Shown piece after piece: positions 1 to 64,000 of a stretch of DNA of 64,000 nt (positions are counted from its first letter, which is position 1; the number at the start of each line of letters is the position of its first letter). The notes beneath the pieces are model-generated. The model was not told the DNA's origin. It saw nothing but the letters and a program-made list of their open reading frames with translations, and did not search any database. Location of the stretch: the NCBI GenBank assembly GCA_949949005.1, contig CATLHM010000010.1:1-64000 (forward strand). The letters are read 5' to 3'. The DNA is from an uncultured Lachnospiraceae bacterium. Its GTDB lineage: Bacteria > Bacillota > Clostridia > Lachnospirales > Lachnospiraceae. Position numbers and translations under genes: made by a program.

Positions 1-2
1 CG

Positions 3-1583
3 GAGGCAGAGCAGTATATAGCAAAGCGCTCCGACTGGATTTTTGACAAAGAGTATATTGAAAAAGCCGTATCAGCATACAAGAATAATGTGGAGGAACG
101 GGCAGTTTTGCAGGAAATACTTGCAGATGCACGAAATCATGAGTTTGATGTTCTTCTTACCTATATGTCAGACAGGATAGGCAGGCAGGAGGAATACAGC
201 TTCTATGTAGCCACGCTCAACCAGTTGGGCATTGAGGTTTGGACGATTAAGGATGGACAGCTGAAAACAGAAGAACATATTGATAAGCTGTTAAACTATA
301 TCAGGTTCTGGCAGAATGAAGGGGAAAGCAAAAAGACCGGCATGCGTGTGAGGGATACGCAAAAAGAATTGGTAAAAGCCGGGAAGTTTGTAGGCGGCAA
401 AGCCCCATATGGCTATCATTTAGTCCCTTCCGGCATGGTCAGCAATCATGGAAGGTTACTTAAAAGACTGGAGATAGTGGAAGAAAAGGCGCAGATAGTC
501 AGACAGATATACAGTTTAGCAGTCCATCAGGGCATGGGATATGAAAAGATAGCAAAGGAACTAAATAATCAGGGCATTCCGGCAGTTACAACAGACAAGT
601 GGAAGGCAGGAACCATAAGGAGCATATTAACTAATCCGGTCTATATGGGGTATCTGGCATTGAACAGAAGGATAAATCATGGCGGATTTGTAAGTTTAGA
701 CAGAAGAGAATGGGTTTATTCAGAGAAGCAGATACCGGAGCTGGTGATTGTATCACAGCAGATATGGGAGAAAGCACAGGAAATCAGAGAGGCAAGAAAA
801 GACAGAATAGGCGCTTCTAAAAGGAAATCCTCAGAAGAATATGAGGCACAGTACAATGTCCCATTCACGACAAGAGGAAAGCTTGTACTGTCAGATTTGG
901 TTTACTGTGGATATTGTGGTAAAAGGCTAAAAAATGGAAGCTACTGTAACCATTGGACGACAAAATCAGGAGAAAAGAAAGCGGCCTATACCGGCAGATA
1001 TGTTTGCCCTTCCAAATGTAAGGAGCGTTCCTGCTATTCACAAAATTACTTAGAAGGAATCGTGTTTGAGGTGGTGGAAAGTTATATGGAACGTTTAAAG
1101 ACGGTAGATGTTATAAAGGAACTACAGACCATGCACAGCCAACAGAGAAAAAGTGTGGAAAGGGAGCTGGAAAGCATCTATAAAAAGCAAAAAACATTAA
1201 AGCTGGATATTCAGACATTAGAGGAAAAGATACCCGAAGCAATCAGAGGAGATTACTATTTCAGTGCGGAAAAGCTATCCACTATGATAGAAGAAAAAGA
1301 ACAGGAAAGTAAAGCATTAGATAAAAGAGCACAGCAGATAAAAAGCAAACTGTCACAGACAGCAGGGCAGAGCAGTGATATGGAAAGGTTTATCACCATG
1401 GTGCCAAACTGGAAAGAAGAATTTCAATCGGCAGATACACAGACAAAAAAAATGTTGCTTTCCTCTTTGATTGACAAAATAGAAGTAAAAGACGGGGATA
1501 TTAATATAAAATTTAAAATCCGTTTGGAAGATTTTCTTTTACCTGAAACTCCTTATTCCGGCGTACCGGAACAAAGGCTATAA
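3..1583 (+). CDS. Large serine recombinase (5' end outside the window)
   Basis: Site-specific recombinase of the large serine integrase/TnpX type, which cuts and rejoins DNA at att sites to move an integrative element. The frame is open from base 3, well upstream of the first possible start (GTG at 90), so the N-terminus with the catalytic serine lies off the left edge. Visible parts, numbered from base 90, are the end of the resolvase domain (YMSDRIGR, about residue 27), the Recombinase domain (GGKAPYGYHL, about 103), a zinc ribbon (CGYCGKRL with later CPSKC and C), a long coiled coil (about 345-420) and a short tail. The stop codon lies inside sequence that appears to belong to the neighbouring split gene, as expected when the recombinase gene sits at the end of its element. 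The family call is firm; the element type is inferred. Confidence 0.9.
   Translation, partial: EAEQYIAKRSDWIFDKEYIEKAVSAYKNNVEERAVLQEILADARNHEFDVLLTYMSDRIGRQEEYSFYVATLNQLGIEVWTIKDGQLKTEEHIDKLLNYIRFWQNEGESKKTGMRVRDTQKELVKAGKFVGGKAPYGYHLVPSGMVSNHGRLLKRLEIVEEKAQIVRQIYSLAVHQGMGYEKIAKELNNQGIPAVTTDKWKAGTIRSILTNPVYMGYLALNRRINHGGFVSLDRREWVYSEKQIPELVIVSQQIWEKAQEIREARKDRIGASKRKSSEEYEAQYNVPFTTRGKLVLSDLVYCGYCGKRLKNGSYCNHWTTKSGEKKAAYTGRYVCPSKCKERSCYSQNYLEGIVFEVVESYMERLKTVDVIKELQTMHSQQRKSVERELESIYKKQKTLKLDIQTLEEKIPEAIRGDYYFSAEKLSTMIEEKEQESKALDKRAQQIKSKLSQTAGQSSDMERFITMVPNWKEEFQSADTQTKKMLLSSLIDKIEVKDGDINIKFKIRLEDFLLPETPYSGVPEQRL
1540..1580. other. Probable element/chromosome junction (att site)
   Basis: The recombinase frame runs to 1583. 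In another frame, from about 1561 onward, the sequence already reads YRNKGYNFTITSSTAYDQ, which fits the interior of the SpoIID-like/peptidoglycan-binding family encoded downstream. The crossover should therefore lie at or just before about 1564. The core bases cannot be named because the other end of the element is outside the window. Confidence 0.55.
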
Positions 1584-2148
1584 CTTCACCATAACCTCCT
1601 CCACAGCCTATGATCAGAAATGGATGCGGGGAAGGAATTACTATGAAAATATCGGAAGAATTGTAGACAGTATCTTTAACAACTACTTATCCCGTCCGGG
1701 GGTGAGACAGCCCATCTTTACCGCCTACTGCGACGGCAGGAGAGTGACCTGCGACGGCCTTAGCCAGTGGGGCTCCAAATATCTGGGAGAAGAGGGATAT
1801 GCGGCCATTGATATCATCAGGTATTATTATGGTAATGACATGTACATTAACTCAGCCCAGAGTGTGGCAGGGGTTCCCTCCTCCTGGCCCGGCTATAACC
1901 TGACCATAGGCGCATCCGGGGAGAAGGTCAGGCAGATACAGCAGCAGCTCAACCGCATTGCCAGAAACTATCCGGCCATTCCCACCGTTACGGCCGATGG
2001 GATCTACGGGCAGGCCACGGCAGAGGCGGTGCGGGCGTTCCAGAGGATTTTTAACCTGCCTGCCAACGGGATTGTGGATTTTCCCACCTGGTACAGTATA
2101 TCCAACATTTATGTGGGGGTAAGCCGCATTTCCGAGCCGGGCACCTGA
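1561..2148 (+). pseudogene. 3' part of a SpoIID-like/peptidoglycan-binding protein gene, split by the element
   Basis: An open frame without its own start or ribosome site runs from the junction to 2148; the ATG at 1624 has no good Shine-Dalgarno. The first part (TSSTAYDQ, then GLSQWGSKYL and IIRYYYGNDM) resembles the SpoIID domain of peptidoglycan-acting sporulation proteins. The last ~75 residues (IGASGEKVRQIQQQLNRI, DGIYGQATAEAVRAFQ) form a PG_binding_1 domain. Intact relatives have more than 100 further residues upstream, so the 5' part should lie at the far end of the inserted element. This could be a dead gene, or one restored when the element excises, as in sporulation genes with intervening elements. 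Confidence 0.7.
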
Positions 2149-2163
2149 GCGCCATGAGTCTGT

Positions 2164-2199
2164 TACAGTGAGCGGCAGAACAATTTGCCGTTCACTGTA
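2164..2199. repeat. Intergenic palindrome, family copy 1
   Basis: Arms of 16 bases (2164-2179 and 2184-2199) pair fully if two G-T pairs are allowed, with a 4-base loop. The core is GGCAGA-N4-TTTGCCG and the outer part reads TACAGTGA/TCACTGTA. Related copies lie at 23781, 40926, 54156 and 57893. Confidence 0.8.
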
Positions 2200-2284
2200 T
2201 GGATTGCAATAAGCCGGCTGAAGAGTGGCAGCGTCCGTTGATAAGGGAGATTAATTTTTGTTTAGGACACAGGCAGAGGAAAAA

Positions 2285-2313
2285 TTGAAAATCAGGAAGG
2301 TATATGCTAGAAT
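2285..2313 (+). promoter_or_regulatory. Promoter of the SNF transporter
   Basis: TTGAAA (2285-2290), 17-base spacer, TAGAAT (2308-2313), upstream of the ribosome site near 2340. Confidence 0.7.
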
Positions 2314-2352
2314 GATACCACTATAAGAAGGACACTATAGGAGGAAAAGCAG

Positions 2353-3711
2353 TTGGAGAGAGAAAAATTAGGATCGCGGATGGGATTTATCCTTTTGTCC
2401 GCAGGATGCGCCATCGGGATAGGAAATGTGTGGAGATTTCCTTATATTACGGGATTGTACGGAGGAAGCGCCTTTGTGCTCTTTTATCTGTTTTTCCTGA
2501 TTGCCATGGGGATACCGGTGATGACTATGGAATTCGCCGTGGGAAGGGCCAGCAGAAAAAGTATTATCAAGAGCTTTACGAAGCTGGAAAAGCCCGGTCA
2601 GAAGTGGCATCTTCACGGTTATCTGGGCATGGCGGGCAATTATCTTCTGATGATGTTTTACACCACGGTGGCAGGCTGGATGCTGTATTATTTTTACCAG
2701 ATGCTTACCGGAAGGTTTACAGGCAAAAGCCCGGAGCAGGTGGGCGGCATGTTTCAGGACATGCTCTCGGATCCCCTTGTGCTCACGATTTCTATGGTGA
2801 TCATCGTGGTATCGGGAATTTTGATCTGTTCCATGGGGCTGCAAAAAGGGGTGGAGAGGATCACGAAGATCATGATGAGCCTGCTTCTGGTAATCATTGT
2901 CGTGCTGGCAATCCACGGCCTGACCCTTGAAGGCAGTATGGAGGGATTGAAATTCTATTTGCTTCCTGATTTTCAGAGGATGAGGGAGGTGGGAATCTGG
3001 GAGACGATTACGGCGGCCATGAACCAGGCATTTTTTACCTTAAGCCTGGGAATCGGGGCCATGGCCATTTTGGGAAGCTACATTGACAAAAAGCGGACTC
3101 TGCTGGGAGAAGCGGTGAACATTGCGGTATTGGACACCTTTGTGGCATTGGTGTCGGGGCTGATCATTTTTCCCACCTGCTTTGCCTTTGGTATCAGCCC
3201 GGATGCGGGGCCTCAGCTTATTTTCGTAACCCTGCCCAACGTGTTCAACAGCATGGCCGGGGGAAGGCTTTGGGGAACCCTGTTCTTTGTTTTCATGACC
3301 TTTGCGGCATTTTCCACCATACTGGCGGTGTTCGAAAATATTATTTCCTGTTGCATGGATTTGTTCCAGTTCAGCAGGAAAAAGGCCTGCCTGGTCAATC
3401 TGGCCGTACTGATCCTGCTGTCCATGCCCTGCGTGCTGGGATACAATCTCTGGTCAGCCTTTCAGCCTCTGGGAGAGGGCAGTACCGTTTTGGACCTGGA
3501 GGATTTTGCAGTGAGCAATGTGATCCTGCCCATTGGCTCTGTGTGTTATCTGTTGTTTTGTGTGAGCCGCTACGGATGGGGATTTGAACATTATCTGAAG
3601 GAGGCCAACACGGGAAGCGGGCTAAAAATACCCGGAGGGCTTCGGATTTATCTTTCTTACATTCTGCCGGTGCTGCTGGTGATTTTGATCGTGCTGGGAC
3701 TGGTGGGATAA
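2353..3711 (+). CDS. Sodium-dependent amino-acid transporter, NSS/SNF family
   Basis: 452-residue membrane protein of the LeuT-type neurotransmitter:sodium symporter family, importing an amino acid (or similar amine) with Na+. The N-terminus carries the family signature AIGIGNVWRFPY (about residues 20-31) in the unwound first helix that binds sodium and substrate, and about 11 hydrophobic segments follow, as in bacterial MhsT/Tyt1-type members. The start is a TTG with GGAGG about 8 bases upstream; no nearer ATG fits. It has its own promoter and appears to be a single gene. The substrate cannot be told from sequence alone. Confidence 0.88.
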   Translation: MEREKLGSRMGFILLSAGCAIGIGNVWRFPYITGLYGGSAFVLFYLFFLIAMGIPVMTMEFAVGRASRKSIIKSFTKLEKPGQKWHLHGYLGMAGNYLLMMFYTTVAGWMLYYFYQMLTGRFTGKSPEQVGGMFQDMLSDPLVLTISMVIIVVSGILICSMGLQKGVERITKIMMSLLLVIIVVLAIHGLTLEGSMEGLKFYLLPDFQRMREVGIWETITAAMNQAFFTLSLGIGAMAILGSYIDKKRTLLGEAVNIAVLDTFVALVSGLIIFPTCFAFGISPDAGPQLIFVTLPNVFNSMAGGRLWGTLFFVFMTFAAFSTILAVFENIISCCMDLFQFSRKKACLVNLAVLILLSMPCVLGYNLWSAFQPLGEGSTVLDLEDFAVSNVILPIGSVCYLLFCVSRYGWGFEHYLKEANTGSGLKIPGGLRIYLSYILPVLLVILIVLGLVG

Positions 3712-3766
3712 TTTCGTTGAACTGTAAGTTTATAAACAAGGAAGAAGTTGTTTTTTCAGCCTTTTG

Positions 3767-3795
3767 TTGCGAATAGCTTCGGATGCGGTTATAAT
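3767..3795 (+). promoter_or_regulatory. Promoter of the DUF5717 module
   Basis: TTGCGA (3767-3772), 17-base spacer, perfect TATAAT (3790-3795). It overlaps the extreme TTG start of the longest frame (3764), which shows that translation must begin further down, at 3839. Confidence 0.75.
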
Positions 3796-3838
3796 AATAA
3801 CAGACAAAAGAGAGAAAACGGCCAAAGGAGCAGAAGTC

Positions 3839-6800
3839 GTGCAGGATGCAGCAGAAAAGATTTTAGAAGGAAAATTCAATGATAATGTTTACTCTCTGGA
3901 CTTTTCCAGTCCGGTGATTGAGCTTACGCTTTTTCCGGGGCAGGTCTATGAGGGAAGCTTTACTGTAACGGGGCCTGAGAGCGAGGTTACGGAAGGGGTT
4001 GTGTCCTCTACAAGGCTCAAAATGCAGTGCCTGACAAGCGAATTTTCCGGCCGCAGGGAAGAGATCGGCTACCGTTTTGACGCAGGCGGAATGGTGCAGG
4101 GGGATGTGCTTAAGGGCGAGTTTCGGATTATTTCCAATCATGGGGAGTATTTTGTTCCTTATGAAGTCACGATTGCCTTGGGGACGCTGGACTGCGGGCT
4201 GGGGGTGATCAAAAATCTCTTCCACTTTGCCAATCTGGCACGCTCTGACTGGGATGAGGCGGTTAAGCTTTTTTATTCCAAGGATTTTGAGCGGCTGTTT
4301 GTGGGGGTGGACAGACAATACTATGGAATCTACCGGGGGCTGGTGGGGAGCGATAAACGCCAGCAGAGTGTGGAGGAATTTCTCCTTGAGATACGAAAGA
4401 AGCAAAAGGTGGAATTCCTGCTGGAAGAGTCGGAGATCCTGATTGAGAATCCTGGCGGCAGGACGGAAAACAGGCTGGTGATCACCCGCAATGGCTGGGG
4501 GTATTCGGAGCTGCCGATAGAGCGGGAGGGAGATTTTATTGTCCTTGAAAAGGATGTGATCCGGGAGGAGGATTTCTTGGGGAATTCCTACCGGCTGCCT
4601 TTCTATATTGCGGTGGAGAAGCTTCATGCGGGCAAAAATTATGGCTATATCCGTTTAAATTATCCTTACGGCCCTCTGACGGCCAGGATTACGGTGGTCA
4701 ACAAGACCATAACCGCATCCCAGGTGACCGGCATCAGCAGGCAGAAGAAGTACAGACTTTTGGAGCTGATGCAATATTATGAGGCTTTCCGCACCAAAAA
4801 GATCAGCGCTGCTTCCTGGCTTAAGGAGACGGAAAGTTTGGCGGACGCCCTGATGCAGCTTGACCCCCATGAGATTTCGGCCAAACTGTTCAAGGCGCAG
4901 CTTCTGATCACCCAGGAGAAGTACTTTGAGGCGGAGGCGCTTTTAAAGCAGGCGGATGCAAAGATGGAAGAAAATTTCCGGCCGGAGCTCTATTCCTACT
5001 ATCTTTATCTGACCACCCTGATGAACCGGGAGGAAGAATATTTAGACCAGGTTTCCGGCGAGGTGGAGCGGATTTTTGCACAGAATACCGATAACTGGCG
5101 GATCGCCTGGCTGCTTTTGTATCTGATCGGGGATTATGCCAAAAGCCCTGCCCGGAAATGGATTTTTCTGGAAGAACAGTTCCGGCAGGGGTGCAGCAGT
5201 CCTGTGATCTATATTGAGGCGTGGAACTTGATCGCGGCTAACCCGGCCCTTCTTCTTCGGCTGGAGCCCTTTGAGATGCAGATCCTATCCTATGCCGCCA
5301 AGAAAGAGCTGATCACTGCGGAGGTTATCATACAGATTGTTTACCTGGCTCAGAAGGCAAAGTCCTACTCCGGCAGGCTATTTGAGATTTTGAAGGCCTG
5401 CTATCAGGCATCGCCCACGGAGGAAGTGCTGCAGGCTATCTGCACGCTGCTGATCAAGGGAAACATCACCGGAAAGAAAGCGTTTGTCTGGTATGAAAAG
5501 GGAATCGAGAGGGAGCTTCGCATCACCAGGCTTTATGAGCATTATATGATGTCCTTGGATCTGAGCCAGGAGCTGTGGCAGGAGCGGGAAATCCCTAAGA
5601 TCGTGCTGATGTATTTTGCCTTTGACAGCAATCTTGACACCCTGCACAATTCCTACCTTTATGCTTATGTGTACCACAACCAGGCTCAGTTCCCGGAGCT
5701 GTACGAAAATTACCGGGAGCAGATCGAGCGGTTTGTGGTGTTTCAGATATTGAGAGGCAAGAGCAACCGGTATCTTGCCTACCTTTACAAAAACCTGGTG
5801 TCGCCTGTGATGCTCACCCAGGAGACCGCTGCAGGCCTGTCCAGCGTGTTGTTTATGCATCGCCTTAAGGTGGAGCGGGAGGATATACGCCGGGTGATCC
5901 TTGTCTACGAAAAGGAAAATCAGGAGACCATCTATCCCGTCACGGGCAGGGAAGTCTTCATCCCCATTTACGGAGGCGATCACCATCTGCTGTTGGAGGA
6001 CGCAAAGGGCTTTCGGTATGGCAGGGAGGAAGAGTATGTCTGCGAGCGGCTGCTGGCTGCGGAGGGACAGGCTGCTCTGGCAGCGCCCTATGTGACAGAT
6101 AACGTGCATTTCAACCTCTGGCTTTGCAGCGACAGCGGCCGTCTGGCAGGAGTTACCGAAGAAAACGCTGAGTATATGAAGCGGCTCTTGAAGGCTCCCG
6201 AGGTGATAGAAGAGATACAGCAGGAAGTCCGGATGCGGCTGTTGCAGTTTTATTATGACAATGACCGGATGACGGAGCTGGACGCCTTTCTGGAAGCCCT
6301 CTCCCCAAGGGAGGTGAAGGAGGACTGCCACACAAGGATTGTGCGGTTTATGGTACTCCGGGGCATGTATGAGAAGGCTTTTGAGTGGGTCAAGCTAAGA
6401 GGCGAGGAGGATATGGAAGCCAAGATCATCATGCGGCTTTGCAGCCGTATGATCACACTGGACGGCATGGTGGAGACGCCGGCCATGACCATACTGGTTT
6501 TCCGTGCTTTCCGTGCAGGAAAATACGATGAAAACCTGCTGGAATACCTGTGCCGGTTTTTCAGGGGAACCAGCAAGGAGATGCGGGATATCTGGAAGGC
6601 GGCGGAGGATTTCGGGATAGATACCTATGACCTTTCGGAGAGGATTCTTTTGCAGATGCTCTACACAGGGGCCTATATGGGGGAGCGGGCGGAAATTTTC
6701 AGGCGCTATGTGTCCGGGGGTGCAAGGACAGAGGTAGAACTGGCGGTTCTGGCTCAGTGCTCCTACGATTATTTTGTCAGGGATAAGCAGGCCGACGGCT

Positions 6801-7408
6801 TTTTATGGGAAGATTTGCTCAGAGCTGCCCAGCGGCAGGAGAAAATTCCCTTTGTGTGTAAGCTTGCTTTCACCAAATATTTTGCGGAACACAAAAAACA
6901 GGTAGACGAGCGCATTTCCCACTGTCTTCTTCCTTTTCTGCGGGAAATATTGGAGCAGAATAAATATTTTCCTTATTTTAAGGAGTACGCGGAGCATATT
7001 GTTTCCATGCGCCAGTTTATGGACAAGACCATGATACAATACCGGGTGAGCTCCGGAAATAAGGCTTATATCCACTATCTGCTGGAGCGGGAGAGCGGCC
7101 CGGAGGAATACAGCAAGGAAGAAATGCAGGATATGTTTGGCGGTATCTGTGTCAAGCAGTTTGTTCTTTTCTTTGGAGAACATTTGCAGTATTATATTAC
7201 AGAGGTGGAGGATGGCAAGGAGCATCTGACCGAGAGCGGCACCTTAAGCCGCAATGATGCGGGAGGGGAGCAGAGAGAAAACAGGTACACGCTGCTCAAC
7301 GATATTGCCATCGGCAGGAACCTTCACGATTACGGCACCATGGACAATCTCATGCGGGAATATTTTGAGCAGGAGTTTGTGGTCAGGGAATTGTTTCATA
7401 TTATATAA
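3839..7408 (+). CDS. DUF5717 family protein, first gene of a four-gene module
   Basis: Very large (1,189 residues) protein recognised as DUF5717, a Clostridia family without known function. The start is GTG 3839, with AAAGGAG 8 bases upstream and the promoter -10 box at 3790. The first ~270 residues look beta-rich (LDFSSPVIELTLFPGQVYEG; GEFRIISNHGEYFVPYEV), like Ig-like or chaperone-type sandwiches. From about residue 310 to the end the sequence is almost entirely helical, with repeat-like helix pairs suggesting a TPR-type solenoid. No signal peptide or membrane segment is seen. The next gene starts 15 bases after the stop and encodes an Hsp70-like protein, and two more follow closely. I infer a scaffold or client-binding role, with no direct proof. 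Confidence 0.8.
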   Translation: MQDAAEKILEGKFNDNVYSLDFSSPVIELTLFPGQVYEGSFTVTGPESEVTEGVVSSTRLKMQCLTSEFSGRREEIGYRFDAGGMVQGDVLKGEFRIISNHGEYFVPYEVTIALGTLDCGLGVIKNLFHFANLARSDWDEAVKLFYSKDFERLFVGVDRQYYGIYRGLVGSDKRQQSVEEFLLEIRKKQKVEFLLEESEILIENPGGRTENRLVITRNGWGYSELPIEREGDFIVLEKDVIREEDFLGNSYRLPFYIAVEKLHAGKNYGYIRLNYPYGPLTARITVVNKTITASQVTGISRQKKYRLLELMQYYEAFRTKKISAASWLKETESLADALMQLDPHEISAKLFKAQLLITQEKYFEAEALLKQADAKMEENFRPELYSYYLYLTTLMNREEEYLDQVSGEVERIFAQNTDNWRIAWLLLYLIGDYAKSPARKWIFLEEQFRQGCSSPVIYIEAWNLIAANPALLLRLEPFEMQILSYAAKKELITAEVIIQIVYLAQKAKSYSGRLFEILKACYQASPTEEVLQAICTLLIKGNITGKKAFVWYEKGIERELRITRLYEHYMMSLDLSQELWQEREIPKIVLMYFAFDSNLDTLHNSYLYAYVYHNQAQFPELYENYREQIERFVVFQILRGKSNRYLAYLYKNLVSPVMLTQETAAGLSSVLFMHRLKVEREDIRRVILVYEKENQETIYPVTGREVFIPIYGGDHHLLLEDAKGFRYGREEEYVCERLLAAEGQAALAAPYVTDNVHFNLWLCSDSGRLAGVTEENAEYMKRLLKAPEVIEEIQQEVRMRLLQFYYDNDRMTELDAFLEALSPREVKEDCHTRIVRFMVLRGMYEKAFEWVKLRGEEDMEAKIIMRLCSRMITLDGMVETPAMTILVFRAFRAGKYDENLLEYLCRFFRGTSKEMRDIWKAAEDFGIDTYDLSERILLQMLYTGAYMGERAEIFRRYVSGGARTEVELAVLAQCSYDYFVRDKQADGFLWEDLLRAAQRQEKIPFVCKLAFTKYFAEHKKQVDERISHCLLPFLREILEQNKYFPYFKEYAEHIVSMRQFMDKTMIQYRVSSGNKAYIHYLLERESGPEEYSKEEMQDMFGGICVKQFVLFFGEHLQYYITEVEDGKEHLTESGTLSRNDAGGEQRENRYTLLNDIAIGRNLHDYGTMDNLMREYFEQEFVVRELFHII

Positions 7409-7423
7409 AGGGGTAAAAGAGCA

Positions 7424-8731
7424 ATGTTCCAGAACCCAAAAGACGCAGGCAGAAAAAATATCAGAAAAGTTGTAGTGGGCTACGATCTTGGGCGGGAGAA
7501 TGCCCAGATCAGTTACTGCGGCCTGGACGAGTCGGAGCCGGAAACCGTCTCGGCTGTGGCCGGAGGGGAGCAGTATAACATCCCCATGGCTCTGTGTAAA
7601 AGAAAGGGCGTGGGCCAGTGGTACTACGGAAAGGAAGCCATTAAGTTTGCCAGGGAGGGTGACGGCATTCTGGTGGAAGACCTTCTGACTCTTGCACAGC
7701 GGGGAGAGGATGTGCTGGTGGAGGGGGAGGCCTACGACCCGGCGGCCCTTCTTACCCTGTTTGTCAAAAGAAGCCTTTCCCTTTTGAATATCCGGGTCTC
7801 CTTAAGCCAGATCGAAGCCTTTATGTTTACGGTGGAGGAGCTTACCCCGCGGATGGTGGATGTGCTGGGGAAGGTGGCTGTGGGGTTGCAGCTTCGGGGT
7901 GCCCATGTGAGCTTCCAGAGCCATCTGGAAAGTTTCTATGCCTACACCCTCCATCAGGGAAAAGAGCTGTGGATGAACGATGTGATGATTTTTGAATATA
8001 ATGAGTTTTTGAAGGTACTGCGGCTTACCTGTAACAGAAATACTACCCCCAAGGTGGTGTTTATCGACGAGGTAAGGCGCCCGGAGATGGTTCGCAGAAC
8101 CTGGCGGGAAGAGCCTGAAATGAAGCAGCAGCAGATGACAGAGCTGGATCTTATGTTTCTCCATCTGGCAGGGGATTGTCTGGAAGGGAAGACGGTTTCC
8201 AGCATTTATTTGCTGGGGGAGGGCTTTAAGGAGGATTGGGCAAGGGAATCCCTGAAATTTCTCTGCAAAAACCGGAGAGTGTTCCGGGGAAATAATCTCT
8301 ACAGCAAAGGCGCTTGCTACGGGATGAGGGAACGTACCCAGCCCAGTAAGGAATGGAAGGAATACGTTTACCTGGGAGCCGATAAGCTGAAGTCCAATAT
8401 CGGCATGAGGGCTCTGCGTTGCGGGGAGGATTCCTATTACGCCATTTTGGATGCGGGAAATAACTGGTATGAGTCCTCAGCGGAGTTTGATATTATTCTG
8501 GAAGACGGAAATACAGTGGAATTTGTGATTACGCCGCTGACCGGCGAGAATGTGAGCAGCCGTCTGATCACTTTAGAGGGGCTTCCGGGACGGCCTCCAA
8601 GGACTACCAGACTAAACATACAGATTGAGATGTCCGCCGTGAACCAGGCGGTGGTGACGGTGACGGATATGGGCTTCGGGGAAATCTTTAAACCCAGCGG
8701 GAAGGCATGGAACCAGACCATCACGGTCTGA
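7424..8731 (+). CDS. DUF5716 family, Hsp70/actin-like protein
   Basis: 435 residues. The N-terminus has a phosphate-1-like strand-turn (VVVGYDLGRENAQISY, about residues 13-28). Near residues 263-310, YLLGEGF followed by YSKGACYGM resembles the adenosine-site motifs of Hsp70 and actin relatives. The last ~90 residues are beta-rich (TTRLNIQIEMSAVNQAVVTV) and look like a small Hsp70 substrate-binding sandwich. The phosphate-2 position (KVVFIDEVRRPE) lacks the usual glycines, so ATPase activity may be weak or absent. It lies second in the DUF5717 module, 15 bases after the first gene and 29 bases before the third. The DUF5716 name comes from family recognition; the Hsp70 likeness is my reading of motifs. 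Confidence 0.75.
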   Translation: MFQNPKDAGRKNIRKVVVGYDLGRENAQISYCGLDESEPETVSAVAGGEQYNIPMALCKRKGVGQWYYGKEAIKFAREGDGILVEDLLTLAQRGEDVLVEGEAYDPAALLTLFVKRSLSLLNIRVSLSQIEAFMFTVEELTPRMVDVLGKVAVGLQLRGAHVSFQSHLESFYAYTLHQGKELWMNDVMIFEYNEFLKVLRLTCNRNTTPKVVFIDEVRRPEMVRRTWREEPEMKQQQMTELDLMFLHLAGDCLEGKTVSSIYLLGEGFKEDWARESLKFLCKNRRVFRGNNLYSKGACYGMRERTQPSKEWKEYVYLGADKLKSNIGMRALRCGEDSYYAILDAGNNWYESSAEFDIILEDGNTVEFVITPLTGENVSSRLITLEGLPGRPPRTTRLNIQIEMSAVNQAVVTVTDMGFGEIFKPSGKAWNQTITV

Positions 8732-8760
8732 GAAGCCCAAAATACAGGAGAGGGAATTTT

Positions 8761-9594
8761 ATGGGCAGGATTTTGCTATGTACGGGGAAATATGCCGAGA
8801 ATCCATATTATATTGAGAGCCTGTGCGCCAATGTGTACTGTGTGGAGGAGCTTTGCTACCTTTTAGCCAGCAACCCCTTTATGATCAACCGCAGTATTAT
8901 GGATAAAAGGCTGGCGCTCTGGCTGGACGAGGAATGCGCCCTGGCAGATTTAAGCCATCAGCTTTTGAAGCTTTTCCACCGGGGCAGCCAGCCGGGGGTT
9001 TTTGTGAGCCTGATCCTTGATTATGTGAATTACGCTACCCCGGAGGAAAAAAAGAAGATCGAGGATGTGATCCAGAATAATGTGGGGCTTAACGAATATG
9101 AGCGGCGCAAGAAGCAGGCGGATTTTCTCCTGACCAACCGCAGGTTTGGGCCGGCCCTTTTGGAATACGATAATCTGGCAAGGGAGCTGCCGGAGGTGGA
9201 GAGCGCCCTTAAGCCTGCCGTTTACCATAATATGGGGGTGGCCTATGCCAATCTGTTTCATTTTGAGCTGGCGGCCAAGTATTTTAAGCGGGCTTATACC
9301 ATGAGCGGCCTGGAGGAATCGGGGATTCAATATCTCATGGCAAAAAGGCTTCAGCTTCACGAGACGGCCTACATATCCTTTCTGGCGCAGCACGGCGAGT
9401 ACTATGAACTCTCCCTCAAGGTGGAGAAGCTCACTCAGGCGGCCAGAGGGGAATTTGAGGCCACCCAGGAGAACAGGATGCTGACGGCGCTTAAGATTTA
9501 CAAGGAGGAGGGCAATGTGGCTTCCTATTACGAAGAGATTGACAAGATCATTGCCAAAAAGAAGGATGAATACCGGGAGCTGGTGGCAGAGTAG
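8761..9594 (+). CDS. TPR-like helical protein of the DUF5717 module
   Basis: 277 residues, not recognised by name. ATG 8761 is preferred over an in-frame start at 8707 because AGGAGAGGG lies 7 bases before it and the upstream start would overlap the previous gene. The middle (KPAVYHNMGVAYANLFHFE, then AAKYFKRAYTMSG) is a clear tetratricopeptide pair; the rest is helical with no signal peptide or membrane segment. The N-terminal half is rich in acidic and Cys residues. Position between the Hsp70-like and membrane coiled-coil genes suggests an adaptor in the same complex. Confidence 0.7.
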   Translation: MGRILLCTGKYAENPYYIESLCANVYCVEELCYLLASNPFMINRSIMDKRLALWLDEECALADLSHQLLKLFHRGSQPGVFVSLILDYVNYATPEEKKKIEDVIQNNVGLNEYERRKKQADFLLTNRRFGPALLEYDNLARELPEVESALKPAVYHNMGVAYANLFHFELAAKYFKRAYTMSGLEESGIQYLMAKRLQLHETAYISFLAQHGEYYELSLKVEKLTQAARGEFEATQENRMLTALKIYKEEGNVASYYEEIDKIIAKKKDEYRELVAE

Positions 9595-9616
9595 GAAATA
9601 GCAGGGGGCGAAATCT

Positions 9617-10801
9617 ATGGGATTTTTAAAAAAGCTGTTTAGAAGAAGAGAAGTAATCGAGGAGCCGGGTTATGAGCTCGAGGGCTGGGATGATGTCACC
9701 TATGAGAAAGAGGATTTTCAGATCGACGACGAGGAGGAGCGGGGGCAGTATGTAAGAGGCTGCCTGGAGCAGATCGCCGAGGCCTCAAAGGAGGTGGAGA
9801 ACCTTCAGTTTGAATACAATATGGTCACCTCTTACCTGAAAGATATGGAAGAGGTGGAAGCCCTGCCGGATAAGGAGAAGGCAAGGGTAAGGGAGCTGGC
9901 CAAAAAGCTAAACGACCTGGAGGAGAAACAGAGCGGCTATCAGGAGAGGGCCAAAAGGCTCAGCGACGATAAATACCGTCAGATGGAACGCATGGAGGAG
10001 GTCGCCCAGGAGGGCTATGACAAGCTCACCGAGGCGGAGGAGCAGCGTGACCTGATCAAGCGGGATCTGAGAAGGCTGGACGGGGAGAAAAATGCCTATA
10101 TTTACAGGAGGTCGGATTTGCAGCGGCTGATCGGGGACACCAGAACCATGACCATTATCTGTATCGTGGCAATGATCGTGTGCATCCTGCTTTTGCTCGT
10201 GCTGCAATTCGGTTTTCAGATGAATGCGAAGCTGGGGTATCTGGCGGTAGCCGCCATGGGAGCGGTAGCCATCACCCTCATTTTCATGAAGCATAACGAT
10301 GCGGTGAAGGAGCTGGCCCGGGTAGAAAATGGAATCGGCCGGATCATCAAGCTGCACAATGCTACCAAGATACGCTATGTCAACAATACCCGCCTTTTGG
10401 ATTATCTTTATCTGAAATACAATGTGACAAGTGCGGGAGAGTTTGGCAAGACCTGGCAGCAGTACCAGGAGGAAAAGGAAGAGCGGCTCAGCTTCCAGCA
10501 GGCCGAAAAGGAGCTGGATGAATCCCAGAAAGAACTGATCCGGATCCTTCGCAAATACCATGTGGAGGATCCCATGATCTGGCTGCACCAGACGGCGGCT
10601 CTTCTGGATAAGAAAGAAATGGTGGAAATCCGCCATAACCTGATTATCCGCCGTCAGTCCCTGCGCAGACGCATGGACTATAATAAAGAAGTGATGGCTG
10701 GCAAAGCCCAGGCACAGATCAAGGAGCTGGTGGAGGATTATCCCGAGTACGCCAAGGAGGTGCTAGGGGCTGTGGAGGAGTTTGAGAAGGAGTTTTCTTA
10801 A
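9617..10801 (+). CDS. Coiled-coil protein with a central membrane hairpin, last gene of the DUF5717 module
   Basis: 394 residues. It begins with a basic stretch (MGFLKKLFRRRE), then an acidic segment, then a coiled coil (about residues 50-165). Two membrane segments follow (about 178-200 and 207-225: IICIVAMIVCILLLLVLQF and LAVAAMGAVAITLIFM), then a second coiled coil to the end. Both long arms would face the same side of the membrane. It starts 22 bases after the previous gene, so it is very likely co-transcribed. It probably anchors the module to the membrane. No known family name comes to mind. Confidence 0.7.
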   Translation: MGFLKKLFRRREVIEEPGYELEGWDDVTYEKEDFQIDDEEERGQYVRGCLEQIAEASKEVENLQFEYNMVTSYLKDMEEVEALPDKEKARVRELAKKLNDLEEKQSGYQERAKRLSDDKYRQMERMEEVAQEGYDKLTEAEEQRDLIKRDLRRLDGEKNAYIYRRSDLQRLIGDTRTMTIICIVAMIVCILLLLVLQFGFQMNAKLGYLAVAAMGAVAITLIFMKHNDAVKELARVENGIGRIIKLHNATKIRYVNNTRLLDYLYLKYNVTSAGEFGKTWQQYQEEKEERLSFQQAEKELDESQKELIRILRKYHVEDPMIWLHQTAALLDKKEMVEIRHNLIIRRQSLRRRMDYNKEVMAGKAQAQIKELVEDYPEYAKEVLGAVEEFEKEFS

Positions 10802-10936
10802 AGCGGTTCAATCGGCAGTTGAATAGGAAAGGGAATTTCTCTCCCCAGGTTATTGTGAATTCACACAGGAGAGCTTATGCTTAAAAAGTAATTTCATTGG
10901 CAGCAATGCCGGGGAATAACAAAGGATATTGAATGG

Positions 10937-10949
10937 GCCGCGAGGCGGC
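10937..10949 (+). other. GC-rich hairpin just before the purC ribosome site
   Basis: GCCGC-GAG-GCGGC (10937-10949), followed within 8 bases by GGAGGAG of purC. The 165-base gap before purC holds no clear promoter or riboswitch; only a 12-base palindrome, TGTGAATTCACA (10854-10865), stands out. Confidence 0.5.
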
Positions 10950-10966
10950 GGAATGGAGGAGAAATC

Positions 10967-11671
10967 ATGAAGAAAATGGAACAGCTCTATGAGGGTAAGG
11001 CGAAAAAGGTGTTTGCAACGGATGACCCGGATGTGGTGATCGTGGACTATAAGGACGACGCCACAGCCTTTAACGGGGAAAAGAGGGGAACCATTGTAGG
11101 CAAAGGGGTGATCAATAACCGCATGACCAACCATGTGTTTCAGCTTCTGGAGAAGGAAGGGGTTCCCACCCATCTGATCGAGGAGTTAAGCGATCGGGAA
11201 ACCGCTGTGAAAAAGGTGGAGATCGTGCCCCTTGAGGTGATTATCAGGAACGTGGCAGCAGGCAGCTTTTCCAAGCGCCTGGGCGTGCCGGAGGGGACTC
11301 CCTTTAAGGAGCCTACCATTGAGTTCAGCTACAAAAACGACGAGCTGGGGGATCCTCTGATTAACAGCTACTTTGCTGTGGCCCTGGGGCTAGCCACCTG
11401 GGAGGAGATCGAGCTTATCAAGAAGTATGCCTTTAAGGTAAACGAGGTTTTGAAAGCCTACTTCTTACAGGCAGACATTAAGCTGATCGACTTTAAGATT
11501 GAGTTTGGGCGTTACCACGGAGAAATCCTGCTGGCTGACGAGACCTCGCCGGACACCTGCCGTCTGTGGGATGTACACACCAACGAAAAGCTGGATAAGG
11601 ATCGTTTCCGCAGGGATCTGGGAAATGTAGAGGAAGCCTACAACGAAGTGTTTAAGAGACTGGGACTTTAA
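10967..11671 (+). CDS. purC: SAICAR synthetase
   Basis: Phosphoribosylaminoimidazole-succinocarboxamide synthase, which joins aspartate to CAIR with ATP in purine synthesis (cytoplasm). 234 residues, normal for the short bacterial form. It starts with the typical [12 protein letters not shown], and shows [10 protein letters not shown]-type ([15 protein letters not shown]) and [12 protein letters not shown] signatures of the family. Start ATG 10967 follows GGAGGAG. It is followed 92 bases later by purB, so the two probably share a transcript. Confidence 0.95.
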
Positions 11672-11732
11672 AAAGAGCAAAAGCAGCAAATGGGAGTAAG
11701 GGGGAAGCAGCTCCCCCTCTCCCTGATTGGTA

Positions 11733-11750
11733 TGCGCGCCAAAGCGCGCA
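11733..11750 (+). other. GC-rich hairpin abutting the purB ribosome site
   Basis: TGCGCGC (11733-11739), loop CAAA, GCGCGCA (11744-11750), followed immediately by GGAGG (11751-11755). If it forms, it ends exactly where the ribosome site begins. Confidence 0.6.
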
Positions 11751-11763
11751 GGAGGTTAGAAAC

Positions 11764-13215
11764 ATGAATACGGACAGATATGTCAGCCCATTGTCGGAGA
11801 GGTATGCCAGCAAAGAGATGCAGTATATTTTTTCTCCGGATATGAAGTTTAAGACCTGGCGGCGGCTGTGGATTGCCCTGGCAGAGACGGAGATGGAACT
11901 GGGGCTTTCCCAGGACGGAAAAGCGGTGATCAGCCAGGAACAGATCGACGAGCTGAAAGCCCATGCGGAGGATATCAACTATGAGGTGGCGCTGGCAAGG
12001 GAGAAGGAAGTGCGCCACGACGTGATGAGCCATGTGTACGCCTATGGGCAGCAGTGCCCCAAGGCGGCGGGTATCATCCATCTGGGGGCCACAAGCTGCT
12101 ATGTGGGGGACAATACGGATGTGATCGTGATGAAGCAGGCCCTTCTGTTAGTCAGAAAAAAACTGGTGAATGTGCTTTGGGAGCTTTCGGCTTTTGCGGA
12201 AAAATATAAGAGCCAGCCGACCCTTGCCTTTACCCATTTTCAGCCGGCCCAGCCCACTACCGTGGGGAAAAGGGCGACCCTGTGGATGCAGGAGTTTTTG
12301 ATGGATCTGGAAGATTTGGATCATGTGCTCTCGGGCCTTAAGCTTCTTGGCTCTAAGGGCACCACGGGAACCCAGGCTTCCTTTTTGGAGCTTTTTGACG
12401 GGGATCAGGAGACCATCGACAAGATTGACCCCATGATCGCAGCCAAGATGGGCTTTGGGGCCTGTTATCCGGTATCGGGACAGACCTATTCCCGGAAGGT
12501 GGATACCAGGGTGGCAAACGTGCTGGCAGGGATCGCTGCCAGCGCCCATAAGATGTCCAACGATATCAGGCTTTTGCAGCATTTGAAGGAGGTGGAGGAG
12601 CCCTTCGAGAAAAAGCAGATCGGTTCCTCGGCCATGGCCTATAAGAGGAATCCCATGCGGAGCGAGAGAATCGCATCCCTCTCCCGCTATGTGATGATCG
12701 ATGCCCTGAATCCCGCCATTACCTCTGCCACACAGTGGTTTGAAAGAACCCTGGATGACTCCGCCAATAAACGGCTTTCCATCCCCGAGGGCTTTCTTGC
12801 CGTAGACGGGATTCTGGATCTTTGCCTGAATGTGGTGGATGGTCTGGTGGTATATCCCAAGGTGATCGAAAAGCATATGATGAGCGAGCTGCCCTTTATG
12901 GCAACGGAAAATATCATGATGGATGCGGTGAAAGCCGGAGGCAACCGCCAGGAGCTGCACGAGAGGATTCGGGAGCTTTCCATGGAAGCAGGCAGAAATG
13001 TGAAGGAGAAAGGGCTGGAAAATAATCTTCTGGAACTGATCGCAGAGGATCCCGCATTCCCCATGTCCATGGAAGAACTGCAAAAATCCATGGAGCCTTC
13101 CAGATATGTGGGCAGAAGCAAAGAGCAGGTGGAGGCCTTTTTGGAAAAAGTGATCGCGCCGGTGCTTGAGGAAAATAAGGAGCTGCTGGGCGTAAAAGCG
13201 GAGATTAACGTATAG
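11764..13215 (+). CDS. purB: Adenylosuccinate lyase
   Basis: Fumarase/aspartase-superfamily lyase that removes fumarate from SAICAR and from adenylosuccinate, acting twice in purine synthesis. 483 residues, the size of the longer Clostridia/eukaryote-like form. The superfamily signature is present as SSAMAYKRNPMRSERI (about residue 288), with HLGATSCYVGDNTD (about 103) and THFQPAQPTTVGKR (about 158) forming the active site. Start ATG 11764 follows GGAGG; a GC-rich hairpin lies just before it. The next gene, a PurF homologue, starts 54 bases downstream. Confidence 0.96.
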   Translation: MNTDRYVSPLSERYASKEMQYIFSPDMKFKTWRRLWIALAETEMELGLSQDGKAVISQEQIDELKAHAEDINYEVALAREKEVRHDVMSHVYAYGQQCPKAAGIIHLGATSCYVGDNTDVIVMKQALLLVRKKLVNVLWELSAFAEKYKSQPTLAFTHFQPAQPTTVGKRATLWMQEFLMDLEDLDHVLSGLKLLGSKGTTGTQASFLELFDGDQETIDKIDPMIAAKMGFGACYPVSGQTYSRKVDTRVANVLAGIAASAHKMSNDIRLLQHLKEVEEPFEKKQIGSSAMAYKRNPMRSERIASLSRYVMIDALNPAITSATQWFERTLDDSANKRLSIPEGFLAVDGILDLCLNVVDGLVVYPKVIEKHMMSELPFMATENIMMDAVKAGGNRQELHERIRELSMEAGRNVKEKGLENNLLELIAEDPAFPMSMEELQKSMEPSRYVGRSKEQVEAFLEKVIAPVLEENKELLGVKAEINV

Positions 13216-13269
13216 AAAGAGCCTTTGGCTTATGAGTAAAACTTCAGAAACTTGGGATGGAGGTATGAG

Positions 13270-14676
13270 ATGGGCGGTTTTTTTGGAGCTGCGTTAAAAA
13301 AGGATTGTGTGTTTGATCTGTTTTTCGGTACGGATTATCATTCCCATTTGGGGACAAGGAGAGCCGGTATGGCGGTTTACAGCGTGGAAAAAGGGTTTGA
13401 CCGGGCAATTCACAATATTGAGAACGCGCCTTTTCGGACAAAGTTTGACAAAGATGTGAACAAGATGGAGGGAAATTTCGGAATCGGATGTATTTCTGAT
13501 TATGAGCCCCAGCCCCTGCTGGTGCGTTCCCACCATGGCACTTTTGCAATCTCCACGGTTGGCAGGATCAATAATATGCAGGAGATTGTGGATGAGATTT
13601 TTCACATGGGACATACCCATTTTCTGGAGATGAGCGGAGGTGATATCAACCCCACGGAGCTGGTGGCGGCCATCATCAACCAGAAGGAAAATCTGATTGA
13701 CGGGATCACCTATGCCCAGGAGTTGATCAAGGGCTCCATGACTATTGTTCTGCTGACCCCAAAGGGGATATATGTTGCCAGAGACAAGATGGGGAGAACA
13801 CCGGTATCTGTGGGAAAAAAAGAAGAGGGATACTGTGTTTCCTTTGAAAGCTTTGCCTGTCTGAACCTTGGATATGTCCCGGAGCGGGAGCTGGGGCCGG
13901 GTGAGGTGGCTATTGTGACGCCGGAGGAGGTGCGCACGCTGGTAAGGCCCGGAAAGGATATGAAAATCTGTACCTTCCTCTGGGTGTACTACGGTTACCC
14001 TTCCTCATCCTATGAGGGAATCAGCGTGGAAAAGATGCGCTATAACTGTGGAGCCCTTCTGGCAAGGAGGGATAATGTGTCCCCGGATAATGTGGCCGGG
14101 GTGCCGGATTCCGGTACTGCCCATGCTGTGGGCTACTCCAATGAATCAGGGATTCCCTTTTCCAGACCGCTTATAAAATACACGCCTACCTGGCCCCGTT
14201 CCTTTATGCCCACCATACAGAGCAAGAGGAATCTGATCGCCAAGATGAAGCTGATACCGATCCATGACCTGATTCAGGGCAAGAGCCTGCTTCTGATCGA
14301 CGACTCCATCGTGCGGGGAACCCAGCTTCGGGAGACTGCGGAATTTCTTTACCAGAGCGGGGCAAAGGAGGTACATAGCAGGCCGGCATGTCCTCCTCTT
14401 TTGTACGGATGTAAATATTTAAACTTTTCCCGTTCCACCTCGGATATGGATCTGATCACCCGGAGGATCATTAAGGAAATGGAAGGGGAAGGAAAGTATG
14501 TGAATTTGAGCGCCTACTCCAACCCGGAGACGCCACAGTATCAGGAGATGGTGAAGCGGATAGGAGAGCAGCTTAATTTCACCTCCCTGCGCTATCACAG
14601 GCTGGATGATATGATGGAATCAGTGGGGATTGAGAAAGATAAGCTCTGCACCTATTGCTGGGATGGGAGAGAATAA
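13270..14676 (+). CDS. Amidophosphoribosyltransferase homologue lacking the glutaminase nucleophile
   Basis: 468 residues, PurF family: an N-terminal Ntn glutaminase-type domain and a C-terminal phosphoribosyltransferase domain. ATG 13270 is chosen because GGAGG lies 7 bases upstream. Active PurF begins (M)CG.VGI with Cys as nucleophile; here the start is MGGFFGA, so that Cys is Gly. The PRPP loop LLIDDSIVRGTQL (about 341) is intact. Cysteines matching the Bacillus-type 4Fe-4S ligands seem kept: ICTF, LLYGC and the C-terminal LCTYC. Cluster assignment is by analogy. The protein may use ammonia directly, take nitrogen from another glutaminase, or have a regulatory role. It follows purC and purB, supporting a purine role. 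A second, canonical purF may exist elsewhere. Confidence 0.85.
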   Translation: MGGFFGAALKKDCVFDLFFGTDYHSHLGTRRAGMAVYSVEKGFDRAIHNIENAPFRTKFDKDVNKMEGNFGIGCISDYEPQPLLVRSHHGTFAISTVGRINNMQEIVDEIFHMGHTHFLEMSGGDINPTELVAAIINQKENLIDGITYAQELIKGSMTIVLLTPKGIYVARDKMGRTPVSVGKKEEGYCVSFESFACLNLGYVPERELGPGEVAIVTPEEVRTLVRPGKDMKICTFLWVYYGYPSSSYEGISVEKMRYNCGALLARRDNVSPDNVAGVPDSGTAHAVGYSNESGIPFSRPLIKYTPTWPRSFMPTIQSKRNLIAKMKLIPIHDLIQGKSLLLIDDSIVRGTQLRETAEFLYQSGAKEVHSRPACPPLLYGCKYLNFSRSTSDMDLITRRIIKEMEGEGKYVNLSAYSNPETPQYQEMVKRIGEQLNFTSLRYHRLDDMMESVGIEKDKLCTYCWDGRE

Positions 14677-14701
14677 AAATAAAGCAGACAGCCTCAGGCT
14701 A

Positions 14702-14758
14702 CGATTCACGGCTGCGGAATGCGCATAAACTGTGCATTCCGTAAGAACGTGATTCTTA
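14702..14758. other. Intergenic stem-loops between the PurF homologue and rho
   Basis: An 11-base stem (14715-14725 with 14731-14741; one G-T pair) surrounds a 5-base loop. A second small inverted repeat, TAAGAA-N5-TTCTTA, follows at 14742-14758. No T tract is attached, so this is not a clear terminator. Confidence 0.45.
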
Positions 14759-14780
14759 TAAATCCTTAAAAAAATATACT

Positions 14781-14808
14781 TTCTATTTCAGATAGAATGA
14801 TGTATAAT
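14781..14808 (+). promoter_or_regulatory. Likely rho promoter region
   Basis: TATAAT at 14803-14808 with a poor -35. The spacer is an inverted repeat, TTCTAT-N5-ATAGAA (14781-14797), that could be an operator. About 100 bases of leader separate it from the rho start. Confidence 0.4.
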
Positions 14809-14910
14809 GTCTTATATACATTTCGTGTGACAAGTCGTAATAAATTCCCAAAAGAAAATATTTGATTTGGATCGTTTTAATTTTTTAAAATAGATGAAAT
14901 GGAGGTTTGT

Positions 14911-16518
14911 ATGAAAGAAAAATATGAGTCTTTGGCGCTTGCGGATCTGAAAGCCATCGCAAAGGCCAGAGGACTGAGGGGTACGTCGTCGATGAAAAAG
15001 GCGGAGTTGATCCAGCTTATGTTGGCAGAGGATGAGAAGGACAAGGCGGAAGAAAAGAGCGCGCAGCCCAAATCCTCAGCTTCAGGCGAAAAAGAGACAT
15101 CCGGCATGAAAGGCGGCGCAAAAGAAGAAACGGGTGCAAGGCCCGAGGGGAAACAGGAGCGTGGGGAGAAACCTCTCCGGACAGAGAGAGCCGGGATGGA
15201 AAGAAAGAGTGAGCGTTCAGGGACAGAGCGCGGGGAGAGGTCGGAGAGAGTAGAGCGCCCGGAGCGAACCGCACAGGCGGAAAATCGCGGGGAGCGCCCG
15301 GGCCAGGAGCGCACAGAATATAAGACGGAGCGCCCGGAGGGCCGGGTAGAAGAGCCAAGAACAGATGATGAAAGATTTCCTGCAGAGCTTGACAGCGGAA
15401 TTGCAGCCCATGGCATTTTGGAAGTGATGCCTGACGGCTACGGCTTTATCCGGTGCGAGAATTATCTGCCCGGAGATCACGACGTGTATGTGGCCCCCAG
15501 CCAGATCCGCCGGTTTGGGCTAAAGACAGGGGATGTGCTGGAGGGCAATACCAGAGTCCGCACCCAGGGCGAAAAGTTTGCCGCTCTTTTGTATGTGAAA
15601 TCCATCAACGGTTACCCTCCGGAGGTGGCTGCAAAGCGGTGCAATTTTGAAGATATGACGCCTATTTTCCCCAACGAGAGACTGCATTTGGAGATGCCCG
15701 GGGCCAGTGTTGCCATGAGGATCATGGATCTGATCAGCCCGGTGGGCAAGGGGCAGAGAGGTATGATCGTATCCCCTCCCAAGGCGGGCAAGACCACCCT
15801 TTTAAAGGATGTGGCCAAATCCGTGAAGCGCAATGCCCCCGAGGTGCATCTGATCATCCTTCTGATCGACGAACGGCCTGAGGAGGTTACCGATATTAAG
15901 GAGGCCATTGAGGGGCCTAATGTGGAGGTGATCTATTCCACTTTTGACGAGCTGCCGGAGCATCACAAGCGGGTTTCCGAGATGGTAATTGAGAGAGGAA
16001 AGCGCCTTGTGGAGCATAAGAAGGACGTCATGATCCTGATCGACAGCATCACCAGGCTGACAAGGGCATACAACCAGACGGTCCCCCCCAGCGGACGTAC
16101 TCTTTCCGGCGGTCTGGATCCGGCGGCACTGCATATGCCGAAACGGTTTTTCGGCGCTGCCAGGAATATGCGCGGGGGCGGTTCCCTGACCATTCTTGCA
16201 ACGGCCCTGGTGGATACGGGAAGCAAGATGGACGATGTGGTTTACGAGGAGTTTAAGGGGACCGGCAATATGGAGCTGGTGCTCGACCGCAAACTCTCCG
16301 AGAGAAGAGTGTTCCCTGCAATCGACATTCCCAAGTCAGGAACCCGAAGAGAAGACCTGCTGCTTTTGCCGGACGAGCTGGAGGCCATCAACATCATGCG
16401 CAAGGCCTTAAACGGAATGAAGTCTGAGGAAGCGGTGGACAAGATTCTGGATATGTTTGCCCGCACCAGAAACAATCACGAATTTGTCAACATGGTGAAA
16501 AAAATAAAATGGTTCTAA
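14911..16518 (+). CDS. rho: Transcription termination factor Rho
   Basis: RNA-dependent ATPase/helicase hexamer that ends transcription. 535 residues, about 115 longer than E. coli Rho. Order: Rho_N/SAP-like helical domain (LADLKAIAKARGL, about 8-40); an inserted very charged Arg/Glu/Gly/Ser-rich stretch (about 45-155, many ER, ERPE and GERS repeats) that should be disordered; the cold-shock RNA-binding fold (GILEVMPDGYGFIRC, about 170); then the ATPase core with Walker A PPKAGKTTLL (about 291), Walker B MILIDSITRL and the Q-loop region TALVDTGSKMDDV. ATG 14911 is chosen over ATG 14899 because the GGAGG lies between them. It precedes rpmE, a common order in Clostridia. Confidence 0.96.
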   Translation: MKEKYESLALADLKAIAKARGLRGTSSMKKAELIQLMLAEDEKDKAEEKSAQPKSSASGEKETSGMKGGAKEETGARPEGKQERGEKPLRTERAGMERKSERSGTERGERSERVERPERTAQAENRGERPGQERTEYKTERPEGRVEEPRTDDERFPAELDSGIAAHGILEVMPDGYGFIRCENYLPGDHDVYVAPSQIRRFGLKTGDVLEGNTRVRTQGEKFAALLYVKSINGYPPEVAAKRCNFEDMTPIFPNERLHLEMPGASVAMRIMDLISPVGKGQRGMIVSPPKAGKTTLLKDVAKSVKRNAPEVHLIILLIDERPEEVTDIKEAIEGPNVEVIYSTFDELPEHHKRVSEMVIERGKRLVEHKKDVMILIDSITRLTRAYNQTVPPSGRTLSGGLDPAALHMPKRFFGAARNMRGGGSLTILATALVDTGSKMDDVVYEEFKGTGNMELVLDRKLSERRVFPAIDIPKSGTRREDLLLLPDELEAINIMRKALNGMKSEEAVDKILDMFARTRNNHEFVNMVKKIKWF

Positions 16519-16525
16519 AAAATGC

Positions 16526-16554
16526 TTGCAACATAGGATAAGCTATGGTACAAT
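16526..16554 (+). promoter_or_regulatory. rpmE promoter
   Basis: TTGCAA (16526-16531), 17-base spacer, TACAAT (16549-16554), about 65 bases before rpmE. Confidence 0.7.
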
Positions 16555-16619
16555 GAGAAAGCTGTTTTAAAGAAATTTGTTAAAAAAGAATAATAAAGTT
16601 TAAATAGAGAGGTGATAGC

Positions 16620-16826
16620 ATGAAAGAAGGAATCCATCCTGAATTTTATCAGGCAACAGTAACCTGCAACTGCGGCAATACATTTGTGACAGGCTCCACC
16701 AAGAAGGATATTCACGTCGAGGTCTGCTCCAAGTGCCATTCGTTCTACACAGGCCAGCAGAAGGCGGCCAGAGCCGATGGACGTATTGATAAGTTCAACA
16801 GGAAGTACGGCGTAGCAAGCAAATAG
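16620..16826 (+). CDS. rpmE: Ribosomal protein bL31, zinc-binding form
   Basis: 68-residue protein of the large ribosomal subunit. It starts [10 protein letters not shown] and carries the cysteines of the zinc-binding (C+) type: CNCGN near residue 16 and CSKCH near residue 37. The C-terminus has the family's basic [11 protein letters not shown]. The start is preceded by AGAGAGGTG. A hairpin that resembles a terminator follows. The presence of the zinc form says this is not the zinc-starvation paralogue. Confidence 0.96.
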
Positions 16827-16837
16827 GCAGTGCAAAA

Positions 16838-16869
16838 AAGGTTGGGATGATGCATCTCAACCTTATTTT
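16838..16869 (+). terminator. Terminator-like hairpin after rpmE
   Basis: 12-base stem (16838-16849 with 16853-16864, one G-T pair), 3-base loop, then ATTTTA. The T tract is short, and an A-run on the other side would serve the opposite strand as well. Confidence 0.55.
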
Positions 16870-16896
16870 ACCTCCTGCAATTGGAGAATAGATGAT

Positions 16897-17895
16897 ATGG
16901 GAAGAAAAAGAAGAGGCTCAGGCTATTCGGGAATTGGCGGCCAGGCGGTTTTAGAGGGCGTCATGATGAAAAACAAGGACGATTATGCGGTAGCAGTCAG
17001 AAAGCCTAATGGGGAAATTGAGGTTGAGGTGGATGTATTCCGCGGATACATGCACGGAAGCTGGGTGAGACAGGCGCCTTTTATCAGAGGCGTGTTTAAC
17101 TTTATAGATTCTCTGCGTCTGGGAATGAAGACGCTGAATTTTTCCGCGTCCTTCTATGAGGAGGAGGACGTGAAAGAAACCGGAATGGACAAAGCGGTGA
17201 ATAAGGTGTCGGGCGGCAGGGGCGAAAGCATTATGATGGGGCTCACCACAGTCATTTCGATCATCCTGGCAGTGGGCATCTTTATTTTATTGCCTTATTT
17301 TTTGTCCTCCCTGCTTTCGGATTACGTGAGAAACGCTTCTCTTCTGGCGATTGCCGAGGGGGTGATCCGCATCATAATCTTCCTTCTCTATGTGGTTGGA
17401 ATCAGTCTGATGAAGGACATCCGCAGGCTCTATCAATATCATGGGGCGGAGCATAAATGTATCAACTGCATTGAAAAGGGCAGGCCCCTTACAGTAAAAA
17501 ACGTGATGCGCAGTTCCAGGTATCACAAACGGTGCGGAACCAGCTTTATGTTTTTTGTAATGTTTGTGAGTATTATTTTGTTTTTCTTTATCCGGGTGCC
17601 CAACCCGGTGATGAAGGTGGCAGTGAGGATTTTGCTGATCCCTGTGATTGCAGGCATTTCCTACGAGATCATCCGTCTGGCGGGAAGGAGCGACAATATT
17701 CTGGTGCAGATTCTTTCCCTGCCCGGGGCGCTTCTTCAGAGGCTTACCACCAAGGAACCGGACGAGAGCATGGTGGAAGTGGCCATGAAGTCTGTGGAAG
17801 CCGTGTTCGACTGGAAAGCTTATCTGAGGGAAAATTTCGATTACGGGGCGGAGGAGGAACCGGGGAATCAGGCGTCAGGGGCTAAACCGCGCTGA
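16897..17895 (+). CDS. DUF1385 family membrane protein
   Basis: 332 residues. Conserved family of unknown function, usually found next to prmC, prfA and rpmE in Clostridia, as here. It opens with GIGGQAVLEGVMMKNKDDYA and has the family's YHGAEHKCINCIEKG (about residue 180) with later RYHKRCGTSFMFF, a Cys/His set that could bind a metal. Hydrophobic segments lie at about 110-135, 150-170, 210-235 and 240-260. The last ~30 residues are acidic. The prmC frame follows directly. Membrane location is clear; the activity is unknown. Confidence 0.88.
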   Translation: MGRKRRGSGYSGIGGQAVLEGVMMKNKDDYAVAVRKPNGEIEVEVDVFRGYMHGSWVRQAPFIRGVFNFIDSLRLGMKTLNFSASFYEEEDVKETGMDKAVNKVSGGRGESIMMGLTTVISIILAVGIFILLPYFLSSLLSDYVRNASLLAIAEGVIRIIIFLLYVVGISLMKDIRRLYQYHGAEHKCINCIEKGRPLTVKNVMRSSRYHKRCGTSFMFFVMFVSIILFFFIRVPNPVMKVAVRILLIPVIAGISYEIIRLAGRSDNILVQILSLPGALLQRLTTKEPDESMVEVAMKSVEAVFDWKAYLRENFDYGAEEEPGNQASGAKPR

Positions 17896-17934
17896 TTGCA
17901 AAAATCCTGCCCAGGGGCAGGCAGAAAAGGAAAA

Positions 17935-18765
17935 ATGGACTACAGAGAACTTTATGACTATGGAAGAGAAAGACTGAGAAAAGCCAATATCCCGGAGGCG
18001 GAGCTGGATGCGAGGCTGCTTCTGGAAGAGGTCTGCGGTACGGACAGAAATGACTTGCTGGTTCATGGAGAGCAGCCGGTGGCGGGAGAGCAGCAGAGCA
18101 GTTTTTTGGCCTGGATCGAGAAACGGAGCCGGCACATCCCTCTGCAGCATATTTTGGGCTATCAGGAGTTCATGGGACTGCGCTTTAAGGTGACAGAGGA
18201 TGTACTGATTCCCAGGCAGGATACGGAAACCCTGGTGGAAGAGGTGATGCGTGGGCTCCATGACGGCTTCCACATTCTGGATTTGTGTACCGGGTCGGGA
18301 TGTATCCTTTTAAGCCTTTTGCGCTACTCTAATCACTGCATAGGGATAGGCTCGGACATATCGGAGGCGGCGCTTAAGGTGGCCGAAGAAAATGCCAGGA
18401 CGCTTGGCCAGAAAGCGCAGTTTGTCAGAAGCGATTTATTTGAAAATATGAGTGGAAAATACGAAGTGATTGTGTGCAATCCGCCTTATATTCCCTCTGG
18501 GGAGATTCCGGGGCTGATGGAGGAGGTCAGGGAACATGACCCCCGTTCGGCGTTGGACGGCGGAGAGGACGGACTTTATTTTTACAAAAAAATCATCGCC
18601 CAGGCAGGAGGCTATCTTACGCCTGGGGGCAGGCTTTATTTTGAAATCGGATGCTCTCAGGCAGAGGCTGTGAGCGCTCTTATGAAGGCGGCAGGTTATC
18701 GGGAGGTAAATGTCTGCCGGGATTTGGCAGGGCTTGACAGGGTAGTGTCTGGCATGGCCAGGTGA
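17935..18765 (+). CDS. prmC: Release-factor glutamine methyltransferase
   Basis: S-adenosylmethionine-dependent enzyme that methylates the Gln of the GGQ motif in peptide release factors; its substrate gene prfA lies just downstream. 276 residues. The N-terminal helical domain (about 1-80) is followed by the methyltransferase fold with ILDLCTGSGCILLSLL (about 109) and the catalytic NPPYIPS (about 176). ATG 17935 is used, with AAAAGGA close before it; a TTG at 17896, directly after the DUF1385 stop, is possible but has no ribosome site. Confidence 0.93.
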   Translation: MDYRELYDYGRERLRKANIPEAELDARLLLEEVCGTDRNDLLVHGEQPVAGEQQSSFLAWIEKRSRHIPLQHILGYQEFMGLRFKVTEDVLIPRQDTETLVEEVMRGLHDGFHILDLCTGSGCILLSLLRYSNHCIGIGSDISEAALKVAEENARTLGQKAQFVRSDLFENMSGKYEVIVCNPPYIPSGEIPGLMEEVREHDPRSALDGGEDGLYFYKKIIAQAGGYLTPGGRLYFEIGCSQAEAVSALMKAAGYREVNVCRDLAGLDRVVSGMAR

Positions 18766-18877
18766 CGTTTGCAGGAGGGCGGCGGTTTTTTAGGCGGTCT
18801 TAGGCCCTTAAAAACGATTTATTGCGCAAAATGGCAAAATGTTGGCTTTGGTTTATCCGGGTTAGGAGGTAAGAAAA

Positions 18878-19954
18878 GTGTTTGATAAACTGGAAGATTT
18901 ATTAATCCGATTTGAGGAAATCATGAGCGAGTTAAATGAGCCTTCGGTGACGGGAAACCAGGAGCGGTTTCGCAAGTTGATGAAAGAACAGAGCGATTTG
19001 ACCCCCATTGTGGAGGCTTATAAGGAATACAAAAAGTGCGGGCAGGACGTGGCGGACTCTCTTGCCATGCTGGAGGAAGAGTCTGACGAGGATATGCGGG
19101 AAATGCTCAAGGAGGAGCTGTCCACGGCCAAAAAGCGGATCGAGGAGCTGGAGGAGGAGTTAAAGATTCTTCTTTTGCCGAAAGATCCCAATGACGAGAA
19201 GAATGTGATTGTGGAGATCCGGGCAGGGGCCGGCGGGGACGAGGCAGCCTTGTTTGCGGCGGAGGTTTACCGGCTCTATGTACACTATGCGGAGAGCCAG
19301 CGGTGGAAGGTGGAAACCATGAATGTGGATGAAATCGGCATCGGCGGCATGAAGGAAGTCAATTTTATGATTTCCGGCCAGGGGGCTTACTCCAGGCTGA
19401 AATATGAAAGCGGCGTACACCGGGTACAGCGGGTGCCGGAAACCGAGTCCGGCGGGCGTATCCACACCTCCACCATCAGTGTGGCGGTGATGCCGGAGGT
19501 GGATGAGGATATTGATATTGTGATCGACGATAAGGACATCCGGATTGATGTGATGCGGGCTTCCGGAAACGGCGGCCAGTGCGTCAATACCACGGACTCC
19601 GCGGTGCGGCTCACCCACTATCCCACGGGAATCGTGGTTTACAGCCAGACCGAGAAGTCCCAGCTTCAGAACAAGGCCAAGGCTTTTGCCCTGCTTAAGG
19701 CCAAGCTCTATGATATGGAGCAGCAACAGCGCCACGATGCGGAGGCGGAGCTTCGCAGAAGCCAGATCGGCACCGGGGATCGCTCGGAAAAAATCCGCAC
19801 CTACAATTTCCCCCAGGGCCGGGTGACGGATCACCGGATTGGGCTTACCTTGTATAAGCTGGATAAGGTGATGAACGGGGATATACAGGAGATTATTGAT
19901 GCGTGTATCGCGGCCGACCAGGCGGCCAAGCTGGTGAAGATGGGAGAAAATTAA
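18878..19954 (+). CDS. prfA: Peptide chain release factor 1
   Basis: Stops translation at UAA and UAG. 358 residues, full length. The GGQ motif is at residues 232-234 ([12 protein letters not shown]), and the RF1-type codon-reading motif is P-E-T in [14 protein letters not shown] (about 186). The start is GTG 18878 with a strong GGAGG 8 bases upstream. The prmC product is expected to methylate Gln234. The following GNAT gene begins one base after its stop codon, and base composition becomes more AT-rich from there. Confidence 0.96.
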
Positions 19955-20434
19955 GTGACGGATGATATTCGTATAACAGAAATAAATGATATTGATAAAA
20001 AGTCAACTTGTACGAGAGAGATTCTGGCGATGCTGCCGGAATGGTTTGGAAATAAGCAGGCGGTTGACGAATATGCGGAAAAAGTAAAGGAACTTCCTTA
20101 TTACGGTGCGTTTAATCGGCAAGAACAGTGTATTGGCTTTTTCTCTGTAAAAATGCACTACCAGCATACAGGTGACATATTTGTGTGTGGTGTACTTCCG
20201 GAATATCAGCACAATGGCGTAGGAAAAGCATTGTATCGGACTGTGGAAAGTTATTTGATGCAGAGAGGGTGTAAGTATGTGGTTGTCAAAACACTAAGTG
20301 ATATAGTTGACTTTGAACCATATGATAAAACGAGAACCTTTTATAAAAGTATTGGTTTTGAGCCGCTTATTACTTTAACGGAAATGTGGGACGAGGAAAA
20401 TCCCTGCTTGATTATGCTTAAGGTGTTGGCGTAA
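19955..20434 (+). CDS. GNAT family N-acetyltransferase
   Basis: 159 residues with the GNAT acetyl-CoA site: VCGVLPEYQHNGVGKALYRTVE-type motif A (Q/R-x-x-G-x-G/A as QHNGVGKA, about residue 86), and the C-terminal FYKSIGFEPL of the fold. Substrate unknown; the length and shape fit small-molecule or antibiotic-modifying members. The GTG start immediately follows the prfA stop, with GGGAGA inside the prfA end acting as ribosome site. AT content is clearly higher than in prfA, so this gene probably belongs to an acquired patch up to 21.6 kb. Confidence 0.82.
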   Translation: MTDDIRITEINDIDKKSTCTREILAMLPEWFGNKQAVDEYAEKVKELPYYGAFNRQEQCIGFFSVKMHYQHTGDIFVCGVLPEYQHNGVGKALYRTVESYLMQRGCKYVVVKTLSDIVDFEPYDKTRTFYKSIGFEPLITLTEMWDEENPCLIMLKVLA

Positions 20435-20446
20435 GTAGAATGTCGG

Positions 20447-20475
20447 TTGTGCCATTTGGGGTGTAATGATATAAT
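20447..20475 (+). promoter_or_regulatory. Promoter of the retropepsin-like cassette
   Basis: TTGTGC (20447-20452), 17-base spacer, perfect TATAAT (20470-20475). Confidence 0.65.
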
Positions 20476-20541
20476 AATATTGAGAAAAGTCGTTTAAATG
20501 CCGAATGTTTCAAACTCGTAGTAGGAAAGGATGTGCTATTT

Positions 20542-20775
20542 GTGACAGAGCGAATGACGTGGGAGCAAATACAAAAAAAATATCCGAATCAGTGGGTCGG
20601 ATTAGTTGATGTTCAGTATCAGAATGATGATGGGATATCTGTAGAATCTGCTGTTGTAAAATATACGGATAAAACGAAATCTGAGTTAACCAGATTGGTA
20701 TTAAAAGGGGAGATTATTTCCCGACATACGAATCCGGAAGGTTATTTACAGCTTGGAATGGTGGGTGTGTTATGA
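20542..20775 (+). CDS. Small protein paired with the retropepsin-like protease
   Basis: 77 residues from GTG 20542 (AGGAAAGG about 11 bases upstream; an ATG at 20551 is also possible). It begins MTERMTWEQIQKKYPNQWVGL and looks like a small alpha/beta domain. Its stop overlaps the start of the protease gene by four bases (ATGA), which means translational coupling. I recognise the pairing of such a protein with a DTG-containing neighbour but know no function. It may be a partner, substrate or inhibitor. Confidence 0.7.
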   Translation: MTERMTWEQIQKKYPNQWVGLVDVQYQNDDGISVESAVVKYTDKTKSELTRLVLKGEIISRHTNPEGYLQLGMVGVL

Positions 20776-21227
20776 AGCAGTATACAATGAAACTGGATAA
20801 TACAAGACAAAGACCTGTGGTTATCTTAAATAATGGGCTTACTGCGTTGTTGGATACGGGAGCGTATATTCCGGTATGGACTGATGATGAAGCAATCCTT
20901 ATATCGGAGCTTGGAGCTGAACTGGTTAGAAAAGATGTTCCGTTGTCAGGGTTTGGTGGTTGTACAAAAGGAAATATGTATAAAGTAAATATAGATATTG
21001 GTGGTATTATATATCCTGATATGCATCTCATTGCAAATAACGATATAAATGCCACCTTTAATCTTATCTTGAGTGCAACCATGTTTGCAGGACTTATTTA
21101 CCAGATTGATACAGTGAATCATATGCTGAATATAGAAATTCCTGATGGGGAGAGTAATGTACGAAACTTGAGAATCGTGAATAAGGAGGGTAAGGTTTTT
21201 GTGCTCTGTAGTGCGGTAGAGATTTAG
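20772..21227 (+). CDS. Retropepsin-like aspartic protease domain protein
   Basis: 151 residues. ALLDTGAYIPVW (about residues 25-36) carries the hydrophobic-hydrophobic-D-T-G-A active-site motif of clan AA aspartic proteases. FNLILSATMFAG (about 97-108) fits the second conserved hydrophobic-Gly region. Retropepsins of this size work as dimers, each giving one Asp. No signal peptide or membrane segment is seen. The gene is coupled to the small upstream gene. After the TAG stop the same frame stays open for another 48 codons. Protease activity is inferred from the motif only. Confidence 0.75.
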   Translation: MKQYTMKLDNTRQRPVVILNNGLTALLDTGAYIPVWTDDEAILISELGAELVRKDVPLSGFGGCTKGNMYKVNIDIGGIIYPDMHLIANNDINATFNLILSATMFAGLIYQIDTVNHMLNIEIPDGESNVRNLRIVNKEGKVFVLCSAVEI

Positions 21228-21374
21228 AAGCTTAAAAGTCTGTTTAAAAGAAAATATGATAACCATGTAGGAAGTTTGTTGCGACAGGCATATGAAGATG
21301 CCAGAATCAGAAATGAAGATGAATTCAGGGAGGTACTCAAAAATGTGCTATTTAATTGCAAAAAAGTTCAATGA
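21228..21374 (+). other. Open extension of the protease frame after its stop
   Basis: The frame continues from AAG at 21228 to TGA at 21372-21374, coding for a basic helical stretch (KLKSLFKRKYDNHVGSLL...). No good start codon with a ribosome site is present. It may be a remnant of a longer protein cut by the TAG, or chance. Confidence 0.3.
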
Positions 21375-21567
21375 TACAGGATGTCTTGCGTTACAGACAA
21401 CACATGGTCATCATTTGGCAGATTTTAAAGAAAAGCTGATGAAGGCTGTCGGCTATGAAACGATACAGCTTGTGGCAATCAGCCGCCCGTCTGCATACGG
21501 CGAGTACGAGCCATATCATTTTGTGGAGACGGAGCAGGAGTTTGAAGAAGCGGTAAAGAATATGTAG
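21343..21567 (+). CDS. DUF6718-like small protein
   Basis: 74 residues starting MCYLIAKKFNDTGC, with ISRPSAYGEYEPYHFVE (about 44-60), a pattern I recall from DUF6718 in Clostridia. Function unknown; compact alpha/beta. ATG 21343 follows GGGAGG; an upstream ATG (21292) lacks such a site. A strong terminator lies 37 bases downstream and closes the AT-rich patch. Confidence 0.7.
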   Translation: MCYLIAKKFNDTGCLALQTTHGHHLADFKEKLMKAVGYETIQLVAISRPSAYGEYEPYHFVETEQEFEEAVKNM

Positions 21568-21603
21568 CCCTTAGAATTTAGGATTCCCAATAATTAAAAA
21601 AAG

Positions 21604-21642
21604 AAATCGGTTCATTTGAAAGGAAAATGAGCCGATTTTTTT
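21604..21642 (+). terminator. Intrinsic terminator
   Basis: Stem of 14 (21604-21617 with 21625-21638, one G-T pair), 7-base loop, T run to 21642. Ends the retropepsin/DUF6718 transcript. Confidence 0.9.
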
Positions 21643-21753
21643 GTAACCTTTTAGCGCGTCTGGTAATCTAATCAGTATAACACGTGTGAAAAATGACTGC
21701 GCTGCGGGCACAAAGAGCTATGCCACTGCAGGGGTATAGACAAAGCAGAAGAA

Positions 21754-22329
21754 ATGAAGGTGACAAGCACAATGAAGAATACGGTGAGCCTGAAACTGGT
21801 GGAGCGGGCGGCGAAAGGAAACAGGGAGGCTTTTGGAGAACTGATTATGATGCATCAGGAGTACCTGTACAGACTGGCGTATATGTATACGAAGAACGAG
21901 CAGGATGCCTTGGATGCAGTACAGGAGTGCGCAATGCGCGCAATGATCTCCATGGATAAGCTTCGGGAGCCCGCGTATTTCAGGACATGGATTACACGCA
22001 TACTGATCAACAGTATTTATCTGGAACAAAAGAAAAGTAAACGAAACAGTCCTTTTGAGGAATGGAATGAGGCTGCTGCGGCGGAGAGCATTTCCATAGA
22101 GGAAATTTCCATAGAGGAAAAGGCGGATCTCTATGATGCCATCGACCTTCTTCCGCCTGTCTATAAGACGGTGGTGATCCTGCAGTATTTTCAGGGGATG
22201 AAGGTAAAGGATATTGCACAGGTGATGAACATTCCTGTTGGAAGTGTGAAGGCATACTTGTCCAGGGCGCGTAAAACCCTCAGAAACCAGTTGGAGGATA
22301 CAGAAGAGAATATGGGGGTTATATCGTGA
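21754..22329 (+). CDS. ECF-type RNA polymerase sigma factor
   Basis: 191 residues with sigma-70 region 2 (LYRLAYMYTKNEQDALDAVQ, about 36-55) and region 4 helix-turn-helix (LPPVYKTVVILQYF, then VKDIAQVMNIPVGSVKAYLSRA, about 130-175). No region 1 or 3, as in extracytoplasmic-function factors. The start may be ATG 21754 or ATG 21772; the latter gives the more typical N-terminus and GAAGGTG lies about 11 bases before it. Its stop overlaps the start of the next gene, an anti-sigma-type DUF4179 protein that very likely controls it. Confidence 0.9.
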   Translation: MKVTSTMKNTVSLKLVERAAKGNREAFGELIMMHQEYLYRLAYMYTKNEQDALDAVQECAMRAMISMDKLREPAYFRTWITRILINSIYLEQKKSKRNSPFEEWNEAAAAESISIEEISIEEKADLYDAIDLLPPVYKTVVILQYFQGMKVKDIAQVMNIPVGSVKAYLSRARKTLRNQLEDTEENMGVIS

Positions 22330-23693
22330 AAAAAGCAGTAATTCGGCGTAGAGCTGCAGAGCTGTACGGGAAAGGAGCCGGGATGGAGAGAATGGAACGG
22401 GAAAGATTTGACGGAATCGTTATACCTGAAAATTTGTCAGTGTATGTGCGTAAGGGAATACAGGAGGGAGAAAAAGTATATATGAGAGAAAAAAGGAAAA
22501 AGAGGATTAAGCGCTTTAGCGCGGTAGCGGCTGCGGTGATTGTGTTTGCCTGCGCGGGGGTTTTTGCCACGCAGCCTGCATTGGCTTCCAACATACCGAT
22601 CATTCGGGATATTTTCAAACTGCTTCAGGGAGATTATTCTTACCAGGGGGATTTGGATTCAGTGGCCCAGAAGTTTGAAGATTCACAAAGCATGGGCGAC
22701 CAAACATCAGGAGAAGACAGTTTGGCGATTACAGGGGAGAGAGCGGGAGAAAACGAAGGAGCCCAGACAGATTCGGCTTACACGAAAACGGTGAACGGAG
22801 TAACGGTATCCGTTTCCGAGGCTTACTGCTCTGTGGAGGCGATTTATCTCTCCCTTATGATTACCAGTGAGGAATCCTTTCCCGAAACGATGATAGACAC
22901 GGAGGGAAAACCGATTCTTACCCTGAAAGGGGCTGCCGATTATTCTTTCAGGCCCTCCGGAATGGGAGAGGCGCAGGGGTACGGAAGCGGCGCTGAGGGA
23001 TCATTGGAAGGAACCTTTGTGAATGACCACACCTATGCAGGGATTTACCGCATTGATATTATTGACGTAGTGGGAAATGACGATGCTTTAAAGGAGAAAT
23101 ACAGAGCCCTGGAGAGCTTTGACATGAAGCTGACCATCGATCAGATCATCGGAGATAAGGCGGAGCCGGAACCGCTGGATTTACGCGGAAAAACCCAGGA
23201 AGAGCTGGAGGCCATGACGGATGAGGAGTGGAAAGCCTTCATGAATGAGGTCACGCCGGCGGATCGGAATCAATTTCCCAATCAATATCAGAACTGGTGG
23301 TTTGACGGGCCTTTCAAATTCGAGCTCAACATAAAAGCAGACAGAGAGAGTACTCAGGTGGTGACGGTGGACGAGATGAATGATACCGGGGCAGGGCTCT
23401 ATCAGGTGGTCAGGACGAAATTTGAAATCACCGTAGAAGAAAAATGCAATGAACTGCGCACCCAGAGCGGCGTGTTTACGGTGGTGCTGGACGCACAGGG
23501 AAAGCTCTTGCCCAGCGGGAGCAGCTCCTATGCGGATACCTACGCCATAGGCGGACGGGACGTATCCAGGGTATATGTGTATGTCTGTGACTATACGGAA
23601 TATATGGATGAGCTGAAGGGATACCGTGAGAGCGCGGACTTTAAACAGATTTTGGAGGAGAGGGCGTTGTACGGAAAGGAAATCATTTTCTAA
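22326..23693 (+). CDS. DUF4179 membrane protein, probable anti-sigma factor
   Basis: 455 residues. Basic cytoplasmic N-terminus (about 1-62), one membrane segment (about 63-88: FSAVAAAVIVFACAGVFA), then a large outside part with the DUF4179 pattern (LASNIPIIRDIFKLL). The outside part is beta-rich with an acidic linker (about 120-155). GTG 22326 overlaps the sigma stop by four bases, so the two are translationally coupled. In this family the protein holds the sigma factor until an envelope signal arrives. The extracellular domain, which should sense the signal, matches nothing I recognise. Confidence 0.8.
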   Translation: MKKAVIRRRAAELYGKGAGMERMERERFDGIVIPENLSVYVRKGIQEGEKVYMREKRKKRIKRFSAVAAAVIVFACAGVFATQPALASNIPIIRDIFKLLQGDYSYQGDLDSVAQKFEDSQSMGDQTSGEDSLAITGERAGENEGAQTDSAYTKTVNGVTVSVSEAYCSVEAIYLSLMITSEESFPETMIDTEGKPILTLKGAADYSFRPSGMGEAQGYGSGAEGSLEGTFVNDHTYAGIYRIDIIDVVGNDDALKEKYRALESFDMKLTIDQIIGDKAEPEPLDLRGKTQEELEAMTDEEWKAFMNEVTPADRNQFPNQYQNWWFDGPFKFELNIKADRESTQVVTVDEMNDTGAGLYQVVRTKFEITVEEKCNELRTQSGVFTVVLDAQGKLLPSGSSSYADTYAIGGRDVSRVYVYVCDYTEYMDELKGYRESADFKQILEERALYGKEIIF

Positions 23694-23780
23694 AACCGGG
23701 AGATTTGAGAAAAGTACTTGAAGAACCCCCAAATTTCTTATACTATAGTAGCAGAGCAAGCAATGTCTGAGGGATAAGCG

Positions 23781-23814
23781 ATGGGACACGACAAATTTAT
23801 TTGCCGTGTCCCAT
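23781..23814. repeat. Intergenic palindrome, family copy 2
   Basis: 16-base arms (23781-23796 and 23799-23814) with one mismatch. Core GACAAA-N4-TTTGCCG; the outer arms (ATGGGACAC) differ from the other copies. No T tract. The gap 23694-23864 also holds a weak promoter (TTGAAG, spacer 17, TACTAT near 23720-23750). Confidence 0.75.
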
Positions 23815-23864
23815 AATGGCATTGAGAGAAAAACGCATGGGATGATGCAGATAGGAGAAGGAGT

Positions 23865-25679
23865 ATGATGAGGAAACAGCTTGCACTTTTTTTGCAAAAC
23901 TATGAGGAAGAAATCAGGGATTCGGCCAGGGAGCTTCTCCCAAAAGAGATGCCGGTTTTGACAGAAGAACTGTTTGGCCTGTACGAGACTACCGGAAACC
24001 GGCTCAAATATGAGGAGGTATACTTTGCAAGGCGTAAAATGCTGGCGGTTCTGGGGATGAGGGCGATTCTGGGATTGGAGGAGCAGTGGGAGGAAAAACA
24101 GACTTACATCCAAAAGCTTGAAGAGGTGATCCTGGACATTTGCCGGGAGGAAACCTGGGCCCTGCCCGCCCATGTTAACCGCAGGGAGAATCCCCAGTGG
24201 AGGATCACGGTGGATTTGTTTGCCTCGGAGACAGCCCAGACACTTTCCGAGTTGATGGAGTTTTTGGGGGAGACAATCTCTGCCGAGGTGTGGGGTAAGA
24301 TGCGGGAGAATATTGAGGAAAGAATATTCCAGCCTTATTTTACATCGGAAGTGCCCTATAAGCATAAGCCGTGGGAGTGCGGGTCAAATAACTGGAACGC
24401 GGTATGCGCCGGAAGTATCGGAAGCGCCTGCCTGCATTTGATGAAGGGCCAGCCGGAGCGGCTAAGGGCCAGCCTTTCCCGTATCATCAATTCCCTGACT
24501 TACTATATCAACGGCTTTGCCGAGGACGGAGCCTGTATGGAGGGACTCGCCTATTATTATTACGGCATGACCTATTTTACCAACTTTGCCCAGGAGCTTT
24601 ACGACGCCACGGAGGGAGAGACGGACCTTTTCTGCGGAAAATGGGGAGAGTTTGAAGGGGGAGAAGACCGCCGCTATCAGATTGCCCATTTCCCTGTGAA
24701 ATGCTTTTTCCCGGACGGCAAGTGCCTGAGCTTTTCCGACGGGGATACGGAAGGTTGGTTTCGGGTAGGCGTGAGCAGTGTGCTGGCGATGCATTACGGT
24801 GAGCCGGGGATGTCCGAGGAAGCTTTGGCCGCCGCCTTATTCCCGGATATGAGCAAGGCCGGCTCCCTTCATTCCGATACCTGTTACCGGTTTGCCGCGC
24901 TGAAAATGGATCTGATTCAGACAAGAAGATTTCTTGCCTTGCTGGAAGCTTCGGATCGGAAGGAAGGCACTTTCGAGAAGCCTAAAGCCTATATCCTGCC
25001 CTCGGCTCAGTGGTATATCGCCCATTCTGAGGCGAATGTGAGCTTTGCCTGCAAGGGCGGGCACAACGACGAACCCCATAATCACAATGACGTGGGACAT
25101 TTTATCTATGAGGGAAAAGGAGAAATGTTCCTGACGGACTTGGGAGCGGGAGAGTATACCAAGGATTATTTTAGTGAAAAGCGGTATCAGATTCTCTGCA
25201 ACAATTCCTTTGGACACAGCGTGCCCGTGATTGGAGGAGAGGGGCAGGGAACCGGCAAGGAGTACGGCTGCAGCCGGTTTGCGGCGGATTCAGACGGCAG
25301 GGTGTGTATCGAAATGCACGATGCTTATCCGGAAGGACTTTTGAAGGAACTGCAAAGAGAGTTTCAATTTGATACGGAGACAGGTAAGCTTCTGGTCAGG
25401 GACTGCTTTACCTTTGACCAGGCAAAGGCAGCGGAAGCGAGAGAAAATCTGATCACCCAGATCCGGCCTGTGGCAGAGGGAAATAAGGTATTGCTGAAGA
25501 CCGAAAAGGGAACCTGTACGGTGGAGATTGAGGGCCTGGAGGGAAGCATTGAGATCAGGGAATACGACCACAGCAACCATCAGGGAGTGACGGAAAAGGT
25601 GTATGGCATTGCATGGCCGGCAGCCGCAGCGGATGGAAGGGCGCAGAGCAGCTTCAGCGTAACTACGCAGTGGAAATAG
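23865..25679 (+). CDS. Heparinase II/III-like polysaccharide lyase
   Basis: 604 residues, no signal peptide, so cytoplasmic. The N-terminal half is helical (alpha/alpha-toroid type) with the conserved WECGSNNWNAVCAG stretch (about 170-183). The C-terminal half is beta-rich with GHNDEPHNHNDVGHF (about 398-412), the His/Asn-rich motif of heparinase II/III proteins that cut uronic-acid-containing chains by beta-elimination. The true substrate is open; many Bacillota members are not heparin-specific. Start ATG 23865 (a second ATG follows) after AGGAGAAGGAG. It heads the carbohydrate region and converges with the GntR gene. Confidence 0.75.
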   Translation: MMRKQLALFLQNYEEEIRDSARELLPKEMPVLTEELFGLYETTGNRLKYEEVYFARRKMLAVLGMRAILGLEEQWEEKQTYIQKLEEVILDICREETWALPAHVNRRENPQWRITVDLFASETAQTLSELMEFLGETISAEVWGKMRENIEERIFQPYFTSEVPYKHKPWECGSNNWNAVCAGSIGSACLHLMKGQPERLRASLSRIINSLTYYINGFAEDGACMEGLAYYYYGMTYFTNFAQELYDATEGETDLFCGKWGEFEGGEDRRYQIAHFPVKCFFPDGKCLSFSDGDTEGWFRVGVSSVLAMHYGEPGMSEEALAAALFPDMSKAGSLHSDTCYRFAALKMDLIQTRRFLALLEASDRKEGTFEKPKAYILPSAQWYIAHSEANVSFACKGGHNDEPHNHNDVGHFIYEGKGEMFLTDLGAGEYTKDYFSEKRYQILCNNSFGHSVPVIGGEGQGTGKEYGCSRFAADSDGRVCIEMHDAYPEGLLKELQREFQFDTETGKLLVRDCFTFDQAKAAEARENLITQIRPVAEGNKVLLKTEKGTCTVEIEGLEGSIEIREYDHSNHQGVTEKVYGIAWPAAAADGRAQSSFSVTTQWK

Positions 25680-25719
25680 AGGCCATGCAGTGGAAGTAGA
25701 GGCGGACACTGGCTGCCCC

Positions 25720-26853
25720 TCATTCCTCTTCCAGGGCTCTTGTGGACTCGTTTACCATTAATCCGGGCTGCAGGACAATTTGCTCCCGGTCAGGATTTTT
25801 CTCCCCGGAGAGAACCTGATGCAGAAGCAGCGCCGCTTCTTTTCCCATATCGAAGGAATTTTGTTCCAGATAAGTAAAGAAGTTGCCGGAGGGAGACCTG
25901 AAAAAGTTAGGGTAGTCAAAACATAAAACAGAAAGATCCTCGGGGATTCGGATGCCGTCCCGGGCGCAGAGCCGGTAGAGCTCTAAGGCGGCATTGGAAT
26001 TGGAGGCGATTGCGGCAGTGATGGCTTTTTGCCTGACCTGCCGCAAAAAATTTTCCTGCATGGATGCGGCTTGGTCCGACAGGAAAAAATTGTCAAAGGG
26101 GATTGCGGGCAGTCCATGGGAGGCCATGATCGTCAGATAACTGTCCATGCGCAGGCGCGTCACCTGCTCCCGGCAGGAGGTGTAAGCGATAAAAGCAATC
26201 TTTTTGTGCCCCAGAGCGATCAGGTGCGAGATACCCAGCTCACAGCATTTGTGATTGTCGCAGGTGACAGACATGCAATGGATACCCGGAAAGACGCGGT
26301 CCATAAGAACCAGCGGATATTTGTTCAGGGTCATCTGTAAAATAATGTCGCTGTAAAATTCAAAATCAACCGGGAAAAGCAGGATGCCGCAGTATCCGTT
26401 TTCCCAAAAGTAATTCAGGGCATGCTCTTCCTCCTGTCTGTTGGAACCATGGGTAATGGTGACAAAATAGGAGGGAAAGGAGAGAGTGTCCATAATGCCG
26501 CGGATGATGCTGCCGGAGTGATAGTCGTAATAGTTGGGAATGATGACGCCTACTTTACGGGGAAATTCCGGGGCTCCCTCATTGACTGCCGGAAGGTTCA
26601 AGTATTTTCGCGGAGAAAGATGGCTCCCTAACGGGTTGACGAAGGAGCCTTTTCCCTGAATGCGGTGGATATAGCCGTTTAATGAAAGCTCCGTAAGCGC
26701 TTTGGTAGCCGTGGTGCGGCTGACCTTCCAGGTATGGATCAGTTCCTGTTCGCTGGGAACCCTCTCGCCCTCCGCATAAGCGCCGGACTGGATTTTTGAA
26801 ATAATGTCGTTCTGAATCAGTTCATACATAGGACGTGTTCTGTTACCTGACAT
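25720..26853 (-). CDS. GntR-type regulator with LacI-like sugar-binding domain
   Basis: 377 residues. An N-terminal winged helix of the GntR family (YELIQNDIISKI, then RVPSEQELIHTWKVSRTTATKAL, about 9-50) is joined to a periplasmic-binding-protein-like effector domain (VGVIIPNYYDYHSG near 95; FDYPNFFRSPSGNFFTYLEQ near 320), the AraR-type layout. It probably responds to a sugar or oligosaccharide. It is divergent from the GH38 gene and both promoters share an intergenic region full of inverted repeats, so it likely controls GH38 and itself, usually as a repressor. ATG is preceded by AAAGGAG. Confidence 0.87.
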   Translation of the reverse strand: MSGNRTRPMYELIQNDIISKIQSGAYAEGERVPSEQELIHTWKVSRTTATKALTELSLNGYIHRIQGKGSFVNPLGSHLSPRKYLNLPAVNEGAPEFPRKVGVIIPNYYDYHSGSIIRGIMDTLSFPSYFVTITHGSNRQEEEHALNYFWENGYCGILLFPVDFEFYSDIILQMTLNKYPLVLMDRVFPGIHCMSVTCDNHKCCELGISHLIALGHKKIAFIAYTSCREQVTRLRMDSYLTIMASHGLPAIPFDNFFLSDQAASMQENFLRQVRQKAITAAIASNSNAALELYRLCARDGIRIPEDLSVLCFDYPNFFRSPSGNFFTYLEQNSFDMGKEAALLLHQVLSGEKNPDREQIVLQPGLMVNESTRALEEE

Positions 26854-26865
26854 TTGGGCTTGCTC

Positions 26866-26913
26866 CTTTCATGCCGTGGTGGTGCGCCGCGCCAGCGGCG
26901 CATGTAAGTTTAC
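26866..26913 (-). repeat. 48-base dispersed repeat, copy 1
   Basis: Matches 62484-62531 in the opposite orientation at 43 of 48 positions. It contains a perfect 8-base GC hairpin (26883-26890 with 26895-26902, loop GCCA), and here forms the leader of the GntR gene, including the start of its ribosome site. Confidence 0.8.
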
Positions 26914-26941
26914 TTTACAGGAAAAGCCCGAAAAAGTAAAC
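26908..26941 (-). promoter_or_regulatory. GntR-gene promoter inside an inverted repeat
   Basis: On the minus strand TTTACT (26935-26940), 17-base spacer, TAAAGT (26912-26917). The arms GTTTACTTT (26908-26916) and AAAGTAAAC (26933-26941) form a perfect 9-base inverted repeat covering both boxes, as expected for self-repression. Confidence 0.6.
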
Positions 26942-26952
26942 AGGTTGTCCCT

Positions 26953-26970
26953 CAACTTGATATGAAGTTG
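26953..26970. promoter_or_regulatory. Candidate operator upstream of the GH38 promoter
   Basis: Perfect inverted repeat CAACTT-N6-AAGTTG ending 5 bases before the -35 box. A related half site, CAGGTTG, lies at 26941-26947. Confidence 0.5.
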
Positions 26971-26975
26971 CTATG

Positions 26976-27003
26976 TTGACTTTTCCTTTTGCGTTTTTAT
27001 AAT
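26976..27003 (+). promoter_or_regulatory. Promoter of the GH38 gene
   Basis: TTGACT (26976-26981), 16-base spacer, TATAAT (26998-27003). Confidence 0.75.
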
Positions 27004-27056
27004 GAAATTAGAACAGCACAAACTGATAAGTGCATAGCGCGGAAACGGAGGAAAAA

Positions 27057-30000
27057 ATGAAACTGATGCATTCGGAATGGCAGGACAGGGTGAAGCACTG
27101 GATACGCACCCTGAAGGATGATTTTTATGAGCCTTTGGGGGAGATTTCGTGGGAGGCTTTTACCACCATGGAATATTTAACGCCCCAGGAGGCGCAGGAG
27201 GGGAATTTTGCCCCGGTAAGTCCCGGCTTTACCTGGGGAAGGGAGTGGGAGTACGCTTGGTTTAAAGGCGACATAACCCTTCCGGAAAGGGCCCAGGGCC
27301 AGCGGATTGTGATGGATTTAAAGCCGGACGGGGAGTCCGCCCTGTTCGTGAACGGGAAAGCCTTTGGGACGTACCGGGCTTCGTGGGTGTATGAACCCCA
27401 TCACTTTATGGAAGATAATGTACTGAGCGCCTGCGGAAAGAGCGGGGAACATTTTGACCTTTTGATGGAAACCTATGCGGGGCACTTTATACCGGAAGCC
27501 CCCACCGGAGGCTGCGCGACAGGGCCGGTTCTGCCCGGCGCCTACAGGGATGGGGCGGAGGAAGGAAAGAGAAGGGTTCTGGGAAAATGCACTTACGGCA
27601 TCTGGAATGAGGAGGCTTATCAGCTCTACATGGATGTGTCAACCCTGAGTATGCTTCTCACCACTTTGGAGGAAAACTCTCTTCGTGCGGCCAGGATTGC
27701 AAAGGCGCTACAGCAGTTTACCCTGATTGCGGACTTCGAGCAGCCAAGAGAAGGGCGGATTGCGTCCTACAAGGAGGCCAGAGAGGCGCTGCGCCCGGTG
27801 ATGGAGGCAAAGAACGGCTCCACAGCCCCTGTTTTTTATGCGGTGGGAAATGCCCATCTGGATCTTGCCTGGCTTTGGCCCATGGCTGAGACCTACCGTA
27901 AGACGGAGAGAACCTTTGCCGCCCAGCTTCGGCTTATTGAGGAATACCCGGAATATAAGTTTATCCAGAGTCAGCCGGCTTCTTATGAAATGTGCAAAAA
28001 ATATTACCCTGAGCTTTTTGCCAGGATTAAGGAGGCCATAAAGGGCGGACAGTGGATTGCAGACGGCGCTATGTGGGTGGAGCCTGACACCAATATGGCA
28101 AGCGGGGAGGCTCTGATCAGGCAGCTTGTCCATGGAAAGCGTTATTATAAGGAAGAATTTGGCGTAGACAGCGAGATTTTGTGGCTTCCCGATACCTTCG
28201 GGTACACGGCGGCCCTGCCTCAGATCTTAAAGGGCTGCGGCGTAAAGTATCTGGTGACCCAGAAGATTTTCTGGTCTTACAATGAAGGGGAGCAGTTCCC
28301 TTATCATTACTTTACCTGGCAGGGAATGGACGGCTCTCAGATCGTATCCTTCCTTCCCACCAGCTACACCTACCGCACAGACCCCATAGAGGCAAACCGG
28401 ATTTGGAAGGAGCGCACCCAGCTTCAGGATCTGGATGCATTCCTGATGCCCTATGGCTACGGAGACGGAGGCGGCGGCCCGGCAAGGGATTATGTGGAAT
28501 ACGCAAAGCGCCAGGAGGATTTGGAGGGCAGCGTGAAGGTGAAGATGGCAGGCCCCGCGGAATTCTTCCATGATATGGAGGAGCAGGGCGGCCCGGTGAA
28601 CACTTATGTGGGAGAGCTGTATTTCAGCGCCCACAGAGGGACTTATACCTCCCAGGCCATGATTAAGCAGAACAACCGTCTCAGCGAGCTGGCTATGAGG
28701 GAAATGGAAATGTGGAGCTGCCTGGCTATGAACAAAGGGATGGAGTATCAGCTCTCCAGGGCGGACGCTCTCTGGAAGGAGGTGCTTTTGCATCAGTTCC
28801 ACGACATTCTTCCCGGCTCCAGTATTGCCCGTGTTTATGTGGAGGCGGAGAAAGCCCATAAAGAAATCCAAAAGGGCGCGGCTGAAATGAAGGAAAAGGC
28901 CTTTGCCGCCCTTACCGACCCTTCCGATGAGCAGGCGGTGACGGTATTTAACTCTCTGAGCTTTGAGAGAACGGCTCTGGTGGAGCTGCCGGAGCGGTTT
29001 GGATGCGGGGCCAGGACTCTGGAAGGTGTGCCTGTGCCGGTGCAGAGGGTAAAAGAAGAAAGCGCCGGGAATCCCAGCGGTTTGGCGGTGAAGGCGCTGG
29101 TAAGGATTCCTTCCTGCGGAGGGGTTTCCCTCATTCCGGTGGAAGCTGAAAATGCCTGCGGGGGAGATGGAGTTGTTCTTGCGGAAGGCGGAAAACCTGC
29201 CCCTGTAAGCGCGGACCGGGTAACCGTAAGGGCGCAAGGGGAAGGCTTTGTGATGGAAAATAACCGGGTGAAGGCAGTGGTAAATGACCGGGGCGAGGTA
29301 GTTTCCTTTGTGCTCAAAAGCTCAGGCAGAGAGTTTGCCGTAGAGCCTATGAACCGTTTCCGTCTGTATAAGGATGTGCCCCGATTGTTTGACGCCTGGG
29401 ATATTGACTCCAATTATATCCATCAGGAGATAGAAGCGCTGAGGGAAGCGAAGGTGGAAGTGGTTTCGGAGGGCTTAGAGGGCGTGCTGAAGGTGAGCGG
29501 CCGGATCGGTAATTCCTCTCTCGTGCAGTACATCCGCCTGGAGGCGGAGTGTACAAGGCTGAACTTTGATACGCAGATTGACTGGAAAGAGTTGCACCGC
29601 CTGCTCAAAGCCTGTTTCCCGGTGAATGTTTACGCGGAAAACGGCATTAACGAAATCCAGTTTGGTTATATGGAGCGTCCTGCCCACCGTTCCAGGCCCT
29701 ATGACAAGGATCGGTTTGAAGTGTGCAACCATCATTACAGCGCTTTTTGCGACGGAGTCCATGGAGCAGCAGTGCTCAATGACAGTAAGTACGGCATCAG
29801 CATGAATGGGAATGCGCTGGAGCTCAGCCTGCTGCGTGCGAGCGCATGTCCGGAGATGCAGGCGGACAACAGAGTACATCATTTTACCTATGGATTTACT
29901 GCCTGGGAGGGCAGCTTTGCGGACAGCGATGTGGTAAGACAGGGCTATGAGCTGAATGTGAAGCCCGAGATTTACGCAGGAGCCCTGGAGACCTTCAGCG

Positions 30001-30254
30001 CGGCTGAGATTGATCAGGCCAATGTGATCCTGGATACCATGAAGCCTGCCGAGGACGGCAGCGGCGATGTGATCCTGCGCCTGTATGAGTCCAAAAAGGC
30101 GGCGGTTACCGCTAAGGTGAAGTGCGTTCTGGGCAGCAGGGCATACCTGTGCGACATGCTGGAAAATGTGAGGGAAGAAATTCCCGTGGAGAACGGGGAG
30201 ATGACGCTGGCGTTTGGAGCCTTTGAGGTTAAGACGGTTCGGATGAAGAGATAG
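27057..30254 (+). CDS. Alpha-mannosidase, glycoside hydrolase family 38
   Basis: 1,065-residue cytoplasmic enzyme that removes alpha-linked mannose from oligosaccharides. N-terminal beta domain (about 1-250), then the catalytic domain with the metal-binding AVGNAHLDLAWLWP (about 261), ILWLPDTFGYT with the nucleophile Asp (about 372-378) and YGYGDGGGGP (about 474), the helical bundle, and C-terminal beta-sandwich domains. ATG 27057 is chosen over GTG 27030 because GGAGG lies between them. No signal peptide. Divergent from the GntR regulator, and followed by a terminator. Confidence 0.93.
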   Translation: MKLMHSEWQDRVKHWIRTLKDDFYEPLGEISWEAFTTMEYLTPQEAQEGNFAPVSPGFTWGREWEYAWFKGDITLPERAQGQRIVMDLKPDGESALFVNGKAFGTYRASWVYEPHHFMEDNVLSACGKSGEHFDLLMETYAGHFIPEAPTGGCATGPVLPGAYRDGAEEGKRRVLGKCTYGIWNEEAYQLYMDVSTLSMLLTTLEENSLRAARIAKALQQFTLIADFEQPREGRIASYKEAREALRPVMEAKNGSTAPVFYAVGNAHLDLAWLWPMAETYRKTERTFAAQLRLIEEYPEYKFIQSQPASYEMCKKYYPELFARIKEAIKGGQWIADGAMWVEPDTNMASGEALIRQLVHGKRYYKEEFGVDSEILWLPDTFGYTAALPQILKGCGVKYLVTQKIFWSYNEGEQFPYHYFTWQGMDGSQIVSFLPTSYTYRTDPIEANRIWKERTQLQDLDAFLMPYGYGDGGGGPARDYVEYAKRQEDLEGSVKVKMAGPAEFFHDMEEQGGPVNTYVGELYFSAHRGTYTSQAMIKQNNRLSELAMREMEMWSCLAMNKGMEYQLSRADALWKEVLLHQFHDILPGSSIARVYVEAEKAHKEIQKGAAEMKEKAFAALTDPSDEQAVTVFNSLSFERTALVELPERFGCGARTLEGVPVPVQRVKEESAGNPSGLAVKALVRIPSCGGVSLIPVEAENACGGDGVVLAEGGKPAPVSADRVTVRAQGEGFVMENNRVKAVVNDRGEVVSFVLKSSGREFAVEPMNRFRLYKDVPRLFDAWDIDSNYIHQEIEALREAKVEVVSEGLEGVLKVSGRIGNSSLVQYIRLEAECTRLNFDTQIDWKELHRLLKACFPVNVYAENGINEIQFGYMERPAHRSRPYDKDRFEVCNHHYSAFCDGVHGAAVLNDSKYGISMNGNALELSLLRASACPEMQADNRVHHFTYGFTAWEGSFADSDVVRQGYELNVKPEIYAGALETFSAAEIDQANVILDTMKPAEDGSGDVILRLYESKKAAVTAKVKCVLGSRAYLCDMLENVREEIPVENGEMTLAFGAFEVKTVRMKR

Positions 30255-30350
30255 CGGGCAACACGTCTTGTCAACTTTTCTCATGTAAAATAAGCGATAA
30301 GAGGGAGCCGAAGGGGTGTCTCACCAAGGGATTTTATAGGTTGGAAAAAT

Positions 30351-30390
30351 ATTGGCATAGTTCGGAGAAATCCTGCTATGCCGATTTTTT
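30351..30390 (+). terminator. Terminator after the GH38 gene
   Basis: 10-base stem (30351-30360 with 30376-30385, one G-T pair), 15-base loop, six Ts. Confidence 0.75.
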
Positions 30391-30465
30391 CTGTGCCCGG
30401 CGGGCACATTTTCCGTGAGAAAATGATTCGGGGAAATAGCTTTTTGACAGCTTTTTAAAACTCTG

Positions 30466-30495
30466 TTGGACTCTTCATTGCGGATAGAGTATAAT
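30466..30495 (+). promoter_or_regulatory. Promoter of the GH42 gene
   Basis: TTGGAC (30466-30471), 18-base spacer, TATAAT (30490-30495). Confidence 0.6.
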
Positions 30496-30750
30496 AGGGG
30501 GAAAGTAGCCAAAGGGGGCTGCAGGTTAGGTTGAAAATAAGCCTGATGGCTTATTTTCAACCAGTAATTTGTGCCGCAAGCGGCCCAAATTGGATCGCAG
30601 ATGCGAAACCGCCTACGCGGATTTCGCATCGCGTTGCCGCAAAAAAACGCGGCATGGAGGCTAAAATGGGAGTAAACGGGAAACACGCTGAAAAACTTTG
30701 AGTGGATTCCTGTAAAAAGCGCGTGACAGCGCGCGGAAATGAGGTGGAAG
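30496..30750 (+). other. Long structured leader of the GH42 gene: five hairpins in a row
   Basis: After the promoter come: a perfect 15-base stem with 4-base loop (30529-30543/30548-30562); an 11-base stem with one mismatch (30566-30576/30581-30591); a 13-base stem with one bulge (30600-30612/30617-30630); a 6-base stem over an A7 loop (30635-30640/30649-30654); and GCGCG/CGCGC (30719-30734) just before the ribosome site. None ends in a T tract. No protein is coded here. It may be an insertion of REP-like repeats or a regulatory leader. Confidence 0.65.
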
Positions 30751-32757
30751 ATGAAGACATTTAACGGGATTTTGTATGGAGGGGATTATAATCCGAATCA
30801 GTGGCCCAGAGAAATCTGGGATGAAGATATGAGGATGTTTCGGGATGCCCGCATCAACAGTGCCACAATCAATGTATTTTCGTGGGCAAAAATCCAGCCG
30901 GCGGAGGATCAGTACAATTTTTCAGAGCTGGATGATATGGTTGACATGCTCAGCAGGGAAAATTACGAGATTGTGCTGGCAACATCAACGGGAGCCCTTC
31001 CGGCATGGATGGCGGCCAAATACCCGGAGGTAGAGCGGACAGATTATGAGGGAAGGCATCACAAGTTCGGGCACAGGCACAATGCATGTCCCAACTCTCC
31101 GGTTTTTCAGAAATATTCGGCGGCTCTGGCAGGAAAGCTTGCAGAGCGCTACGGCAGCAATCCCCATGTGAAATGCTGGCATATCAGCAATGAGTATGGG
31201 GGAGAATGTTACTGCGAGAACTGCGCCAGGGCTTTCCGGGTATGGCTCCAAAAGAAGTACGGCACCATCGAGGAGCTGAATAAGGCATGGAATATGGAAT
31301 TCTGGGGACACACCATTTATGACTGGGATGAGATCGTGCTTCCCAATGCCCTGGGAGAGGGAATCGGCACTGAAAAGACGGCCTTTGCCGGGATTTCCAT
31401 TGACTACAGAAGGTTCAATTCGGATTCCATGCTTGCCAATTTCGTGGCGGAGAGGGATGCGATCCGGGTCTATGATAAGGAAACCCCCATCACCACCAAT
31501 CTGATGGGTACATACAAAGGATTGGACTACTTTAAGTGGGCCAGGGAAATGGACATTGTTTCCTGGGATAATTACCCAAGGTATGACACGCCCTGGAGCC
31601 ATACGGCCATGTGCCATGATCTGATGAGGGGGCTTAAGGATGCGCCCTTTATGCTGATGGAGCAGACTCCCAGCCAGCAGAACTGGCAGCCTTACAATTC
31701 CCTAAAGCGTCCGGGACAGATGAGGGCGCAGAGCTATCAGACCCTGGCCCACGGCGCGGATACCATTCAGTTTTTCCAGCTCCGCCGCAGTGTGGGCGCC
31801 TGTGAAAAGTTCCATGGCGCGGTGATCGAGCATGTGGGTACGGAAAATACCAGGGTGTTCCGGGAGGTGAAGCAGCTCGGTGAAGAGCTGGAGAAGCTGG
31901 GCGGTATCCTGCCGGGGAGCGTAAACCAGGCCCAGGTGGGCGTCATCTTTGACTGGGACAATTACTGGGCTTTGGAGTATACCAGCGGGCCCTCCGTTGA
32001 CCTGACTTATGTGCCCCATATCCATGAGTATTACAGATATTTTTATGACAGAAACATTGCCGTGAATATGATACCCGTTGACGCGGATTTCAGTAAGTAC
32101 AAGCTGATCGTGGCGCCGGTTCTTTACATGGTGAAGGATGGGATGGCCCAGGCCCTGGAGGCCTTTGTGGAAAAAGGCGGAACTTTGGTGCTCACCTATA
32201 TGAGCGGCATCGTAGGGCAGTCGGATAATGTCCATCTGGGCGGCTATCCGGGGCCTCTTCGCAGGCTGGCCGGAGTGTGGGTGGAAGAGATCGACGCCCT
32301 TGCGCCGGAGCAGTTTAACCAGGTGGTCATGGACTCAGGCGAGAGCTGTAAGTGCGGCCTTGTGTGCGAACTGATGCACCTGGAGGGAGCCGAGAGTCTT
32401 GGAACCTATGGGGATGATTTTTATAAAGGAATGCCTGCGGTTACCAGAAACAGCTTTGGAAAAGGCCATGTTTACTATGTGGGAACCCATATGGAAGAGG
32501 CGGGCCTTGACCGGATCCTGGACAAGGCGGCTGCCGAGGCGGAAGTGGAAAGCGTTGTTTCCGGCGGCGAAGGGCTGGAAATTGTCTGCCGGAAAACGAA
32601 AGAGGGCAAAAAGCTCTACTTTGTGATGAACTTCGGAGAGCAGGAGAGAACGCTTCCGGCCTGCCTGGCTGGCCGGAAGGATCTGCTTACCGGGGAGAAG
32701 GCGGCGGATACGCTGAAAAAGTATGAGGTGTGTATCATAGAGGCGGAAGAGTCGTGA
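30751..32757 (+). CDS. Beta-galactosidase, glycoside hydrolase family 42
   Basis: 668-residue cytoplasmic enzyme releasing beta-linked galactose from oligosaccharides (GH42, LacA/BgaA type). TIM barrel with acid/base Glu in WHISNEYGGECYC (about residue 150) and nucleophile Glu in FMLMEQTPSQQNW (about 310). Cysteines in ECYCENC and an upstream Cys (HNACPN) form the usual zinc site. Then the trimerisation domain (about 390-600) and a small C-terminal beta domain. ATG 30751 follows GAGGTGG. The gene has a 255-base hairpin-rich leader. Confidence 0.94.
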   Translation: MKTFNGILYGGDYNPNQWPREIWDEDMRMFRDARINSATINVFSWAKIQPAEDQYNFSELDDMVDMLSRENYEIVLATSTGALPAWMAAKYPEVERTDYEGRHHKFGHRHNACPNSPVFQKYSAALAGKLAERYGSNPHVKCWHISNEYGGECYCENCARAFRVWLQKKYGTIEELNKAWNMEFWGHTIYDWDEIVLPNALGEGIGTEKTAFAGISIDYRRFNSDSMLANFVAERDAIRVYDKETPITTNLMGTYKGLDYFKWAREMDIVSWDNYPRYDTPWSHTAMCHDLMRGLKDAPFMLMEQTPSQQNWQPYNSLKRPGQMRAQSYQTLAHGADTIQFFQLRRSVGACEKFHGAVIEHVGTENTRVFREVKQLGEELEKLGGILPGSVNQAQVGVIFDWDNYWALEYTSGPSVDLTYVPHIHEYYRYFYDRNIAVNMIPVDADFSKYKLIVAPVLYMVKDGMAQALEAFVEKGGTLVLTYMSGIVGQSDNVHLGGYPGPLRRLAGVWVEEIDALAPEQFNQVVMDSGESCKCGLVCELMHLEGAESLGTYGDDFYKGMPAVTRNSFGKGHVYYVGTHMEEAGLDRILDKAAAEAEVESVVSGGEGLEIVCRKTKEGKKLYFVMNFGEQERTLPACLAGRKDLLTGEKAADTLKKYEVCIIEAEES

Positions 32758-32809
32758 GTCTGGCCGGATTTCAGTAAGAAACCCAGGATTTACCAGGTGA
32801 GTAAGATAT

Positions 32810-32971
32810 ATGGAGGTATTGGATGTGGGAATCAGCGAAAAAGAATTAAAATTGCTCATGAATTTTGTAAAGGACGATCTGAAGGAAGCGAGAGAGTGTG
32901 AGGACACTGAAAAAAAGAACAGCAAGATTGACAGAGTGTTAGAGCATATCCAGCAGTATTTGGAGGACTAG
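32810..32971 (+). CDS. Small helical protein, 53 residues
   Basis: An open frame between the GH42 gene and a shared terminator, reading MEVLDVGISEKELK and ending QQYLEDstop. It would be fully helical and very charged. ATG 32810 has a weak AGGTGAG; GTG 32825 with GGAGGT 8 bases before it is as likely. I do not recognise it. Location in the GH42 transcript and a sensible amino-acid pattern support it, but it could be chance. Confidence 0.45.
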   Translation: MEVLDVGISEKELKLLMNFVKDDLKEARECEDTEKKNSKIDRVLEHIQQYLED

Positions 32972-33028
32972 GCAGGAGGCTTTTATAAACAGATAACAAA
33001 GGCCGCTGTCAGCCATCTTTATGTCAGG

Positions 33029-33067
33029 AAAAAGGCAGGAGCAGAGTTTAAGCTGTTCCTGCCTTTT
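33029..33067. terminator. Two-way terminator between the GH42 and GH3 transcripts
   Basis: Stem of 15 (33030-33044 with 33053-33067, one G-T pair), 8-base loop, flanked by A5 on the left and T4 on the right. Confidence 0.75.
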
Positions 33068-33148
33068 GAAGTGGCGCGACTGATAGCCCAGGTTTCTTTC
33101 CCAAAATGTCCAATCATTCTGTCCCCGGCCGTAAGCCCGCCAAAAGCT

Positions 33149-34924
33149 TTAGAGCCGCGTATCCCACATCCCGCAGAAGCTGTCAATGGGATCCTTGCCC
33201 GTAAAGGCCTCGGGACCTGCAAGGAGCTTGTCAACCAGAGCGTCCATAGTGTGGGGCCTGGAATCATAGGCATTGATGTAGGTTCTCACCGTAGGCACAT
33301 CCGCTAACATGGTAGGCGCATTGACGCTGATGCCGATAACCGGAAGCTCATGGATATACCAGGGAATCTCCCCGCCGCCCTTGGACATGCCAAAGGAAGG
33401 ACGGCCCTCGGCCACATCAAACAGGGTGATCACCAGATCCTGATCCTCCTTAAAGCTTTCCACAGAGGTCTTGCCGGCGTGGTACATATCCATAAAGCTG
33501 ATCTGCTTTCCGTCTCCCGCTGCCTTTTTGGCTTTGTCAAGGGGGCTTTCATAGATAAAGGCGTCAAATCCCTTTTCGTTTAACTTCTCACACAGAACCT
33601 CTGCGGGAGTTTTGGAGCTTCCGCCGCCAAAGGCGTATTTCATCAGGGCGGTCATGGCGCTTTCGTGGCCCTTGACATAGACGATCATGATCTTCTTGTA
33701 TTTTTCCGTGGTCAGGGGCAGGACGTCTGCGTCCTTATATTTTACAAGAGTGATAGCGTCCCTGCTGATGGCGGCGGCAGTGTCCTTGTATTCCTGCTTG
33801 CCGAGAACGGCGGCCAGGGCCTCTGGGCCGGGAACGATTTCCTCTTTAGGCTTTTTGGTCAGACCCATGTGAACCTTTAAGCCCAGGATACGTGTCAGGG
33901 CCTCTCTCATTCTTTCCTCGCTGATGGTTCCGTTTTGGTAAGCTTCCAGCATCCAGCCGAAATCCTCCGGCACATCGTTAAAGAACAGGAACATATCGCA
34001 GCCTGCATTGATGCTGGCGGCCACCATATCCTTACGGGTCATGCGGTTGGTCATGCCCACCATGTGGGTGGCGTCAGAGATGACCACGCCGTTAAAGCCC
34101 AGCTCGTCCCGCAGAAGGCCCGTCATGATCTCAGGGCAGAGGGTTGCGGGAAGCATCTCGTCGTCGGTAATGCCCGGCTTTACCTCGCGCATATACTTCG
34201 GCAGCATGATGTGTCCGCCCATGATGCCGTCCACGCCGCCGTCGATCAGGGTCTTGTAAACCTTCCCGTAGGTTGCCATCCATTCCTCTTTGGTAAACTC
34301 GTTGATGTTGGAGGACAAGTGGGCGTCCCGGAAATCCTGTCCGTTGCCGGGGAAGTGCTTTGCCACGCTGGCATAGCCCGGAAGGGAGTGTACGCCGTCC
34401 ATATAGGCCTTGCTCATGAGAGCTACCCTCTCCACATCGTTACCGAAGGCCCGGGTCATGATCTCGGTATTCTGCCAACTGTAATGAATGTCGCAGACCG
34501 GGGCAAAGGCCACGTTGTTTCCCATAGGGGCGGCTTCCTCGTTTGCCATCCGGCCCAGGTCATAGGCATACTGCACGTTCTGCGTCGCCCCGATCTTGAT
34601 GCCGCTTCCGATATAAGTGCCGTCGGTTCCCGAGCCGTTTCCACCGGATTCCGTGTTGCAGGCCACCAAAAGCGGGATTTTGGCGTTGGTCTGAAGGAGC
34701 CTTACCTGAGACTGCACCCGGTCTGATTTGATTCCGTTGTAACGATACCCCCCAATATGATATTTCGTCACAAGTTCGATCAGCTCTTCCTCCGTAGCTG
34801 TTCCCCGGTTTTCAAAAAAGAGCTGTCCCACCTTTTCCTCATCCGACATACCGTCGATGGTCTCGTTTACCCATGCAATGTCCTCATCCGAGAGACAATA
34901 GGGCTTTGCTTTTAAATCCACCAT
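33149..34924 (-). CDS. Glycoside hydrolase family 3 protein (NagZ-like/beta-glucosidase)
   Basis: 591 residues, cytoplasmic. The GH3 N-terminal barrel has AKHFPGNGQDFRDAHLS (about 177) and the nucleophile Asp in GVVISDATHMVGM (about 258). The second alpha/beta domain (about 380-560) follows. The KHFPG-x-G-x-x-x-D-x-H pattern is that of beta-N-acetylhexosaminidases and similar GH3 members, so the enzyme may release GlcNAc or glucose. ATG at 34924 is chosen because AAAGGAG lies just before it and the upstream extension to 35185 is unlike the family. Confidence 0.87.
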   Translation of the reverse strand: MVDLKAKPYCLSDEDIAWVNETIDGMSDEEKVGQLFFENRGTATEEELIELVTKYHIGGYRYNGIKSDRVQSQVRLLQTNAKIPLLVACNTESGGNGSGTDGTYIGSGIKIGATQNVQYAYDLGRMANEEAAPMGNNVAFAPVCDIHYSWQNTEIMTRAFGNDVERVALMSKAYMDGVHSLPGYASVAKHFPGNGQDFRDAHLSSNINEFTKEEWMATYGKVYKTLIDGGVDGIMGGHIMLPKYMREVKPGITDDEMLPATLCPEIMTGLLRDELGFNGVVISDATHMVGMTNRMTRKDMVAASINAGCDMFLFFNDVPEDFGWMLEAYQNGTISEERMREALTRILGLKVHMGLTKKPKEEIVPGPEALAAVLGKQEYKDTAAAISRDAITLVKYKDADVLPLTTEKYKKIMIVYVKGHESAMTALMKYAFGGGSSKTPAEVLCEKLNEKGFDAFIYESPLDKAKKAAGDGKQISFMDMYHAGKTSVESFKEDQDLVITLFDVAEGRPSFGMSKGGGEIPWYIHELPVIGISVNAPTMLADVPTVRTYINAYDSRPHTMDALVDKLLAGPEAFTGKDPIDSFCGMWDTRL

Positions 34925-35270
34925 AAATACCTTCTCCTTTCCTGGTGATGATTGATGCGAAATGTCCGGTATAGCTTTGGTATCCTCAGATGGAACATAA
35001 GGATGTCCCATGGCGTCCGGCATCCATAGTTTTATTTTATAGGAAATGGGGAAGATTGGCAACATAGTGTTGCGGCAGTCGTGTACTTTACGTGACAATT
35101 GTTCAGCCCGGGACTTAAAAGAATATCTTGGATCGAAAAGAGCTGCTGGATAAAGAACAGTTATACTTATTTTTGCTACTGGCATATATGCATTATATAG
35201 TGTAAATTGATAGTAGAGAAAGAGGTGATATATATGATAATAAGGAGATTAAGGGGATTTAGCCATAAGC
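34925..35270. other. Intergenic stretch upstream of the GH3 gene
   Basis: Holds the GH3 gene's leader and, on the plus strand, AT-rich sequence with an AGAGGTG site and a 31-codon frame from 35235 that overlaps the SpoU fragment in another frame. I see no firm promoter. Confidence 0.4.
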
Positions 35271-35630
35271 CGGAAGCCGGCGCCCATGCAGAATATGGTC
35301 AGGGCGTCCATGGGAGCCATATTTAAAATGAAGTTTGAGTATTTTCCGTGTTTTGCCCACTATGATCAGGAATATGGAAGTGAAAGAGAGAAGTACTCTT
35401 TTATGCTAAATGGAAAGTATCGGCTTGGGACATTTGAACCTTCCCCAGGCAAACCGTTTTCATTGATTTTTGGGAATGAAGCAAGCGGATTGGATGAAAG
35501 CTTTTTGCATATAGGAAAAAGTGTGGTAATCCCACATACACGTTCCGTTGATTCGCTGAATTTGTCCTTGGCAATCGGGATTGGGATTTATGAGTTTTGC
35601 AAATGGAAGGGCAATTCGAGCTCTATGTAA
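35271..35630 (+). pseudogene. Fragment of a SpoU/TrmH-type RNA methyltransferase
   Basis: Only the C-terminal part of the SPOUT fold is left: VRASMGAIFKM (start of the domain half), LIFGNEASGLDESFL and SVDSLNLSLAIGIGIYEF, the last two being the AdoMet-binding knot motifs. Intact enzymes have 100-150 more residues before this. An in-frame stop (35265-35267) lies just upstream and no proper start is seen. It sits in an AT-rich decayed patch with a dead toxin-antitoxin locus. Confidence 0.75.
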
Positions 35631-35795
35631 CAAATATGGCAATGTAGGGGGAATGCTTGAAGGCACCCCTCAAAGCAAAAAATGAAACCTAAATATTTTG
35701 AGTACTTACCGATAGTGGTTATGGCTACACAAGAAGAACTGCTTTCGTATCGCAAGCAAAAGTGTTATATTATATGGCGAAAGGATGTGGTTGAA

Positions 35796-36100
35796 ATGGC
35801 AAGAACCTCAAATATTTTGCGCGAGTGGAGCCGGAGATCAAGGAACAGGCAGAGCAGGTGCTTGCTCAGCTTGGGATACCAATGTCAAATGCAGTCGGCA
35901 TGTTTTTAAGGCAGATTGTGCTTCAGCAGGGTATCCCGTTTGAGATGAAGCTTCCAAAGAAAACTCCTTTTGCATGCGGTTCCCTTACAAAGGAACAGTT
36001 TGATGCAGAGATAGGAAAAGGTATGGAGGATATACAGGAAGGCAGGGTATATTCAGCAGATGCGGTGGAAGAGGAAATGAGGCGGGATTACGGGATATGA
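35796..36100 (+). pseudogene. DinJ/RelB-type antitoxin gene with a frameshift
   Basis: The start MARTSNI (ATG 35796) is in one frame, and the rest, EPEIKEQAEQVLAQLGIPMSNAVGMFLRQ..., in another (from about 35819). Relatives read MART.N.FARVEPE, so one T seems lost from the T run at about 35815-35818. The remainder is complete, including the ribbon-helix-helix N-terminus and the toxin-binding C-terminus, up to the stop at 36100. Either a real mutation or a homopolymer reading error. Confidence 0.75.
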
Positions 36101-36180
36101 AATGGAGTATCGTGTGTATTATGTATGGCGGCAGGGATATCCGCAGGCAGCTTCGAGAACCAAAAATGGACGAATACTGA
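36097..36180 (+). pseudogene. C-terminal remnant of a RelE/ParE-type toxin
   Basis: ATG 36097 overlaps the antitoxin stop by four bases, as in intact pairs. After only four codons the frame reads VCIMYGGRDIRRQL, which is the very C-terminus of RelE/YafQ-type toxins (usually ...RVMYGGRDI..QL). About 70-80 residues of toxin are missing, so an internal deletion has removed the active part. Confidence 0.65.
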
Positions 36181-36201
36181 AATATCACAGGGCCGAATAT
36201 C

Positions 36202-37431
36202 CTAGATTTTCAGGTTCTGCTCCCTGTATTCGCTGGGGGACAATCCGGTTTCTTTCTGAAAAGAGGAAGAAAAGTAGCTTCTGGAGCCAAATGACAATTC
36301 CTCGCTGATCTCCTGAATGCTCATTTTGGTTCCGGAGAGCAATAATTTCGCCTGTCTGATTTTTTCACGCTTGATATAATCCGCTACGCTGCAGCCGGTT
36401 TCATTTTTGAACTTATGGGAAAAATAGTATTCCGTGTACCCGGCCTGGCTGGCAAGTTGGGAGATGGAAAGCTTTTCTTTGACATGCACGGAAATGTATT
36501 CGCAGATGCTTCTGATCTGCCCGGAACCAGTGTCTTTTTCTTTTTCCTGACGTACCCTCTGAACATAATCCTCCATCATGGTCTGGTTTGCGGCGGATAT
36601 TTCGGCAATGGTGGCACAGTCTTCGATCATCTGCATATAGTAGTCGTTCAGGGTATAGGCCACAGAAGGGTTCACGCCGCCTTCTATGGCCGCCCGAGAG
36701 CAGAGGGTCAGAAGGACAATGGAAGAGGACTTTGCCTTGCGCAGAGAATCCCCCACGTCAAAGCGAGGGCCGTCGCTTAGGCTGGAGGAACGGGCAAGGG
36801 CACTCAAATAGTCGGGATTTCCCTGACGCAGCATATTCATAAGTTCCTGCTCTGCCATCCAGATTCCCCTGTGTTCCTGGGTGATCAGGTGAACTTCTGA
36901 GGTGGATAATTTTCGGGAGGTCTTTTCCTGAAAATGCAGGTCGTTTGTGGTGATCCGTTTTCCGGTGATGCAATAATGCAGCATAACCGCATATTGAAAA
37001 AGCTGGTTGGTGGGGATGATCGGAATATTGTCAAAAAGCTTGAACACCTTGATACGGTTGCTGACTGACAGGTTGTGTTTATCCAGTTCTTTTTTGATAT
37101 TCTGGTAGGAATTTCTGCCGGAATAGGCAGGCCCCAATATATGGATGCCGCTTGGGGCATTGCCTTCAAATTCAAACGCAGCGATCCAGATCAGGCCAAG
37201 ATAGTCGTCTATGAACAGGGGATTTTGCAATCCGTTTTCCAGGTGCCTTTTGATGGCGTCCCCAAGGCTTAACAGAACCAGGGCCTCGTCAGCCTCGTCA
37301 CCGTCCACGGCCCGGACTTGCACGGAATCGGAAGGGCCAAGAATGCGTTCCGGCTCATAACTGCGCAGAAAAAGCTTATGATTGCATTGAATCAGTTGCT
37401 GGAAAAAATCCAGTTTCTTTCTAATATTCAT
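36202..37431 (-). CDS. AraC-family transcriptional regulator
   Basis: 409 residues. The last 100 form the AraC double helix-turn-helix (ICEYISVHVKEKLSISQLAS, then SFGSRSYFSSSFQKETGLSPSEYR). The first ~290 residues are an unknown sensing domain rich in helices, unlike the short cupin of AraC itself. The gene starts ATG 37431 with GAGGA upstream, 77 bases after a small gene on the same strand. It is divergent from the GPH sugar transporter, which it probably activates, since that promoter has no good -35 box. Confidence 0.87.
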   Translation of the reverse strand: MNIRKKLDFFQQLIQCNHKLFLRSYEPERILGPSDSVQVRAVDGDEADEALVLLSLGDAIKRHLENGLQNPLFIDDYLGLIWIAAFEFEGNAPSGIHILGPAYSGRNSYQNIKKELDKHNLSVSNRIKVFKLFDNIPIIPTNQLFQYAVMLHYCITGKRITTNDLHFQEKTSRKLSTSEVHLITQEHRGIWMAEQELMNMLRQGNPDYLSALARSSSLSDGPRFDVGDSLRKAKSSSIVLLTLCSRAAIEGGVNPSVAYTLNDYYMQMIEDCATIAEISAANQTMMEDYVQRVRQEKEKDTGSGQIRSICEYISVHVKEKLSISQLASQAGYTEYYFSHKFKNETGCSVADYIKREKIRQAKLLLSGTKMSIQEISEELSFGSRSYFSSSFQKETGLSPSEYREQNLKI

Positions 37432-37508
37432 AGTGTCCTCACTTCCCTATAAAAATTTCCCTATTTCCTCTGTTCTGATAGGTTTCCACATATCCATTGC
37501 AAAGACGG

Positions 37509-37739
37509 CTATTCGTCGAGAAAGTCAGATAAAAGCAGTCTGTCCTTTTCGTTTTCAAAACGGACGGTTCCGCTTCGCAGCAGCTTAGGGGTGGAAGCTA
37601 TAGTACAGAAAATGTACTGGCTGAGTGTGGATTTAAGGGCGATGCGGTCGCCTTCCGTGGTCTCAAAGAGCACTTCCGCGCTGCATTTTTGAACCTGTTT
37701 TAAAAAATTTGCAATATTGATGTTTGGTTTTATGTGCAT
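37509..37739 (-). CDS. Conserved small protein of unknown function, 76 residues
   Basis: Starts MHIKPNINIANFLKQVQ with CAGGAGG 9 bases upstream. The pattern (an N-terminal helix, AEVLFETTEGDRIALKSTLSQYIF, then a C-terminal helix) resembles a small family I have seen in Lachnospiraceae, but I cannot name a function. It lies just before the AraC gene on the same strand, so the two may be co-transcribed. Confidence 0.65.
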   Translation of the reverse strand: MHIKPNINIANFLKQVQKCSAEVLFETTEGDRIALKSTLSQYIFCTIASTPKLLRSGTVRFENEKDRLLLSDFLDE

Positions 37740-37796
37740 GGATTTGGCCTCCTGTCTTATCCTCTTTTTTCAGTATACATGAAAAAAGGAGGCTGT

Positions 37797-37851
37797 GTTA
37801 GAAATTTTTGCATATTCACGAAATAATAAATGAAATCATTGAATTTCTAAC
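37797..37851. promoter_or_regulatory. Perfect inverted repeat between the AraC side and the GPH transporter
   Basis: GTTAGAAATT (37797-37806) and AATTTCTAAC (37842-37851), arms separated by 35 bases. The right arm occupies the -35 position of the transporter promoter, whose -10 is TATAAT at 37873-37878. Confidence 0.5.
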
Positions 37852-37926
37852 ATGGCAATAAGTAGGTTTTTGTATAATCGGTATAGAGAAAAAGCTTACG
37901 CTACGGTTCAAAGGAGGATATGGGTT

Positions 37927-39402
37927 ATGGCTCAAAACAAAGCAAATCAAAGCGAAATTGACGGTGTGCAGTACCGCCGCGCGAAATTGTGGCAGATCAT
38001 CATGGTTGCGTCCAGCGGTATGGTGGGGATGGGATTCTACTGTCTGATCGGCCTTGCAAGCTATTCTGCAAGCATTGGTTTTGGAATTGCGACAGTGGCG
38101 GTGGGAGGCATTTTGACCTTTACCCGGATTTTTGACGCGGTTACGGATCCTTTGCTTGCTTTTATTTATGATAAGGTAAATACTCCTTTCGGTAAAGTCC
38201 GTGTCCTTCTTGCAGGGGGCTGGCTGGTGATGGTGTTTGCCGTGCTCATGATGTTTAGCTGGGCGGCGGGAAAAGGGCATGGAATTGTGGCTTTTATCCT
38301 GCTTTATATGCTCTACATCATCGGTTATACCCTTTACAATATGACAGGGCAGACATTGTTTGCACTGATCACCAATGACCCGAAGCAACGTCCCATGGTG
38401 GGCGTGTGGAGCACGGTCTTTAACTATGTGGTGCCCATTGCCCTGAACATGATATACTATGTGGCGCTGATGCCTAAGTACGGGGGCTTTAACCTGGAAT
38501 TTTTAACGGCTGTCTGCTGGGTGACCATAGGGGTGTCCGCAGTAGGGCTTGTGACCACCTGCATCGGCATTTCCGAGTTCGATAAGCCGGAGAATTTTGC
38601 AGGCACTACGGCAAAGAAGGAAAAACTCAGGCTGAAGGATATGGTCGAAGTGTTAAGAGACAACCGTCCTCTGCAGTGCTATATTGCCTCCGGGGCCTCC
38701 GATAAGATCGCCCAGCAGGTGGCAAGCCAGTCCATCATCAACACCATGCTGGGAGGTATTATCATCGGCGATATGTCGATTTCCACTACCTTGTCTACGG
38801 TAAGCATCATCCCTTCCATCCTGTTTGCCGTTGTGGGCGCCAAGTATGCTGGGAAGCATGGCAACAAGAAAACCATTGTCACATGGACGTATATGTGTAT
38901 TTATGTGACCTGCGCCATGATTCTGTTCTTTGTTTTTTTACATATGGGCGGGAATACCCGCAGTATTTCGGCGACTTTGCCGCTGATGGCAGTCTATGTG
39001 GTGCTGACGCTGGCTCTAAATGGCACGAAAATGTGCGTGACTACCGGGAACAATGCCTTTATGGCAGATGTCATTGATTATGAATTGGATCGGGGCGGCA
39101 AGTATGTTCCGGCGGTGGTATCCGGCGTCTACAGCCTGATTGATAAGCTGGTATCCTCAATCAGCGCCCTGATTGCTACCAGTGCGGTGGCGCTGATCGG
39201 CTATCGGGAGACCATGCCCCAGCCCACGGATGAGCTGACAGGCGGGATCTTCTGGATGACTATGGTGCTTATGTATGGGTTCCCTCTTTTGGGATGGGTG
39301 GTTACCCTGATCGCCATGCGGTTTTGCTCTTTGGATAAAGAAGAGATGGTAAAGGTGCAAAAGCGCATTGCGGACAAGAAAGAGGCGCTGCTTCGGGGGT
39401 GA
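37927..39402 (+). CDS. Sugar:cation symporter, GPH family
   Basis: 491-residue membrane protein of the glycoside-pentoside-hexuronide:cation symporter family (MelB/XynB-like), with about 12 membrane segments. The early GILTFTRIFDAVTDPLLAFIYDKV has the family's D-A-x-x-D-P motif (about residue 66) that binds the coupling cation. ATG 37927 follows AAGGAGG at 9 bases. It is the only sugar transporter in the 26-kb carbohydrate region, so it likely brings in the glycoside or oligosaccharide that the nearby cytoplasmic hydrolases cut. Confidence 0.9.
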   Translation: MAQNKANQSEIDGVQYRRAKLWQIIMVASSGMVGMGFYCLIGLASYSASIGFGIATVAVGGILTFTRIFDAVTDPLLAFIYDKVNTPFGKVRVLLAGGWLVMVFAVLMMFSWAAGKGHGIVAFILLYMLYIIGYTLYNMTGQTLFALITNDPKQRPMVGVWSTVFNYVVPIALNMIYYVALMPKYGGFNLEFLTAVCWVTIGVSAVGLVTTCIGISEFDKPENFAGTTAKKEKLRLKDMVEVLRDNRPLQCYIASGASDKIAQQVASQSIINTMLGGIIIGDMSISTTLSTVSIIPSILFAVVGAKYAGKHGNKKTIVTWTYMCIYVTCAMILFFVFLHMGGNTRSISATLPLMAVYVVLTLALNGTKMCVTTGNNAFMADVIDYELDRGGKYVPAVVSGVYSLIDKLVSSISALIATSAVALIGYRETMPQPTDELTGGIFWMTMVLMYGFPLLGWVVTLIAMRFCSLDKEEMVKVQKRIADKKEALLRG

Positions 39403-39425
39403 TGCAGGCAGGGGACAGGTCAACG

Positions 39426-39463
39426 AAAGCCCCAGGGGTTCATTTAGCTCCTGGGGCTTTTTT
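39426..39463 (+). terminator. Terminator after the GPH transporter gene
   Basis: AAAGCCCCAGG (39426-39436) pairs with CCTGGGGCTTT (39450-39460), followed by a T run to 39463. Confidence 0.9.
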
Positions 39464-39464
39464 C

Positions 39465-39528
39465 TGCCTGGAAAATTTTTTGTCTGGAATATTCTCTGTC
39501 TAGAAAATTTTCTTTCTAGAAAAGAGGT
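39465..39528. repeat. Four tandem 16-base units
   Basis: Units begin TGCCTGGAAAATTTTT, TGTCTGGAATATTCTC, TGTCTAGAAAATTTTC and TTTCTAGAAAAGAGGT. They lie between the terminator of the GPH gene and the end of the convergent GH1 gene. Confidence 0.7.
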
Positions 39529-39552
39529 AATCCGTCTTGCCGGGATAAAATC

Positions 39553-40896
39553 CTACCCCCGATATTCCCCAAGAAATCCAAGGCTCTCCTTCGGCTGCCG
39601 CGTCTGGGTTTTCCGGTCAACGGCAATCAGCCCGAAGGTCATGGAGTACCCCTTCTGCCACTCAAAATTATCCAGAAGGCTCCAATGGAAATATCCCTTT
39701 ACCGGAAGGCCGTCCCGGATACAGCTTTGCACCCCCGCAAGAGCCTGCTCTATAAAGGCGATGCGCCGCCCATCGTCGGCAGTGGCGATTCCGTTTTCCG
39801 TGACGATCAGCTCTTTTTTGAAGTCCATGGCAACCCTGCGGATCACATTTTCCAAAGCCCTGGGATAAAATTCATAATTCATCTGGGTAAGTTCCGCGCC
39901 CTCGGGAGCAGGGAGCGACCCATCCGGCCCCATGAGGGAGCGGGTGTAGTTTTGCACCCCGAGGAAGTCGTCATTTTGGAGGTAAGGGAGATAGTGGAGA
40001 AATTCATCCTCCCATTCCCTGCGGGCCTTTTCTTCTCCCCCGGCCAGGGGCTGGATATCGTGGAGGCTTAAGGTAAGCCCCACTTTGATCTGAGGGCAAA
40101 GTTCCCTGATGACGGCGCGTGCCGCCTCATGAGCGCGGCATACGATTTTGTCCCCTTTCGGGGTGCGCATGGAAGTGAAGTTTTCCACCTTTTCCACGCC
40201 GAAAACCTTCATATTTTCCTCGGCGGCGGCCTGCTGCCCCGCCATCATTTTTTCCAGATTGATGCCTACCTGTACCGTGCCGTCGGAGGATTTGCCACAG
40301 CTCTGGGTTTCTGAACCCTGAGTTTTTGAGTCCTGAGCATTGGCAGCCTGTGCCCTGGCGGCCTGGGCCTGTATCTGCAACATATAGCGTTTGGCGATGG
40401 CCGCTACCTGGATTCCCATGTTTGCCTCGTTAATGGTGCAGACATAATGAAGCTGATCCCCCAGCTTCCCAATAGTATAGCGGACATAGCGGGCGAAATC
40501 TTCAATGGTGGATTCCGCTTCCCAGCCGCCCTTTCCGATCAGCCATTTGGGGCTGGAAAAATGGTGCAGCGTTACCACGGGCTCTAAGCCGTATTCCCGG
40601 CAGCAACGGATGACGTCCAGGTAATGCTCCGCTTCTTTATCGTCGAAGAACCCTTCCCTGGGTTCGATCCGTGCCCACTCCACAGAAAAGCGATAGGCGT
40701 TTAGCCCGGCCTTTGCCATGAGCCTGATATCCTCCCGATAGCGGTGGTAATGGTCAACCGCATCCAGGGATGGCTCCACGTAGCTGGTGTGCTCCATCTG
40801 CTCCATGGCCCAGCAGTCGCTGTTTGCGTTGTTCCCCTCTACCTGATGGGCCGCAGTGGCAGCCCCCAAAAGAAAATCCGTTGAAAATTTGTCCAT
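39553..40896 (-). CDS. Beta-glucosidase, glycoside hydrolase family 1
   Basis: 447-residue cytoplasmic TIM-barrel enzyme that removes beta-linked glucose, galactose or their phosphates. Start MDKFSTDFLLGAATAAHQVEG; acid/base Glu in CTINEANMG (about 165; most members have NEP, here NEA); nucleophile Glu in LIVTENGIAT. A stretch of about 35 residues rich in Ala, Gln, Ser and Thr (about 180-218) is inserted after the acid/base strand and is unusual for the family. The ATG at 40896 has GAGGAGG before it; the longer frame to 40926 lacks support. Confidence 0.9.
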   Translation of the reverse strand: MDKFSTDFLLGAATAAHQVEGNNANSDCWAMEQMEHTSYVEPSLDAVDHYHRYREDIRLMAKAGLNAYRFSVEWARIEPREGFFDDKEAEHYLDVIRCCREYGLEPVVTLHHFSSPKWLIGKGGWEAESTIEDFARYVRYTIGKLGDQLHYVCTINEANMGIQVAAIAKRYMLQIQAQAARAQAANAQDSKTQGSETQSCGKSSDGTVQVGINLEKMMAGQQAAAEENMKVFGVEKVENFTSMRTPKGDKIVCRAHEAARAVIRELCPQIKVGLTLSLHDIQPLAGGEEKARREWEDEFLHYLPYLQNDDFLGVQNYTRSLMGPDGSLPAPEGAELTQMNYEFYPRALENVIRRVAMDFKKELIVTENGIATADDGRRIAFIEQALAGVQSCIRDGLPVKGYFHWSLLDNFEWQKGYSMTFGLIAVDRKTQTRQPKESLGFLGEYRG

Positions 40897-40925
40897 GTCA
40901 GTTCCTCCTCGCCTGTGCCGCAGCA

Positions 40926-40952
40926 TAGTGAACGGCAGATTATTTTGTCGTT
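40926..40952. repeat. Intergenic palindrome, family copy 3
   Basis: Left arm TAGTGAACGGCAGA matches the family well, loop TTAT, right arm TTTGTCGTT; outer right arm diverged, so only 9 bases pair. Confidence 0.65.
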
Positions 40953-41220
40953 GGCTTTACGATTGATTCCGCCTTTTTTTCATTATAGTACAAAGAAAGG
41001 AAGGGGGTGTGAAGAAATTCGTGTTCCTGTTATAAAAATAATCAGGTTTTTTCCTTAATTTAAAAACACTTTGTGGAAACAGTGAACGCATGGACGGAAT
41101 GAAAAGGGTAAAATGAAAGCAGATCATAGGGGAACCGTCTATAAGAACATGGTAAACGGCAAGATAATTTGCGTTCGCTATAAAAAGGAAGGGAGCCTAA
41201 ATAAGGAAAGGAGCCGAAGG
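40953..41220. other. Intergenic region between the divergent GH1 and GH2 genes
   Basis: Besides palindrome copy 3 it has AT-rich runs near 41030-41080, but I see no confident promoter for either gene. The GH2 ribosome site AAAGGAG lies near 41207. Confidence 0.4.
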
Positions 41221-43542
41221 ATGAGAAGAGTAACGGAGTTAAAGGAGAACTGGATTTTTATAAAAGAGGCTGGGGACGCGGGCAAGGCAGCCGCTGCAGA
41301 AGGGGTTTTGGTGTCTTTGCCCCACACCTGGAATGCCCTGGACGGGCAGGACGGCGGGAACGATTATCACAGGGGAAGATGCGGGTATCGTCTCGCTCTG
41401 GACAGCCCGGCGCTTGCGGAGGGTGAAAGGGCTTATCTGGAATTTGACGGCGCGGCCATGACGGCTGAGGTTTATCTAAATGGTGAAAAGCTGGCCCGCC
41501 ATGAGGGCGGCTATTCCAGATTCCGGGTGGAAATCACAGAAGGGCTTGCGGAAAAAGAAAATACCTTGCTGGTGGCTGTGGACAATTCGGATAATGGCCG
41601 GGTCTATCCTCAGAAAGCGGATTTTACTTTTTATGGCGGGCTTTACCGCATGGTACGGCTGGTGGTGGTGCCGAAGAGCCATTTTGCCATGGATTACTAC
41701 GGTGGGGACGGAATTAAGGTTACGCCCCGGGTGGCTCTCGCCGGAGACGAGAAGAACAGTGCAAGAGCGGGCAACAGTGGAAGTGAAGGCAGCAGTGCGG
41801 GCACAGGTAACAGTGGAACCGCAGACAACAGTGCAAGCACAGGCAGCAGTGCAAGCGCAGACATCACCGTGGAGGTTTGGACCGTGGGCGGCGGGGAATA
41901 TGTGGACATCACTGTGGCGCAGGAGACGAAGCGGGCGGCAGTGACGGAAGGGTATGCAAAAGCGGAGTTTCACCTTGAAAAGGTGCATTTGTGGGACGGC
42001 GTGGAGGATCCCTATCTGTATACTGCGAGGGCAGAGCTGGAGAGCGGGGATGCGGTGGAAACCCGCTTTGGATGCAGAGATTTTCGGATCGACCCCCAGG
42101 AGGGCTTTCTCTTAAACGGCAGGCCTTATCCTCTCCGGGGCGTCAGCCGCCATCAGGACAGGACAGGGGCAGGCAATGCCCTGACTCTTGCAATGCATCG
42201 GGAGGATATGGAAATTGTAAAGGAGATCGGGGCTAATACCCTGCGCCTGGCACATTACCAGCATGCCCAGGAATTTTATGATCTGTGCGACGAAAAGGGG
42301 ATTGTTGTCTGGGCGGAAATCCCTTATATTACTATGCATATGAAGGGCGGCAGGGAAAATACCATCAGCCAGATGCGGGAGCTGATCGTCCAGAATTACA
42401 ACCATCCCTCCATTGTCTGCTGGGGGCTTTCTAATGAGATCACGGCGGCAAGCGCGGTAAATGAAGAATTATTGGAAAACCACAAAGCATTGAACCGGTT
42501 GTGCCATGAATTGGACCCTACAAGGAAAACGGTAATGGCAAATGTTTTTATGTTGGAAACAGACAGTCCGATTCTGGAAATACCGGATGTAAACAGCTAC
42601 AATCTGTATTTTGGCTGGTATGTGGGAGAGATGAGCCAGACGGATGAATTTTTCGATGAATACCACAGCAGGTTTCCCAGGCGCTGTATCGGATTTTCCG
42701 AGTACGGGGCGGATGCCAATCCGGCTTACCATTCTTCCAATCCGGACAGGGGGGACTATACGGAGGAGTACCAGTGCCTGTATCATGAGCATATGCTGCG
42801 CATGATCGAGAAACGTCCCTGGCTCTGGGCAACCCACGCCTGGAATCTGTTTGATTTCGCAGCGGACGGACGCGACGAGGGCGGCAAGCACGGGGAGAAT
42901 CAAAAAGGGCTGGTGACCATGGACCGCAGGTTGAAAAAAGATGCCTTTTATGTATATAAAGCGTATTGGAGCAAGGAGGCCTTTGTACACCTATGCGGAC
43001 GGCGGTATGTGGAGCGGGCGGAGGATGTGACGGAAGTGAAAGTGTATTCCAATCAGCCCCAGGTGTCGCTGTATGTGGACGGGAAGCTGGCGGAGGAGAA
43101 AACGGGCAGCCGAATCTTTCTTTTTCAAGTCCCGATTTCAGGAGAGCATCAAATTGCGGCGCAGGCCGGGGAATGCAGGGATGAGATCACTGTAAGGAAG
43201 GTGGCAAAGGCCAATAAGGACTATCAGTTCGTGAAGGAAGGGGATATCGTCAACTGGTTTGATCAGGAGGATTTCCGAAGGGACTGCTATTCCGTCGGGG
43301 ATACCCTTGGGGAGATCGCCAAAAGCCCGGAGGCAAACGCCATTGTGCAGAAACTGATGGCAAAGGCCTCCGCCAGCCGCGGGGATGTGGCAGAGAGCGT
43401 GAAGGATAATCCGGCTCTCCAGCGAATGATGCAGCGGATGACCCTGCAGAGCCTGTTAAAGCAGGCGGGGGATGTGATGAAACCGGAAGAGATCAGGGCG
43501 CTCAACGATGCCCTGCAAAAAATCAGGAAGGTATCTGATTGA
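41221..43542 (+). CDS. Glycoside hydrolase family 2 protein (beta-galactosidase/glucuronidase type)
   Basis: 773 residues, no signal peptide. N-terminal sugar-binding beta domain (about 1-175), Ig-like domain, TIM barrel with acid/base Glu406 (WGLSNEITA) and nucleophile Glu494 (GFSEYGADANP), then extra C-terminal beta and helical segments. Residues 179-214 are six perfect-length hexapeptide repeats (NSARAG-like) coded by six 18-base tandem units, an unusual insertion at the edge of the Ig-like domain. ATG 41221 has AAAGGAG before it. First gene of a dense operon reaching 50100. Sugar specificity is uncertain within GH2. Confidence 0.9.
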   Translation: MRRVTELKENWIFIKEAGDAGKAAAAEGVLVSLPHTWNALDGQDGGNDYHRGRCGYRLALDSPALAEGERAYLEFDGAAMTAEVYLNGEKLARHEGGYSRFRVEITEGLAEKENTLLVAVDNSDNGRVYPQKADFTFYGGLYRMVRLVVVPKSHFAMDYYGGDGIKVTPRVALAGDEKNSARAGNSGSEGSSAGTGNSGTADNSASTGSSASADITVEVWTVGGGEYVDITVAQETKRAAVTEGYAKAEFHLEKVHLWDGVEDPYLYTARAELESGDAVETRFGCRDFRIDPQEGFLLNGRPYPLRGVSRHQDRTGAGNALTLAMHREDMEIVKEIGANTLRLAHYQHAQEFYDLCDEKGIVVWAEIPYITMHMKGGRENTISQMRELIVQNYNHPSIVCWGLSNEITAASAVNEELLENHKALNRLCHELDPTRKTVMANVFMLETDSPILEIPDVNSYNLYFGWYVGEMSQTDEFFDEYHSRFPRRCIGFSEYGADANPAYHSSNPDRGDYTEEYQCLYHEHMLRMIEKRPWLWATHAWNLFDFAADGRDEGGKHGENQKGLVTMDRRLKKDAFYVYKAYWSKEAFVHLCGRRYVERAEDVTEVKVYSNQPQVSLYVDGKLAEEKTGSRIFLFQVPISGEHQIAAQAGECRDEITVRKVAKANKDYQFVKEGDIVNWFDQEDFRRDCYSVGDTLGEIAKSPEANAIVQKLMAKASASRGDVAESVKDNPALQRMMQRMTLQSLLKQAGDVMKPEEIRALNDALQKIRKVSD
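41755..41862 (+). repeat. Six 18-base tandem units inside the GH2 gene
   Basis: Units of 18 bases beginning AACAGT or AGCAGT, coding for NSARAG, NSGSEG, SSAGTG, NSGTAD, NSASTG and SSASAD. Copy number could change without shifting the frame. Confidence 0.9.
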
Positions 43543-43567
43543 CAATATCCAAAAGGAGGAAGATACA

Positions 43568-44416
43568 ATGGCTGTGAGGGCAGTGCAGCAGATCATGCTT
43601 GGAACGGTGACGGCAAATAAGGCGCAGGCAGCGGAAACTCTTTCCGCCATCAAAAAGGCGGGCTATGACGGGATCGAGCTCAACGGATTCATGATCCGTC
43701 CCACGTCGCTCATGGTGCGCACGATGACGAAACTGGCAGGGATGCCTGTGGGAAAGGGCGGCCATCTGGACTGGAAGAGCCTGACAAAGCAGGCCGGGCT
43801 TTGTGTGGTAAGCGTCCACGAGGATCTGGGGACGATCCAGAGGGAAACGGATCGGGTGATAGAGGAAGCGAAAGATTTCGGGACAAAATATGTGGTGGTG
43901 ACGGGGATGTACCGTTTTGATTATTCCGATGAAAAAGCGGTGCAGAAGCTGGCAGAGGATTTAAACCACGCCGGAAAGCAGCTCAGGCAGGGCGGTATTG
44001 CCCTGCTCTATCACAACCATAACTGTGAATTTCGCAAGGTTTCCGGGACAAAGACGGCATATCGGCTTTTGATGGAGGAAACGGATCCGGAATATGTGAA
44101 CTTTGAATTTGATTCTTACTGGCCCACGGAGGCGGGGGCGGATGCCCTTTCCCTGATGAAACAGTTGGGGGAGAGGATGAAGCTTTACCATATCAATGAC
44201 CGGGGGACGAGAGTGCAGGGAGCCTCCATGACGCCGATCCTGAAATCGGACAGCATGGAACTTGGCTTCGGAAACATGGATTTGCCCTCCCTTGCAGGGC
44301 AGGCAAAGGCAGCGGGGGTGGATGCGGTCATTCTGGAAAGCCACAAGAACTGGGCGGACAAATCTCCGATCAAATCGCTCCAGCTTTCCGCAAAGTTTAT
44401 GAAGGAATATGTATAG
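43568..44416 (+). CDS. Sugar phosphate isomerase/epimerase-like TIM barrel protein
   Basis: 282 residues, AP-endonuclease-2-type TIM barrel (xylose-isomerase-like). Metal-site residues are seen in VSVHEDLG, LLYHNHNCEF (about 151-160), FEFDSYW and LYHINDRG, and in VILESHKNW near the end. It starts ATG 43568 after AAAGGAGG, 25 bases behind the GH2 gene, and the GH78 gene starts 12 bases after it. It may convert a released or oxidised sugar; proteins of this fold also take part in keto-glycoside cleavage, but nothing here decides that. Confidence 0.82.
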   Translation: MAVRAVQQIMLGTVTANKAQAAETLSAIKKAGYDGIELNGFMIRPTSLMVRTMTKLAGMPVGKGGHLDWKSLTKQAGLCVVSVHEDLGTIQRETDRVIEEAKDFGTKYVVVTGMYRFDYSDEKAVQKLAEDLNHAGKQLRQGGIALLYHNHNCEFRKVSGTKTAYRLLMEETDPEYVNFEFDSYWPTEAGADALSLMKQLGERMKLYHINDRGTRVQGASMTPILKSDSMELGFGNMDLPSLAGQAKAAGVDAVILESHKNWADKSPIKSLQLSAKFMKEYV

Positions 44417-44428
44417 AGAGGTAAGGGC

Positions 44429-46621
44429 ATGGAAGAATTAAAAAAATACTTTATCACAACAGATCGGCCATACAGGGAGGGGGAGGTGCTTCTCCTGCGG
44501 CAGAAATTTTCAGGAAAGGATGTGGTCAGCGCCACCCTTTACGCTACGGCGCTGGGCGTTTATGAAGCGGAAATCAACGGAAAGAAGGTGGGGGAGCAGA
44601 TGTTTGCCCCCGGCTATACCTATTATCCCCGCCGGGTTCTCTATCAGGAACACGACGTGACAGCCCTTTTGTCGGCGGATGGGGAGAACGAGCTCCGGGT
44701 TTATCTGGGGCAGGGCTGGTACTGCGGAAGATTTCTTTGTGAAAATAAAACGCAGATTTACGGGGAAAAGCCCGGGGTTTCCTGGATGCTGTGCCTTACC
44801 TTTGCGGATGGCGCAGAGCGGATCATTCATTCGGGAACGGATGTGGAGGAACTGGAATCCCCCTATGAATATGCAGGAGAATATGACGGTGAAATCTATC
44901 ATGCGGACAAGGGATGCACAGTGACAGGGCACCCGGTTGTTTTTGAGGGGAAGAGGGATTTTGCACTGGAAAAAACGCTGACAAAGGTGCGGGTGCAGGA
45001 GGAAATGCCCGTAAAGGCAGTCACGAAGTCGGGGAATAAGACGATCCTGGATTTCGGGCAGAATTTTGCGGGAATCCTGGAGATTCACCCGGAATTCCTT
45101 GAGGGGGAAACCCTTACCATCCGCCACGGGGAGATTTTAAATCCGGACGGGAGCCTGTACACGGCGAACCTTCGTAAGGCAAAGGCGACCATCGTATACC
45201 ATGGGGGAGAGGAAAAAAAGGTATACCGACCCAGATTTACCTACATGGGCTTTCGCTATGCGGAGCTTTCCGGGGCGGAGTATCGGCCGGGCATGATCCG
45301 GGCCTATGCGCTTTACACGGACATGAAGAGGACGGGCTTTTTTACCTGCGAAAATGAAAAGGTGCAGAAGCTTTATGAAAACCAGGTGTGGGGGCAAAAA
45401 TCCAATTATGTGGAGGTGCCCACCGACTGCCCCCAGAGGGATGAGCGGATGGGGTACACTGGGGACGGACAGGTGTTCGCCCTGACAGGGGCGTACAACT
45501 TCGATACGGATGATTTCTGGAAAAATTTCCTGCGGGATCTGGAACTTGGACAGCTTGACAATTCGGAGGGTTATGTCTGCGCAACGGTTCCTCAAACCGG
45601 GCCTGCGGGAATCGGCTTCGTGAATATGTTGGGTTGGGGCAATGCCGTCACAATTTTGCCGGAGATGATGTACTGGCAGTTCGGAAATGAGCAGGCGCTC
45701 CCCACGCAATATGAGAGCATGAAAAAGTTCGTGGAGGCCGAAATCCGCAGGATGGAGGGCAAAAATCTCTGGCTTGGGGTTTCCCTGGGGGACTGGCTGG
45801 CTCTGGGAAAGGATATGGCATGGCAGGCACAGCATAATAATCCTGTTTCCAACTCCTTTATCGTGCATGATTTAAAGGTGCTGGCCGAGACGGCGAAGGC
45901 CCTTGGCTATGAGGAGGACGCAGCCCGCTACAGTGCGCAGTATCAGGCTACAAGGGATGCCTATATGCAGATGTTTGTGGGGGAGGACGGGAACGTGGCA
46001 GAGGATTATCAGTCGGCCTATCTCATGGCCCTGAAATTCGTCATTCCGGAAGGGGAACTTCGCCAAAGGGTTCTGAAAAAATTGGCGGAAAACGTCCGTC
46101 GGGAGGGCCTGACCACGGGATTTTTTGCTACGGAGCATCTTCTTCCCACGCTGATCGAGGCGGGGGAGAGGGAACTTGCCTATGACATTCTGCTGCAGGA
46201 AGGGTGCCCGGGATGGATGTACCAGATTAACCGCGGGGCCACCACCACCTGGGAGCGGTGGGATGCCATCCGGGAGGACGGAACCGTCAACGAAGACAAA
46301 ATCACCGACGACAACATGGTTTCCTTCAACCATTATGCGTTCGGCAGCGTGGGGGAGTTTTACTATCAGTACATTTTAGGGATCAAGCCTCTTGAACCCG
46401 GCTTTCGCAAGATAAAGATTCAGCCCTATCCCGACAGACGCCTTGGGGGCGTATCAGGGACATATCTTTCCCGGGCAGGGGAGATCAAATCGGCCTGGCG
46501 ATATGAAGGAAATACGCTGAAGATCAGGATTAGCGTTCCGGTGGAGGCAGAGATTGACCTGCCGGATGGAAGGGTGGAAAAGGTTGGAAAGGGGGACTAT
46601 GCTTATGAAATACTTTTGTAA
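44429..46621 (+). CDS. Alpha-L-rhamnosidase, glycoside hydrolase family 78
   Basis: 730 residues, cytoplasmic. N-terminal beta domains, one of which has ATALGVYEAEINGKKVGE typical of bacterial rhamnosidases, then the alpha/alpha barrel with the conserved DCPQRDERMGYTGD (about 332), which carries catalytic acid residues, and GATTTWERWD (about 605). Removes terminal rhamnose from plant glycosides, saponins or pectin side chains. ATG 44429 follows AGAGAGGT. The following GH43 gene starts inside its end. Confidence 0.92.
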   Translation: MEELKKYFITTDRPYREGEVLLLRQKFSGKDVVSATLYATALGVYEAEINGKKVGEQMFAPGYTYYPRRVLYQEHDVTALLSADGENELRVYLGQGWYCGRFLCENKTQIYGEKPGVSWMLCLTFADGAERIIHSGTDVEELESPYEYAGEYDGEIYHADKGCTVTGHPVVFEGKRDFALEKTLTKVRVQEEMPVKAVTKSGNKTILDFGQNFAGILEIHPEFLEGETLTIRHGEILNPDGSLYTANLRKAKATIVYHGGEEKKVYRPRFTYMGFRYAELSGAEYRPGMIRAYALYTDMKRTGFFTCENEKVQKLYENQVWGQKSNYVEVPTDCPQRDERMGYTGDGQVFALTGAYNFDTDDFWKNFLRDLELGQLDNSEGYVCATVPQTGPAGIGFVNMLGWGNAVTILPEMMYWQFGNEQALPTQYESMKKFVEAEIRRMEGKNLWLGVSLGDWLALGKDMAWQAQHNNPVSNSFIVHDLKVLAETAKALGYEEDAARYSAQYQATRDAYMQMFVGEDGNVAEDYQSAYLMALKFVIPEGELRQRVLKKLAENVRREGLTTGFFATEHLLPTLIEAGERELAYDILLQEGCPGWMYQINRGATTTWERWDAIREDGTVNEDKITDDNMVSFNHYAFGSVGEFYYQYILGIKPLEPGFRKIKIQPYPDRRLGGVSGTYLSRAGEIKSAWRYEGNTLKIRISVPVEAEIDLPDGRVEKVGKGDYAYEILL

Positions 46622-48533
46622 CCCGGTAAATATCAATTACCGTTATCAGTTCAATGCCGACCCGCGCAGGCCCAAAACCCAGATATGCCGGGAGGCGGCG
46701 GATCCGTCTATGATCTGCTTTCAGGGGAAATATTATATTTTTGCATCTATGAATTTAAGTGTGTGGGTATCCGAGGATCTGGCCCACTGGGAAAGCCGCC
46801 GCCTGCCGGAAAACCTGCCCTTGTATGATTATGCGCCGGATGTCAGGGTCATCGGGGAGTATGTGTACTTTTCCGCCTCCAAACGGGGGGAGATATGCAA
46901 TTTTTACCGGACAAAGGACATTTTGAACGGACCTTATGAGGAGATAGAGGGAAGCTTTGACTTCTGGGATCCGAATCTGTTCTGCGATGACGACGGGAGA
47001 GTTTATTTTTATTGGGGGTGCTCGAATGTAACGCCGCTCTGGGGTGTGGAGCTTGACCCAAAGACCATGCAGCCCTTGGGGGAGAGGAAGGCCCTGATCG
47101 AAGGGGACGCCTTCAGCAAGGGCTATGAGCGTGTGGGGGAAGACCACAGCAGGTATCCGAAGAGTGAGGAGGAAGTGGATGCCGCGCTGGAGGAGTTCCT
47201 TCGGATGCAGGGGGCGCAGGCCTCCGGGGAGCAGAACCCCGAGGGGCGCCTTTCCGAAGAGCAGATTTCCGGAAAGAAGAGCCCCGGGGCGCAGATCCCC
47301 CAGGAGTATCTTCCTCTGATCCGGGGGATGCTCAGCGATAAGCCCTACATTGAGGGAGCCTGGATGGACAAATACCAGGGAAAGTATTATCTGCAATATG
47401 CCTTTTCCGGGACGCAGTACAATATTTACGGGGACGGGGTTTATGTGGGTGATTCTCCCCTTGGCCCCTTTGCGCTGGCGGAGAACAATCCTTACTCCTA
47501 TAAGCCGGGAGGCTTTTTGCCGGGGGCGGGCCATGGTTCCACCATGTGGGATAAGCAGGGGAATCTGTGGCACACGGCAACCATGCGGATCAGCAAAAAC
47601 CATGATTTTGAGCGGCGTGTAGGAATATGGCCTGCGGGGTTCGACGCGGACGGGGAACTTTTTTGTAACCAACGTTACGGGGACTGGCCCATGGAGATAG
47701 AGGAGGGCAAGATAGATCCCTGGAAAGAGCCGAAATGGTACCTGTTAAGCTATGGAAAGAGGGCGGAGGCTTCCTCTTTTACGGAAGGAAGGGAACCGGA
47801 ACGGGCTTTGGACGAAAACGTGCAGACATGGTGGCAGGCCGCATCAGCGAGAGGCGGGGAATGGCTGCAGGCGGACTTGGGGAACGTGTTCACAGTGAAC
47901 GCGGTGCAGATCAATTTCGCAGACGACGGGATCGACATTCCGGTTCCGGGCCAAATCCGGGGAACCACCCAGGCGCGTTATATTGAAGAGAAGGATTATG
48001 TGACCCGCTGGAAACTGGAGGGTTCCATGGACGGGGAACATTATTTCATGATTGAGGATAAATCCCAGGCGACGACCGATCTGCCTCATGATTTTGTAGT
48101 GCGGGAAGAGGGCTTTCGGGCGCGCTTTCTGAAGCTGACTGTGTTGGAAGTGCCTTATAGACAGGCGCCCTGCATCTCTGGGCTGCGGGTATTTGGCGTT
48201 GGAAAGGGCGCAAAACCGGAAAAGCCAGAGTTTGAGGCGGTCAGGGAAAATGACCTGGATATGAGGGTGAACATTTTGGCAGCCGATGCAACCGGGTACA
48301 ATATTCTGTGGGGTAGCAGTCCTGATAAGCTCTATCACAGCTACATGGTGTTTGAGCGAAGCAAGCGCATCGGGGCCCTGGTAAAGGGGCGGGAATACTA
48401 TGTGCGAGTGGATGCCTTTAACGAAAACGGAATCACCATGGGGGATACGGTAAGGCTGGGCAGCCTGGAAACCTTGACAGCGCAGGGAACGCAATTGCAG
48501 GGGGAAACGGAGGAAGAGGGCTATGATCATTGA
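46605..48533 (+). CDS. Glycoside hydrolase family 43 protein with C-terminal binding domains
   Basis: 642 residues, no signal peptide. Five-bladed propeller with base Asp in EAADPSMICFQGKYY (about 25), DPNLFCDDDG (about 122) and proton-donor Glu in YIEGAWMDKY (about 250). Between them (about 205-235) lies a Gly/Gln/Glu/Pro-rich insertion. After the propeller come a discoidin-type F5/8 C domain (about 390-540; WWQAASARGGEWLQADLG) and a fibronectin-III-like end. GH43 members cut arabinose, xylose or galactose linkages. ATG 46605 is preferred over ATG 46599 because of spacing to the AAGGGGGA site. It overlaps the GH78 gene by 17 bases and the next gene by 11. Confidence 0.88.
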   Translation: MKYFCNPVNINYRYQFNADPRRPKTQICREAADPSMICFQGKYYIFASMNLSVWVSEDLAHWESRRLPENLPLYDYAPDVRVIGEYVYFSASKRGEICNFYRTKDILNGPYEEIEGSFDFWDPNLFCDDDGRVYFYWGCSNVTPLWGVELDPKTMQPLGERKALIEGDAFSKGYERVGEDHSRYPKSEEEVDAALEEFLRMQGAQASGEQNPEGRLSEEQISGKKSPGAQIPQEYLPLIRGMLSDKPYIEGAWMDKYQGKYYLQYAFSGTQYNIYGDGVYVGDSPLGPFALAENNPYSYKPGGFLPGAGHGSTMWDKQGNLWHTATMRISKNHDFERRVGIWPAGFDADGELFCNQRYGDWPMEIEEGKIDPWKEPKWYLLSYGKRAEASSFTEGREPERALDENVQTWWQAASARGGEWLQADLGNVFTVNAVQINFADDGIDIPVPGQIRGTTQARYIEEKDYVTRWKLEGSMDGEHYFMIEDKSQATTDLPHDFVVREEGFRARFLKLTVLEVPYRQAPCISGLRVFGVGKGAKPEKPEFEAVRENDLDMRVNILAADATGYNILWGSSPDKLYHSYMVFERSKRIGALVKGREYYVRVDAFNENGITMGDTVRLGSLETLTAQGTQLQGETEEEGYDH

Positions 48534-50100
48534 GAGTAAGGAATTTGGCCGCATTGAGGTGACGGATATTCCTCTGCCGGAGGGGATCGACAGTGACGTA
48601 AACGGGACATACACGTTCTCGGGCAGGGTGCTGGCCGCTGTCAGAAGGCCGGAGAAGGACGAGGACTGGTACCGGGTTTTTACGATGGAGGATGACGGAA
48701 CAAAGGTCTGTGAGCTGTTTGACGGAGTGATCAGGAAGAAAAAGGGAGCAAACGGCATCCGCTGGATGTGCTTTGCGGATAATAAGCGGATACTGCTGGG
48801 GGATTATGTGCTGGAATGCGCGCCTGATCTGGATCACTGTACCGCATCGGAACTGGTGGAGGTAGCGCTGCCGGAAGAGGTCGCGAGGATTCCCGGCGTC
48901 TTCATGCGGTGGTCGGAGCCGCTGATTGCCCCGGATAACGAGCATATCTGCTTTTCCACGCTGACCGGAACAGGAGCCTTTAATTTTCTGGGAAGGCTTG
49001 TAAGGCGGGAGAGAAGCTATGTGGTGGAGGATGCCTGCATCATAAGTTCTGTGAATGACGTAACGCCTGATCCCGGGCAGGAAGGCTTCTGCCGCAGGAG
49101 TCTGCAGCGGGGCGGGGAGGTCAAGCAGTTCGTGAGAGGCGGGCTGGGGCTTACCCTTGCCGGAGGCGGCAGGAGCATCAGCGAAAGCACTCTGCAGATG
49201 CTGGACAGTGAAGAGTTCTGCCAGATTACCGATACGCTGGGTTATGAGGAGACAGCGATTTTTTCGCCAAATGAGAAGTATGCCGTGTGCATGTCGCCCA
49301 GGTTTTCTCCGGGGACAGATTGCGGCGTGCTGGGCGTGGTTCCCCTGTACAATGATTTCATTACGCGCGGCAAATACCTGAATGTGTTGTATCAGTATGC
49401 CATCGCCGGGGTACGCTTTGGACGGGCGGGAAATATCGGCCCGGCGCTGATTGACGTGGAGCGTTCCATGAAAGAGGGCAGGGCTTATGAAGGCGTGGAT
49501 TTAAGCGATCCTGAGGGAAAATGGGTTTACTATTCGCCTATGAGCTGGCATCCCGACAGCACCCGGGCCATGTGGAATGAGAGCACAAGGCTGATCAGGG
49601 GGAATGTGAAAAGTAGGCTGCGCCGGTGCTGTCTGCTGGACGTATCGCCCTCCGCGTCGGTTGCGACTGTGCGGACGCCGGATCGGGAGGAGATCCCCTA
49701 TGCCCTGCCTGTTTCCTGTGCAGAAAAGCAAGAGACGCTCGGGCTTCCGATTAAAATCAAAGGGGCCGGAGGCGGCGTTGTGACCAATTCCTGTGTCGGT
49801 ACCGATACCTTTGAAACCCTGTATGAAAATTACAGCGAGGATGGCCGGACATTTTATGAGGGCTGGATCAGGGTGAAGGCTCCGTCCAACATGTTTATGT
49901 CGGGGGAGACTGTGATACAGAGCGATCTCACCGTGACGGGCGAACATAAGGGGAGGATGGAGCTGCGCCTCGTGCTGCAGGGGGATGAGAGGTTCCAGAT
50001 TCACTTAGACAGAGGCCTTCATGAGGACGGAGAGCCGAAATGCTTTGGCTTTGCCGAGTATGACGGGGTGAGAAGAGACGTGGCGGATATGGTAGATTGA
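48523..50100 (+). CDS. Unknown protein of the GH2-GH78-GH43 operon, propeller-like
   Basis: 525 residues, no signal peptide or membrane segment, family not recognised. Spaced motifs such as PLIAPDNEHICFSTLTG (about 130), AIFSPNEKYAVCMSPRF (about 245) and SWHPDSTRAMWNESTR (about 345) look like TolB/oligogalacturonate-lyase-type propeller blades, each ending in a S/C-P-D/N-x-x-x turn. The last ~120 residues look beta-sandwich-like (YEGWIRVKAPSNMFMSG). Overlap with GH43 by 11 bases shows tight co-translation, so it should act on the same glycan, perhaps as a lyase, epimerase or binding protein. Confidence 0.65.
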   Translation: MIIESKEFGRIEVTDIPLPEGIDSDVNGTYTFSGRVLAAVRRPEKDEDWYRVFTMEDDGTKVCELFDGVIRKKKGANGIRWMCFADNKRILLGDYVLECAPDLDHCTASELVEVALPEEVARIPGVFMRWSEPLIAPDNEHICFSTLTGTGAFNFLGRLVRRERSYVVEDACIISSVNDVTPDPGQEGFCRRSLQRGGEVKQFVRGGLGLTLAGGGRSISESTLQMLDSEEFCQITDTLGYEETAIFSPNEKYAVCMSPRFSPGTDCGVLGVVPLYNDFITRGKYLNVLYQYAIAGVRFGRAGNIGPALIDVERSMKEGRAYEGVDLSDPEGKWVYYSPMSWHPDSTRAMWNESTRLIRGNVKSRLRRCCLLDVSPSASVATVRTPDREEIPYALPVSCAEKQETLGLPIKIKGAGGGVVTNSCVGTDTFETLYENYSEDGRTFYEGWIRVKAPSNMFMSGETVIQSDLTVTGEHKGRMELRLVLQGDERFQIHLDRGLHEDGEPKCFGFAEYDGVRRDVADMVD

Positions 50101-50135
50101 CGGTTTATGGTCTTTCTTTTAAGGTTAGGTTTATG

Positions 50136-50164
50136 TTGACAATGAGATTATACCTGCGTATAAT
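50136..50164 (+). promoter_or_regulatory. Consensus promoter of the blaI-M56 pair
   Basis: Perfect TTGACA (50136-50141), 17-base spacer, perfect TATAAT (50159-50164). Confidence 0.85.
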
Positions 50165-50184
50165 GTATTATACGCAGGTATAAT
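50147..50184. promoter_or_regulatory. Double dyad operator
   Basis: A perfect 18+2+18 palindrome. Each half is itself a dyad, ATTATAC-N4-GTATAAT (50147-50164 and 50167-50184), so there are two operators 20 bases apart. The first covers the -10 box, the second the transcription start. Fits binding of two BlaI-family dimers on one DNA face. Confidence 0.8.
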
Positions 50185-50264
50185 ACGTTTAAGCCGGAAA
50201 AAGGGTTTGCTCGTGCAAAAGCCATGTGCAGAGGGTCCACAGGCCGGGGAAAGGAAGGACTGAT

Positions 50265-50672
50265 ATGTGTCAAACCATAAAAAAGCTGGGGGAAGCAGAA
50301 CTGGAGATTATGCAGGTGATCTGGGGAAGCGCTAGTCCCGTCACCTCGAACTATATTTTAAAGGAACTGAAAGAGCTGAGAAAATGGCAGTTGTCTACTC
50401 TGATGACGTCCCTGTCAAGATTGGAGGATAAAGGTTTTCTGGTGTGCGACCGAGCCAGCGGAACCAATCTCTACAGCCCTGTTATCACGGAAAACGACTA
50501 TAAGGCCAGGGAGAGCAGGCATTTTCTGGATAAGCTCTATCACAATTCCGTGCAGAATCTGGTAGCTACTCTTTATGGCAATAAAATTATCAGGGATTCC
50601 GACATTGCAGAGCTGAGGGATTTTCTGGATCAGATGGAGGAAGAAAATTCTCATAAGGAGGGGGAGAGATGA
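50265..50672 (+). CDS. BlaI/MecI/CopY-family repressor
   Basis: 135 residues, winged-helix domain (LGEAELEIMQVIWGSASPVT, about 7-26; LSTLMTSLSRLEDKGFLV, about 45-62) plus a C-terminal dimer helix region. Such repressors hold down a sensor/resistance operon until cut by a membrane metalloprotease. ATG 50265 has AAGGAAGGA before it; the longer frame from 50226 is unlikely. Its stop overlaps the M56 sensor gene, and the double operator upstream lies in its own promoter, so it should regulate itself. Confidence 0.9.
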   Translation: MCQTIKKLGEAELEIMQVIWGSASPVTSNYILKELKELRKWQLSTLMTSLSRLEDKGFLVCDRASGTNLYSPVITENDYKARESRHFLDKLYHNSVQNLVATLYGNKIIRDSDIAELRDFLDQMEEENSHKEGER

Positions 50673-52744
50673 TGGCGGGGCTGTTTCTTACCGTTTTGGA
50701 GACATCGATTACCACCGCTTTGGCGGCGCTTCTTTTTATTTTGTGTTCCGCTGTGATAAACAGACGCTATGGGGCAAAGTGGAAATGCAGGATATGGCTA
50801 CTTTTGGCACTTCGGCTGCTCATCCCCTTTGGCGCAGAGGATGTGCATTCGGCGGCTGACTTTTTGGCAGGCATAGTGGCAGGAGAAGCCGGGAGTGGGG
50901 AGACAAGGGCGGACTTATCCGGGGAGGACAATATGGCGCCCCGCCGGGTGGTCATCGAGCTTCCCTCTCAGGTGAGAGGAAATGTGGGAGTCCGGGCCGG
51001 GAGAGACGGCGCGGGTATCACGTGGCTGGAGCTGGCCGCTTTACTATGGGCGATGGGCGTGGCAGTTTTCGTTCTTTTCCATCTGTCAGTTTATCTCCAT
51101 TACAGGAGGCAGATCGAAAAGAAGGGAAAATATGTGAGGGATGGGGTGGTTTTGCGGCAAATGTCCCGGCTGCGAAAGGAACTGGGAATCAAGTGCGGCG
51201 TACCGGTGAAGGAGTATGCCGGGACTGCAAGTCCCATGATCGCTGGTTTTTTAAAGCCGGTTCTGGTTTTGCCGCCGGAGCAGTATGACGAAGAAGAGCT
51301 GCACTTTATCTTAAAGCACGAGCTCATCCACTTAAAAAGGCGGGATGTGTGGTTTAAGCTGCTGCTCATGCTGGCAAATGCCGTCCACTGGTTTAACCCG
51401 CTGATCTGGCTGATGCAGAGAGAAGCGGTTATTGATATGGAGCTGGCCTGCGATGAACAGGTGGTTCAGGGGGAGGAGTACTCCGTCCGAAGGGCCTACA
51501 CGGAAACCCTACTTTCTACGCTCCACGGAAAGAAAGACAGAAGGACATCCTTATCCACACAATTTTATGGCGGAAAAGCAATTATGAAAAAACGATTCTG
51601 CAATATACTCAGGATGACGAAAAAGAAAAACGGTATTCTGGTTATGGCAGGCGCAGTGCTTCTGGCAGCGGGAATGGGAGCTATGGTGGGATGCTCGGTG
51701 GCGGAGGATGAGTCAAAGCAGAACAATAGGGCTGTGGGAATCATGGAGGAAGGGAGCAATGCTCCGGATGTTGTGAAAGAAAAGGCCAGGGAGCTGGTCA
51801 ACGGGTGGTTCCTGGCAGCCCAGGAAGAATATGCAGACTATCATTACATAAACTGGCGGATCAGCTCTTTGGAGAACTGTTACACCTACGGGGATTTCGA
51901 GGCTATGACGCTGGAAATCTACCGTATGGATTATCAGCTTTTGTCGGAAACGCCTGAAAATGTACTCCTGGCAGGCGGCATGGAAATGACGCAGGAGGGA
52001 TGGGTTACACCGGGGTATGCGGACAGCACCTTTCTTGTTTTTTGGCAGGAGGGCGCAGAGCTTTCTTTTTTGACAGATCTGTTTGAAAATGACTGCGCTC
52101 CGGGAGATGAAATCTTCACCGGCGATTTGAGGGGAGCATTGGAGAGGGAAGGGCTTGTGCCCGGCTATGGAAATGAGGCAGAGAACGAGGCAGAGAATGT
52201 GACAGGCGATATGACGGCTGATGCGGAAGCTGATATGACAGAGAGTGACAACCACATGGCATCGGATACGGCAATTCTGATGGTTCCCAGGGAAGGGGAA
52301 ATGGAAGAGGAACCGGCAACGCTTTTCAGGGGAGAGGGCTACTCCATCTATCTCACAGACCATGAGTGGCAGCAGAATGGGGAGGATGCTTGGCAGGCGG
52401 TATTGGAAGGACAGGCGGTACTGGAAGGACAGGTGACGCTTCGGATCGAACATCCGGATGAAAGGAGCCTGGAGCAAGTCGAAACTGAGCTGGCTGGCCA
52501 GGGATATGAGCGGATGGATGAACCGGGGGCCTGGGCGGGCTTTGAAGCGGATTCCGTTTCCGGCCGCCAGTCTGAGAGCTCTGAATGGTTCAGAGTGGAA
52601 AGAGATATGCTGTATAAGGTTACGCTGAAGACGGTAGGAGAGGATGTGTGGAAAATATTCTGCAGCCTCCCATTAGAGGCAGAAGAAGGCTGGGGACAGA
52701 CAATGCGGGTGTTGGCGGCAAGCTTTACGGCGGATGCTATTTGA
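50669..52744 (+). CDS. M56-family membrane metallopeptidase, BlaR1-like sensor
   Basis: 691 residues. N-terminal membrane segments (about 5-30, 38-55, 115-138), the zinc peptidase motif HELIH at residues 217-221 with the following EL.CDE (about 261), and a further membrane segment near 325-345 (GILVMAGAVLLAAGMGAMVG). The outer C-terminal part is not the penicillin-binding domain of BlaR1; it is acidic, with repeats such as EAENEAEN and a double AVLEGQ. The protein should sense an envelope stress or antibiotic and trigger cleavage of the BlaI-type repressor. No resistance gene adjoins. Start ATG 50669 overlaps the repressor gene end. Confidence 0.87.
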   Translation: MMAGLFLTVLETSITTALAALLFILCSAVINRRYGAKWKCRIWLLLALRLLIPFGAEDVHSAADFLAGIVAGEAGSGETRADLSGEDNMAPRRVVIELPSQVRGNVGVRAGRDGAGITWLELAALLWAMGVAVFVLFHLSVYLHYRRQIEKKGKYVRDGVVLRQMSRLRKELGIKCGVPVKEYAGTASPMIAGFLKPVLVLPPEQYDEEELHFILKHELIHLKRRDVWFKLLLMLANAVHWFNPLIWLMQREAVIDMELACDEQVVQGEEYSVRRAYTETLLSTLHGKKDRRTSLSTQFYGGKAIMKKRFCNILRMTKKKNGILVMAGAVLLAAGMGAMVGCSVAEDESKQNNRAVGIMEEGSNAPDVVKEKARELVNGWFLAAQEEYADYHYINWRISSLENCYTYGDFEAMTLEIYRMDYQLLSETPENVLLAGGMEMTQEGWVTPGYADSTFLVFWQEGAELSFLTDLFENDCAPGDEIFTGDLRGALEREGLVPGYGNEAENEAENVTGDMTADAEADMTESDNHMASDTAILMVPREGEMEEEPATLFRGEGYSIYLTDHEWQQNGEDAWQAVLEGQAVLEGQVTLRIEHPDERSLEQVETELAGQGYERMDEPGAWAGFEADSVSGRQSESSEWFRVERDMLYKVTLKTVGEDVWKIFCSLPLEAEEGWGQTMRVLAASFTADAI

Positions 52745-53117
52745 TGATTTTTTGCACAGTGAAACATAGCGTTATTTATTGACGGTAAAATAATGAAATA
52801 TCATTGAAAAATATTTTCCTTTGTGCTATGCTGTGGTTATCGAATTAAGCATATAGAGATCTAATCTGTGAATCAGTTCTTAATCTTTGTGGGAAAAGCT
52901 TCCCGTCTGATTAAAATCTTATATTATCGGATTTTACCGATGATCGTATGCTTATTTTCCCAAAATTATTTCGCCGGTTTGGACGGCGGGCAAACAGAAA
53001 ATGGCAGAAGATTTTAAACAGGCAGTAACGAAGACAGACGGATTCTAATTGTCCTTTATTCAATAGTTGTCCGTGGAGCGTATTTCCTGTTGGCTTCTGC
53101 GGATAGGAGGAAGGACA
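52745..53117. other. Intergenic region before the Rpn gene
   Basis: AT-rich, no gene seen. TTGAAA-N17-TATGCT near 52805-52835 is a possible promoter. Small hairpins GGGAA-N4-TTCCC (about 52892) and ATCGG-N6-CCGAT (about 52927) have no T tract. Confidence 0.45.
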
Positions 53118-54086
53118 ATGAATAAAACGGAAGAGAAAAGGGACTGTGTCCAGAAGGAGTTCCTGGCATTTCCGGATATTGCGGCGGATACCATCAATGC
53201 GCTGCTGTATCAGGGATGCAGACTTGCGGAGGCAGAGAAGCTGTGGCCGGGCCCTACGGAAACGATCTACCAGGGAAGAGAACGGCTCAGAGATCAGTAC
53301 GAGGATCTATCCAAGTACGAGCTGGCTGACGGGCGGGTCAGGGTGATGTACCTGATCGCGAACCAGACCAGGACGGACGGCAAGATGTTGCTTCGCAAGG
53401 CCGGATACACGGGAGGGATTTACAGGGAGCAGTATGAGGGAAAGCTACTGGACACCTTTCCCGTGATCGAGTTTGTATTATACTGGGGAAATCCCAGATG
53501 GAGGAGCAGCCGCGACCTTCGCCGACTGTTTGGAAAGCGGAGGCTTCCCGGAGAAATGTGGGAGTACATAGACGGGGTGAAGCTTCATGTATATGAAATG
53601 AGGCACTTACCGGAAGAGGCAAGGAGGCTGTTTCAAAGCGACATGCGGATTGTGGTGGATTATCTGGCGGAGGGAGCGGGCTACCGCTCAGAGAGAAAGA
53701 TCAGGCACAAGGCGGCACTGATCAGGATGATCCGGGTGCTTTCAGGAGAAACGCAGACAGAGGGCGTAGAGGAATGGCTCACAAAGCAGGGAATCAGGGA
53801 GGAGGACGAGATAAGCGTGTGTGAATTATTTGACCAGTATGAGAGAAAAGGACGGGAGGAAGGAAAACGGGAGGGCATTGCAGCGGGAAGAAGGGAAGGA
53901 AGAAGAGAAGGAAGAAGCGAGGGGAGAAAGGAAGGGCTGATCGAAGGAATAAAATGCGGCGAGGCCAGACGTCTTGTGGCAGATATAGAGAATGCCATGC
54001 GCTTTTTTCAGGTAACATTGGAGAAAGCCTGTGAGGGTCTGGGAACCACCGTGAGCAGGTATGAGGAAGCGAAAAAGCTTCTGTGA
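53118..54086 (+). CDS. Rpn-family recombination-promoting nuclease
   Basis: 322 residues, PD-(D/E)XK-type 'putative transposase/Rpn' family. The family pattern FPVIEFVLYWGNPRWRSS (about 114-131) fits the nuclease core strand with its tryptophan. The C-terminal third has a run of E-G-x-x-E-G-type repeats (REEGKREGIAAGRREGRRE..., about 250-280) typical of the family. ATG 53118 has AGGAGGAAGG before it. In studied Rpn genes the C-terminal part is also made separately from an internal start and blocks the nuclease; here an in-frame GTG at 53817 has GGGAGGAGG ten bases upstream. Single gene, own promoter likely. Confidence 0.85.
   Translation: MNKTEEKRDCVQKEFLAFPDIAADTINALLYQGCRLAEAEKLWPGPTETIYQGRERLRDQYEDLSKYELADGRVRVMYLIANQTRTDGKMLLRKAGYTGGIYREQYEGKLLDTFPVIEFVLYWGNPRWRSSRDLRRLFGKRRLPGEMWEYIDGVKLHVYEMRHLPEEARRLFQSDMRIVVDYLAEGAGYRSERKIRHKAALIRMIRVLSGETQTEGVEEWLTKQGIREEDEISVCELFDQYERKGREEGKREGIAAGRREGRREGRSEGRKEGLIEGIKCGEARRLVADIENAMRFFQVTLEKACEGLGTTVSRYEEAKKLL
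53817..54086 (+). other. Possible internal start: short Rpn C-terminal protein (89 residues)
   Basis: In-frame GTG 53817 preceded by GGGAGGAGG (53798-53806), giving VCELFDQYERKGREEG... to the same stop. It fits the intragenic antitoxin (RpnS) layout described for E. coli Rpn genes. Prediction only; SD-like runs are frequent in this purine-rich stretch. Confidence 0.35.
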
Positions 54087-54155
54087 AGAAGCCCTTCAAA
54101 ACCGATCCGGTTTTGGGCGTATATGGCGTATATTTTTCCCCTATTCACGCAAGCT

Positions 54156-54187
54156 ATAGGAAACGACAAAATAATTTGTCATTCACT
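54156..54187. repeat. Intergenic palindrome, family copy 4
   Basis: Core AACGACAAA (54162-54170), loop ATAA, TTTGTCATT (54175-54183), and outer TATAG/CTATA. The right arm read backwards, TATAGTGAATGACAAA, matches the family consensus closely. Confidence 0.7.
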
Positions 54188-54219
54188 ATACTTTAAAAAA
54201 GCAGTGAATGGAGGAGATT

Positions 54220-55518
54220 ATGGAATCTGTCTGGCAAAAGACGGCGCGGATGCCGGAATTTGGGAGCCTGGAGGGAGAGGCCGATACGGATGTGCTGATC
54301 ATCGGCGGCGGGATTACGGGAATTTTGTGTGCGCATTTCCTGCAGGAGAGGGGAATAAACTATATGCTTGCGGAAGGAAAGGAAATCTGCCGCGGCGTGA
54401 CGGGGAACACTACGGCGAAGATTACGGCGCAGCACGGACTGATTTACGCGAAGCTGCTGAAAGAAGCCGGGGCGGAGAGGACGAAGCTGTACCTGGAAGC
54501 AAACCAGAAGGCAGTGCGCAAATATGCGGAGCTGGCAGAGAAGATTTCCTGTGATTTTGAGGAGAAGAGCGCTTACGTATATTCTATCAATGACAGAAAA
54601 AAGCTGGAGAAGGAAGCGGAAGCGTATCGGGTGCTGGGCCTGGATGATACGATCACAGAGCCGGCGGAGCTTCCTTTTTCTACGGCGGGGGCAGTGCGGA
54701 TGGAGCGGCAGGCGCAGTTCCATCCGCTGAAATTTCTTGCGGGGATTGCCGCAGGGCTGAATATTTACGAGCATACCTTTGTGACACAGCTTATGCCGGG
54801 GCGCGCCCTTACCGATAAGGGCAGTATCACTTACCGGAAGGTCATATTCGCCACGCATTATCCCATCGACAATAAACACGGAGGGTATTTTATCAAGCTG
54901 TATCAGCATCGCTCCTATGTGACTGCCTGGGAGCAGGCGGCGCATATGGACGGAATGTATGTGGACGAGGCAAAGAAAGGGATGTCCTTCCGCAGCTTTG
55001 GCGATCTGCTGCTGGTGGGTGGAGGCGGACACAGAACCGGGAAAAGAGGCGGAAACTGGCAGGAGCTGCGGGAATTTATGCAAAGGTATTATCCGGAAGC
55101 CGTGGAGAAATACCACTGGGCGGCGCAGGACTGTATGCCCTTGGATCACGCGCCCTATATTGGGGTATATTCGCCGTCTATGCAGGAATGCTATGTGGCC
55201 AGCGGATTTCGTAAATGGGGAATGACCTCCGCCATGGTATCGGCAATGCTTCTGGCAGATTTGATACAGGAGAAGGAAAATCCGTACGCCCGGGTATTTT
55301 GTCCCGCAAGAACTATTTTTACAGGGCAAATGCTCTGCAACCTTTCGGAATCGGTCTGGAATATGATTACGCCCACCGTTCCCCGCTGTCCCCATTTGGG
55401 CTGTGCCCTGAAATGGAACCCTGCGGAGCGTTCCTGGGACTGTCCCTGCCACGGTTCCCGTTTCGCAGAAAACGGAAAGGTATTGGATAATCCGGCCAAT
55501 GGAGATAAACGCTTTTAA
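54220..55518 (+). CDS. FAD-dependent oxidoreductase with C-terminal Rieske domain
   Basis: 432 residues. N-terminal Rossmann fold DVLIIGGGITGILCAHFLQ (about 24-42) for FAD, DAO/DadA-type middle part, and a C-terminal Rieske 2Fe-2S site with CPHLGC (about 390) and CPCHGS (about 408). Fusions of this type are common in Bacillota but their substrate is unknown. ATG 54220 is preferred because GGAGGAG lies just before it, while ATG 54208 lacks a site. It is about 50-80 residues shorter than some relatives, with the gap probably near residue 180-200. Confidence 0.85.
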   Translation: MESVWQKTARMPEFGSLEGEADTDVLIIGGGITGILCAHFLQERGINYMLAEGKEICRGVTGNTTAKITAQHGLIYAKLLKEAGAERTKLYLEANQKAVRKYAELAEKISCDFEEKSAYVYSINDRKKLEKEAEAYRVLGLDDTITEPAELPFSTAGAVRMERQAQFHPLKFLAGIAAGLNIYEHTFVTQLMPGRALTDKGSITYRKVIFATHYPIDNKHGGYFIKLYQHRSYVTAWEQAAHMDGMYVDEAKKGMSFRSFGDLLLVGGGGHRTGKRGGNWQELREFMQRYYPEAVEKYHWAAQDCMPLDHAPYIGVYSPSMQECYVASGFRKWGMTSAMVSAMLLADLIQEKENPYARVFCPARTIFTGQMLCNLSESVWNMITPTVPRCPHLGCALKWNPAERSWDCPCHGSRFAENGKVLDNPANGDKRF

Positions 55519-55571
55519 TGACGTAATGACTTCCTGATCAGGAGGCTTTTTCGTGGATGGCGGGAGGGCAA

Positions 55572-56510
55572 TCAGCCCTCCCCGCTCATTCTGCGGCGGA
55601 TTGCGGCATAGACGGTGCCGGAAATATTATGCCACACGGAAAAGATGGCTCCCGGCAGGGTTGCCAGGGGATTGGCCGCAAAGTTGGCTGTGGCAAGGGA
55701 AATTGCCAGTCCGCTGTTCTGCATGCCCACCTCAATTCCTATGGCAGTCACTTTTTTGTCTTCCAGTTTCAGCAGCTTTGCCACTCCCGTTCCCAGACAA
55801 AGGCCTACCACATTGTGGATTGCCACCACGAGCATGACCAAAGCCCCGCAGGTCATGATTTTCTCCGCGTTGCTTCCCACGATTCCGGATATGATCATCA
55901 CAATGGCGATCACCGACACCAGGGGAAGGAGCTCGCGGATGGCGTCAATCTGTTTCGGAAACAGCCGGTAGATTAAAATGCCCAGAAGCACAGGGAGCAG
56001 CACTACTTTTACCACAGACAGCATCATGGCCAGGAGCGATACCTGCACCCAGGAGCCGGCCAGGAGATAGACTAAGACCGGCGTGCAAATGGGAGCCAAT
56101 ATGGTGGATACGATGGTCATTCCCACGGAGAGAGGGACGTCGCCGCCGGCCACATAAGTAATCACATTGCTGGCTGTGCCTCCCGGGCAGCATCCCACCA
56201 GAATGACGCCCAGGGCCAGATCGGCGGACAGGCCAAAGAGCTTTGCCAGCGCGAATGCGGTGATGGGCATGATGGTATATTGGAGCAAAAATCCAAGGAA
56301 CAAATCTCTGGGTCTTGTAAAAACAACTTTGAAATCCCCGGTTTTGATGGTGAGCCCCATACCGAACATGGCGGCTCCCAGAAACAGAGTGGTATAATTC
56401 GTGGCCCAGGAAAAGCCTTTCGGGTAAAAAAAGGCGATGACGGAAAAAATGATAATGAATACAGCGATATTGGTCGACAGAAAATTACATATTTTTTTAA
56501 TTTTGTCCAT
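55572..56510 (-). CDS. BASS-family transporter, possibly for pantoate/ketopantoate
   Basis: 312 residues with about 9-10 membrane segments, bile acid:sodium symporter superfamily. The family's substrate-site segments GCCPGGTASNVITYVAGGD (about 106-124) and EVGMQNSGLAI (near 265) are intact. It is the third gene of an operon after panC and panD, 45 bases behind panD. A BASS member, PanS of Salmonella, moves ketopantoate, and this operon has no panB or panE, so import of pantoate or its keto acid is a sensible inference. The substrate is not shown by sequence alone. Confidence 0.8.
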   Translation of the reverse strand: MDKIKKICNFLSTNIAVFIIIFSVIAFFYPKGFSWATNYTTLFLGAAMFGMGLTIKTGDFKVVFTRPRDLFLGFLLQYTIMPITAFALAKLFGLSADLALGVILVGCCPGGTASNVITYVAGGDVPLSVGMTIVSTILAPICTPVLVYLLAGSWVQVSLLAMMLSVVKVVLLPVLLGILIYRLFPKQIDAIRELLPLVSVIAIVMIISGIVGSNAEKIMTCGALVMLVVAIHNVVGLCLGTGVAKLLKLEDKKVTAIGIEVGMQNSGLAISLATANFAANPLATLPGAIFSVWHNISGTVYAAIRRRMSGEG

Positions 56511-56555
56511 AGTGTTTCCCTCTTTTTTGATTAATCGGCTGACTCATACATAAAA

Positions 56556-56951
56556 TCAGCCGTTGACGTCTCCAAGCATTCCGTGCTTTTCGTAGCGGGC
56601 GACGGAGGTAATCCTGTTTTCGTCGTCCACAAACACCACCTTGGGAGGATTCTCTGCAAGCTCATCCGGAGACATCAGGGCATAACACATGATGATGATC
56701 TTATCCCCGGTGGAAACCATGCGGGCCGCCGCACCGTTTAAGCAGATCGTTCCGCTTCCCGGTTTGCCTGCGATCACATAGGTCTCGAATCTTGCCCCGT
56801 TATCCACGTCTGCGATCTGCACCTTTTCATACTCATAGATTCCCGCCGCTTCCATAAGGCGCTCGTCAATAGTAATACTTCCCACATAATTCAGTTCCGC
56901 CTGGGTCACTGTGGCCCGGTGGATCTTACTTTTCAGCATTTCAAGAGTCAT
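56556..56951 (-). CDS. panD: Aspartate 1-decarboxylase precursor
   Basis: 131 residues. Makes beta-alanine from aspartate for pantothenate; pyruvoyl enzyme formed by self-cleavage between Gly24 and Ser25 (NYVGSITID). Also shows [10 protein letters not shown] (about 70-79) of the active site. Starts ATG 56951 with GAGGAAA before it and a GC hairpin (56967-56980) just upstream. Second gene of the panC-panD-transporter operon. Confidence 0.96.
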
Positions 56952-56966
56952 AATTTCCTCATTTCC

Positions 56967-56980
56967 GCGCCGCCTGGCGC
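56967..56980 (-). other. GC-rich hairpin before the panD ribosome site
   Basis: GCGCC-N4-GGCGC, followed on the minus strand by CGGAAATGAGG. The same hairpin-plus-GGAAATGAGG layout is seen before the GH42 gene. Confidence 0.5.
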
Positions 56981-57004
56981 CTGGGTTTCAATTGCTTCAA
57001 GTGG

Positions 57005-57850
57005 TTACACTTCCATGATAAAGTTGTCGATCAGACGGGTGGAGCCAATGTACACTGCCATAGCGGTAAGGACTCTGCCCTGGGCTTTTGCCAGCGGCGC
57101 TATGGTGTCTGCGTCCACCATTTCCACGTAGTCAATTTTGGCCAGAGGCTCTGCTTCAATCAGCTTTTTCATGGACGATAAAATCGTTCCGGCATCCCGC
57201 TCGCCCTTTTCCATCATATCCTGGCCGTGAAAAACAGCCCTTGAGAGTACCAGCGCCGCTTTTCGCTCTTCCTCATTTAAATAGGTGTTCCGTGAGCTTT
57301 TGGCAAGGCCGTCAGGTTCGCGTATGATGGGACAGCCTATGATCTGAATGTCCATGTCAAGATCACGTACCATCCGGCGGATCACGGCAAGCTGCTGTGC
57401 ATCCTTCTGACCAAAATACGCCCGGTCCGGCGTCACAATATGAAACAGCTTGCAGACAACCGTGCAGACACCCCGGAAATGGGTGGGCCTGGTTTTGCCG
57501 CATAAGCCCTCGCTGACCTTCTGCATCTCCACATAGGTGGAAAAATCCGGTGCGTACATTTCCTCGGGCTCGGGGTGGAAGATTAGATGGGCCTCTGCCT
57601 GCTCACAGAGCCTTTTGTCCGCCTCAATGTCCCTTGGATAAGTTGCCAGATCTTCGCCCGCTCCAAACTGGATGGGGTTGACAAAATCACTGACCACTAC
57701 CCGGTCATTTTCAGCCACCGCCCGGTCAATCAGGCTCTTATGTCCCTCATGGAGATAGCCCATGGTGGGTACAAGCCCCACACTCAGGCCCTGCTTTCTC
57801 CATTCCTTCACCTGCTTTCTCACTTCGTCGATTTTACCTGTAATTTCCAT
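57005..57850 (-). CDS. panC: Pantothenate synthetase
   Basis: 281 residues. Joins pantoate and beta-alanine with ATP to make pantothenate (vitamin B5). HIGH-superfamily motif in VPTMGYLHEGHKSLI (about 26-40), DRAYFGQKDAQQL (about 150) and the KSSRNTYL signature (about 186). ATG 57850 has GGAAAGGAA upstream. panD begins 53 bases later on the same strand. A large palindrome and a terminator-ended RNA lie in its leader. Confidence 0.96.
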   Translation of the reverse strand: MEITGKIDEVRKQVKEWRKQGLSVGLVPTMGYLHEGHKSLIDRAVAENDRVVVSDFVNPIQFGAGEDLATYPRDIEADKRLCEQAEAHLIFHPEPEEMYAPDFSTYVEMQKVSEGLCGKTRPTHFRGVCTVVCKLFHIVTPDRAYFGQKDAQQLAVIRRMVRDLDMDIQIIGCPIIREPDGLAKSSRNTYLNEEERKAALVLSRAVFHGQDMMEKGERDAGTILSSMKKLIEAEPLAKIDYVEMVDADTIAPLAKAQGRVLTAMAVYIGSTRLIDNFIMEV

Positions 57851-57892
57851 AAAATTACCATTCCTTTCCGTAGCCTGCCATTCTCCTGACGA

Positions 57893-57926
57893 ATAATAAA
57901 CGACAAATTATTTTGTCGTTTATTAT
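57893..57926. repeat. Intergenic palindrome, family copy 5 (panC leader)
   Basis: Perfect 15-base arms (57893-57907 and 57912-57926) with loop TTAT; core GACAAA-TTAT-TTTGTCG. It lies 43 bases before the panC start, so it would be in the panC mRNA. Confidence 0.85.
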
Positions 57927-57970
57927 AGGTACAACGTTGAAATCCGCAGCCCTGTCGTGGGCCTGCGCAT

Positions 57971-58001
57971 AAAAAAAAGCCTGGACCCCTACTGTCCAGA
58001 C
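57971..58001 (-). terminator. Intrinsic terminator 5' of panC
   Basis: Minus strand: GTCTGGAC (58001-57994) pairs with GTCCAGGC (57986-57979, one G-T pair), then eight Ts (57978-57971). It faces panC, about 120 bases upstream of its start. Confidence 0.85.
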
Positions 58002-58187
58002 ACACAATAAAAACTCTCATATGAAGATGTGCTGCCCGCCGGTGCAACCATCTGATATAAGAATCCGATTTGATTTCACATGAGGTCAGCTCCCGAAGGT
58101 ATGCTGCCAGGTGTTTTTGCAGGAACGACCCGTTAAGGAGGCCTGCTGATCTTGTATGTGCCGGTACAGTTCGGTTTGATACTGTCC
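57971..58187 (-). ncRNA. Structured RNA or leader upstream of panC, type unknown
   Basis: A minus-strand unit with a good promoter at one end and a terminator at the other, about 217 bases. Between them I see hairpins: ACAGT-N10-ACTGT near 58164-58185, GCAGG...CCTGC near 58118-58145, a TTCG-capped stem near 58080-58110, and AGATG...CATCT near 58025-58053. No sensible protein fits. It could be an attenuator or riboswitch for the panC operon, or a separate small RNA such as 6S. Motifs of FMN, TPP, SAM, cobalamin and purine riboswitches were not found. Confidence 0.5.
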
Positions 58188-58193
58188 GCTACG

Positions 58194-58222
58194 ATAATAG
58201 CACATGGCTTTGGTAAGTGCAA
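58194..58222 (-). promoter_or_regulatory. Promoter of the panC leader RNA
   Basis: Minus strand TTGCAC (58222-58217), 17-base spacer, TATTAT (58199-58194). Confidence 0.7.
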
Positions 58223-58261
58223 GTGTTTCTTTTCGGAATTCAGAATGAGCAATAGGAAGTG

Positions 58262-58300
58262 TTACAGTTCACGGCCTAACCGGCCGCAAACTGTAACAGT
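58262..58300. other. Long hairpin between the panC leader and the LytTR gene
   Basis: TGTTACAGTT (58262-58271) pairs perfectly with AACTGTAACA (58291-58300). A 2x2 internal loop separates this from an inner CGGCC/GGCCG stem. No T tract. The rest of 58223-58474 shows only small hairpins and no gene. Confidence 0.6.
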
Positions 58301-58474
58301 AAGTGCCCGGAGCCCAGGCACTGTCTGTTTGATGCATTTTAAGGTCGATTCATGATAAGCCACCCTTTTTCTGAGGGGGTAGTATACAATAATTTTTAAA
58401 CACGCCCTGGCATAGGAGATGCAATTTGATTGTAATTGCAAACTGTGATAATATAAATAAACAGAAGGGGCATG

Positions 58475-59215
58475 ATGGATATGATTAAAGTAGCGTTTTG
58501 TGATGATGATATGTCTGTGCTGGATGAAATTGAAAGATTACTTGATCAATATTGCGAGAAGCAGAACCGGGAGATCAGGTATGCCTCTTTTCAAAATTCT
58601 CTGGAATTGCTGGCTGAGATCGAGAAGGGAATGTGTTTTGACGTCCTGTTTCTGGATGTAATTATGCCAGGGATGGATGGAATTCATGTTGCAAAAGAAA
58701 TCCGGCAGTATGACAATGCGGTAAAAATAATTTTTCTAACATCATCTGATGAATTTGCTGTACAGTCGTATACGGTAGATGCATATTTTTATCAGATGAA
58801 ACCCATCCGTGAGGAGAGTTTTTTCCGGTTAATGGAGGCTGTCGTTTCTGAACACAAAAAAGAACGGCAGCACAGCCTTGTTTTGCGTTGTAAAAATGGG
58901 ATCACCCGAATCGATCTGGACAAATTGGAATATTGTGAGGTTATCGGGCGTACCTTGATGTTTCACATGGATAATGGAAAAGTCCTGGAAAGCAACAAGA
59001 GCCTGGGGGAGTTATGTGTAGAGCTGTCGCGATATGAAAATTTTTTGCGGCCTCACCGCTCCTTTTTGATCAATATGGAATATATTCAAAATATTTCTTA
59101 CAAGACGATTACAATGGAGAATCAGGCACAGATTCCTATTCCGCATGGAAAGAGCTCCGAGATCAAGGAGTCATATCTCGAATATATATTTGAGCGGAAG
59201 CAGGTATTTATATAA
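58475..59215 (+). CDS. LytTR-family response regulator
   Basis: 246 residues. Receiver domain with acidic pocket CDDDM (about 9-13), phosphorylated Asp near 61 (FLDVIMPGMDG) and Lys in YQMKPI (about 108), then a LytTR DNA-binding domain (about 140-240; CKNGITRIDLDKLEYCEV, RPHRSFLINMEYI). AgrA/VirR-type control of secreted or surface products. Start is ATG 58475, with ATG 58472 and 58481 as alternatives, after AGAAGGGG. The sensor kinase gene overlaps its stop by one base. Confidence 0.9.
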   Translation: MDMIKVAFCDDDMSVLDEIERLLDQYCEKQNREIRYASFQNSLELLAEIEKGMCFDVLFLDVIMPGMDGIHVAKEIRQYDNAVKIIFLTSSDEFAVQSYTVDAYFYQMKPIREESFFRLMEAVVSEHKKERQHSLVLRCKNGITRIDLDKLEYCEVIGRTLMFHMDNGKVLESNKSLGELCVELSRYENFLRPHRSFLINMEYIQNISYKTITMENQAQIPIPHGKSSEIKESYLEYIFERKQVFI

Positions 59216-60483
59216 TGATTGATGTATATATCATAAACCTTACTGCCGTAGGGATTTTTGGTATGATTCTATCTGCAGTATTTTGCGATATACGCTGGAC
59301 GTGGAAAAAGAATGTGGTTTTGATTGGCGCTCTGGCCTTGATTTTAGTATTTCAGGGTATTATTTATTTTAGAGTTGACCCGGATCTTGTGGAGAGCATT
59401 TATCCGCTTATCACGCATATTCCTCTGATAGGGGTGCTCTGTGTACTCAGCGGAGAGTATCTTTGGCCGATAATCGCGGTCTTAACCGCCTATCTTTGCT
59501 GCCAGTTGCGCCGTTGGCTGGCATTACTGATTACTGCCGTATTTTCCGGAGGCTTTGTGATGCAGAATACAGCGGAACTGATTTTGACACTGCCGATTCT
59601 GCTGATCATAGTGTATTTGGTTGCGCCGTCTGTGCGTTCCATTTCCCATTATCCTGTTTCGGTAAAATGTCAATTTGGAATGGTGCCGGCATTGTATTAT
59701 GGCTTTGATTATTTGACAAGAATCTATACAAGCCTCTTGCAGGAAGGACGTCTGGTCGCAATAGAATTTATGCCTTTTGTGTGCAGTGTAGCGTACCTGA
59801 TTTTTGTGACGTATACTTCGGCGGAGGGACGGATACGCAACCAGCTTGAGCGGACGCAGGATATCCTGAATTTGCAGGTGGAGCAGGCGGCCCGTGAAAT
59901 CAGGGCGCTGCGGGAATCACAGGAAAAAACGAGTCTGTATCGCCATGATATGCGTCATCATATGCAGTATCTCTCCTCATGCATTGAGGACGGGCGGCTT
60001 AAGCAGGCGCAGGAATATATCCGGAAAATTTATAGGGAAATTGAGACAAATAAAGTGGCCGTTTTCTGTAAAAATGAAGCAGCGAACCTGATTTTTTCCG
60101 CATTTGCCAAACGGGCAGAGGATTGTGGTATTTTGATGCAGGTTGAGGCGGCAATTTCCCAGCCAGTCGCGGTTGACGAAAGTGATTTATGCGTATTGCT
60201 GTCCAATGCACTGGAAAATGCGCTGCACGCCTGTCAAAAACAAAGGGAGAAAGGACAGCCGGGAGTCATTGAGGTTACAGTATACGAAAAGGGTGAAAGG
60301 CTTTTTTTGCAGATCATTAATTCCTGTTCTGAGGAAATTGCTTTTGACCATGGTATTCCTGTCACATCCAGTCCGGGACATGGGATTGGAGTACGAAGCA
60401 TCTGTGCCATTGTAGAGAGATATGACGGTATCTATTCTTTTTCAGAGAAGGATAAACAGTTTATTTTGCGGATTTCCTTGTGA
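59215..60483 (+). CDS. GHKL sensor histidine kinase
   Basis: 422 residues. Five or six membrane segments in the first ~200 residues, a short coiled coil, the phosphorylated His near 244 (LYRHDMRHHMQYL), N box (SNALENALHAC) and G box (GHGIGVRSI). Layout of AgrC-type peptide sensors. Partner of the LytTR regulator just upstream. No peptide precursor, AgrB-type protease or transporter is seen beside it, so the signal is unknown. Confidence 0.9.
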   Translation: MIDVYIINLTAVGIFGMILSAVFCDIRWTWKKNVVLIGALALILVFQGIIYFRVDPDLVESIYPLITHIPLIGVLCVLSGEYLWPIIAVLTAYLCCQLRRWLALLITAVFSGGFVMQNTAELILTLPILLIIVYLVAPSVRSISHYPVSVKCQFGMVPALYYGFDYLTRIYTSLLQEGRLVAIEFMPFVCSVAYLIFVTYTSAEGRIRNQLERTQDILNLQVEQAAREIRALRESQEKTSLYRHDMRHHMQYLSSCIEDGRLKQAQEYIRKIYREIETNKVAVFCKNEAANLIFSAFAKRAEDCGILMQVEAAISQPVAVDESDLCVLLSNALENALHACQKQREKGQPGVIEVTVYEKGERLFLQIINSCSEEIAFDHGIPVTSSPGHGIGVRSICAIVERYDGIYSFSEKDKQFILRISL

Positions 60484-60525
60484 ACTTTGTTTTAAAAATA
60501 CGTTTCTATAAGGAGGTAGAGAGAA

Positions 60526-61617
60526 ATGTCAAAAACAACTCAGATACAAGAATTTAAGTGCCCCTGCTGTGGCGGAGCTATTGCTTTTGACAGTGAGGTA
60601 CAGAAAATGAAATGTCCTTTCTGCGATACGGAATTTGAGATGGAGACACTGGCCAGCTATGACAGCGAGTTAAAAAGCGATTTGCCGGATGATATGAGCT
60701 GGCAGATGGCTAATGGGGAATGGCAGGAGGATGAGCTGGCAGGGTTACATACTTACGTTTGCAATTCCTGCGGCGGCGAGATCGCCTGTGATGAGAATAC
60801 AGTAGCTTCTTCCTGTCCGTTTTGCGGGAATCCGGTGGTGATAATGGGACGGCTGACAGGTATGCTGAGGCCGGATTATGTGATTCCCTTTAAAAAGGAT
60901 AAAAAGTATGCAAAAGAAGCCTTGAAGAAGTTTTATGAGGGGAAACGGCTCCTTCCCAAGGTGTTTAAGGATGAGAGCCATATAGAGGAAGTGAAGGGGG
61001 TATATGTTCCCTTCTGGCTCTTTGATACGGAGGCGGACGTCAATATGCGTTACAGGGCAACCAAGATCCGTACATGGAGCGATAGCCAATACGATTATAC
61101 GGAAACGAGATATTATGCGGTCTGCCGGGGAGGGAAGCTTAAATTTCAAAGGGTTCCCGTGGATGGCGCCGCCAGGATGCCGGATGAATTAATGGAATCC
61201 CTTGAGCCCTTTGACTTTTCCCAGGCGGTGGACTTTAAGACCGCCTATCTGGCAGGTTACCTGGCAGATAAATATGACGTAGATTCCGGCAAAAGCGTGG
61301 AGCGGGCCAACGAGCGAATCCGAAAAAGCGTGGAGGATGTCTTTTATGAGACTGTGAAGGGCTATATCACGGTTACCAGGGAGTCGGGCAGCATCCAATT
61401 ACAGAATGGAGAAGTAAAATATGCCCTTTTTCCGGTATGGCTGCTGAATGCTACATGGAACGGGAAGAATTATCTCTTTGCCATGAACGGACAGTCCGGC
61501 AGGATGGTAGGCGATCTGCCCCTGGATAAGGCTGCGTATAAAAAATGGTTATTTGGACTGACAGGTATCATAGGCTCGGTATTGTTTGGCCTTTCCTACC
61601 TGCTCTGGCTGCTGTAA
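60526..61617 (+). CDS. Double zinc-ribbon membrane protein (TFIIB-type ribbon)
   Basis: 363 residues. Two zinc ribbons: CPCCGGA...KCPFCDTEF (about 10-36) and CNSCGGE...SCPFCGNPV (about 83-105). A central beta-rich part (VKGVYVPFWLFDTEADVNM, about 157; YITVTRESGSIQLQNGEVKYALFPVWLL, split across 283-310) and a C-terminal membrane segment (about 345-362). Known from many Bacillota as a 'zinc ribbon-containing protein' without function. ATG 60526 follows AAGGAGG. The TPM-domain gene starts 13 bases after it, so both likely work together at the membrane. Confidence 0.8.
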   Translation: MSKTTQIQEFKCPCCGGAIAFDSEVQKMKCPFCDTEFEMETLASYDSELKSDLPDDMSWQMANGEWQEDELAGLHTYVCNSCGGEIACDENTVASSCPFCGNPVVIMGRLTGMLRPDYVIPFKKDKKYAKEALKKFYEGKRLLPKVFKDESHIEEVKGVYVPFWLFDTEADVNMRYRATKIRTWSDSQYDYTETRYYAVCRGGKLKFQRVPVDGAARMPDELMESLEPFDFSQAVDFKTAYLAGYLADKYDVDSGKSVERANERIRKSVEDVFYETVKGYITVTRESGSIQLQNGEVKYALFPVWLLNATWNGKNYLFAMNGQSGRMVGDLPLDKAAYKKWLFGLTGIIGSVLFGLSYLLWLL

Positions 61618-61630
61618 GGAGGGAAGGAGA

Positions 61631-62482
61631 ATGAGGGCATTGAATGAGAGAGTAAGGGGCAGGTTTTTTGCACTGCTTTTCATGGTATTAGTAGTATTGG
61701 TATCCGAAATCCCGGCTTTTCGTGTATTTGCTGCGGAAGATATGCCGAGGCTTGTGGATATGGCTGACCTTCTTTCGCAGGACGAGGAGGCAGATTTGCT
61801 GGGCATGCTGGATGAAGTCAGCGAAAGGCAGCAGGTCGATCTTGTGGTGGTTACGGTGGATTCCACGCAAGGGCAGGAGGTCATGGCCTATGCGGACGAT
61901 TTTTACGATTATAACGGTTACGGCTTTGGGGAAGAGAGAGACGGAATCCTTTTGCTGATCAGTATGGAGGAAAGGGACTGGTGGATATCCACCACAGGCT
62001 ATGGCATAACGGCAGTCACTGACGCAGGGCGGGAGTATATGTCCGAGCGCTTTATCACTGATTTAAGCGAGGGAGATTATGGGGCGGCGTTCACAAGCTT
62101 TGCATCGCTGTGCGATGCTTTTATAACACAGGCACGGACAGGCGAGCCTTATGATGTGGATAATCTTCCGAAGGAGCCCTTTGAGGCCGGTATTAATCTG
62201 GTGCTTTGCTTTGGGATTGGATTTATCATTGCGTTAGTGGCCACAGGGATCATGAGAAGCCAGCTCAAAACCGTGCATCGCAGGTCAGAGGCGGATAACT
62301 ATATCGCGGATAACGGTATGCAGTTGACGAGAAAGAGCGATTTGTTCCTATACAGGCAAATTGACCGCAGGAAAAAAGCGGAGAATAACAATACAACCAC
62401 ACCAAGCAGCTCCGGGGGAGGTTCGAGTACGCATACCTCATCATCGGGAACCACCCATGGCGGCGGTGGCGGGAAGTTTTGA
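61631..62482 (+). CDS. TPM-domain membrane protein (YgcG-like)
   Basis: 283 residues. Signal segment (about 11-35: FALLFMVLVVLVSEIPAF), an extracellular TPM domain (about 40-170; VDMADLLSQDEEADLL, DGILLLISMEERDWWI), a second membrane segment (about 196-215) and a basic cytoplasmic part ending in a Ser/Thr-rich, then Gly-rich GGGGGKF tail. TPM domains occur in thylakoid and envelope maintenance proteins; phosphatase activity is claimed for some. ATG 61631 follows GGAAGGAG. Same operon as the zinc-ribbon gene. Confidence 0.85.
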   Translation: MRALNERVRGRFFALLFMVLVVLVSEIPAFRVFAAEDMPRLVDMADLLSQDEEADLLGMLDEVSERQQVDLVVVTVDSTQGQEVMAYADDFYDYNGYGFGEERDGILLLISMEERDWWISTTGYGITAVTDAGREYMSERFITDLSEGDYGAAFTSFASLCDAFITQARTGEPYDVDNLPKEPFEAGINLVLCFGIGFIIALVATGIMRSQLKTVHRRSEADNYIADNGMQLTRKSDLFLYRQIDRRKKAENNNTTTPSSSGGGSSTHTSSSGTTHGGGGGKF

Positions 62483-62483
62483 A

Positions 62484-62531
62484 GCAAACTTACATGCACC
62501 GCTGGCGCGGCGCATCACCAGGGCGTGAAAG
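62484..62531 (+). repeat. 48-base dispersed repeat, copy 2
   Basis: Matches 26866-26913 on the opposite strand at 43 of 48 positions, with the hairpin TGCACCGC-TGGC-GCGGCGCA (62495-62514). Here it lies just after the TPM gene and has no promoter role that I can see. Confidence 0.8.
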
Positions 62532-62782
62532 CCGATTGCTCCGCACTTTGTGCTCCCGCAATCGCCGCAGGTATTCGTATTCCGGGCTATTGCCCTACAT
62601 ACTCATACCAGCTTGCCCGTCCAATGTCTGTATGGCTGTGCGTGCAAGCACGCCCATCCACACAGCCGCTGTCCGGGGCTTATAATGTGAAAAAGTAACT
62701 GCCGGAAATGCTTGTGAAAACGGATGATAGATTGTATTATTAAACATAAGAAGGATTTCATTCCGGAAAGGGGCAGGATTAT
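62532..62782. other. Intergenic region with more hairpins
   Basis: Contains an imperfect stem CGATTGC...GCAATCG (about 62533-62563), and GGCTGTG...CACAGCC (about 62632-62662) enclosing CGTGC-AA-GCACG. No gene with a ribosome site is seen. The final part holds GGAAAGGGG of the next gene. Confidence 0.5.
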
Positions 62783-63568
62783 ATGATTTACTTGATTTTT
62801 TTTCTCATCAGTTTTCTGGCATCTGTGGTGGGGGCGATTTGCGGAATCGGGGGCGGCGTGATTATCAAGCCTGTGCTGGACGCGTTTGGGATGCTGGATG
62901 TAAAGACCATTAACTTTTTATCCGGCACCACAGTGCTGGCCATGAGCGTTTGTTCCTATATAACCACCAAACTGAAAAAGGAGTCTCTGGTGGACATGCG
63001 GATCGGGACGCTTCTGGCTGTTGGGGCGGCGGCAGGCGGGGTAATGGGCAAAAGCCTGTTCCAGGTTCTGACAGGCGCTTATGAGCAGCGGTATGTGGGA
63101 GGGGTGCAGGCCATCTGCCTTTTGATCGTCACCCTTGGTACCCTGATTTACACCATCCTTAAGGAGAAGCTTCCCTCCCTTAAGGTGACAAACGCGGTGG
63201 TGTGTCTTTTGGTGGGAATGGTGCTGGGCGTGCTCTCTTCCTTTTTGGGAATCGGAGGCGGCCCCATCAATCTGGGCGTTCTGTTTTTCTTCTTTTCCAT
63301 GCCGGTCAAGACGGCGGCCCAGAATTCCCTTTATATCATTTTATTTTCCCAGATCACCAGCTTTGTGCAGACCGTTGCCACCGGATCGGTGCCCAAGGTG
63401 TCCGTATTTTTGCTGCTTCTGATGGTGGTGGGAGGAATCAGCGGCGGGATTTTCGGAAGAAAGGTCAGCCGCAAAATCGACGCGGAAAATACCAACAAGC
63501 TGTTTATCGCCCTGATGGTGGTGATCATTTTTATCAATATTTACAATATCTACCAATATCTGGCTTAG
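62783..63568 (+). CDS. TauE/SafE-family permease
   Basis: 261 residues, eight membrane segments. Repeated halves each have the family's Gly-rich motif: AICGIGGGVIIKPVL (about 18-32) and SFLGIGGGPINLGVL (about 152-166). Members export sulfite, organosulfonates or other small anions, or work in sulfur supply. No sulfur genes adjoin, so the substrate is open. ATG 62783 has GGAAAGGGG about 10 bases upstream. Confidence 0.9.
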   Translation: MIYLIFFLISFLASVVGAICGIGGGVIIKPVLDAFGMLDVKTINFLSGTTVLAMSVCSYITTKLKKESLVDMRIGTLLAVGAAAGGVMGKSLFQVLTGAYEQRYVGGVQAICLLIVTLGTLIYTILKEKLPSLKVTNAVVCLLVGMVLGVLSSFLGIGGGPINLGVLFFFFSMPVKTAAQNSLYIILFSQITSFVQTVATGSVPKVSVFLLLLMVVGGISGGIFGRKVSRKIDAENTNKLFIALMVVIIFINIYNIYQYLA

Positions 63569-63642
63569 AGTTTTGCGCGTAGTCCTGTGCAGATGGGGGG
63601 CCATGTCTGGCACACAGACTAAGAAGCCGGGAAGGTCAGGAA

Positions 63643-63999
63643 TCAGGGCTTTGGCATGGGGTTTTTGCGGTATTCGCTGGGCGTCATGCCATAAAACTTT
63701 TTGAAGAACCGGATATAGCTGCGCACGTCCCCATAGCCCACGGCCTCGCTGATATGGACGATGGTATCGGAGGTATCGGAAAGCATGGGGAGGGACTTGG
63801 CAATGCGGTAGTCGTTTAAGTACTCCGACACGGTTTTTCCAGTGGAAAGTTTGAAAATACGGTTTAAATAAATGGCGCTGACACCGGTATGGCTGGCGAT
63901 CAGGGGGATGGAGAGGGATTCCGTATAGTGGGCTTCCAGATAGCGGATTGCCTTGTGGATATAGGAGTGCGCCTCATCCGAAATTTTGACCGTGTCTCC
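63643..63999 (-). CDS. AraC-family regulator (N-terminal part outside the window)
   Basis: The minus-strand frame is open from the right edge to the stop at 63643; the ATG at 63831 is internal. About 118 residues are visible. They form the AraC double helix-turn-helix: IHKAIRYLEAHYTESLSIPL, GVSAIYLNRIFKLSTGKTVSEYLNDYRI, and YGDVRSYIRFFKKFYGMTPSEYRK. The sensing domain is not in the window. It converges with the TauE/SafE gene; targets unknown. Confidence 0.9.
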   Translation of the reverse strand, partial: GDTVKISDEAHSYIHKAIRYLEAHYTESLSIPLIASHTGVSAIYLNRIFKLSTGKTVSEYLNDYRIAKSLPMLSDTSDTIVHISEAVGYGDVRSYIRFFKKFYGMTPSEYRKNPMPKP

Positions 64000-64000
64000 T

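Follow-up and report, generated by a model that had tools for sequence, protein, structure and literature searches.

A four-gene DUF5717/DUF5716 locus of a Lachnospiraceae bacterium as an apparent reduced form of a multi-Hsp70 operon

Described Hsp70-like systems and the locus

DnaK and a small number of paralogs have been the basis of most work on bacterial Hsp70 proteins. The accessible part of PMC8476630 describes Ssz1 as an atypical Hsp70 of the eukaryotic ribosome-associated complex, where it pairs with the J-domain protein Zuo1 at the ribosome. The GTPase-centric GAP1-N2 neighbourhoods are reported to contain an Hsp70, a GrpE, a second Hsp70 without the peptide-binding domain, and FNIII repeats joined to TPR or DnaJ; neither DUF5717 nor DUF5716 is named in the accessible part of that source (PMC7159879). 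The CoCoNuT systems, as portrayed in the accessible part of PMC11090510, have McrB-type GTPases and McrC homologs at their centre. Their type III CnuD is a degenerate Hsp70-like NBD/SBD protein that its authors think binds ATP and hardly hydrolyses it, and vWA, Ig-like, HEAT-like and coiled-coil parts occur alongside it; RNA binding has been put forward for CnuD as an alternative. The multi-Hsp70 operon that we report below is apparently undescribed. Neither a description of such an operon nor a relevant description of DUF5717 or DUF5716 was found in the PMC literature, which leaves subscription papers mostly outside its scope, so that absence from it is not proof.

The DNA that we analysed is a stretch of 64,000 nucleotides from an uncultured Lachnospiraceae bacterium (henceforth the window). 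A sequence-only reading had proposed that four closely spaced genes behind one promoter encode an Hsp70-based membrane complex, either chaperone-like or cytoskeletal. The gene arrangement stands (Table 1): the four ORFs are intact, lie on one strand and are separated by 15, 29 and 22 bases. Homologs back the GTG start of the DUF5717 gene at 3839, and with it the proposed length of 1,189 residues, as well as the ATG start of the TPR gene at 8761. The promoter is less secure. A site does precede the genes, but it proves nothing alone because the scan found 13 such sites against 6.3 expected from shuffles.

Table 1. Features of the locus, in window coordinates
Feature	Description	Position	Strand	Basis
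Promoter-like site	TTGCGA, 17 bases, TATAAT	3767..3795	+	consensus scan alone, 10/12
DUF5717 scaffold	1189 aa; a pair of Ig-like (PapD/MSP/ASH-type) domains at the N-terminus, then a helical solenoid bearing two more beta domains	3839..7408	+	
DUF5716 pseudo-Hsp70	435 aa; NBD without subdomain IIB, SBD-beta present, lid absent	7424..8731	+	
TPR partner	277 aa; conserved non-TPR N-terminal motif	8761..9594	+	weak TPR matches; alignment to full-operon TPR proteins; 21/21 other family loci
Coiled-coil protein	394 aa; membrane hairpin at ~171-226; likely membrane anchor	9617..10801	+	hydropathy; alignment to counterparts in operons of other families

The DUF5717 protein matches PF18984 (1012 bits) and PF18983 (355 bits). 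Its AF2 model (pLDDT 85.0, pTM 0.53) agrees with the beta-rich front and helical solenoid that had been read from the sequence, placing the two Ig-like domains ahead of the solenoid and its two further beta domains. The matches listed in a fold search with this protein cover single domains or repeats, and none of them spans the whole length.

A multi-Hsp70 operon and its reduced form

Among 196 genomes of the order, 94 carry either Pfam family and 88 carry both DUF5717 and DUF5716. The set is present in all 22 genomes of the window's family, and at the 21 other loci of the family the DUF5717, DUF5716 and TPR genes always follow the same order on one strand. The genes therefore do not occur independently. 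The co-occurrence on which the proposed complex was to be checked is borne out for these genes, but not strictly for the coiled-coil membrane gene, which was found in 17 of the 22 family genomes (window counted) and was rejected as a strict member of the set. Membrane tethering is thus not universal, since that gene was not found in the remaining 5. The neighbours of the loci offered no stable functional partner gene. At L041 and L043 the locus is followed by genes that cluster with the pur-like genes of the window, and 8 of the first 20 loci have a divergent aminotransferase cluster upstream (2 checked by Pfam); we read both as unrelated.

Outside the window's family the operon runs in the order DUF5717, Hsp70-A, GrpE-domain protein, DUF5716 pseudo-Hsp70, Hsp70-B, Hsp70-vWA fusion, TPR protein and sometimes a membrane coiled-coil protein. 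The genes for Hsp70-A, GrpE, DUF5716, Hsp70-B and vWA are all present at 38 of the 58 loci outside the family, with identical order and strand in 38/38, and the 30 loci that are complete from DUF5717 to TPR are all in order (30/30). For one full operon, Pfam reported HSP70 three times (E 5e-76, 7e-63 and 4.5e-96), VWA (2e-10), GrpE (3e-13) and DUF5716_C (1.5e-26). The third gene passes PF01025 in three members (50.2, 43.9 and 37.6 bits, cut-off 25.8), and a profile of its product, mostly 560-650 aa long with the GrpE domain at its end, matches the solved GrpE 4ani (E 4e-5). A separate housekeeping dnaK-grpE-dnaJ is also kept in the full-operon genomes checked; the 8 such genomes among 15 checked have two GrpE matches, one housekeeping and one from the operon. 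The operon proteins scanned contained no J domain, and none turned up at operon coordinates in 15 genomes. At the family's own 21 loci no gene for Hsp70-A, Hsp70-B, Hsp70-vWA or the GrpE-domain protein was found.

In a quick tree, which flags the DUF5716 rows as long branches, window-type DUF5716 is nested in the full-operon type and adjoins G003 (SH-aLRT 99), DUF5716 groups with Hsp70-B (100), and all operon Hsp70s stand apart from DnaK (99). Since the window's DUF5716 falls inside the full-operon pseudo-Hsp70s, the window would represent a reduced form from which the ATP-driven parts are missing. At the level of sequence comparison, it is shown to be a reduced, family-specific form of an operon that encodes a multi-Hsp70 set elsewhere in the order. 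As a side observation, one of the 80 loci, in a Defluviitaleaceae MAG, appears to be a real relative at 60% identity; the other matches listed lie at 32-36%.

Full operons also bear on the smaller partners. Pfam matches for the TPR protein of the window fall below the cut-off; in clustering, however, the gene joins unmistakable TPR proteins from full operons, and its product aligns with those of 382-390 aa, which bears out the sequence-only assignment. Hydropathy gives the window's coiled-coil protein a single hydrophobic hairpin, as had been noticed, and membrane hairpin-like segments recur in 25/25 coiled-coil members scored. Recognised homologs of it occur in only some full operons; in others a different membrane gene lies upstream, with hydrophobic segments in 12/12 scored.

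The nucleotide site of the DUF5716 pseudo-Hsp70

The DUF5716 protein of the window matches PF18980 (356 bits, residues 133-434), the one family reported for it, and gave no match to PF00012 even at E 10. Its Hsp70 fold, an actin-like NBD with SBD-beta, is taken from a model of the G003 ortholog, which is 26% identical to the window protein and was modelled in its place. This model agrees with the Hsp70-like protein with a beta-rich C-terminal domain that had been proposed, and the fold check suggested for it found the fold. The alpha-helical lid (SBD-alpha) is absent: the ortholog model ends in strands, and window-type proteins, with 169-181 residues after the adenosine motif, are no longer than the ortholog there.

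We compared the catalytic motifs across 22 window-type sequences (the window, 20 of the 21 other family genomes, and that of G167), 51 DUF5716 proteins from full operons, and the operon Hsp70s. The phosphate-2 motif GGGT is present in Hsp70-A (46/46) and Hsp70-B (45/45) and in none of the window-type (0/22) or full-operon (0/51) DUF5716 proteins; it is likewise absent from the DUF5716 frame of G028. The catalytic Glu column holds Glu in all 46 Hsp70-A and all 45 Hsp70-B proteins, in 7/51 full-operon DUF5716 and in 0/22 of the window type, of which one (1/22) has Thr at the catalytic Thr column. The IIB stretch measures 107-109 residues in Hsp70-B and 94-116 in full-operon DUF5716 but 28-45 in the window type; at 39 residues, the window protein does not qualify as having Hsp70 subdomain IIB. 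Alignment thus shows the DUF5716 of the window's family to have lost both the ATPase signature and NBD subdomain IIB. A strict tie between the loss of GrpE and that of IIB was considered and dropped, being broken by G016, which has only the housekeeping GrpE and keeps IIB. The phosphate-1 Asp (21/22) and the adenosine-site G-x-G (19/22) persist in the window type and CnuD is thought to bind ATP, so DUF5716 may still bind nucleotide.

These results bear on two readings of the locus. Hsp70 and actin have a common ATPase fold, and nothing beyond this favours a cytoskeletal machine in which the actin-like fold of DUF5716 polymerises. The protein retains the Hsp70-specific SBD-beta, its listed fold matches are Hsp70-type proteins, and it is without IIB, which actin-type filaments use; we find this part of the sequence-only reading very improbable. 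We also consider it improbable that DUF5716 works as an ATPase in the manner of Hsp70 and that the four genes encode a membrane chaperone machine driven by ATP, given the motif losses in all 22 sequences, the deleted IIB, the missing PF00012 match and the absence of a GrpE gene from the locus, even though the fold is that of Hsp70 and homologous operons encode Hsp70s and a GrpE domain. Of the proposed Hsp70-based membrane complex, the fold, the shared travel of the genes, the hairpin partner and the Hsp70 and GrpE genes of homologous operons stand; an ATP-driven Hsp70 in the window does not, because the one protein there with the Hsp70 fold no longer has the ATPase signature and IIB.

Possible role and relation to described systems

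Taking the evidence together, we lean towards a reduced operon whose products, derived from a multi-Hsp70 machine, form a scaffold or holdase that is tethered to the membrane and built around a pseudo-Hsp70. DUF5717, DUF5716 and the TPR protein would form a complex that the coiled-coil hairpin protein tethers to the membrane on its inner face. Through SBD-beta, DUF5716 may act as a clamp or interaction module that does not depend on nucleotide, with DUF5717 providing the platform and the TPR protein acting as adaptor; the whole would then be a holdase, or a scaffold for assembly, that serves particular clients. Where the operon is full, Hsp70-A, Hsp70-B and Hsp70-vWA together with a dedicated exchange factor would cycle the same core; in the window's lineage this ATP-driven engine would have been lost, or housekeeping DnaK would have taken over. 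A bolder version, which we hold only tentatively, is an order-specific machine (Hsp70-A, Hsp70-B, Hsp70-vWA fusion, pseudo-Hsp70, a dedicated putative GrpE-type exchange factor and a giant Ig/solenoid scaffold) that may serve one membrane process, its whole engine shed in the window's family to leave a non-enzymatic pseudo-chaperone scaffold.

The process served might be motility, with the set helping motile species to assemble, anchor or supply their flagella or some other machine of the envelope. Flagellin_N occurs in 84/94 carriers and 53/102 non-carriers (Fisher p 9e-9), and in 65/72 against 53/102 once the window's family is left out (p 6e-8), a statistic that ignores kinship in both cases. 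Spo0A shows no such link (70/94 carriers, 78/102 non-carriers), and a link to sporulation was rejected on that ground. In family f11 all 4 carriers have flagellin, as does only G054 among the 16 non-carriers listed, marginally (E 7.5e-4), and in G180 flagellin lies ~15 kb from the operon on the same contig. However, the enrichment is confounded by kinship, 10 carriers have no flagellin, 3 of them 99-100% complete (G102, G110 and G173), and in family f22 flagellin is found in 9 carriers and 10 listed non-carriers alike. No flagellar family was seen among the subset of neighbours scanned, and we judge a motility-linked complex unlikely.

An operon that brings together four proteins of the Hsp70 fold, one of them fused to vWA, with a GrpE-type protein of its own, and that keeps its gene order in many families of a single order, would constitute a new chaperone architecture. 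In the window's family this machine occurs minus its engine, a natural experiment in which the role of the pseudo-Hsp70 core can be examined by itself. If the scaffold reading is true, a chaperone machine has turned into a non-enzymatic complex in this family, and DUF5716 and DUF5717, Pfam families of unknown function, acquire a testable role along with a fold and an evolutionary origin.

A role in conflict or defence, with the GAP1-N2 or CoCoNuT systems as relatives, is suggested by the common parts list (Hsp70-like, vWA, Ig-like and helical-repeat) in the accessible parts of PMC7159879 and PMC11090510. We tried and rejected this explanation, which has little probability. The GTPase, McrB/McrC, tubulin, kinase and J domain are all absent from the operon proteins scanned, and PADLOC gave weak or partial matches only (PDC-M61B for two Hsp70s; PrimPol and PDC-M71B for the TPR protein; LmuB for the coiled-coil protein, at 6e-4). 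Presence in 22/22 family genomes and an empty plasmid search are also unlike mobile defence genes. CnuD is likened to DUF5716 by description only, from the accessible part of PMC11090510, and the McrB-type GTPase and McrC homolog of its surroundings, neither found in the operon proteins scanned, set CoCoNuT apart from the operon.

The membrane-tethered scaffold that we favour can be placed among other known proteins. The N-terminal Ig-like domains of DUF5717 have the same fold as those of the ASH/MSP/PapD-like scaffolds HYDIN and CEP192, a resemblance of fold only, and an alpha-solenoid then follows. Unlike Ssz1, the window's DUF5716 belongs to a type that has lost IIB and has no ribosome link here, nor was a paired J-domain protein found for the operon. 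Full operons resemble the DnaK-DnaJ-GrpE machine in that they encode a GrpE domain and Hsp70s whose motifs are intact, but they combine three Hsp70s, one of them vWA-fused, with one pseudo-Hsp70, a J protein was not found, and they are separate from the housekeeping genes. The GTPase family of the GAP1-N2 systems is absent from the L033 operon proteins and the further members scanned. Whereas the second Hsp70 of those systems, in the accessible part of PMC7159879, loses the peptide-binding domain, DUF5716 keeps SBD-beta and loses the catalytic motifs.

The four-gene set and the full operon

The four ORFs of the window are intact and share a common strand. Comparison with homologs set the starts of the DUF5717 and TPR genes, the former giving the 1189-residue product of the sequence-only reading, and the one membrane hairpin proposed for the fourth product is present. 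Pfam identifies the first two genes as DUF5717 and DUF5716. The third, also read as a TPR protein, has weak TPR matches of its own but groups with proteins from homologous operons whose TPR matches are strong. The suggested promoter exists as a 10/12 consensus match, but it is not evidence by itself because similar sites are twice as frequent in the region as expected. Reading off the ORFs, we take the downstream genes to be purC, purB, purF and rho. The gene just upstream of the four encodes a large serine recombinase that has a Resolvase domain, a Recombinase domain and a weak match to a zinc ribbon, and it likely belongs to a mobile element.

Coordinates of the features discussed
Feature	Sequence	Position	Strand	Detail
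Four-gene set	window	3839..10801	+	
DUF5717 gene start	window	GTG 3839	+	
TPR gene start	window	ATG 8761	+	
Serine recombinase	window	3-1583		
Split genes of G003	L035	3205-6384		
Two-gene module	L200	1240-5968		Hsp70 564-566 aa, TPR protein 1008-1024 aa (both loci)
Two-gene module	L201	3355-8120		

The proposed neighbourhood survey bore out co-occurrence: DUF5716_C or DUF5717 was found in 94 of 196 genomes of the order (carriers), both in 88, and both in 22/22 genomes of the window's family. Outside that family we retrieved 58 loci from 54 of 72 carrier genomes. Hsp70-A, a GrpE-domain protein, DUF5716, Hsp70-B and an Hsp70-vWA fusion are all present in 38 loci, with identical order and strand in 38/38; the 30 loci complete from DUF5717 to TPR are all ordered. 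In the remaining 20, the locus runs into a contig or fetch boundary, is divided among separate places or is missing genes (L038, L046, L049 and L159 are examples). Pfam matches in one complete genome are HSP70 (5e-76), GrpE (3e-13), DUF5716_C (1.5e-26) with HSP70 (1.4e-17), HSP70 (7e-63), HSP70 (4.5e-96) with VWA (1.9e-10), and TPR. All 40 vWA fusions >600 aa found in these loci keep a metal-site-like D-T/S-T-G/S-S-M motif. DUF5717 is split in many loci (N part ~390 aa, main part ~900 aa). In full-operon genome G003 the vWA-Hsp70 gene is broken into two ORFs, as is the TPR gene, through decay or assembly error.

DUF5717_N occurs in 5 of 398 genomes of a phylum sample and DUF5717 in 10 of 291 of a class sample, all matches falling in the window's family. 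The full operons of this analysis come from the same order only; one relative, a Defluviitaleaceae MAG, points to Lachnospirales as that order.

DUF5716 as a predicted pseudo-Hsp70

Judged from its motifs, DUF5716 is a predicted pseudo-Hsp70. In one joint alignment (164 sequences), GTTN or GTTH, the catalytic Glu-Pro and GGGT are all kept in Hsp70-A (46/46) and Hsp70-B (45/45). GGGT occurs in 0/51 full-operon DUF5716 sequences and 0/22 of the reduced window type (the window, 20 of 21 other family genomes, and G167); the respective counts are 7/51 and 0/22 for the catalytic Glu, and 0/51 and 1/22 for the catalytic Thr. The Hsp70-like character claimed for DUF5716 holds in its fold but not in these motifs. 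The stretch with NBD subdomain IIB measures 140-143 residues in Hsp70-A and 107-109 in Hsp70-B. For DUF5716 the range is 94-116 in full operons and 28-45 in the window type, the window's own protein having 39. According to an excerpt of PMC10825016, exchange factors, GrpE included, work by moving this subdomain. In the window's family DUF5716 lacks IIB and the locus lacks a GrpE gene; the link is not strict, because genome G016 has only housekeeping GrpE yet keeps IIB.

In a quick tree (84 Hsp70-fold rows, with housekeeping DnaK as the root), the operon Hsp70s all group together (SH-aLRT 99) and DUF5716 groups with Hsp70-B (100), on long branches of which the tree's own output warns. The window type (100) is nested within full-operon DUF5716, beside G003 (99), and loss in the window's lineage is therefore the simplest reading. 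Apparent stepwise decay of the full operon is seen in another family, f16 (L159 of G016, L038 of G076), and in G055: at its locus G016 has only the two DUF5717 parts and DUF5716, G076 lacks Hsp70-B, vWA and TPR, and G055 has short pieces. Genome G167 is labelled family f8, yet its locus L046 is of window-family type, reflecting contamination (5%) or transfer.

Housekeeping chaperones and pointers to function

We searched 15 genomes, 12 of them carriers and 3 non-carriers; dnaK and grpE lie apart from the operon in 14, and neither was matched in the window's genome, which is 59% complete. The eight full-operon genomes have exactly two GrpE matches each, the second within the operon; in G028, a genome of the window's family, a second match lies elsewhere, below the cut-off. 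No J-domain match lies at the operon in these 15. In a second set of 43, a single GrpE match is found in each of the 18 genomes from the window's family, save G180 (where a 415-aa ORF elsewhere holds a second) and G134 (with a second below the cut-off). There is likewise one in G016, G033 and G086, and the other 22 have two or more. Five matches in G172 (7.7 Mb MAG), of which one lies in a 975-aa and another in a 746-aa ORF, suggest further GrpE-fusion genes. A separate two-gene module of the order sets an Hsp70 beside a TPR protein whose N-terminus has a weak J domain.

Flagellin_N is found in 84/94 carriers versus 53/102 non-carriers (p 9e-9, uncorrected for kinship), and Spo0A in 70/94 versus 78/102. 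The coiled-coil gene is absent from the three family genomes without flagellin (G102, G110, G173), which form one group in the tree (support 86), and also from two that have it. Both associations are leads, pointers to function and not evidence of it. In G180 (contig C79) a flagellin gene lies ~15 kb from the operon.

Comparison with known systems

The full operon's parts list is like that of GAP1-N2 Hsp70/GrpE neighbourhoods, in an excerpt of PMC7159879, and resembles that of CoCoNuT systems with their degenerate Hsp70-like CnuD, in part of PMC11090510. The latter likeness, as far as that part goes, slightly raised our low estimate for a conflict system akin to either type, but no GTPase of either kind was found among the operon proteins scanned, and we consider such a system improbable. 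The same likeness marginally lowered our confidence in the best explanation, a membrane-tethered pseudo-Hsp70 scaffold that would descend from a multi-Hsp70 operon, which we still hold to be reasonably probable. The pseudo-Hsp70 is similar in fold to Ssz1, but no J partner for it was found in the operon. The window set is therefore not placed with GAP1-N2, CoCoNuT or Ssz1; we file it, on sequence grounds, as a putative reduced form of an Hsp70 operon of a new type.
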